Origin: a virus
Virus record (IMG/VR): IMGVR_UViG_3300020472_000097
Location: 1 to 32,445 of that record
DNA: 32,445 nucleotides
Direction: 5' to 3' (one strand)
Numbering within the stretch: the stretch's first letter is position 1; each line of letters starts with the position of its first letter. This document shows positions 1 through 32,445 of the stretch, piece after piece. Under the pieces are notes generated by a model, which saw only the letters and a program-made list of their open reading frames with translations, was not told the origin of the DNA and did no database searches. A program made the translations under genes and the position numbers.

Positions 1-329
1 TGCATATTATATGGAACAGGCATAAATGCTTTTTTAGTATCAGATCCACTATCAGGATCTTTTACAGTAATCTGCTGAGTAGTAGTTACTTTTCTTGCAG
101 GATCATATGTAAGTCCAATAAATTCAAATGACATCCTCGGTAAGGATATTGCAACTGATTGACTCAGATTCGGTGCTTGCTCCAATCTTGCCAAAAATTT
201 CTGAGTTGGGCCATATGCCAAAGGAACCTTTACAACAGATCCCTCTTGCTTAACAGAGATATCATTGAAAAGAGTACCAAAAGAAATTATGGTCTTTCTA
301 AAAATTTCGTTATAAAAATATTCAAACAT
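1..329 (-). CDS. 15: Tail sheath stabilizer / tail completion protein gp15 (N-terminal part, runs off the window)
   Basis: The ATG is at 329 and the frame stays open to base 1, giving about 109 residues of a protein that is 272 residues long in T4. The start MFEYFYN, the segment KVPLAYG (residues 34-40) and LPRMSFEF (63-70) match the T4 gp15 pattern (MFGYFYN, RVPITYAS, LPRINLHL). In T4, gp15 caps the top of the tail tube and sheath and lets the tail join the head-neck complex. It lies directly downstream of gp14, as in T4, with 22 bases between. A late promoter motif sits 19 bases before the start, and a modest Shine-Dalgarno (TTAGGT) precedes the ATG. The C-terminal part is outside the window. 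Confidence 0.9.
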   Translation of the reverse strand, partial: MFEYFYNEIFRKTIISFGTLFNDISVKQEGSVVKVPLAYGPTQKFLARLEQAPNLSQSVAISLPRMSFEFIGLTYDPARKVTTTQQITVKDPDSGSDTKKAFMPVPYNM

Positions 330-348
330 GGTTATAGACCTAACGTAC

Positions 349-355
349 TATTTAG
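349..355 (-). promoter_or_regulatory. T4-like late promoter motif CTAAATA before gp15
   Basis: The minus strand reads CTAAATA here, 19 bases before the gp15 start. Its TAA is also the stop codon of gp14 (352-354). T4-like phages use a TATAAATA-type -10 element for late transcription, with no -35 box. The function is inferred from motif and position. Confidence 0.6.
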
Positions 356-1779
356 GGAGTACCAAACGGATTACCTTCAGAGAAATCTAAAATAGCATCT
401 GCTTGTAATTCAAACTCATCATTTTCACCAAATCCATCATCAAAATTGGTTAAATCGATTAGTCTTATTCTTTGTACAGCACCAGAACTTCCTCCTGTAA
501 GATCTTCATTAATCTTAAATGCGCCTGAGATATTACCTATCTCTAATTCATTTGTAACAGAACTATGGGTTCTTACTCGTGCTGTAGCACCACTTACACT
601 ACCAGTAACAATCTCATTAAATACATAATTTCCAGTACCAGAACTTCCTGGTGAGGAAATAGTCATTGTTGGAGATACTGTATATCCAGCACCAGCATTT
701 GTTATTTGAATCTGAGAAATAGTTCCAGCAGTACTTACGACAGCAGTTGCAGCAGCAGAAACTGTTGATAAACCTGTAAATGTAATAGTGGGAGTTGTAG
801 AATATCCAGAACCACCAGCAGTTATAGTAACAATACCAATTGTTCCATTCTCCATCTTAGATGTAGCAGCAACACCTGTTCCATCACCAAAGACTTCAAT
901 TGTTGGGTTACTTGTATATCCTATACCTGGATTTATCAGGTTAATAGATTGAACTACTCTCTTCTTACTATTATTAATATCAGCAGCACCAGAACATACA
1001 GTAATACCACCAAGTAAATTAGCAGTTGCTATACCAGTTACACCTCCAGAAGGAGCAGAAGATATTGCTACTCTTGGAGCATATGTATAACTATTACCTC
1101 TATTAGATAGACTGATATATTGAATACCACCATTAACAAATCCAGTAATAGCAGTCGCTTGTACAGCAGTACCAGCAAGAGTTATCTTCTGAGTACCACC
1201 AGAACCGATGAGAACATCTTCACCATCAGCACCTTCAATTGCTTCTAGAGTATCATCAATCTCCTCAATCCCAGTATCAATAACCTCATCCTCGTAGCGG
1301 AAGAGCTCACAACGCAATTCATATACATAAGTATTCTTAAGTTGATAAAATGGTTTTTCATGCTCTACATATTTAATTTCAAATAAACGATCTCCTAATG
1401 GAAAATAAATCAAATCACCCTCTTTAGGTCGAGTGGATAATTTGACATTTTCTTCATTCTTCATTAAAGGAGAAATATAAGTTTCGTATCTCTCTTTAGA
1501 AATAATTACTGTAACTTCATTAGTTGCTTGAATACCAAATTTCGACAACATTGTTGGGTTATCTCCATACCCATCAAAGTTATCAATATATGCTTCTATA
1601 GGATATGCATCATCAAATTTAGATGCAGTTACTTCCTTTAATATAGTTTTTTCTTCAACATACTTCCTAGGCATATAGTGTACATCAACACCATACATCC
1701 TTAATTGCTCATTAATAAGAGATTGAACAAGGCTTTGTTCACCAGATGAACCTTGTTGAAAAAACGGGTTAAGTGCCAT
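352..1779 (-). CDS. 14: Neck protein gp14 with a repeat-rich insertion
   Basis: The N-terminal half follows T4 gp14: HYMPRKYV (residues 34-41), an F-x-GY segment near 68-71, SKFG (79-82) and GDLIYFPLGDRLFEI (121-135) have clear T4 counterparts. gp14 and gp13 form the neck that joins the filled head to the tail. T4 gp14 is 256 residues but this protein is 475. The excess lies mainly between about residues 195 and 440. It contains four glycine-tyrosine units (GNSYTYAP about 228, GIGYTSNP about 285, GSGYSTTP about 325, GAGYTVSP about 364) and then a pair of SGA-containing units. The start is fixed by a Shine-Dalgarno (AGGTTAAG) that overlaps the stop codon of gp13, 4 bases upstream, so the two genes are probably translationally coupled. 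Confidence 0.9.
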   Translation of the reverse strand: MALNPFFQQGSSGEQSLVQSLINEQLRMYGVDVHYMPRKYVEEKTILKEVTASKFDDAYPIEAYIDNFDGYGDNPTMLSKFGIQATNEVTVIISKERYETYISPLMKNEENVKLSTRPKEGDLIYFPLGDRLFEIKYVEHEKPFYQLKNTYVYELRCELFRYEDEVIDTGIEEIDDTLEAIEGADGEDVLIGSGGTQKITLAGTAVQATAITGFVNGGIQYISLSNRGNSYTYAPRVAISSAPSGGVTGIATANLLGGITVCSGAADINNSKKRVVQSINLINPGIGYTSNPTIEVFGDGTGVAATSKMENGTIGIVTITAGGSGYSTTPTITFTGLSTVSAAATAVVSTAGTISQIQITNAGAGYTVSPTMTISSPGSSGTGNYVFNEIVTGSVSGATARVRTHSSVTNELEIGNISGAFKINEDLTGGSSGAVQRIRLIDLTNFDDGFGENDEFELQADAILDFSEGNPFGTP

Positions 1780-1783
1780 GTTC

Positions 1784-2635
1784 TTAACCTATCATATCTA
1801 GTGGTGGAAGTTCATAAGTGTTAGACATCATTTCTCTGATTACTTCAAGATCCTTTTCAGCATCATCATAGATTTGTCTACCATTTAGTTCTACTCCACC
1901 AGGCAATTTAACTCCCTGGAACTTCATTAAATTTTGTCCCCATTGTCTTTTAATAAGAGCAGTAAGATATTTCTTTAAAAATGAATCATTCCAAACTCTT
2001 CCATAGTCATTTGGATTCATTGCTCTATAACAATCCATAATAATATAATCACCTTCAACAACATTACCCCAATCAATATCCATATACAATCTATCTTGTC
2101 TCTGATTAAATCTTATTTGTTTTTGTGTTGTTAATAGGAAATTAATATCTTCAAGGTACGTCTTAGTCATTGCATATGTCAACATTTCCATTGCACCCCA
2201 ATAATATACATCATTTAGGAACATCTGATATTTAATACTGAACATACCACTTGACATGGAATTTGTTCCATCAAAATGAAATATTTTTGTTACTCCAATA
2301 ACCTCTGGTGGAACTTGCAAATAATTACTAGTCTCTGTCCAACTAAAACTAGTAGTACCACCATCAATAGTTGCAGTAGCAGTAGTAGTTGTTATTCCTA
2401 CATTATCACTATCATTATTACCCCTAGATCTTCCTCTTTTAATATCATCTTCTGTCAACTTATATTTTAAAAATGCTGGATATACACCATCAAAATGTCT
2501 CTCTTGGAAATACTGAACAGCATCATCGAGAAGATCTTCTACTTGTTCATCAGCAACATTAATCTCCAATACTGGAGCACCTAACTGCCTTTTACAGTAA
2601 GTAATAAGTTCTGAACGTGAAGCTGGTTGGGACAT
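1784..2635 (-). CDS. 13: Neck protein gp13
   Basis: At 283 residues it is close to T4 gp13 (309). The pattern is that of cyanophage gp13: an N-terminal SELITYCKRQLGAPVLEINV, a YFQERHFDG segment, a central acidic and Thr-rich linker, YLEDINFLLTTQKQIRFN, IDWGNV, LIKRQWGQNL and a C-terminal YELPPLDMIG. gp13 partners with gp14 in the neck that closes the DNA-filled head and accepts the tail. A T4-like late promoter (2656-2662) lies 20 bases upstream, and the sequence GAGGTATTGTATAA before the ATG supplies a Shine-Dalgarno. The gene ends in the ribosome-binding site of gp14. Confidence 0.9.
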   Translation of the reverse strand: MSQPASRSELITYCKRQLGAPVLEINVADEQVEDLLDDAVQYFQERHFDGVYPAFLKYKLTEDDIKRGRSRGNNDSDNVGITTTTATATIDGGTTSFSWTETSNYLQVPPEVIGVTKIFHFDGTNSMSSGMFSIKYQMFLNDVYYWGAMEMLTYAMTKTYLEDINFLLTTQKQIRFNQRQDRLYMDIDWGNVVEGDYIIMDCYRAMNPNDYGRVWNDSFLKKYLTALIKRQWGQNLMKFQGVKLPGGVELNGRQIYDDAEKDLEVIREMMSNTYELPPLDMIG

Positions 2636-2655
2636 TTATACAATACCTCTATCAA

Positions 2656-2662
2656 TATTTAT
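2656..2662 (-). promoter_or_regulatory. T4-like late promoter motif (CTATAAATA) before gp13
   Basis: The minus strand reads CTATAAATA ending at 2656, which contains the exact TATAAATA of T4 late promoters. It lies 20 bases before the gp13 start and overlaps the stop codon (2659-2661) of the 144-residue gene upstream. The function is inferred from motif and spacing. Confidence 0.65.
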
Positions 2663-3093
2663 AGTGCCGACGAAATGCCTGGTTGCACTAAGATTGTTCC
2701 ATCAACAATCTTATACACAGTTGCTCCAGAACTAACAATAACATCATAAACATATCTACCTTCACCTAAAGTTCTGGTAGCAGTTGATCCTAAAGAAATA
2801 GTAAATTTACCACCAGTACTGGTAGTAATCGCAGCAGTGTCAATACCAACATTAAAGGTTGCTAAAACACGTCCAGTTGACCCAACAGAAACACTCTTTG
2901 TTAATTGAGATGATCCTGTCCATCCTGTAGTTGTAGCAATACCAACTGAATTAGTTGTAGAAAAATTCCACCCAGTTCCTGAAGTATCTACAACCTCAAA
3001 AGTTCCTGTAAAATCAGAACCACCATTAAGAACAAAATTAGCTGCATATGCAACACCAGATTCTGGATCAAATGTTATTTTTTTAGTGGCCAT
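2659..3093 (-). CDS. Small virion-associated protein of unknown function (144 aa)
   Basis: I do not recognise a named family. The protein is rich in Gly, Ser, Thr and Val, with alternating hydrophobic residues that suggest a beta-sandwich. It starts KKITFDPESGVAYAANFVL and ends with a regular V-Y-D-V-x-V pattern (GRYVYDVIV, IVDGTILVQPG). This resembles the Ig-like or BppU-like N-terminal folds of phage baseplate and fibre proteins, but that is inference from composition only. It overlaps the 81-residue gene upstream by 11 bases, so the two are probably coupled. It sits between the DUF4815 protein and gp13, where T4 has genes for short tail fibres, baseplate and whiskers. Confidence 0.75.
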   Translation of the reverse strand: MATKKITFDPESGVAYAANFVLNGGSDFTGTFEVVDTSGTGWNFSTTNSVGIATTTGWTGSSQLTKSVSVGSTGRVLATFNVGIDTAAITTSTGGKFTISLGSTATRTLGEGRYVYDVIVSSGATVYKIVDGTILVQPGISSAL

Positions 3094-3328
3094 TGACTAA
3101 TTCCTTTAGTAGAGACTTAATTTCACCAATTTCCCCTTTCAGGTTATCAAGGTCAGATTTCATAGTATCTAAATCACCCTCAACTTCCACTTGCTTTTGT
3201 TTTTCAAGTTTTTTTGCAGTTCGACGAGCAATGTATTGATCATATTCAAAATCATTAGTATTGACTATCTGACCACTTTCTGGGTCTCTAGCAAGATTTG
3301 AAAAATCCTTTACTTTTATGTAACTCAT
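3083..3328 (-). CDS. Small coiled-coil protein of unknown function (81 aa)
   Basis: This short, highly charged protein has an N-terminal MSYIKVKDFSNLARDP motif and a C-terminal half (about residues 36-78) with heptad-like leucine and isoleucine spacing, consistent with a coiled coil. The family occurs in T4-like cyanophages as a conserved protein without known function, as far as I recall. The ATG lies 2 bases after the stop of the large DUF4815 gene, and its 3' end overlaps the next gene by 11 bases, so it is part of one translational chain. A role as an assembly helper or small baseplate component would fit the position but is not shown. Confidence 0.75.
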   Translation of the reverse strand: MSYIKVKDFSNLARDPESGQIVNTNDFEYDQYIARRTAKKLEKQKQVEVEGDLDTMKSDLDNLKGEIGEIKSLLKELVNGH

Positions 3329-3330
3329 AA

Positions 3331-6300
3331 CTATGCCATTGTAATAACACGAAGATCGGATGCTTTAGGAACCCATGTTTGATTAGTTGAAGTCATTACA
3401 AACTTGATCCTATAATGTTTAAATGCTGGTAGATCTTCTACACTAAAAGTATATTCCCTAAAGGATATTTCAGATGCTTTGAATTTACCAGCATCTTGCT
3501 TAGGATTATACTTATCAGGTCTTCCATCACTTTCTGCAGCTGCAATAACCTCGCCTCTATTATTTAAATTCAAATATCCAGGGAATGGAATAAAGATTGG
3601 ATCAAAGTTTGCAGTATCACTAATTGCATAGAATGCCCTAATATCAGAATATTCATTAATATGAGCATTCATTAGAACTTTAATTTGAGTAGCAGAATTT
3701 GTTAAAGTATTCTCTTTAGAAATATACTGACATGCTGTTGGGTCATCAAACATACTGTTAACCCTATTGTCAGTCTTATAATTTGAAATTGGTGCATCAA
3801 CTCTATTAGAAACTAAAATTGCACTAATTCTTTCCAAATCAATCACAGGTGTCAAATACGGATCTGTTGTGCTTAGATTAACAGTCATAGCAAGTGATCT
3901 ATCACCTGGGAACGACTTAAGTGTAGCATTATTAGTTTCATTAACTCTAGATGCAACACTTCGTGCAGAATCCAAATAATTGGATGCATTTAGAGTAACT
4001 GCTTCGTATCCTTTATCCATAAATGGTATATCAGTACCTTGACCTTTACCATCACCAAGACTAGTACCAGAAACAGTTCTTAAAGTAGCATTTATGCTTG
4101 TTCCAGGAACAGTTGTATTTTGAATATTTGGTGATATAATTTGGAACGGTATATTTTGAGTTCCTGTAACATCATAACCGCCAGTAGATCTACTATCATT
4201 AAAGTAAAGTACTGGATTACTTCCTGCTGTATTAGAACTTCTATCAGTAGTATCGTCACCTAAACTGCCTTGACTGAGTTTAAGAGTATATGAATCAAAT
4301 GTTATTGGTGAAGGATCAAGATCAGTGACATCACTCAATAAATGAGTTCTGTTAATTCTTCTCAAACTAACTCCACCCATTTCATACTTATAAACAGGTT
4401 GTCCTTTTAAATAATTTGTCTTATCAGTTCCTCTAGTAATTCCAGTTAAACTACCACCACCTGCTCCTGTATACTTAATAATCTCATCTCCAACTTGAGC
4501 ATAACCTGGATTAGTTGCAGCAACACCAACACCTTCAAAGTTCTCAAAATCAGAACTATTTTCCACTGCTATAGACGATGAAGCAGACGAACCATATGGT
4601 AATGATAATCTTGTTGGTGCAATATCAGAAGTTGCACCCTCAAGTCTTGCTCGATTCTGTTCATGATGCATACCATGATTTCTATGATCAATAGTGAAAT
4701 GTAATCCATCACTAAGAACTGTAAGTTTCTCTGGAGAGAATCCCCAACCAGTAGATCCATTAGAACCTAACGTTGTTGTAAGTCCAGTAATTGGATTGTC
4801 AAACATAATAGTTTTACCAGCACCAACTACAAAGTTACCTTGAACATTTTCAAGCAATAACTCATTAGACATTCCTAGATTAGCAACACTGAAGCGAGCA
4901 TTTCTACCAACATTCATTGTTCCTACACCAACTGTTGCTATACCAAGAACATCACCAACTTGATATCCAGAACCAGAAGTTATGACTCTTGCCGATGTAA
5001 TTCCACCATCAGTAACCACCACATCAGCAGTTACAAAATCTCCTCCAGCAGTTATGTTAGTTAAGGCAATACCTGTTTTCGTAGAAGTACCAGCACCTGG
5101 GAAGAATCCTAATCCACTATTAACAATTCCTAATGATCCAGTAGCAACACCTGCGACTGATAAAAAGTCTCCAGATGCATTTGATCCTTGCTGAGTAACT
5201 GTATTTCCTTTTGTGAGAACATTATCACTTATTGCAGTTCCAAAACCAACTCTAATTTGTCTTGAATTAATATTAATTGGATTTGGCATCAATTTTGCAA
5301 TCTGAGCATTACCTTCAGATAGAACTGGATTATACAGTTCCATTGTTCCAGAAGTTTCAAATTCTGCTCTTCTAATCTTAAACTTAAGATCTTCCCACTG
5401 AGAAGGTTCCCAAGTAGAAGCATTCTGAGATTTAAACAAAGATCCCAAATATGGCTGCTGTGAAATAAATTCATCAGTTAAAATATCAGACTCTCCAATT
5501 CTAGAAATAAATACCTGATATTTTGTTGACCAAGATGAAAGAGCAATTGCATATTCTTGGTTTGCACCTTCAAGATATACTGGTGCATCAAATTTAAATG
5601 TAGTTGCTACAGTTCCAGTTGCAGATATTTTAATATCATCTGGATCCATCACAATTTCTGAGAATGGTAATATCTTCTGCGTCGGGACACCTCCAGACAT
5701 TGTTCGAATCTGGAATGTCATAGGAATATCCATGTCATCCTTAGATTTAAAGTAAATATCACAACTAGTGACGAATATACCTCCTGCTTCCGTAACCTGG
5801 AAAGATTGTGCTAGAGGATCATACCAAATATCTCTTGCACCTGCTTTCTGAGTAGTTGTTGATATTGCATTAGTCTTGATAACTGAAGACCCTGATAATT
5901 GCTTCGCAGGTTTATCCTGTTTTGAATGCTTAGTTTGAATAGTAGCATTTCTAGTAGAGATAATCGATTCCTGAACAGTTTCAAGTGTTCCAGTAGCAGT
6001 GTAGTTATCCTCACCGAATGTATCAGTATTATCCTGATCATTAGTAGTATTATCAATCAAAGTAAAGGTCTTTGTACCTGTTTCAAACCTTGGATGATTA
6101 CCACTATTTGGATTTGGAAGATAGAATGAACCGATTAGATTAGCACCCAGATCAGTTATTAATCTAACATCAGAAATTTTAGCAATAGCACCACTTGCAG
6201 ATCCTCTAAGAACCATACCAGTCTTAGCATATCCAAAGTAATCTCCCTGTGCTTGCTCACTTAAAGACTTAGTATCAATATTTAATATAGTTGTAGTTGC

Positions 6301-9300
6301 TGAATATGTAGATGGAAGATCCGTTGCTCCACCAGAAGCACTGGCTAATTGAACAGTTCCAGGAGTACCTAAAAATGTTTCTAAACCTGTTGCTCCAACT
6401 TGTGAAATATAAGGATTCTTTTTGAATACTGCAGTTGGTGCATTAAAAGGCCCTTCTCTATGATTTGCTTGTGCAACTCTAAATTTAATAAACGGTTTAT
6501 CAGTACCTTCTGCTGGAATCCCAACTTTGTATACATGAGCAGTAACGGTTTCACCTACCTGGAAAGTTCCAGATTCCATCGTAATTTCTAATAACTTAGG
6601 AGTACAATACTTAGCAACTTTCACCCCATCAAAGAATGGATACATTTGAGTTAATGGTTTGCACTTAGTAGCTCTAAATTCTATATTTCTAGAACGCATT
6701 ATTTGTACAAGATCCCTACTAACTACCTTATCACCAAGAGATTCATTATCCCATTGCTCAGTAACAACTTTTCTTGTACCAGACCTTCTAGATGTACCAG
6801 TATCAAAGGTATCTCTAATGGTATCTTGGTATGTAGTTAATGTCTCATACTGAACCATTTGAGAATGGTTTACACCACTACCACCATTAATCCAACCAGC
6901 CTTAACAATTTCTTCTACTTCGTGTGTTCCTGTTACTTCTGTCCTTTGTTCTGAACGATCAGTAAAGGTTTGACCAGTCCAAGTAGTTTCCCAAGCATTC
7001 CAAACTATTGGAGCCTGACCAGTTTGTGGATCAACACCAAACTGGTTCATTGCTTGAGCCATTGTTCCAGCAAAATTACCTTCTTGTTTAATAATTTTTG
7101 CTTTAATTCTTGCAGTATCTACCCAAGTATCTGATGATGGTGATAGTTTTACTGCTGCTTGCCAAAAACTTACCAAAAATGGAGTAACACTCTCTGTTCT
7201 AGTAGCAAATTGCTGACTCAACCATTCCTTTTCAGTATAATCAAGAGTAACGACATCGGCACCTTTCTTTATATTAGTACCCTCTGGATCCATAAATGTT
7301 CTATCAACATTCGCAGCAACCCCTTCAACAGGCCCAGTAATAAGGTCAATTGATGTTGTATAATGCTGTGGTCTCAATTCTTTAAGTGTTGGATCTAAAG
7401 CATTCTTTACTTTAACACTAGTCTCTTGTGGTAATAGTGAAGTAAAGTTGTCAACATAGAAACCAGACTTAAACTTATTCATTCCATCCGCATCTGGGAG
7501 GAACATATTAGCAGTTTCTGTTTCAAGAAGAGATAGTGATGTATAATATTCAAGACTCTTGATTCTGTCCTCAAGATCCTTAATATCTTTCATCCTATAT
7601 CGCTTATGCTTCATAAACGATAATTGTGCATGATCAGTATCAAAGAGGAATGGTGGCATTGTAACACTACCAACCTCTATTGCATCATCAATAGATATAG
7701 GCCTTTCTTGTTTCTCTGATGGATCACCATACTGGACCTGGAATGTTCCAGTTTTATCCAAGAAAATTCTATCTACTCTACCAACATAGAATGAGAAATT
7801 GGTAGTAATAGTCTCATCAGATGCCAAAATATTTTTAGCAGAATTTCCACTAGAAGCAAAATTTCTTCCATAGAATTCTAATGGAGATCTCTTAGATTCT
7901 GTTACTACATAAGTACCAACTTTTGGTCTTATATCAATAGTATCAGTAACCTTATCACCATTAATTGTTTGAATATCTTTTGCATAATTCCAAGTATCAT
8001 AGGAATTCTTTGTTGTAATATCACCATCATCCGTATCATCATAATACCCATTAGCAAAGTATACCCTTAAAGTTCTCTTTGGTGGTTTAGCATTAGGAAG
8101 TCTTCTAATAAATCCATAATCATAGAATGTTGGTCTTTGACCAGTATTAAATGTATAATGAGTAGAAATATTCCTACTTGGATTGTCTAAAGTAGTAACA
8201 ACTCCTTGAACATTAGATTCTCCAAAAGTAACAACTTCGCCTTCATCAAAACCCTCAGTATTCTTCTGAATATATGATATTTGAGCATCCGTCAGTATTT
8301 CTGCAACAATAGCAACCGCACCACTATTAGCACCTGTAATTCTTTCACCTACAATAAGATCAGTTGTCTTTGCAGTAGGACCATTTAAGGTAGATAAGGT
8401 CATCTTAGGTGCAGATGGAGCACCTGTATCAAGAGATTCATAGACACCATGAATCCTAATAACATCAGCCTCATTCAACACAATCTCTTCATCTTGGACT
8501 CTTGTTCCGATTGGGAAATCACCACGAACCAACCCATCATTTAAAGTTGTTGCACCAATACCAGATCCTGCTTTTGATGATGCATTGATAACAGTAGAAT
8601 TAACTCTGTTTAATCTCTTAATCTTAGCAGAAGGTTTTGTCTTCTGTAAGGTTGTTATTAATGTACATCCAGAATAATCAGCACCACCAGTATTAATCTG
8701 CAAAAGAGTAGATCCAGATGAAAACTGGAACATATCAGAAGTAAGTGCTACAGTCGTTCCATCTGCTCTTGTTAAAGAATATCTCTCTTCATCATATGCT
8801 AAAAATGCTTCATTAGTATCTGCAGTTAATGCAGAAGAAAGTTGACCACCAACAATACTTACCGTCTGAGTCTTTCTAATACTCAATACAGCATCTGTAA
8901 GATCAACATCAGAAACCAACATCTTTGGCATCAATGTATATAATGAATTTTCAAGAGAAGATGCTAATGGACTTGTTACAAGTTTTAAGTTAGGAACATT
9001 TAATGTAGTACCAGCAGTATTTTTATATAATGCACCTTGTTGAACTCCAGTTACCGTTGAAACTCCAGTAACAACTACATTAGCAGCATTAACCTCAGTT
9101 ATTCTTACATATGAACTTTCATTATTACCAAGACCACCAAATGAAAGAATATTATCAACTTTTAACTTTCCTGGAAATAATGTATTCTCACTGGTTATAG
9201 TACTAATAGAAACAGCACCACTTCCAGTTGAAGAAGTCATTGTTGCTTCTCCAAAAGTAAATGCATCTTGTTGTATAACATCAGCACAGAAGGTTCCGAT

Positions 9301-11007
9301 ACCAGCACCAACTCTATCACCTAATTGTGGTCCACCATATATTTGCTTAACATCTCCAACTCCATATGAAGTTACAGCAACTGCAACACGACTATTTGGA
9401 TTCTGACTAGCATCATTTCTACTAAAAATAAATGGTTCATTTTGTAAAAACTGACCAGTTGTACAATAAACATCCATTGCTGTACTGTTACTGACAGCAT
9501 TCATCAAGTATCCAGTAGCACCACTATATTTTCCCTTTATATGTGTTGGAATAGGAAGAGTTATATTTTGATTTAATGTTATACGAGTAGATAATTGAAC
9601 ATCATAAAGTGAAATATCCCACTCATTAGTATTCGAATTACTAGCAGAATATGACCCAGATTCTAATGCATTGTCATAAACTCTGGCAACACCAATCTCT
9701 TGACCTGCCATCTTACCATCACCAGCAGTTCTTTGACTTCTTAAACTAACAATATAAGTATTACCTATTCCAATAACAGGTGCTCCATGTACTCTATTAA
9801 GAGTAAGTGTTGTACCAGTATTATATGATACTCCTTGAGTTTCTAACTTTTTAGATGTTCTTGGTTTAGCACAATCTAAGTAAGTTGAAGCAAGTGTTTC
9901 TACCTCATACCCTTTTACAAATGCTTTTCCTGGACTTACTTGATATAAAGCAAGGTCATCAGCAGCTAAAGTTCCTAAAGGAGTAGACTCTCCTTCATCA
10001 TATACACCATTATTACCAATACCATCATTTAAAGAATTTCTTACAGTAATATTAAATGGTTTTATAGTATAATCACCAGATTCTTCATATGTTCTACGAG
10101 CAAGTTCATCCGCAATGAAATTATATTCAGGATTAACTTTCTGTGATGTTAAAGTACCATTATTAACAGTTGCTAATTCTATAAAATTAGAATCATTAAA
10201 ATCATCTAATGGTTTTGAATATAAACTAACCGAAATCTTCAAACGATCTGCACCTGGTGCAGCATAATTATTAAAACCTTTAGAATTATCTGCTAAGGTT
10301 GGATCTTCATCAGCATTAAGAATATCTTCTTCAATTCTTAGACCAATTCTTCCACTAGGAGTAGCCTCATACTGACTTAAAATTATAGTCTCATCAGCAA
10401 CATTAACAAAATTACCTCTTATGAAATAAACACCATTTGATATAGAGAATGATGCAGCAGTAGAAGTTGCGTTCTGTGATATACAAGAAGCAAATGATTC
10501 ACCAGAAGGAATATATGCATTATTTGAAGAGTCAGAAGTTATATCACTATCTGCTATTAAAAGTTCTCCGTCATTAAACTGTTTAATAGAACTATCTTCA
10601 ACACCAGAAGATATGTAAGACACATATATTGTTAAATTTCCTCTTTCAGACTCAGTTGCTTCTAAAACCTGATTGACTATAGCAGTCACACCAGTTGACA
10701 TTCCAATTATCTTCCTACCAACCAACTGTTCAATATAGTAATTTACGGGTACACCTAAATGAGTATTATTTAATTCTACAGCAAAATACTCTGGAGAATA
10801 CGCAGTATTTCCAGGAATAACTTTAGACCCTTCCTTAAAAAAGTGCTGACCAAACTTCTCAATCTGATTCTGCAATATTGATTGCAGACCAGTTAATTCT
10901 CTTGCCTGGACAGGATATCCTGGTTTAAAGAGAACCTTATGATAATTAGAATCCTCTGCAAAGTCGTCAAAATATGGACTGACGTTGAGATTAGTTTGTT
11001 GGGCCAT
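3331..11007 (-). CDS. Large virion structural protein with N-terminal DUF4815 domain (2558 aa)
   Basis: The N-terminus carries the DUF4815 signature (YHKVLFKPGYPVQARELT, residues 22-39, then LQSILQNQIEKFG), known from large structural proteins of T4-like cyanophages. Further landmarks are a DIRPKVGTY-type segment near residue 1030, a central helical stretch, and a second conserved region beginning DPLAQSFQV (about 1731) and running to about 1886. One GSGY unit lies near 2015 and a DEIIKYTG / RGT module at about 2150-2210. The gene follows gp8, the place of genes 9-10 in T4, so a baseplate-periphery or tail-pin role is likely; direct homology to gp9 or gp10 is not shown. Spacing is 6 bases from gp8 and 2 bases to the next gene. 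No clear Shine-Dalgarno precedes the ATG. Confidence 0.85.
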   Translation of the reverse strand: MAQQTNLNVSPYFDDFAEDSNYHKVLFKPGYPVQARELTGLQSILQNQIEKFGQHFFKEGSKVIPGNTAYSPEYFAVELNNTHLGVPVNYYIEQLVGRKIIGMSTGVTAIVNQVLEATESERGNLTIYVSYISSGVEDSSIKQFNDGELLIADSDITSDSSNNAYIPSGESFASCISQNATSTAASFSISNGVYFIRGNFVNVADETIILSQYEATPSGRIGLRIEEDILNADEDPTLADNSKGFNNYAAPGADRLKISVSLYSKPLDDFNDSNFIELATVNNGTLTSQKVNPEYNFIADELARRTYEESGDYTIKPFNITVRNSLNDGIGNNGVYDEGESTPLGTLAADDLALYQVSPGKAFVKGYEVETLASTYLDCAKPRTSKKLETQGVSYNTGTTLTLNRVHGAPVIGIGNTYIVSLRSQRTAGDGKMAGQEIGVARVYDNALESGSYSASNSNTNEWDISLYDVQLSTRITLNQNITLPIPTHIKGKYSGATGYLMNAVSNSTAMDVYCTTGQFLQNEPFIFSRNDASQNPNSRVAVAVTSYGVGDVKQIYGGPQLGDRVGAGIGTFCADVIQQDAFTFGEATMTSSTGSGAVSISTITSENTLFPGKLKVDNILSFGGLGNNESSYVRITEVNAANVVVTGVSTVTGVQQGALYKNTAGTTLNVPNLKLVTSPLASSLENSLYTLMPKMLVSDVDLTDAVLSIRKTQTVSIVGGQLSSALTADTNEAFLAYDEERYSLTRADGTTVALTSDMFQFSSGSTLLQINTGGADYSGCTLITTLQKTKPSAKIKRLNRVNSTVINASSKAGSGIGATTLNDGLVRGDFPIGTRVQDEEIVLNEADVIRIHGVYESLDTGAPSAPKMTLSTLNGPTAKTTDLIVGERITGANSGAVAIVAEILTDAQISYIQKNTEGFDEGEVVTFGESNVQGVVTTLDNPSRNISTHYTFNTGQRPTFYDYGFIRRLPNAKPPKRTLRVYFANGYYDDTDDGDITTKNSYDTWNYAKDIQTINGDKVTDTIDIRPKVGTYVVTESKRSPLEFYGRNFASSGNSAKNILASDETITTNFSFYVGRVDRIFLDKTGTFQVQYGDPSEKQERPISIDDAIEVGSVTMPPFLFDTDHAQLSFMKHKRYRMKDIKDLEDRIKSLEYYTSLSLLETETANMFLPDADGMNKFKSGFYVDNFTSLLPQETSVKVKNALDPTLKELRPQHYTTSIDLITGPVEGVAANVDRTFMDPEGTNIKKGADVVTLDYTEKEWLSQQFATRTESVTPFLVSFWQAAVKLSPSSDTWVDTARIKAKIIKQEGNFAGTMAQAMNQFGVDPQTGQAPIVWNAWETTWTGQTFTDRSEQRTEVTGTHEVEEIVKAGWINGGSGVNHSQMVQYETLTTYQDTIRDTFDTGTSRRSGTRKVVTEQWDNESLGDKVVSRDLVQIMRSRNIEFRATKCKPLTQMYPFFDGVKVAKYCTPKLLEITMESGTFQVGETVTAHVYKVGIPAEGTDKPFIKFRVAQANHREGPFNAPTAVFKKNPYISQVGATGLETFLGTPGTVQLASASGGATDLPSTYSATTTILNIDTKSLSEQAQGDYFGYAKTGMVLRGSASGAIAKISDVRLITDLGANLIGSFYLPNPNSGNHPRFETGTKTFTLIDNTTNDQDNTDTFGEDNYTATGTLETVQESIISTRNATIQTKHSKQDKPAKQLSGSSVIKTNAISTTTQKAGARDIWYDPLAQSFQVTEAGGIFVTSCDIYFKSKDDMDIPMTFQIRTMSGGVPTQKILPFSEIVMDPDDIKISATGTVATTFKFDAPVYLEGANQEYAIALSSWSTKYQVFISRIGESDILTDEFISQQPYLGSLFKSQNASTWEPSQWEDLKFKIRRAEFETSGTMELYNPVLSEGNAQIAKLMPNPININSRQIRVGFGTAISDNVLTKGNTVTQQGSNASGDFLSVAGVATGSLGIVNSGLGFFPGAGTSTKTGIALTNITAGGDFVTADVVVTDGGITSARVITSGSGYQVGDVLGIATVGVGTMNVGRNARFSVANLGMSNELLLENVQGNFVVGAGKTIMFDNPITGLTTTLGSNGSTGWGFSPEKLTVLSDGLHFTIDHRNHGMHHEQNRARLEGATSDIAPTRLSLPYGSSASSSIAVENSSDFENFEGVGVAATNPGYAQVGDEIIKYTGAGGGSLTGITRGTDKTNYLKGQPVYKYEMGGVSLRRINRTHLLSDVTDLDPSPITFDSYTLKLSQGSLGDDTTDRSSNTAGSNPVLYFNDSRSTGGYDVTGTQNIPFQIISPNIQNTTVPGTSINATLRTVSGTSLGDGKGQGTDIPFMDKGYEAVTLNASNYLDSARSVASRVNETNNATLKSFPGDRSLAMTVNLSTTDPYLTPVIDLERISAILVSNRVDAPISNYKTDNRVNSMFDDPTACQYISKENTLTNSATQIKVLMNAHINEYSDIRAFYAISDTANFDPIFIPFPGYLNLNNRGEVIAAAESDGRPDKYNPKQDAGKFKASEISFREYTFSVEDLPAFKHYRIKFVMTSTNQTWVPKASDLRVITMA

Positions 11008-11013
11008 AGTATT

Positions 11014-12564
11014 TTAGAACTGTAATATGATCTTAATGTCTTCTTTTTGGTTTGAAGATCTAGTAATAGAAGGTCTGTGGTCAACGTAAATCATATTTCC
11101 AGAATATTTTTTAATTTCTGGGTTTGCTAATCCTTTGGTAAAGGACTGACCAAGGTAGTATGTCCTATTATTTATTGAGGTGGATAGACCACTAAATGTA
11201 GTACTAATAGATAAATTAGCACTACCACCTACAATAATTCGATTACCACCTGATGTTGGATCTGAAGTAAATCTTGTAGTATCATAACCATAAGTTGGGT
11301 TTGTTTGTGCTGTACCAACAGTATTAAAACCAGCAATGGTTCTATCCTGCCAATACTTCAATACTCCAGTAGTTTGATCGTATGAAACGACTCTACCAAC
11401 AGCAGTAACACCAGTACCAACAGTCTGTGTAATTATACTATCACCAGCAAAAGATACTGAACTATACCCTGTACCTGCCAATCTTAATGCATAAGTTGCA
11501 GATGCCTTATCTAAAGTAAGTAATTGTGTAGAACCCCAAGCATATGGATTCTCAATAATACCTATTCTTGCGAATTGGTTCCCCGTAATAAAGTCGGGGT
11601 TCTCTGCATCATTTTCAATTCTTGCATAAAGAAGAGCATTAGTTGCACCTAATTCACGGTAAATATCCTTACCATGTCCACCTGGAGGTGGAATAATAAC
11701 ATCTAAAGTAGGGGATAATGTAGGTGTTGGAACAGATCCTGCAGATAAATCAACATTACCATAGGTATATCCATACCCTTCATTTGAAACGGTAACACTT
11801 TCTATCTGTTGGTCATTATTAACAACAACAGTACACTCTGCATCAAATCCATCACCTTTAATTGGAACTCTTGTATAAGTCTGGTTAGCAGTACCTATAC
11901 CAGTTCCTCTATTCTTAATAACAACAATCTTAATACCACCATCAACAGCATTATTACGGATAGCACTATCTTCAGTATTGCTTTCCCAGTTTGCTGGAAC
12001 AGGCATATAATCAGTAGAATCAAATTTAATTAAATCTGATGGTTTAATACTATAAAGATACTTCCAAATATATCCATCACCAGATGTACCAGCAATTCTT
12101 GGTTCTAAATCTGTAAATGTTGGTTCGTCAAGAGAAGGTTTTCCGTCAGGTGTTTCTGGTGTTGTTCCATTCTGCAAACAAATATAAACCCTATAATCAC
12201 TATTAACAACAAAATAATTTGCAGTATATAAGGTTGTACCACCAGCGTTTGGTGGAGCATTAGAAAGACTATAATCTTGTCTATAATAATCGTAAGTTGT
12301 ACCAGAACTCCAAGAGTCCTTTCTAACAATCTGTTTAACGTCGGAAGAGGTTATACTCTTAACCGCTATCATATCATCATAAAAATCATTCATATCACTA
12401 AAACTATCAACAGGTGCAGGGGGTGTTGAATCCCAAGTTGTTGATATTCCTGTTGGATTTGGTAATCCAACAAAAGCATAATAAGAATTTGTTGAGGTAG
12501 AAACACCTGCGACAAAATTCTTCGCATTCAATATTCGAATTTGATCAGTTATAATGGCAGACAT
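11014..12564 (-). CDS. 8: Baseplate wedge subunit gp8
   Basis: The C-terminus SGNMIYVDHRPSITR (starting near residue 488) followed by an acidic stretch and a final beta strand (IKIILQF) closely matches T4 gp8 (SGEMIYMENRPPI, ending NILFTF). A central GDGYIWKYLYSI matches T4 GDGYVWEYLFEI. gp8 is a wedge component that links gp7 and gp10 in T4. The protein is 516 residues against 334 in T4. The extra length includes a Gly-Tyr module (about residues 215-280, with VPIKGDGFDAEC and NEGYGYTYG) and an AGTGYSS segment near 367. A late promoter motif at 12596-12602 precedes the ATG by 31 bases. Gene order 6, 7-like, 8 agrees with T4. Confidence 0.88.
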   Translation of the reverse strand: MSAIITDQIRILNAKNFVAGVSTSTNSYYAFVGLPNPTGISTTWDSTPPAPVDSFSDMNDFYDDMIAVKSITSSDVKQIVRKDSWSSGTTYDYYRQDYSLSNAPPNAGGTTLYTANYFVVNSDYRVYICLQNGTTPETPDGKPSLDEPTFTDLEPRIAGTSGDGYIWKYLYSIKPSDLIKFDSTDYMPVPANWESNTEDSAIRNNAVDGGIKIVVIKNRGTGIGTANQTYTRVPIKGDGFDAECTVVVNNDQQIESVTVSNEGYGYTYGNVDLSAGSVPTPTLSPTLDVIIPPPGGHGKDIYRELGATNALLYARIENDAENPDFITGNQFARIGIIENPYAWGSTQLLTLDKASATYALRLAGTGYSSVSFAGDSIITQTVGTGVTAVGRVVSYDQTTGVLKYWQDRTIAGFNTVGTAQTNPTYGYDTTRFTSDPTSGGNRIIVGGSANLSISTTFSGLSTSINNRTYYLGQSFTKGLANPEIKKYSGNMIYVDHRPSITRSSNQKEDIKIILQF

Positions 12565-12595
12565 TGAACCTTACGATAAGTAATACTTTTTTTAT

Positions 12596-12602
12596 TATTT
12601 AG
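12596..12602 (-). promoter_or_regulatory. T4-like late promoter motif CTAAATA before gp8
   Basis: The minus strand reads CTAAATAATAAAAAAAG, 31 bases before the gp8 start. The TAA is also the stop codon of the giant gp7-like gene (12599-12601). It would let gp8 and the DUF4815 protein be made independently of the 12.8-kb gene upstream. The role is inferred from the motif. Confidence 0.6.
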
Positions 12603-15600
12603 ACAACATAGTTCGATGGCTTCAAGAAGTCCTTTCTCTTAACCTGTGGGCCAGTAATTATTCCAGTAATACCGTTAGTTGTAGTAATGGTATATTCTTT
12701 ACTAATCATTCGATCAGTCATCTGAAGTCTACCCCAACTATACTCACCAACGAAAGAACTGCTAATACCCTGACCTAGAGTAGAATACCCTACAGTATCT
12801 TGCAATCCTTCCCAATTTTCAACTCTAGTATATACTCTAACAAGAGAACTATTGTGAACTGTGGAACCAAAACCGACAGTAGTTATTCCAGCATAATGTG
12901 CAACTTCATATATGTTATCCAAAGCAGTTGTACCAACTCCAACATTTGTACCTGCTGCATTCAGTGATGTAGCACCATAACCAATATTAGATCCTCTAAC
13001 CATGAAATAGAATCCTGTTTGAAGACCACTAACACTAATTGGATCTGGAGATGTAATTGCAGAATTTCTCAAAGGAGAATCCGCAGGAATCCAGAGATCA
13101 AATGCAACTCCATAGGTTATTGCAATACCAACCCCATTTGCCCGTGATATGTTTGTAACAATACCAACACCAGAAACAATACCATAATCCCCACTATATG
13201 CTTCAATTTTATTTTCTTCCCGTGTATATGTTGGAGCAGCAATTATTACTTGAGGTGGATTACCTGAAGTATATGCAACACCTGGACTTGTAACAGTAAT
13301 ACCAGAAACAACTCCATTAGTAACAGTTGCAGTTGCTAATGCTCTAGCAGTAGTTCCAACACCTGCGATAGGAGTTCCTCCAACACCAGTAGGAGTAGAA
13401 ATTCTAACTTCTGGAGTAAGAGTATATCCACTACCACTATTACCAATAGCAATAGATGATATAGTATTTGCTATCGAAACAATTGCAGTAGCACCTGCAC
13501 CAACAAATACTTCATATCTTTCACTAGCATCTACAATTTGAATATCTTTTTGGAATTCTCTACTAACAGGGTTTTCATTATTAGGATCAAAGAATGGTTT
13601 ACAACTATCAACCCATACTGTAGTAGAACCAATACCAACACCTTGAATCAAATATGCAGTTGGGAAGAATTTTGCCTCATACATTGGACGATCCTTACGG
13701 ACAATTCTTCCATCTATCCACTTATCCTCAAGTTGTCTAGACCATTTAACAGGTCTCAATTCTGTATCATCATCACCTAATCCAACACCCCAATACTGGT
13801 TAGTATCCACAGCATCAGAAGACTTAACTTCAGAAACTGTTCTAGGATTTTCTGCGAATATTCTTGTGTTATAATAAGGATGAGAACTAATTGTTAAATC
13901 ATCACCCATTTTAACGGTTTCTTCAATATCTCTATCTTTTACGTCTTCACCACCAGTTCCTCTATAGAAGAAGAAGTTGCAGGTATCACCCTCTTTAGGT
14001 GCTTCTGTGAGTGTTATAGTACCACCACCATTGAATATAAATCCTTCTCCAGGAACCTGTAGAACATCATTGATAGTAAGAATAATAGTATCAGCGATTA
14101 CTATAGGAGAACCTGCCTTAGTTTGAATAGCATATGCTTCGCCACCTAAAGTGATTGGGAATGATTTTCTTGCACCATCAAACTTATCTGCAAAACTATC
14201 AAGAGGTTGAATCTCTCCCATAGTCCACATATTAAATTCATCGTGATGTACTCTTTCAAGGGTTAACTTAAATGGTTTGTATAGACCTTCATTAACAGGA
14301 ATTCCCATTGCCTGTTCTCCTGGAGTACTTCCAACACCAACATTTAAATTAGTTGGTACAGTTAATACTTGATTCTCCTTATAACCATAACCAAGATTTG
14401 TAATTTCAAAGTCTATTACACGACCACCAGTAGTTGCTACTCCAACAGTAATATTAGCCTTTGCTTGACTACCAAGACCAACACCAGGTGAAGAACTATC
14501 ATACCATAGTGGAATGTCATTGTAAGGTAAAGGAGCATCAATTATTGCTGTGAATGTTGATTGACCAGATCCAACTGATGTTGGGTTCTGAGTTCCGATT
14601 CCTAGAATAGGATCAGTATGTGTAATAGCAATACTTACAACACCACCATTAAGAACTGATGCTGTACCAATGAATTGAATAGATTGCGTTGAGACTGCTA
14701 CACCAACATTAACAACAGTTGCAATTCCAACACTACCAATCTCAGATGCAATACCAGCACGACCAGGTGTTACCCTATAACCAGAACCACTATTACCTAT
14801 ACTTACAGCAGTAACTACACCAATATTATTAAAGTGTAATGTTGCACCAGCAGAAACTAATGGTTGATAACCAAAACCTTCACTTGAACCAACAGAAACA
14901 ATGATACCACCAACAGGAACTTTTGCATTATTAACGTCATAAGCAACAGAAGCTGCAGTTCCTGTAAAGGTCATAGAAGTAATTCCAGAAACCTCAGTTA
15001 AAGTATAATCACTTAATTCTCCAGGATGTTGAAGTATTCCATTAATTAATGCAATACCTGTGTTTGTTGCAATACCAGTAACATTTGTTCCATCAACTTT
15101 CAAATCAAACTGTTTTGTTTGACCATCAAATTGAGGAGAAAGATCGTCAATTACATGGTTCTTAGTGTATGCAGCAGCACTTCCACCCTTAACACCAGAA
15201 CGCATAAAGACTCTTCCACTAAAACTTGATTCCGTTGTTATACCAATCCAATCTCTATCATTTGGACCAGCAGTTGCAAAACCTACAGGAGGTTCACCAC
15301 CAAATGGTGCATCAGAGAAACTTAATAGATTATTATCAATATTATAATCACCAACAAGTTTTGTTACCGTATCACCAACTCCAGCTGGAGAACCACTATG
15401 GAATCCAAGATTAGTACCCATCCAATGACGATTAACCTTAATTGCATTAGTAGATCCAAATCCAACAGAAACAACCTTCATTATTTCCTGATTAATCCTA
15501 ATGTCATCTCCACTAAAGATTGAAGTTATACCAGTAACATATAATATGTCAACTTTCTTACTAAGATCTGTAGATAGTCCAGTCTTAATTTCACCATTAA

Positions 15601-18600
15601 TAATAGGTGATTGTATAATATTATCAATTGCTATCAATCCTCTTGTATTTTCTTTCTTAGCAGTAATACTATGAGAAGATCCAATACCAACAGAAGTAAA
15701 ATCTAGAGGAACTATAATATTTTTTAATGCATTTTCTGCAGTAGTTGCAAGTTTAATAGAACTATCATTTACCTTAACAACGTAACATGTTTCTGGTATA
15801 TAAGTTATTGTTGCTCCAACTCCAGGGAAGTAAGTAGCAGCAATTCCAATAGAATCCCCAGTAGTTCCAATACCAGTTGTACTTGAACAACTAACAGCAG
15901 TTCTAACAGAATAATTAACTTCCTCACCAGTTACAAAATAATGGTTAGGTAATGAAATTGTATTATTCGTAAGATTAATAATATCCGTACTTGATCCATC
16001 AAAATTCTTTCTGAATACTGGATTACCGTTATGTTCTATATCAAACTCTGTTTTCTTATCATAAAATGTTCCACCATAAACATCCCAGGTACTTCTAACA
16101 GAACCACTATTAAGTTCTATTAGTTCTGGTTGAAGAGTATCTTCTTCAACTTTTAAAGCCTGAATAAATGTCTTAACTTCTACAGCAGCATTAGCATCTG
16201 GAGTATACATTACCTCAGATACACAATGATCTGTATTCCTAGATCCACTAATTGTACCTAATCCAATAAATGCACCAGCTCCAGTTTGTAGATTGCCATA
16301 TTCAGTAATAAAGACTGTATTATCATCATCTACCATCATAACTTCAGAAAATTCATATCTGTTGTTAGTAGTATCCTTAACTTGAACTAAAACATACGCA
16401 CCATCAAAATCGTTAGTATAGCTACCAATTCCAACTGCACTTGGTGAACTACTTGCAGGTATTGATGTGGATTTAGCTATCATTGAAGCATTTCTCAATG
16501 AATAAGTTCCAACACCCGTGAAGGATTCTGAAGAAATTCCAATACAAATTGAATTAATCCAAGCAGTTTGAATTCCTGCATTAGGAGTATACATGATATC
16601 AACCATAGCAGTGGTTCCTACACCAACTAAAGTAGGTTCAAAAGTTCCTAATGGTTGTGCTGCAAGATTATCTCTTCTATTATGAATTGCTAATTGACCA
16701 TATTCATGCCATTCAATATTTGTTCCATCATGAATAAGACTTAATTCGTCATATTCAACTGATCCTTCACTTGTTGCAATAGCAACTATAATCTTAGCAG
16801 ATCTGGGATTAAATAACTGATATTTTTCTGTACTGATGCCAGGTATACCAGGACGACTAGTTAAAGCAGCACCAGTAGTAGATCCATTACCAACAGTACA
16901 AATCTTAATTTGTTGACCACCAGTTCCTATAACATTAGATGCACCAATACTAACTAATGCACTTGGAGGTGCAGTTGATTCACCAATTGTCGTTTGACCT
17001 ATTGCAGTCAAAGATGTTGTCATTCCAAGTTCATCTAAGTTATAAGAAAGAGATATTACATTGTAATTGTTCTTTTCAGACTTGAGAGGGTGGAATTGAA
17101 GAATTGCATCAGTACCATCAACTGCGGTATCCATTTGACCTAGTTGAATAACACTATCAACAGAAGCATACTGATTAAGCATTGATTTCCCACTGATAGG
17201 ATCAAACAATGCATTAACCATCATAATTTGTCTTTCATCTGTATATAACCTATCCTTTACATATACAATAAACCTATTTTCCTTATTATTAGCAATATCA
17301 TACCTAGCAACTTCAGCCCAAGGTTCTTGTCTTGGTTTACTACTAAATTGATCACTAATATTATCAATTTTAAGAACCCTGTTACCAACAGATTCTGCAT
17401 AATCAATCAAAATACGGTTCTTAAAGGTGATTTCATCAGAAAGATTACCTTCTGCAGGATCCCTATCTTTAAAATTCTCCGTAACAAGGTCAAAATTAAC
17501 AACATCCCACAAACTATCCTCATTTTGGATATTAATAATTCCAGTAACAGTACCTGCAATACCAACCTTCATTGCCAACTTATCTTCTGGTGGAAGTGCT
17601 GATTCAACTTGAAGTTGACTAAACTTTTGGAACCCTGCAGTATGATTTAAACTATTGACAATATCCTTCCATCTATCATAGAAAACTCTAGACTTAATAG
17701 CATATGAGAAACTTTGATAGTACTCATTATCATGTACTTTCTGTAAACTATCATTCAAGAATCCTGTTTGATATTCCCACCCATTATTAACAATAGAATA
17801 GTAATCTAATAAGAAATTAGTATCAAATGTTAGAACAATTTCAGAAACATTTCCTTTAGCACCAGTTTCTAAAGATTCGATTAATTTACCAACTTCAAAA
17901 TCACTAGATGCTTCTACAGTCAACCACTTACTTTCTGGATCATATTCAAATGCAACACCTTGTACAGGACCAACACTAGTCTCTGATTTAAGAGTTTCAT
18001 TTGCATTGAAAGAGTTAAGTTTCAAAACAGGTGCAAATTGTGGGAAATCTCTTTCTCTAACCAATACTGCAGAAGATAAAGCAGTATCAAAGTTACCTGG
18101 TATTGCCCCAGAAGGAACTGTACCATTCATACTATAAGTTACAACACCAACGTTACCTAGGTTCTCGTGTATTTGAGTTACCTCGAATGACTGATAATCA
18201 TAATATTGAGAATCATAACCCCGACCAGTTGAACCAACACCAACACTGGCATTTTCAACAAACATCTTATCCCCAATTTCTATAGGGAATTCCTCTGTAA
18301 GACTATAAGCAACCTTTAATGTTGCAGCCACAGTATCCGTTGATACATCATATACAAGATTAGTTACTCTAATACCATTTGGATTCGCTACTGGAACAAT
18401 GACTGGAGTTACAGGAGATAATCCATAAGTATTTTGAATAATATCAACATATCCTGGATTATCTGGTGTTTCTAAATTATATCTTAGATCAACGTCTTCA
18501 ATTTTTTCTCTTGTTCTACCATCAAGCACAACCAAAGCGGGTGGTTGATTATATCCTCTACCATAAGAAGTAATACCAATAGATTCTAATCCAGATAGGG

Positions 18601-21600
18601 CCTCAATCTTAATAATCTGAGGGAGTTTAGATTGTGGTCTTAAAGTAAAATCGGATGGATAATCAAAACCAATATTGTCTATTTCTGTTGTTTTAGGTAC
18701 ACCAATTGTTCTACTAGAAGCTTCTAGAATAGCACCTGTACCAGAATCAGTAGTTACTGTAGATATTCCAGGTATTTTAGTATATCCCTTTCCTTTATCT
18801 GCAAGTGCAACATATGCAATAGGTCCATAAGCAGTTTTTGAAGTTGTCTCATAAGATATTTTTGTTGATACCGATGCAGTATATGATGCTACTTCTGGAT
18901 ACTCATCCAAATCATATTCAAAAGTATTATTAGAATTTGCAAGAACATCATAATTTCCAGCAAAACGACTTTCTCTAATGGAAATTGTATTATTCCCTAT
19001 AATTTTTGTATCTAGTACAAGTTCCTTATTAACTGCAGGGTTGTTATCTGATGTTGTTGGTACTACGTTATAATAAAGAATCTTAGGAGTATTTTCATTG
19101 TATGTTAATACTGCCTTTCCATCATCACCAATAGTTCCAGTCTGAACAAGTTCAAAAGTAGTTTCTAATCCATTTGAATCATATTCATGAATAAAATTAG
19201 AATCAGTATAAAGTTTAAACTCAAATCCAGGATACTTGGTAGCACCTACAGTATATCCTAAAGAAGAATCTGATAAATCAAAAGTTATAGTACCATTCTT
19301 ATAGAATTCTAATGGAGGATTAACTACATTAAGTACTCCTGAAGTTCCTGCATTAGCATCTGAAAGAGCAATGAAACTTGGTCTTCTTTGTTCTGTTTGG
19401 AACCTACTACCACAAAGTTTAATCTTATCTTTGTTAATAACATATGCAAAATACTGTCTATCATTAACAAGACCACCTATTGGATTAGATGAAGTATGAA
19501 TAACTATCTGACCAGTTACTAATCCATGATTAGTAATTGCAATTGCACTAGGAACTCCTTCTGATGCGACAGCAGTTGTAACACCTGCATTAGTAAAATC
19601 AAGAGTTTTTGCAACTAATTTTCTATTAGACTTATTATATTTTATTGGTACAGTTGAAGTAATTCCAGCATTTACAGTAATATAAACTCTATCATTATGC
19701 ATCAATCCATGTGTATCTCCTAGAGCAACAGTTACATTATTCTTTTCTGCTGAACCTGTTAATGTAGTAGGATATGAAGTCTTTAGACTATGATATGAAC
19801 CAGTTCCTATACCCAAGAAGTAAACAAGACCTTGATGCAATGTAGTTGCAGCAGTTCCTACAAAAATATCTGGAGAATTTGTTTGCCATTGATTTTTGTT
19901 TCCAGTTCCTGTACCTAGACCAACTCTAACAGTAGATAATCCAATTGAATCATCCGTCAATTTTGCAACATATAATGGAGTATTTTCAGGAAGATTTGTG
20001 GCATATGGATTAACTGCGTTTGTATTAGCAGCATTTGTTGCTATACCTATAGAATCTCCAGTATTTCTCTTATAAGTTACTGTATCTCCAGTTTTTAATT
20101 TATGTTGTGGAAGATATATCGACCTACTTGGAAGGAATATCTGAGATACTCCAGAACCTGGATTTTCAAATGTTATTGTTGTTCCAATTCCAACTCCAGC
20201 AACAGTACCTATACCAAGTGCTTCTTTTGGATTAAAATAGTATTCCTTCTCAACACGGCTATTTGCTGCAGTAGCAAAACCAACATCTATCGTAAATTTC
20301 CTAGGACGTTCTTCTATAACTGTTCTAATTGAATGATATACTCCAACCTGACCATCACCAGTCTGATCCATATCATTTGTATTTCTCAAAACTCTCAATC
20401 TATTAGATCCAGAATCTACATTCAGTACTTGAACTTCTTCACGTTTAGTTCCAATTCCAACACTTAAAATATCATTCTCTCTTATAGCAATAGTATTCAT
20501 CCTATCATTAGGATATGGTAATGTACCCTGAACACTAAAATAAGTAATTAATCCAGTTGCAGCAACTGATCCAATTCCTTGAGAAACAATCAATTTTGCT
20601 GAACTTATTCCAATATTATAAGTTCTACCACCAACACCTGAAGCAGTAGTAGACATTCCAGAAACATATATTTTATCAAGGTTTCTAAGACTAATTGGTG
20701 AAGTATGAACACCAATATAACTCTTATCACCACCACCTGGATAAAATTCAATATTCTCTAGTTGGGTATTAACTACAGAGATTGTTCCTACCCCTACTCC
20801 ACCAACTTTAGAAACTTTTGCTACAGCACCAAAATTCTCTTCTACCTTTTCTTCAAATATAACCTTATCACCAATTTGATAACTTGCTCCACCAGTTACG
20901 ATACCAACTTTATCTACTGCACCTTCTGCAGCATATAAAACTGTTGCTTCTTGAGTAATATACTTATAAGATTGCTTCAAATAATCATAATAACTATCAT
21001 CTTGAAGTAATTCATAAGGTTCTGTATTCCTAACCCAAACAGTACCATTTAAATCAATCTCATCTTGGTTATTCCTTGATAGTGTATTAAATTTATTTGG
21101 TTGAGCCCAATACTTATCACCTATCAAATATGGGAAAGCAGGTTTCTTATAATTGTTAAATGGATCATTAGCACCAGATGGTAACTGATTATTCTGAGTT
21201 ATTGTTTGATCAAATGTAGCAAAATATGCATATGTTCCTTTTGGATACTCTGGTGTAATACCAAATCTACCATTATTCGCATCTAAGTAACTTTCATTAG
21301 TATTATCATTCCAAGTAAAATCTTCTACAAAAAATTCTTGAGGGAAAATGGTTGTAGGAGGTCTATTTGCCTTCAAATCAAGAGAATAACCAGATTTAAG
21401 TTGAGCAATGTTTCCACCAGTACTCTTTTCATAACCATATGGTCCATAAATTGGAAGTCCATCATAAGCCCAACCAATAATTGGAGAATGATTTGATTTA
21501 TTTTCTTCAGTTGCACCATTCAATAAAGATAAATCCTTAGCACCATATAAAGGATTACCATTAGCATCATTCTGATAAACAACTTCCCTTAAACCTCTAG

Positions 21601-24600
21601 GAGCATATGCATAGGAACATTGCAACCCTCTATGGAGTTGTATTGCTTTATCAAGGAATACATCAGAAGCATCTATATTATAATAGTTCTTTTGTACTTC
21701 ATTTACTTGCCAAGTCTGAATATTTCCAAGTAAATTACCAAATTCTCCAGCAGTTTCAACAGAAAGAGATGTTGTAGACGCACCATAACCAACACCTTTT
21801 TTAATAATCTTAACAGAAACAACCTGTCCACCTACAATCTCTGGAACTAATTCTGCACCAGTACCAACACCAGCAACAGCAATTGAAGGTGGTGTATTGT
21901 AGGAATCACCTCTATTGTTAATAGCAACGTCAATTATTTCTCCATTAGCATCGACAATCGGCAATAATTCACAATTTCTTCCTGTATATAAGTCAAGTTG
22001 TGGTTGCCTATTGAAATTCATTATCTCAGAAGCACCATAACCAACACCACTATGAGTTAAATGAACAGATGTAACTTCTCCTCTAAAGAGTGGTTGTGGA
22101 ATTACTTGGAAATCTTTTCCTTCTATAGAATCTATACCAACAATTCCAGCTACTTGCACCGAGATGGGTGGGTAATTAAAGTTGTGAGTAGCTACTCCAA
22201 CAGATCTTAAATTCTCATATTGCTTAGTTTTATAATAAAAATCCTTTACAGTAGTTCCAACACCAACAGCAGATAATCTAAATCTATTTTCATTAAGAAC
22301 ATCAATATAATAATCGTTACCAGTAGTAAGACCCTCTATAGCAGTTCCATCTGGATCAACATTATATTGAACAATTTCACCTGATTTATAATCATGATTG
22401 TCAATTGTTATGAAGTTTAATGCAGTATTAATACCAATATTACTACAAGTTTTATGCTTATTCTCATATCCTTCACCAGGATCTGTAACTACAATACTAC
22501 CTACTTGTGCCTTTCCATTTAAAGACCTGAATTCGTGGTTTCCTTCACCAAAAGCAGTGAAAGGTATAGTATTAATACCAAGAACTGCTTGATCTAGGTT
22601 TCTATGAAGTCTTATAGTCTTGTTATTATACCAATTATTTCCAGTATATTCGTTCCAATTTGTGATGGTTGACATCCCAGTTGGTTTTTCACTATTAATA
22701 TAATAAACAGCACCAGTATCTAAACCAGCAAGTGATTTTTCACCAAATGTATCATATACAACTCTTTCAAGGTTTCTAAACTTATGATAGGTTAAGAATC
22801 CAACGTTAAAGTCATCAGAACCTTTTATTTTAATCGTACCTGAAAGAGAACCAGCATTAAAGACTACAGTATGCGGTACAGTGACTAATTTGCATTCAGC
22901 CTTAGCTCCAGATCCATTACCACCACTAATTGAAATCGTTGGTTCTTCAACATAATCAAATCCAGGATCTTGAACTCGAATTTCTTGTAAATTTCCTCTA
23001 GTAGAGACAAATCCAGTAGCACCAACACCAACACCATCATTAACTGCCAATACAGGTGGATTCATAACATCATAATACTGTCCGCCACCAACAACATCTA
23101 CAGAATTAAGTGTTCCATAATAAACAAGATCTTTAGACTTATAACTTAAAACCTCAACACCATTGATTAACAATCCATTATAACCAATGGTTGTTTCATA
23201 TTCTTTACCATCATAAACAGGAATATCAATTTCTCTAAAGAGTTTTTGTGCTTGAGGTATCTTATTATGAAAATCGTACTTCTCAAATGTATTATTTGTA
23301 ATTGTAGTAAGAACAGTAGATTCTGATATCTTCTGATAGTTCTGATCGTAAAGGTTTGATACGGATTTTGCAAATTTTACATCATTATGATTAATTCTTT
23401 CTACAAAATATAGACCTTCTCCACCATTACCACCATCAAACATGAAACTCATTATAGTTCCATTAGTATGTTTTTGAGGTGTATAGTAAACTGCATCTCC
23501 AGTAAAGAAGTTATGATCCTTAGTGCCTGTTGTTATACCAACAATAGTATCACCACCTCTGAAAATACCAGAAATAATGACTTTTTGAGTACTTGGGTTT
23601 AAATCTGCATTTGCAAAAGATGGTAATGAATTAGATGCTACTAAATTCTTAATAGTAGAAAGTGTATGTGCATAACCAACTTCCGTCATATAGACGTTTT
23701 GAATATTCGCAGTAAAATCATTTAAGTGCTGATGACCCGTTGCAGTTCCATCAGTACCAGAAGAATTAGGTTTAGTAAGTTTCTTTGTTACACTAACTAC
23801 TGCAGCAAGACTGGATATAGCAGATCCTCTTGCTCTAATAACTTTATTTCCAGTTACATCAGTTACATTATAAGTACCGCTTAAAGAGCTATCCTTTGTC
23901 TGTAATGTTACAACATCATTGATTCTAATTCTATGAAAATCTTTCGTTGTTATCTCATAAGTATTATTTGATGCATCCTGTACGGTAATTGATTCTATAT
24001 CATACCTTGGTTGAACATTATAAATCCAATTATTTGATTTAAAATCATCTACATGTGCAACCTTACCTAAAGATTTTAACTTAATTTTTGATCCTTTCTG
24101 CTGATAATAAGTATCTGGTATCTCTAATCCATTCAATACACCAGTAATTCTACACCGTATACCATCTGTAGTAACACCTGCATTAGATTCTGCTTTACCT
24201 AAACCATATACATAACTATTCTGCTTAACTAAAGATTTATCTCCAATAGTCGTCGTAATACCAGTAACACCCAAAAATTGAGTAATATTTGTATTGCTAT
24301 ATGTCGCAATTCCTGTTGTACCGTTCTTATATTTAAAAGTAAGAGCACCTTTTTCTGGGAATCCAAGTGTAGAATCAACGTCAATATATGTCTGCCCTAC
24401 CCCTGCATCACCAACTGCAGCAGAATTAGCGTGTACTCTAAAGTTACCGTATAAGAGCTCGGTAGAACCGCCTGTACCGAACGATGCATCAACACTTACC
24501 TTAAAGTAGGTATCCGTCAAAAGACCTACTCTAATGCGTTCTACAGCAGATACAGGACCATATGCTTTATCTAAATTCTCAAATTGATCCTGGAAGAGAG

Positions 24601-25375
24601 TCATATTGACCAATTCTTCTGGATCTCCCTGAATTGGTTCTACAATAAGGTCACGAGTTTTCCTATAATTTGCATTTGAAGGAGAAATTACATAATCTGC
24701 TGGTCTAACAATATCAACATTTTCGTCATAAAGTGACCTAAAGAGGATTTTAAACGACTCATCTGTTCCCCTAGAGTTATAAAAATCCTTTGAATGACGA
24801 ATAAATTGAGCTTGATTTAAATCTGGATGTAAATCTGCCTGAAAACCTGGTAAAAATTGCTGTTTTGACTTACTTAAGAACTTATTTAAGAATAATGCAC
24901 TTAAATTTTCAACTTGACCACTCGATGTTCCAATACCTACACCATGAGCTTTTGCTTTTGAGGTCGAAAAAAGAAATTCTTCTGGTTCATCTGGGTTTGT
25001 AAAGGAGGTAATTCCACTAAATCCACGAATACATCCCTTAAAAGCAGTTGTTCCTATACCTGTATATGTTATAATTTCATCGTTAATCTTCAATAATCCA
25101 TAACTATCAGGAAATCCTTCAGTACTTTTAACACTAATTTCAGTGTCAAACATACCAACTGGATTCATTAATGTAGTAAATCCAACAATATTACCCGATT
25201 TGTTTAATTGTATATAACTGTCAATATTATTAATTATGTCAACTGGACCACCTTGGTACTCCTGTCCTTGATAATATGCACTTAAAAATTCACCAACTAA
25301 AGGATTTTCCTCCCGTACATAATCAGGAAGTTGGTCCTTTACGACCTTATTGACTTGAACTCTATGTTGTGACAT
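12599..25375 (-). CDS. 7: Giant gp7-like baseplate wedge protein (4258 aa) with repeated modules and a YHYH-like domain
   Basis: One uninterrupted frame of 12.8 kb lies between gp6 and gp8, the place of gene 7. Residues 191-220 (FIRHSKDFYNSRGTDESFKI and LFRSLYDENV) match the T4 gp7 region around SYDFYSTKGIEASYKFLF, which is far from the N-terminus in T4. T4 gp7 is 1032 residues; here the gp7-like core is near the N-terminus and about 3900 residues follow. These contain GxGY units (about 766, 807, 970, 1112, 1157, 1197, 2197, 2275, 3532, 3662, 3982, 4034), H-x5-GD-x-V units (about 622, 1760 and others), a YHYH-like domain (about 1290-1425, with DGLPIYGPYGY and AFPYLIG), and two FDG-x2-K-x-F units (about 3415 and 3730). 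It is probably a structural component of the baseplate wedge that has grown by module accretion. The ATG follows the gp6 stop by 3 bases. Confidence 0.78.
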   Translation of the reverse strand: MSQHRVQVNKVVKDQLPDYVREENPLVGEFLSAYYQGQEYQGGPVDIINNIDSYIQLNKSGNIVGFTTLMNPVGMFDTEISVKSTEGFPDSYGLLKINDEIITYTGIGTTAFKGCIRGFSGITSFTNPDEPEEFLFSTSKAKAHGVGIGTSSGQVENLSALFLNKFLSKSKQQFLPGFQADLHPDLNQAQFIRHSKDFYNSRGTDESFKILFRSLYDENVDIVRPADYVISPSNANYRKTRDLIVEPIQGDPEELVNMTLFQDQFENLDKAYGPVSAVERIRVGLLTDTYFKVSVDASFGTGGSTELLYGNFRVHANSAAVGDAGVGQTYIDVDSTLGFPEKGALTFKYKNGTTGIATYSNTNITQFLGVTGITTTIGDKSLVKQNSYVYGLGKAESNAGVTTDGIRCRITGVLNGLEIPDTYYQQKGSKIKLKSLGKVAHVDDFKSNNWIYNVQPRYDIESITVQDASNNTYEITTKDFHRIRINDVVTLQTKDSSLSGTYNVTDVTGNKVIRARGSAISSLAAVVSVTKKLTKPNSSGTDGTATGHQHLNDFTANIQNVYMTEVGYAHTLSTIKNLVASNSLPSFANADLNPSTQKVIISGIFRGGDTIVGITTGTKDHNFFTGDAVYYTPQKHTNGTIMSFMFDGGNGGEGLYFVERINHNDVKFAKSVSNLYDQNYQKISESTVLTTITNNTFEKYDFHNKIPQAQKLFREIDIPVYDGKEYETTIGYNGLLINGVEVLSYKSKDLVYYGTLNSVDVVGGGQYYDVMNPPVLAVNDGVGVGATGFVSTRGNLQEIRVQDPGFDYVEEPTISISGGNGSGAKAECKLVTVPHTVVFNAGSLSGTIKIKGSDDFNVGFLTYHKFRNLERVVYDTFGEKSLAGLDTGAVYYINSEKPTGMSTITNWNEYTGNNWYNNKTIRLHRNLDQAVLGINTIPFTAFGEGNHEFRSLNGKAQVGSIVVTDPGEGYENKHKTCSNIGINTALNFITIDNHDYKSGEIVQYNVDPDGTAIEGLTTGNDYYIDVLNENRFRLSAVGVGTTVKDFYYKTKQYENLRSVGVATHNFNYPPISVQVAGIVGIDSIEGKDFQVIPQPLFRGEVTSVHLTHSGVGYGASEIMNFNRQPQLDLYTGRNCELLPIVDANGEIIDVAINNRGDSYNTPPSIAVAGVGTGAELVPEIVGGQVVSVKIIKKGVGYGASTTSLSVETAGEFGNLLGNIQTWQVNEVQKNYYNIDASDVFLDKAIQLHRGLQCSYAYAPRGLREVVYQNDANGNPLYGAKDLSLLNGATEENKSNHSPIIGWAYDGLPIYGPYGYEKSTGGNIAQLKSGYSLDLKANRPPTTIFPQEFFVEDFTWNDNTNESYLDANNGRFGITPEYPKGTYAYFATFDQTITQNNQLPSGANDPFNNYKKPAFPYLIGDKYWAQPNKFNTLSRNNQDEIDLNGTVWVRNTEPYELLQDDSYYDYLKQSYKYITQEATVLYAAEGAVDKVGIVTGGASYQIGDKVIFEEKVEENFGAVAKVSKVGGVGVGTISVVNTQLENIEFYPGGGDKSYIGVHTSPISLRNLDKIYVSGMSTTASGVGGRTYNIGISSAKLIVSQGIGSVAATGLITYFSVQGTLPYPNDRMNTIAIRENDILSVGIGTKREEVQVLNVDSGSNRLRVLRNTNDMDQTGDGQVGVYHSIRTVIEERPRKFTIDVGFATAANSRVEKEYYFNPKEALGIGTVAGVGIGTTITFENPGSGVSQIFLPSRSIYLPQHKLKTGDTVTYKRNTGDSIGIATNAANTNAVNPYATNLPENTPLYVAKLTDDSIGLSTVRVGLGTGTGNKNQWQTNSPDIFVGTAATTLHQGLVYFLGIGTGSYHSLKTSYPTTLTGSAEKNNVTVALGDTHGLMHNDRVYITVNAGITSTVPIKYNKSNRKLVAKTLDFTNAGVTTAVASEGVPSAIAITNHGLVTGQIVIHTSSNPIGGLVNDRQYFAYVINKDKIKLCGSRFQTEQRRPSFIALSDANAGTSGVLNVVNPPLEFYKNGTITFDLSDSSLGYTVGATKYPGFEFKLYTDSNFIHEYDSNGLETTFELVQTGTIGDDGKAVLTYNENTPKILYYNVVPTTSDNNPAVNKELVLDTKIIGNNTISIRESRFAGNYDVLANSNNTFEYDLDEYPEVASYTASVSTKISYETTSKTAYGPIAYVALADKGKGYTKIPGISTVTTDSGTGAILEASSRTIGVPKTTEIDNIGFDYPSDFTLRPQSKLPQIIKIEALSGLESIGITSYGRGYNQPPALVVLDGRTREKIEDVDLRYNLETPDNPGYVDIIQNTYGLSPVTPVIVPVANPNGIRVTNLVYDVSTDTVAATLKVAYSLTEEFPIEIGDKMFVENASVGVGSTGRGYDSQYYDYQSFEVTQIHENLGNVGVVTYSMNGTVPSGAIPGNFDTALSSAVLVRERDFPQFAPVLKLNSFNANETLKSETSVGPVQGVAFEYDPESKWLTVEASSDFEVGKLIESLETGAKGNVSEIVLTFDTNFLLDYYSIVNNGWEYQTGFLNDSLQKVHDNEYYQSFSYAIKSRVFYDRWKDIVNSLNHTAGFQKFSQLQVESALPPEDKLAMKVGIAGTVTGIINIQNEDSLWDVVNFDLVTENFKDRDPAEGNLSDEITFKNRILIDYAESVGNRVLKIDNISDQFSSKPRQEPWAEVARYDIANNKENRFIVYVKDRLYTDERQIMMVNALFDPISGKSMLNQYASVDSVIQLGQMDTAVDGTDAILQFHPLKSEKNNYNVISLSYNLDELGMTTSLTAIGQTTIGESTAPPSALVSIGASNVIGTGGQQIKICTVGNGSTTGAALTSRPGIPGISTEKYQLFNPRSAKIIVAIATSEGSVEYDELSLIHDGTNIEWHEYGQLAIHNRRDNLAAQPLGTFEPTLVGVGTTAMVDIMYTPNAGIQTAWINSICIGISSESFTGVGTYSLRNASMIAKSTSIPASSSPSAVGIGSYTNDFDGAYVLVQVKDTTNNRYEFSEVMMVDDDNTVFITEYGNLQTGAGAFIGLGTISGSRNTDHCVSEVMYTPDANAAVEVKTFIQALKVEEDTLQPELIELNSGSVRSTWDVYGGTFYDKKTEFDIEHNGNPVFRKNFDGSSTDIINLTNNTISLPNHYFVTGEEVNYSVRTAVSCSSTTGIGTTGDSIGIAATYFPGVGATITYIPETCYVVKVNDSSIKLATTAENALKNIIVPLDFTSVGIGSSHSITAKKENTRGLIAIDNIIQSPIINGEIKTGLSTDLSKKVDILYVTGITSIFSGDDIRINQEIMKVVSVGFGSTNAIKVNRHWMGTNLGFHSGSPAGVGDTVTKLVGDYNIDNNLLSFSDAPFGGEPPVGFATAGPNDRDWIGITTESSFSGRVFMRSGVKGGSAAAYTKNHVIDDLSPQFDGQTKQFDLKVDGTNVTGIATNTGIALINGILQHPGELSDYTLTEVSGITSMTFTGTAASVAYDVNNAKVPVGGIIVSVGSSEGFGYQPLVSAGATLHFNNIGVVTAVSIGNSGSGYRVTPGRAGIASEIGSVGIATVVNVGVAVSTQSIQFIGTASVLNGGVVSIAITHTDPILGIGTQNPTSVGSGQSTFTAIIDAPLPYNDIPLWYDSSSPGVGLGSQAKANITVGVATTGGRVIDFEITNLGYGYKENQVLTVPTNLNVGVGSTPGEQAMGIPVNEGLYKPFKLTLERVHHDEFNMWTMGEIQPLDSFADKFDGARKSFPITLGGEAYAIQTKAGSPIVIADTIILTINDVLQVPGEGFIFNGGGTITLTEAPKEGDTCNFFFYRGTGGEDVKDRDIEETVKMGDDLTISSHPYYNTRIFAENPRTVSEVKSSDAVDTNQYWGVGLGDDDTELRPVKWSRQLEDKWIDGRIVRKDRPMYEAKFFPTAYLIQGVGIGSTTVWVDSCKPFFDPNNENPVSREFQKDIQIVDASERYEVFVGAGATAIVSIANTISSIAIGNSGSGYTLTPEVRISTPTGVGGTPIAGVGTTARALATATVTNGVVSGITVTSPGVAYTSGNPPQVIIAAPTYTREENKIEAYSGDYGIVSGVGIVTNISRANGVGIAITYGVAFDLWIPADSPLRNSAITSPDPISVSGLQTGFYFMVRGSNIGYGATSLNAAGTNVGVGTTALDNIYEVAHYAGITTVGFGSTVHNSSLVRVYTRVENWEGLQDTVGYSTLGQGISSSFVGEYSWGRLQMTDRMISKEYTITTTNGITGIITGPQVKRKDFLKPSNYVV

Positions 25376-25378
25376 GTG

Positions 25379-27307
25379 TTATCTTACAATCTTTCTTGAG
25401 TTATAACTAGGAGTTACTGTATATGAAGAACCTGATGGGTCTGCACCAGAGGCAATTTCATCTACAACCATCTCTACATTACTACTATCTAGTTGTAAAT
25501 AAAGATCCTGTAATCCGATAACATCATTGGATTCTGGTACAGCAGAAATTTCCATCATATCAATGTTATCTTTTAGTTTTCCACTAGTTACATTAATAGG
25601 ATTTAATGTAATACGACCTTTTTTGTAGTCGATTATACCAATATTTGACCTTTCAACAGTAGGTGTTGTTGACTCATCTGAGTCTAATGAGAATAAATTA
25701 AGAGTTCCTGTTTCTTTATTTGAATTTGGAATATCAAAAAGATATACATCAGGAACAATATCAAGTATTCTAAAGGCACTAGATCTAATATTATACCCAT
25801 TCATATCAGAAATATGAATTTGATTACCAAAATCAATGGCATATTCTGCAAATTGGTCGATTGCAAGTCGTAAATCGCGTCTTATTTCAACTGTAGTGAT
25901 GTTAGAAGTACAAGATTCGTGACTTTGATCAAGAATTTTAAGGAATTTACTGTATTTGAACCTTGCACCATACCTATTCATCTCTGCAGATTCGGCATAT
26001 TTGTTAATATTGTTCAAAATAACCGAAGAAACATATGATGCATTAGGAGCTAAACTAGAATTGTAGTAAACATTGCTGTTTGTCTCCAAAAATAGGTATT
26101 TAAGGTCTAAAATTTCAGGTACAATACCTGCAACAGCATACTTTTTAAGGTCTCTTTTGATGTTTTGCTTAATTGCATTAGGTACATAATCACCAGTTCT
26201 TGGTTTTATGCTAATAAAGACCTTTCCATACTGTGGAGGTACTAATTCTTCGCCTCCAAAAACAGAAATTGACTCTGTTTCGGGGTAAATTTTGTTTGGA
26301 ATTAGAATTTCATAGTCATTTGAAGTCAATGCACGGTTTTGTGTTCCATATATCTGCGGTGCGTACTTTTTCACGGAATCTACGCTTTCGATGCTCTGAC
26401 CGCCACTGGAGGGTGTATCGGCTGTCAATAGAGAGATACCAGTAGTAACTGTGTACTCTGTTGCATTTCTGTTATAAGTACATTTACCTGCAAATGCTAA
26501 ATTACTGATTCCATTTGCATCAGAACCATTACTTATTATATAAGATGCTTCTACAACGTTTCCATCCACTAATGCTTTGCCAAATATACCATCTCCAAAG
26601 ATAATTTCATATTGTTCGTCTTCAATCTCTTGAATATAGTAAATAAGTGAATCTCCAGTGATAGTATTGCTTGTTGTAGCATCAAATAGACTATCTTGAC
26701 GAGTATATGCAGATAATAAGGAAGAAGTTGCAGTTGGTCTAACATAAATCTTCAAAGTATCAAGATCTATACCTGCATTTGATAAAATAAACCTCTGATT
26801 CTTATTATTAGTCGAATATGGGAAAGATTGGTCTACAACAGTCCCTTCATAGACATCTGTATCATAAAAATAGGCAGTTCCGTCAATAACTGGTTTAGTA
26901 ATCTCTTTTGTAATGCCAAATGTATAAGATGCACCACCAAATGCACTTGTACTTGCTACAGGACCCTTTTTAAGTGTAATTGTTGTTGGTGGAGGTGTAA
27001 TTCCTGGTTCTACACTAAAATTAAGTGATGCTCTTGATGCTTTTCTTGATCTTGGGACATATCCTATGTTTCTTGCTAGTGCTACAACGTTTTCTCTTAG
27101 TGTTGCACTGTCAATAAAGACCTCATTAGAGATCATATTGGCATTATATGAGGTAATATACGTATTATATGCTAAAACATCTAAAATTGACGACAAATTA
27201 GACCCTTCAAAGTCATAATCCGTAAAATTCGAATTAGATTGAAGATAATCTCGTAATGTTGCTTTAATCTGGTCAAAATCCAGACTAGTAAAATTTAATA
27301 GAGCCAT
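25379..27307 (-). CDS. 6: Baseplate wedge subunit gp6
   Basis: At 642 residues it is close to T4 gp6 (660). The N-terminus has YDFEGS (residues 31-36), LAYNTY (45-50) and a NIGYVP segment (80-85), all with close T4 counterparts (YDFEGS, LAYNTL, DNGYLP). A later NGSDANGI, a TSNDYEIL segment and a KPRTGDYV stretch also follow the family (T4 NGADANGA, TATDYDTF, KPKSGLYL). gp6 forms the ring that connects baseplate wedges. The ATG directly follows the TAA of gp25 (no intervening base), so the two are probably coupled. The last residues before the stop (NSRKIVR) leave only 3 bases to the giant gp7-like gene. Confidence 0.93.
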   Translation of the reverse strand: MALLNFTSLDFDQIKATLRDYLQSNSNFTDYDFEGSNLSSILDVLAYNTYITSYNANMISNEVFIDSATLRENVVALARNIGYVPRSRKASRASLNFSVEPGITPPPTTITLKKGPVASTSAFGGASYTFGITKEITKPVIDGTAYFYDTDVYEGTVVDQSFPYSTNNKNQRFILSNAGIDLDTLKIYVRPTATSSLLSAYTRQDSLFDATTSNTITGDSLIYYIQEIEDEQYEIIFGDGIFGKALVDGNVVEASYIISNGSDANGISNLAFAGKCTYNRNATEYTVTTGISLLTADTPSSGGQSIESVDSVKKYAPQIYGTQNRALTSNDYEILIPNKIYPETESISVFGGEELVPPQYGKVFISIKPRTGDYVPNAIKQNIKRDLKKYAVAGIVPEILDLKYLFLETNSNVYYNSSLAPNASYVSSVILNNINKYAESAEMNRYGARFKYSKFLKILDQSHESCTSNITTVEIRRDLRLAIDQFAEYAIDFGNQIHISDMNGYNIRSSAFRILDIVPDVYLFDIPNSNKETGTLNLFSLDSDESTTPTVERSNIGIIDYKKGRITLNPINVTSGKLKDNIDMMEISAVPESNDVIGLQDLYLQLDSSNVEMVVDEIASGADPSGSSYTVTPSYNSRKIVR

Positions 27308-27709
27308 TTATCGTGTTGGAAGCAATGCAAATTCTATTTGTGATGGTGGAACATCAATTCCTACAATTTTATAGGTAATTGTTACATCAAATTGATTTCG
27401 ATCATAATTTGGGTCCACATATACATCTTCTATTTCAACTCTGGGTTCATAATTCTTAAGTGAGTTTTCAATTTCATCTTGAATGGATGTTGCAGAGATT
27501 TCATCAATATTTTCAAATAATATATCATTTACATTTGAGCCAAAATCAGGATCAAATATTTTTTCGCCCCTTGAGGTTAAAACAATATTTCTGACAGCAC
27601 GAGCAATAGCATTCTCATTTTTCAATCCAATTAAGTCTCCACTTATAGGATTATACTTGAATGACATGCTAATATCTTTAAAAGCCTTACTAACTCTTTG
27701 TGCTGGCAT
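27308..27709 (-). CDS. 25: Baseplate wedge subunit gp25 (lysozyme-like)
   Basis: The 133 residues match T4 gp25 (132) throughout: an N-terminal helix region, NIVLTSRGEKIFDPDFGSNV (residues 41-60), LFENIDEISA, and the EPR motif (88-90) that is diagnostic for gp25-like wedge proteins in phages and type VI secretion systems. gp25 helps nucleate sheath assembly at the inner baseplate. A late promoter motif (27733-27739) lies 23 bases upstream. No Shine-Dalgarno is evident before the ATG. Its stop codon abuts the gp6 start. It heads the structural gene block in this window; in T4 gene 25 lies elsewhere, but next to gene 6 is the common arrangement in cyanophages. Confidence 0.95.
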   Translation of the reverse strand: MPAQRVSKAFKDISMSFKYNPISGDLIGLKNENAIARAVRNIVLTSRGEKIFDPDFGSNVNDILFENIDEISATSIQDEIENSLKNYEPRVEIEDVYVDPNYDRNQFDVTITYKIVGIDVPPSQIEFALLPTR

Positions 27710-27732
27710 TGAAATATGTAAAGATTATTAGT

Positions 27733-27739
27733 TATTTAT
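27733..27739 (-). promoter_or_regulatory. T4-like late promoter motif ATAAATA before gp25
   Basis: The minus strand reads AATAAATAAC, 23 bases before the gp25 start and in the spacer after the 53-residue gene. Motif and position match T4-type late promoters, so it probably starts the transcript for the baseplate block. The role is inferred. Confidence 0.6.
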
Positions 27740-27748
27740 TACACTTTA

Positions 27749-27910
27749 TTATCGATATTCGGTAATTACCTCATAACTTTCAATTTCATAGTCAAAACCA
27801 TCATCAGGATCCTTTAAACGCTCATAAAAGTCTTGCGAATTCTCAACTTTATCCTTTTTCTTAGGTGTTAAGGCATCATTAGTAATCTCTCGTAGCATTT
27901 TCGATTCCAT
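27749..27910 (-). CDS. Small acidic protein of unknown function (53 aa)
   Basis: The chosen ATG at 27910 (MESKMLREIT) has a strong GGGGG ribosome-binding site 5 bases upstream. The frame can be extended to an ATG at 27967, but that start lies inside the loop of a terminator hairpin and has no ribosome-binding site. The protein is charged, with a lysine-rich patch (TPKKKDKVEN) and an acidic C-terminus (DPDDGFDYEIESYEV). No family is recognised. It sits between a terminator and the gp25 late promoter, so it may be its own small transcription unit or the first gene of the structural operon. Confidence 0.7.
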   Translation of the reverse strand: MESKMLREITNDALTPKKKDKVENSQDFYERLKDPDDGFDYEIESYEVITEYR

Positions 27911-27938
27911 AATTCCCCCGTGTTGGTAATAAGGCAAT

Positions 27939-27980
27939 AAAAAAGTGTCTAAAAGCACGTTTTGCACTTATTTAGACACT
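27939..27980 (-). terminator. Rho-independent-type terminator after the 46-residue gene
   Basis: On the minus strand AGTGTCTAAA (27980-27971) pairs perfectly with TTTAGACACT (27953-27944) across a 17-base loop and runs into a U tract (27944-27939). It starts 8 bases after the stop codon at 27988. The stem is fairly AT-rich, so efficiency is uncertain. The same stem contains a CTAAATA motif (27969-27975), which may also act as a late promoter for the 53-residue gene. Confidence 0.65.
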
Positions 27981-27987
27981 ATATGTA

Positions 27988-28128
27988 CTATTTGCCTTGT
28001 CCTCGACTTCTTTTTGGTTTTTTGTTACGAGACGACGCGGCGTATTTGGTATGTTTTCCATTCCCTTGACGAGTTTTTTTCGGTTTTGCCTCAATTGTCT
28101 CGTTGTTACTAGTCCATGCTCCAGCCAT
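27988..28128 (-). CDS. Small basic protein (46 aa)
   Basis: The translation begins MAGAWTSNNETIEAKPKKTR and ends RNKKPKRSRGQGK. It is very basic, with 13 Lys or Arg among the last 32 residues. The motif KKTRQGNGKHTKYA followed by a lysine/arginine-rich tail ending RGQGK is one I associate with a small conserved protein of T4-like cyanophages; its function is unknown. A nucleic-acid-binding or packaging-related role would fit the charge but is inference. An AGGAGGT ribosome-binding site lies 5 bases upstream and overlaps the stop codon of the membrane peptide before it, which fixes the start and suggests coupling. A terminator hairpin follows directly. Confidence 0.82.
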   Translation of the reverse strand: MAGAWTSNNETIEAKPKKTRQGNGKHTKYAASSRNKKPKRSRGQGK

Positions 28129-28138
28129 TCAATACCTC

Positions 28139-28228
28139 CTAGTGTGGGTTATAAAGATTTAATATGTAAACAGTTAGAATGATGCCTAATACGACACCTA
28201 ATCCAACAATTGCTATAAGATTCATCAT
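28139..28228 (-). CDS. Single-pass membrane micro-protein (29 aa)
   Basis: The translation is MMNLIAIVGLGVVLGIILTV followed by YILNLYNPH. Almost the whole peptide is one hydrophobic helix with small glycine residues, which indicates a single transmembrane segment. There are two consecutive ATG codons (28228 and 28225), and either could be used. The ribosome-binding site is weak. The stop TAG overlaps the AGGAGG that serves the next gene, and the gene upstream ends 4 bases before the first ATG, so it is embedded in a four-gene chain. That context supports it being real despite its size. The function is unknown. Confidence 0.65.
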   Translation of the reverse strand: MMNLIAIVGLGVVLGIILTVYILNLYNPH

Positions 28229-28232
28229 TTTG

Positions 28233-28388
28233 TTAATCAAGTAAATCAAGAGAACAAAGTTTCCTATTAACGGAATCCTTTGTTGCTTTAATGCGATACT
28301 CTACATTATCTCTACGAGAGAGTTCGGTGAGGATCTCGGCGGCAAGATCCCATAACTCATCAGTCTTTAGTTGAGTATTAACCGACAT
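28233..28388 (-). CDS. Small protein of unknown function (51 aa)
   Basis: The translation starts MSVNTQLKTDELWDLAAEIL and ends KLCSLDLLD. It is predicted to be mostly helical, with an amphipathic first half (ELWDLAAEILTELSRRD). The ATG follows the glycosyltransferase stop codon by one base (TAA-A-ATG), and 4 bases separate its stop from the next start, so it is translated as part of the same message. No family is recognised. Confidence 0.72.
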   Translation of the reverse strand: MSVNTQLKTDELWDLAAEILTELSRRDNVEYRIKATKDSVNRKLCSLDLLD

Positions 28389-28389
28389 T

Positions 28390-29157
28390 TTAAATAACAC
28401 GAGTTTTTTCGTGACCTACACGTATACGAGGATCCGCCCATATCTCATATCCAGCATCTTGTGCATCTAAACAGAATGAGACATCCTCACCACACATGTC
28501 TTGTACATCACCAGACTCAAAGACTTGCATCTTAGGAGCAAACCAAGGGTATTCAAGTTTCTCAAATACTCCATTCTTAATCATTACCCAACCAAAACCA
28601 GTATAATCGCAAGTAAAAGGTTTCTTACGCTTACCCATTGTTTCGACTGTCTCGTGATTCATAACTCCACCATTCTTACGGAAGTCATCTTCTTCAAGCC
28701 AATGTGCAATACTCGTAGTAGATCCATCCTCTGTTGCATACCATCCAGCAGCAATCTCTTTTTCATTACCTTCACCATCAACTGCTAGATCACATAACTG
28801 CCAGAACTTATTAGTATCAAATACTATGTCTGAGTCAATCCACAACTGATAGTCATATGTAAGTTTACCATCCCAAGGTATTTGCTTAGGTCCACGTAAT
28901 ACATTTGCACCTAATACCTTACAACGTGCAAAGTTAACCATAGAAGAGTAATCCTGAGATATTTGAATACTCATTCCATTCTGTACCATGTCAAAACATA
29001 ACTGTACAAAATTCTTAAGGAAGATATACGAACAACCTCTTCCTGGTAAACAGAAGACAATTGCTTTACCTCGCATTCTTTCTTTAATTGCATCAATATC
29101 CCATTCTGGGCCTTTTGTTTTTGGTGCAACTGTTTTTACTTTAAATCCTTTAGCCAT
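28390..29157 (-). CDS. GT-A-type glycosyltransferase-like protein
   Basis: The protein has the layout of a GT-A-fold nucleotide-sugar transferase: an N-terminal beta strand (KAIVFCLPGRG, residues 31-41), a long helix, a conserved arginine segment (NFARCKVLG), then LWIDSD with a DxD-type metal site (DSD, 108-110), an acceptor-side TGFGWVMIK (186-194), an acidic GEDVSF (223-228) and a late histidine (GHE, H249) that often completes metal binding. It has 255 residues. Substrate and donor cannot be told; it could modify virion proteins, DNA or host surface sugars. An overlapping early/late promoter (29181-29209) lies just upstream. It opens a four-gene chain with three micro-proteins and is separated from the structural block by a terminator. 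Confidence 0.75.
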   Translation of the reverse strand: MAKGFKVKTVAPKTKGPEWDIDAIKERMRGKAIVFCLPGRGCSYIFLKNFVQLCFDMVQNGMSIQISQDYSSMVNFARCKVLGANVLRGPKQIPWDGKLTYDYQLWIDSDIVFDTNKFWQLCDLAVDGEGNEKEIAAGWYATEDGSTTSIAHWLEEDDFRKNGGVMNHETVETMGKRKKPFTCDYTGFGWVMIKNGVFEKLEYPWFAPKMQVFESGDVQDMCGEDVSFCLDAQDAGYEIWADPRIRVGHEKTRVI

Positions 29158-29180
29158 ACTGTGTAGATCGCTTCATTATT

Positions 29181-29209
29181 ATTTTACTACGATATTTAGT
29201 GTTTGTCAA
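29181..29209 (-). promoter_or_regulatory. Combined sigma70-type and T4-late-type promoter before the glycosyltransferase-like gene
   Basis: On the minus strand TTGACA (29209-29204) is followed by a 17-base spacer and TAAAAT (29186-29181), a near-consensus sigma70 promoter. The spacer contains the late motif CTAAATA (29199-29193). The gene starts 23 bases after the -10 box. This suggests expression both early (host holoenzyme) and late (phage sigma), which is inference from the motifs. Confidence 0.7.
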
Positions 29210-29220
29210 TCTACTTGTAG

Positions 29221-29442
29221 TTAATATGAATGGTCATCTAATACTTTTCCTGGACCGCCATATCCTACTTTGGGCGCGAGTTTAATATATGATAAATCTT
29301 CTTCCGTATAGTCACTAGTAATAAGGTCAATCATTACATGAAGCATTTGCCACTTCTCTTCAAAATCATCTTGAGTTAGATTACAATATACACATCTCTC
29401 CTTAAGGTAGATATGGTATGTTGTATCGTCTATATCCTGCAT
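29221..29442 (-). CDS. Conserved cyanophage protein of unknown function (73 aa)
   Basis: The protein starts MQDIDDTTYHIYLKERCVYC, with LTQDDFEEKW following, and has YTEEDLSYIKL near residue 50. This combination (DIDxTTYHIY, then DYTEEDLSY) is one I recognise from small conserved T4-like cyanophage proteins without known function. It has two cysteines (CVYC) that could bind metal or form a disulfide, but that is speculative. A good GGAGG ribosome-binding site lies 5 bases before the ATG. Upstream is a non-coding leader of about 220 bases from an early promoter, and the promoter of the glycosyltransferase-like gene lies immediately downstream. Confidence 0.82.
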   Translation of the reverse strand: MQDIDDTTYHIYLKERCVYCNLTQDDFEEKWQMLHVMIDLITSDYTEEDLSYIKLAPKVGYGGPGKVLDDHSY

Positions 29443-29661
29443 TGGCCTCCGAAAATTTTTTTATATATGACCAAACCTAATAGGCGTTTTTTATGGCCAC
29501 AATTATTTTTTTTATATTGATATCTCTCTCTCGATTTGTCACCTCTGTAGGTTAGCAAAGCTGAATTTTCTAACACGCCCGCCGCCCGATAACAACGTAG
29601 GGGCATAAAACACTGCCAATACGCATCATCTACGCATGGCATATTAGCGATGCGTGAGTGT
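29443..29661 (-). other. Non-coding leader or possible RNA element before the 73-residue gene
   Basis: This stretch lies between an early promoter (29669-29697) and the 73-residue gene. It holds an unusually GC-rich pocket (about 29575-29592) within AT-rich DNA and a small dyad (GTTAG at 29552-29556, CTAAC further on). The only frame through it, 70 codons from 29642, overlaps the next gene by 13 bases and has no ribosome-binding site or recognisable sequence, so I do not call it a gene. A structured leader or small RNA is possible but not shown. Confidence 0.3.
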
Positions 29662-29723
29662 TACTATCATTCTATAATATCACACAGTAACTGTCAATAA
29701 CTGTCGATACGCATAGTAACACT
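29657..29723. repeat. 11-base inverted repeat around an early promoter
   Basis: AGTGTTACTAT (29657-29667) and its exact reverse complement ATAGTAACACT (29713-29723) flank the promoter at 29669-29697. Between them, ACAGTAACTGT (29684-29694) is itself a palindrome overlapping the -35 box. The arrangement looks like operator sites or a hairpin at the transcript start; no regulator is known. Confidence 0.55.
29669..29697 (-). promoter_or_regulatory. Sigma70-type early promoter upstream of the 73-residue gene
   Basis: The minus strand has TTGACA (29697-29692), a 17-base spacer and TAGAAT (29674-29669). Transcription would start near 29662, inside the left arm of the inverted repeat, leaving a leader of about 220 bases before the 73-residue gene. 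Confidence 0.65.
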
Positions 29724-29732
29724 TAAGGACTG

Positions 29733-29891
29733 CTAATCTACGTCCTCTATGTATACTCTGCACTCCTCATAATCACTCAAATCGAATAACTTAGCATAGT
29801 CAATATCCCGTGCATTAAAGTCATCATCAACTGACAGATTAAGTGTGATTCTTATCTGTTTCTGTGTGCCTACTGTTTGATAAGAAGACAT
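29733..29891 (-). CDS. Small acidic protein of unknown function (52 aa)
   Basis: The translation starts MSSYQTVGTQKQIRITLNLS and continues with an acidic stretch (VDDDFNARDIDYAKLFDL), ending YIEDVD. The regular hydrophobic pattern (IRITLNLSV, then CRVYIEDV) suggests two strands flanking a helix, like a small phage regulatory or host-takeover protein, but no family is recognised. It lies 31 bases downstream of a perfect consensus sigma70 promoter (29922-29950), which argues that it is real and expressed early. The ribosome-binding site is weak. It is below the usual length cut-off for gene finders. Confidence 0.7.
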   Translation of the reverse strand: MSSYQTVGTQKQIRITLNLSVDDDFNARDIDYAKLFDLSDYEECRVYIEDVD

Positions 29892-29921
29892 GAGAGATTG
29901 TGCTCTATTGGGTTATACTTA

Positions 29922-29950
29922 ATTATACCATATTACCTTTTGACTGTCAA
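29922..29950 (-). promoter_or_regulatory. Perfect consensus sigma70 promoter (early)
   Basis: The minus strand has TTGACA (29950-29945), exactly 17 bases, then TATAAT (29927-29922). Both hexamers are perfect. It points to the 52-residue gene, whose ATG is at 29891. It should be used by unmodified host RNA polymerase immediately after infection. Confidence 0.85.
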
Positions 29951-30024
29951 TAACCGTATGTGTGCTATGTGTCATAATACGGTGATAATATGCAGGGGTT
30001 TTGTAACATTTTCCCGCCCCATAC

Positions 30025-30053
30025 TTGACAAATCTTCGTTCTCATATTATGCT
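30025..30053 (+). promoter_or_regulatory. Possible plus-strand sigma70-type promoter
   Basis: TTGACA (30025-30030) is followed by 17 bases and TATGCT (30048-30053), a 4-of-6 match to the -10 box; TATTAT at 30045 has a 14-base spacer. It points towards the DnaA-box-like cluster and away from all genes. No plus-strand gene follows, so it would make a non-coding or primer RNA. Confidence 0.4.
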
Positions 30054-30148
30054 CGCAAAGATCACTACAAAGTATCACATTACTGAGAGGATTACAGCAC
30101 ATATAATAACACCTTCTCTGACGATTAACTCCCCTTTATTAACACCCT

Positions 30149-30262
30149 TGTGGAAAACTATACAACACAGGGGTACTATTTATTTGACCATTTTAAATCG
30201 ATTATTAATACTTTTCCACAGATATTACACTGTTTTCGTTGTTATTCACAGTGTTTTCCACA
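30149..30262. other. Candidate replication origin: cluster of DnaA-box-like nonamers
   Basis: Within 114 bases there are three exact copies of TTTTCCACA (30149-30157 on the minus strand; 30212-30220 and 30254-30262 on the plus strand) and a TTATTCACA (30242-30250). The E. coli DnaA box is TTATCCACA, and TTTTCCACA is the form reported for cyanobacterial origins. An AT-rich stretch (about 30177-30215) lies between the boxes and could serve as an unwinding element. An ATAAATA motif on the minus strand (30177-30183) is also present. The whole gap 29892-30345 contains no gene I can support. Origin function is inference. Confidence 0.5.
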
Positions 30263-30282
30263 ATAACACATAGTACAACAAA

Positions 30283-30309
30283 TGCCCCCACTGAGTAACA
30301 ATGAGGGCA
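30283..30309 (-). terminator. Hairpin, weak terminator after the 65-residue gene
   Basis: On the minus strand TGCCCTCAT (30309-30301) pairs with GTGGGGGCA (30291-30283), with two G-T pairs and a 9-base loop, followed by ATTTGTTGT. The stem is GC-rich but the U tract is poor, so it may be a terminator or a boundary structure next to the candidate origin. Confidence 0.4.
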
Positions 30310-30345
30310 GTCTAATTGTATCTGTTATATGTTACCTTATCACTG

Positions 30346-30543
30346 TTAATCATACCCAAATTCTTTACTCATTATACCTCTTAATTCTCTTACTTCATCA
30401 TCACTTATTGAGTACAAATATTGATCAATAATTACCTCTAATAGACTGTGTGATTGTGGGTCTTGATTAATAACGATCTCCAGTAAATCCTTCGTTATAA
30501 GTTGTGCATCAGACGGGGTTAATTTGTTCTGTTTCGTTATCAT
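30346..30543 (-). CDS. Small protein of unknown function (65 aa)
   Basis: The protein starts MITKQNKLTPSDAQLITKDL and ends GIMSKEFGYD. It is predicted to be helical, with acidic segments (SISDDEVRELRGIM). The ATG directly follows the TAA of the gene upstream, and its strong ribosome-binding site (GAGGAGG) is encoded by that gene's last codons, so the two are coupled. No family is recognised. It is the last gene before the candidate origin. Confidence 0.75.
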   Translation of the reverse strand: MITKQNKLTPSDAQLITKDLLEIVINQDPQSHSLLEVIIDQYLYSISDDEVRELRGIMSKEFGYD

Positions 30544-30717
30544 TTAGTCCTCCTCATATACAGGGAATTGTTGTAACTTTGCCTCTGCTAATCCTTCTAT
30601 CATCACCCATACTTTCTCACCACTAATTAGGTGTTCATCACATATACTTTCCACTGCATCTTCTATCACTTCCATAACAGTTAGTGCTTGTTGTTTTAAG
30701 AGAATGTTGTTAGTCAT
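30544..30717 (-). CDS. Small protein of unknown function (57 aa)
   Basis: The translation starts MTNNILLKQQALTVMEVIED and ends LQQFPVYEED. It is mostly helical and acidic, with one cysteine (ESICDEH). The codons for the terminal Glu-Glu-Asp (GAG GAG GAC) form the ribosome-binding site of the 65-residue gene, whose ATG abuts this stop. No clear ribosome-binding site precedes its own ATG. The length is below common annotation cut-offs, but the coupling supports a real gene. Confidence 0.68.
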   Translation of the reverse strand: MTNNILLKQQALTVMEVIEDAVESICDEHLISGEKVWVMIEGLAEAKLQQFPVYEED

Positions 30718-30747
30718 GGGATTGAATTACAGAAGTTGAATGAGTTT

Positions 30748-30825
30748 TTATAAAGGGAAATATGCATTTTGATTGTTATAATACTTGACTATTTCTTCAT
30801 ACAATTCGGGGGTTAAATCTGCCAT
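30748..30825 (-). CDS. Possible micro-protein (25 aa)
   Basis: The translation starts MADLTPELYEEIVKYYNNQN and ends AYFPL. It starts 4 bases after the stop of the 45-residue gene. The same frame extends to an ATG at 30936, but that extension overlaps the 45-residue gene and is compositionally odd (Ser, Asn and Lys rich), so I take the downstream ATG. The LTPELYEEIVKYYN segment looks like a genuine helix. The ribosome-binding site is weak. The small size makes this uncertain. Confidence 0.45.
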   Translation of the reverse strand: MADLTPELYEEIVKYYNNQNAYFPL

Positions 30826-30829
30826 CTCA

Positions 30830-30967
30830 TTAATACTTTTTGACTTCAGATTTGACTTCGATTTGTTTAAATAGTTCGATACATTTGAGTGCTTGTTCAT
30901 AAGTTGCGAATGACATGTAACGGAATTTGAGATCATCAGGGAATGAATATCGAATAGTTGTGTTCAT
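30830..30967 (-). CDS. Small protein of unknown function (45 aa)
   Basis: The translation starts MNTTIRYSFPDDLKFRYMSF, continues ATYEQALKCIELF and ends EVKSEVKKY. The order strand, then FxTYEQALKCIELFK helix, resembles small conserved T4-like cyanophage proteins that I recall having no known function. The alternative overlapping frame on this strand gives only a low-complexity product, so this frame is preferred. It begins 11 bases downstream of the U tract of a terminator, with no clear Shine-Dalgarno (CACCCACTAAATG). Confidence 0.75.
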   Translation of the reverse strand: MNTTIRYSFPDDLKFRYMSFATYEQALKCIELFKQIEVKSEVKKY

Positions 30968-30978
30968 TTAGTGGGTGT

Positions 30979-31040
30979 AAAAAAAATCGTTTTCGCATCT
31001 CGTTCTGTGATATATTCAAAGAATTGGAGATACGATAACG
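30979..31040 (-). terminator. Rho-independent-type terminator after the 46-residue membrane protein gene
   Basis: On the minus strand CGTTATCGTATCT (31040-31028) pairs with AGATGCGAAAACG (31000-30988), 12 of 13 positions counting one G-T pair, and is followed by a run of eight U (30986-30979). The loop is long (27 bases) and contains a smaller AATTC/GAAT stem. It begins 17 bases after the stop at 31058. Confidence 0.55.
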
Positions 31041-31057
31041 GGGGAGATTAGGGGTAC

Positions 31058-31198
31058 TTAACTATTTAAATATGCCTCAATTACTGCAAGTAATTCATTA
31101 CCATTTGCTGCACTTTCCAGTTGAGAAAATAGTGAATCGTTTGAAACTGCCATAATAAGAATAATAATCAGTGTGAGTAATAAGAAGTTTAATGTCAT
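31058..31198 (-). CDS. Small membrane-anchored or secreted protein (46 aa)
   Basis: The translation starts MTLNFLLLTLIIILIMAVSN and ends LLAVIEAYLNS. Residues 3-17 form one hydrophobic helix; the rest is a short amphipathic segment (SLFSQLESAANGNELLAVIEAYL). A second possible start at the internal methionine (residue 16) would give a 31-residue soluble peptide. Neither start has a strong ribosome-binding site. Terminators lie on both sides, so it may be a separate transcription unit. The function is unknown. Confidence 0.6.
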   Translation of the reverse strand: MTLNFLLLTLIIILIMAVSNDSLFSQLESAANGNELLAVIEAYLNS

Positions 31199-31210
31199 AC
31201 TTAGGACAAT

Positions 31211-31240
31211 AAAAAAGAGAGTATAAAATATTACTCTCTT
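31211..31240 (-). terminator. Strong rho-independent terminator after the 112-residue gene
   Basis: On the minus strand AAGAGAGTA (31240-31232) pairs perfectly with TACTCTCTT (31223-31215) around an 8-base loop, then continues into a U run (31216-31211). The stem begins inside the stop codon of the 112-residue gene (31239-31241). Confidence 0.8.
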
Positions 31241-31577
31241 AGAGGATTTCTCCTTGACATAGTATCATACCATCCCAAAAATCAACTGTTTGATTAACAC
31301 TTTGTAGATACCAATCGAATTGCTTTTGGAATACTTTGCAACCATATTTGAACTCACTAAGTAATGCATTTAATCTTGATTTTGTCGTCACTGTTTGATA
31401 ACCACAAGATGACAATTTCAATGCATTTGTATGATGATCAAGGGTTGCAATTTGATGACCATGTAGGAAAATAGAACTACAATTTGTGAATTCATTGTAA
31501 CTAACAGTGGTGTTAGATCCTGCCCAATTTGTCTTTCTTAGGAGTGCAGAATTCATTTGTTGTTCAATCTTTCTCAT
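31239..31577 (-). CDS. Conserved phage protein of unknown function (112 aa)
   Basis: The protein has W-x4-NTTVSYNE (near residue 18), then IFLHGHQIATLDHH (about 36-49) and LSSCGYQTVTTKSRLNALL (about 55-73). This order (NTxVS, LHGxxIA, CGYxTxTTxSRLNAL) belongs to a small family I recognise from cyanophages and other environmental phages; the function is unknown. The conserved His, Cys and Arg residues could suggest an enzyme or nucleic-acid contact, but this is inference. A -10-like TATAAT (31710-31705) lies about 130 bases upstream within an inverted repeat. The gene ends in a strong terminator, so it is probably monocistronic. Confidence 0.82.
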   Translation of the reverse strand: MRKIEQQMNSALLRKTNWAGSNTTVSYNEFTNCSSIFLHGHQIATLDHHTNALKLSSCGYQTVTTKSRLNALLSEFKYGCKVFQKQFDWYLQSVNQTVDFWDGMILCQGEIL

Positions 31578-31602
31578 GTAAATCTGTTTGTAAAAATGTT
31601 GT

Positions 31603-31737
31603 TGAGGGGGTGAAATGTTGGTGACTTCAAACCAATCTCCAGGAAAACAATTACATTCTCATCTCTTTACTATTATTCAAGAGTGAATAGAGAAACAGTT
31701 TAGGATTATAACGGATTAGGAACCCGTCACCCCCTCA
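31603..31737. repeat. 11-base inverted repeat in the leader of the 112-residue gene
   Basis: TGAGGGGGTGA (31603-31613) and its exact reverse complement TCACCCCCTCA (31727-31737) are 113 bases apart. They enclose most of the non-coding gap 31578-31769, including a TATAAT on the minus strand. The G5/C5 tracts stand out in AT-rich DNA. The repeat could fold a long leader or bind a regulator. Nothing else was seen in this gap. Confidence 0.5.
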
Positions 31738-31769
31738 CTATAAGGACAGTTTAGAGGTACCAGTTTCTA

Positions 31770-31949
31770 TTATTCTTCTACTCCATAATTATTAGCAATT
31801 AGATCTTCAATTTGATCGAGTTGATTATCATTTAAGTATGATACTAATTCATCAATAATAGGACGAATTTGATCAGGATAATCACAACAAACGTCCATAA
31901 GTTCGTTGCCTATTAGTTCCTGTCTGGTACGTAAATTAAAACTATTCAT
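31770..31949 (-). CDS. Small acidic protein of unknown function (59 aa)
   Basis: The translation starts MNSFNLRTRQELIGNELMDV and ends LIANNYGVEE. It is acidic and helical (IIDELVSYLNDNQLDQIEDLI). The ribosome-binding site (GGAGG) lies within the last codons of the upstream gene, followed by TAA-CA-ATG, so the two are translationally coupled. It is the last of three genes in a row with this arrangement. No family is recognised. Confidence 0.75.
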   Translation of the reverse strand: MNSFNLRTRQELIGNELMDVCCDYPDQIRPIIDELVSYLNDNQLDQIEDLIANNYGVEE

Positions 31950-31951
31950 TG

Positions 31952-32185
31952 TTACTTAACCTCCGTAGTTTCACTAGTTACATTATCAACTAACTCATCT
32001 AATGTTTCTTCATCAAATGAATATTTAATTTCATCTTTTAACTCACTATCTGATAATACATCATAATCTTCTAGAAGGGTATTATATACAAATTGTTCTA
32101 GTGATTTGTGATCCATACTATCAATACATAACTGAACATACTGTCGAACTAGTTCATCTTTTTCTGCTGATGTTAGGTTTTTCAT
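31952..32185 (-). CDS. Small acidic helical protein of unknown function (77 aa)
   Basis: The protein starts MKNLTSAEKDELVRQYVQLC and is strongly acidic. The pattern KDELVRxYxQxxIDxMDxKSLxQxVY, then SDSELKDEI, is one I associate with a small conserved protein of T4-like cyanophages of unknown function. It shares the exact 18-base junction (GGAGG-TTAAG-TAACA-ATG) with the next gene, and both this gene and the one upstream end in codons for Glu-Val-Lys. Translation of the three genes is therefore probably coupled. Confidence 0.8.
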   Translation of the reverse strand: MKNLTSAEKDELVRQYVQLCIDSMDHKSLEQFVYNTLLEDYDVLSDSELKDEIKYSFDEETLDELVDNVTSETTEVK

Positions 32186-32187
32186 TG

Positions 32188-32445
32188 TTACTTAACCTCC
32201 TGAATTGCTAAACAATTAAGTTGTCTATCTTCAATAAATTTTGGTCCTTGAAGTATAATATCTCTTACATGTTCTCTATCTAATGTATCACCATCACCCC
32301 ATGAATATTCTGGCATTGATGGATAAGTACACATCTGTAAGTATAACCAACTAGCTTCAAGTATCATCTCTTTAGTAATACCTTCAATGGGATATAACCC
32401 ATCTTTAGTATTATAAAAAGACCACACATAATCAATGAATTCTTG
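32188..32445 (-). CDS. Protein of unknown function, 5' end outside the window
   Basis: The frame is open to the right-hand edge: reading in from base 32445 gives QEFIDYVWSFYNTKDGLYPI, with no methionine codon in frame. The first possible start inside the window is a GTG at 32427, but the open upstream codons look like the same protein, so the true start is probably beyond the window. The sequence has YPIEGITKEMILEASWLYLQ and a WGDGDTLDRE motif, which resembles small cyanophage proteins that I recall without known function. It ends in Glu-Val-Lys codons that form the ribosome-binding site of the 77-residue gene. Confidence 0.75.
   Translation of the reverse strand, partial: QEFIDYVWSFYNTKDGLYPIEGITKEMILEASWLYLQMCTYPSMPEYSWGDGDTLDREHVRDIILQGPKFIEDRQLNCLAIQEVK

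Follow-up and report, generated by a model that had tools for sequence, protein, structure and literature searches.

Replication of T4-type phages is generally regarded as independent of DnaA at its start, and the T4 origins oriF, oriG and oriE are transcript-primed and have no DnaA boxes. Why, then, does the genome of a T4-like cyanophage carry a compact group of sequences that match the DnaA box of cyanobacteria? T4-like cyanophages are among the most abundant marine viruses, and DnaA-dependent origins of plasmids and of some phages are already known. On how T4-like cyanophages start replication, one review offers no more than a predicted single theta origin, that of Syn9 (PMC2984593). Host DnaA boxes arrayed at a conserved position provide a precise, testable origin candidate, which, if true, would link phage replication to the host initiator and hence to the host cell cycle. 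Our literature search found no paper reporting DnaA boxes in cyanophages; the Syn9 genome paper (Weigele 2007) may have noted them.

A cluster of exact DnaA boxes in a T4-like cyanophage fragment

The locus lies in a viral contig fragment of 32,445 bases (the window), whose genes include gp25, gp6, gp8, a neck protein and Kyano_Gp96. Because these T4-like baseplate and neck genes have Kyanoviridae relatives, the window was assigned to a T4-like cyanophage (Kyanoviridae), with Bellamy, S-SM2 and SynMITS9220M01 as its nearest named phages. Pattern counting in the window confirmed the three exact copies of TTTTCCACA and one copy of TTATTCACA at 30149-30262 (Table 1). The sequence TTTTCCACA is the cyanobacterial DnaA-box consensus and is bound in vitro by domain IV of Cyanothece DnaA (PMC4674748). 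All three exact copies in the window are located inside this interval, with none elsewhere, while dinucleotide shuffles of the window contained a mean of 0.64 copies; three copies were reached in 3 of 100 whole-window shuffles (largest count, 4), and at the shuffle rate the number of triplets expected within 114 bp works out at about 1e-6. A 13-nt inverted repeat (30149-30161 and 30208-30220) spans the first two exact boxes, and the 63-bp spacing of these divergent boxes is also found in the related loci L004, L009 and L010.

The description of the site as a gene-free gap proved acceptable, since the ORFs between 29443 and 30345 have no PHROG match. The small ORF beside the boxes (30346-30543, minus strand) matched nothing in PHROG below E 0.1 and nothing in Pfam, and small hypothetical ORFs are annotated across the boxes in some relatives (S-SM2, Syn9). 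An Rfam search of the gap returned chance-level matches only, with no known RNA family. Besides the boxes, a repeat scan of the site found no iteron-like repeat family, and inspection by eye revealed no DnaA-trio-like repeat beside them.

Table 1. Coordinates of the elements at the box array of the window and of the box clusters in named phages
Genome	Feature	Coordinates	Strand	Remarks
Window	phrog_1574 gene	28390-29157		Neighbour of the box cluster
Window	Conserved single-copy element	29536-29556	-	CCCTAACCTACAGAGGTGACAAATCGA in relatives, CTAACCTACAGAGGTGACAAA in the window
Window	Sigma-70-type promoter	29922-29950	-	TTGACA-17-TATAAT, extended -10; perfect, 12/12
Window	DnaA box, exact cyanobacterial consensus TTTTCCACA	30149-30157	-	63 bp to next box
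Window	AT-rich segment, candidate unwinding region	30173-30213	.	Between divergent boxes
Window	DnaA box, exact TTTTCCACA	30212-30220	+	Forms inverted repeat with box at 30149
Window	Weaker DnaA box TTATTCACA	30242-30250	+	Tandem with box at 30254; start-to-start distance 12 bp, gap 3 bp
Window	DnaA box, exact TTTTCCACA	30254-30262	+	42 bp (4 turns) from box at 30212
Window	Intrinsic-terminator-like hairpin with T-run	30283-30309	-	Ends small gene 30346-30543 just before the boxes
Syn9	Box cluster	52553-52597		Upstream of gp25; sole cluster in genome
S-PM2	Box cluster	19231-19264		Upstream of gp25
Syn19	Box cluster	50629-50668		Upstream of gp25
S-SM2	Box cluster	58064-58093		Upstream of gp25
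P-TIM68	Box cluster	58194-58216		Upstream of gp25

Position and conservation of the array among relatives

To define the relatives, we used 80 viral contigs encoding phrog_1574. Within 3 kb upstream of this gene, TTTTCCACA was present in 69 copies in 150 kb, compared with 5 copies in 700 kb elsewhere; with a limit of 3.2 kb, the counts were 71 and 3, an enrichment of about 90-fold. The best of the one-mismatch variants was enriched about 10-fold and most were near 1, indicating conservation of the cyanobacterial consensus in its exact form. An unbiased k-mer count returned TTTTCCACA as the top multi-copy 9-mer in the related loci, and two boxes within 160 bp were present in 14 of the 36 loci that have at least 2 kb of sequence upstream, versus 2 of 7,200 shuffles. 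We also scanned the whole viral collection in a gene-blind manner for the pattern TTTTCCACA-N(3-8)-TGTGGAAAA; this inverted box pair was found in at least 120 stretches of viral contigs, versus 9 in all for the reversed pattern used as a control. The motif is short and a few whole-window shuffles do reach three copies, but the shuffle, enrichment and reversed-control counts refute chance clustering in AT-rich non-coding DNA, the probability of which we regard as negligible.

Analysis of 80 loci from the inverted-pair matches identified 61 as T4-like cyanophages, a call made when at least two ORFs matched T4-like cyanophage genomes. Every locus with the baseplate gene gp25 in range has the inverted pair about 2-10 kb upstream of it, and loci with the UvsW-like helicase gene in range all have the pair downstream of that gene; in many T4-like cyanophages the array site is between these two genes. 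Whole-record box scans of 20 named phages located clusters in the five phages listed in Table 1, and no TTTTCCACA pair in T4, pelagiphage HTVC008M or podovirus P-SSP7. In this pre-set test, the window count and the named-phage scans agreed with the expectation that TTTTCCACA is concentrated at the cluster and not evenly spread.

The expected conservation in relatives held for the position, which is fixed wherever the array is present, but not for its presence: the cluster was found nowhere in 7 of the 12 isolate cyanomyovirus genomes scanned in full, most of which share the gene neighbourhood. The array therefore cannot be a universal essential origin. The cultured relatives without it include Bellamy, P-SSM4 and S-CAM9, forming a natural comparison with the array-bearing Syn9, S-PM2, Syn19, S-SM2 and P-TIM68. 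A genome-wide repeat scan of array-less phages found no replacement iterons at the array site. In S-CAM9 (NC_031922.1), an 11-copy repeat (around CCCTTCTGACC) was observed near 31.57 kb, and a weak 4-copy repeat (around GAGCACTTTAC) near 45,029, between the helicase and gp25.

Several further observations were made in these scans. The inverted box pair is also carried by viral contigs other than T4-like cyanophages (L375, L394, L397, L391 and others among L371-L450), some of which encode ribonucleotide reductase, and L394 encodes a DUF7178 protein with best matches in cyanopodoviruses. In S-PM2 (NC_006820.1), the tRNA genes annotated at 17414-19333 were not recovered by ARAGORN, which finds no tRNA at the boxes, and an assignment of the boxes to annotated tRNAs was rejected. 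The tRNA T-arm-like repeats of this phage cluster near 118.8 kb, and there may be a shift in the coordinates of its annotated tRNAs.

Box architecture and comparison with known systems

Among 22 non-redundant clusters, which were not selected on spacing, boxes of the same direction are separated by 12, 20-22, 31, 42 and 53 bp, with helical phasing at 10.5 bp (R = 0.88; none of 20,000 random sets was as high). Arrays of 3-7 boxes occur, and the 12-bp tandem with its 3-bp gap is common to the window, Syn9 and S-PM2. In E. coli, the paired boxes that DnaA favours in vivo are those with a gap of 2-3 bp (PMC11317965). The spacing and orientation of the phage boxes fit a cooperative assembly of DnaA.

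The idea that cyanobacterial origins use the same box was correct for Prochlorococcus, but not for marine Synechococcus in general. Low-GC Prochlorococcus-type genomes carry an identical TTTTCCACA upstream of dnaN (oriC), whereas the exact box at dnaN is absent from most marine Synechococcus genomes, which have few exact copies and instead carry the relaxed TTTTCCAC followed by G, C or T; exact boxes at dnaN were thus rejected as a general rule for marine Synechococcus. Of 25 Synechococcus genomes, 24 have dnaA. The Bac_DnaA_C domain (DnaA DNA-binding) was absent from all 17 cyanophage genomes searched, so a phage-encoded DnaA was rejected, and any DnaA acting on the array would be that of the host. 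We consider it very likely, judging from the sequence of the boxes, that the array is a set of binding sites for host DnaA, and such a closely spaced set at one fixed place hints that these viruses either exploit the host protein or sequester it.

The P1 oriR, pSC101 and F origins combine host DnaA boxes with iterons for their own Rep protein. The phage array resembles them as a mobile element carrying host DnaA boxes, and differs from them in that no iterons were found at it and its carrier is T4-like, with a replisome of its own. In common with T4 oriF, oriG and oriE, the proposed origin adjoins a promoter and is accompanied by the gp59 helicase-loading machinery, whereas the T4 genome has no TTTTCCACA pair. 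Cyanobacterial oriC regions (Prochlorococcus; Cyanothece 51142, PMC4674748) contain the same TTTTCCACA boxes, clustered and in both orientations, and in the Cyanothece oligonucleotide two boxes are separated by 11 bp (PMC4674748), similar to the 11-12 bp tandems of the phages. The phage array differs in being carried by a lytic phage and in not lying beside dnaN; it has fewer boxes than many oriCs, and no conserved unwinding element or DnaA-trio was found at it. The compact grouping of boxes outside oriC, with 2-3 bp gap tandems, is similar to E. coli datA, DARS and double DnaA boxes (PMC11317965, PMC12371093); these E. coli sites are chromosomal regulatory loci, whereas the phage array occupies a fixed syntenic position on an infecting genome.

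Duplex instability and GC skew

The AT-rich stretch noted between the boxes in the original prediction is present in the window and reaches the 99.6th percentile for 40-bp instability, but as a whole segment it is not unusual in comparison with random window segments (P = 0.13). With the search range accounted for, duplex instability near the boxes was unusual only in S-PM2 (P = 0.003), the values being 0.10 in Syn9, 0.08 in S-SM2, 0.77 in Syn19 and 0.76 in P-TIM68. Skew analysis found no GC-skew switch at the array, contrary to the change expected there. The skew follows one-directional coding, which dominates it, and is similar in array-less phages; the result counts against an origin or is uninformative, and it lends an origin no support.

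Possible functions of the array

The gp59 protein is a T4-type helicase loader that needs no DnaA, and it is encoded by these phages. The part of the original origin reading that stood is the binding of host DnaA, which the sequence strongly supports; origin function, and with it the choice among an origin, promoter control and titration, is something we infer, because the array is often absent (7 of 12 isolates), no skew switch was found, the AT-rich stretch is not reliably unusual and gp59 is encoded. Our leading, though tentative, reading of its function is a host-DnaA-dependent replication origin. Host DnaA would bind the box array cooperatively and, early in infection, may open or remodel the DNA there, perhaps with assistance from transcription that starts at the neighbouring host-type promoter. 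Helicase loading, by phage gp59/gp41 or host DnaB, would be the next step, and a first theta-type round of replication would precede the takeover by T4-style recombination-dependent replication. Syn9, whose genome has exactly one box cluster, is reported to have a predicted single theta origin (Weigele 2007, as cited in PMC2984593). With a little more reserve, we propose that many T4-like cyanophages might start replication at one fixed host-DnaA-dependent theta-type origin, that DnaA-independence might not be general to T4-like phages, and that phages with and without the array might differ in how replication starts.

Alternatively, DnaA could act as a transcription factor or roadblock on strong host-type promoters downstream of the array, tying early gp25-ward transcription to the DnaA status of the host. 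Across 86 clusters, forward sigma-70-like promoters in the first 300 bp downstream occurred at 1.91/kb versus a background of 0.46/kb (about 4-fold), and NATAAATA late-promoter-like motifs near clusters numbered 17 versus 6.0 expected; the window itself has a perfect promoter pointing toward gp25, and regulatory double boxes away from oriC are among the sites bound by DnaA in E. coli (PMC11317965). However, the window promoter is about 200 bp past the boxes, which is far for simple repression or activation, and arrays of 3-7 boxes exceed the typical regulatory double box; we regard this function as somewhat unlikely. A datA-like decoy, which would titrate host DnaA and thereby halt initiation on the host chromosome as phage copies build up, would require neither a fixed genomic position nor a neighbouring promoter, yet both are conserved, and there are few boxes per genome early in infection. 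Exact consensus boxes imply high affinity, phage copy number would turn few boxes into many, an array that some phages have and others lack suits an accessory trait, and in E. coli there is support for the titration of DnaA on DNA (PMC12371093); on balance we consider a decoy unlikely. Less probable again is that the 9-mer is the site of another phage- or host-encoded protein that shares the sequence by coincidence. DnaA binding is deduced from the sequence, and marine Synechococcus oriC regions have few exact TTTTCCACA copies; against such a coincidence, the 9-mer is identical to the cyanobacterial DnaA consensus and to the box of Prochlorococcus oriC, variants are not tolerated, and helical phasing and tandem pairs with 2-3 bp gaps are typical of DnaA.

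Other elements near the array

The search for terminator-like hairpins found the one listed in Table 1, compared with 1.0 expected by chance. Two 36-bp direct repeats (29669-29704 and 29922-29957) each contain a near-perfect minus-strand sigma-70-type promoter. The non-coding CCCTAACCTACAGAGGTGACAAATCGA element occurs in almost unchanged form in 61 of the 80 related loci and is absent elsewhere, with exact copies in S-SM2 (58852), SynMITS9220M01 (50335), Bellamy (73828), S-SCSM1 (2197) and P-TIM68 (58338), and it has no Rfam match. Because a conserved ATAT(C/A)A box, an A/T run and, in many cases, a ribosome-binding site come after it, it is probably a separate promoter or leader element of the small gene before phrog_1574. 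In most loci, a G/C-rich stretch adjoins CCCTAACCTACAGAGGTGACAAATCGA on its upstream side (about 29560-29640 in the window). This stretch consists of short blocks (GGCGG, GCGTTG, TTGTT and TTATCG) in an order that varies from phage to phage, and it looks hypervariable through block shuffling.
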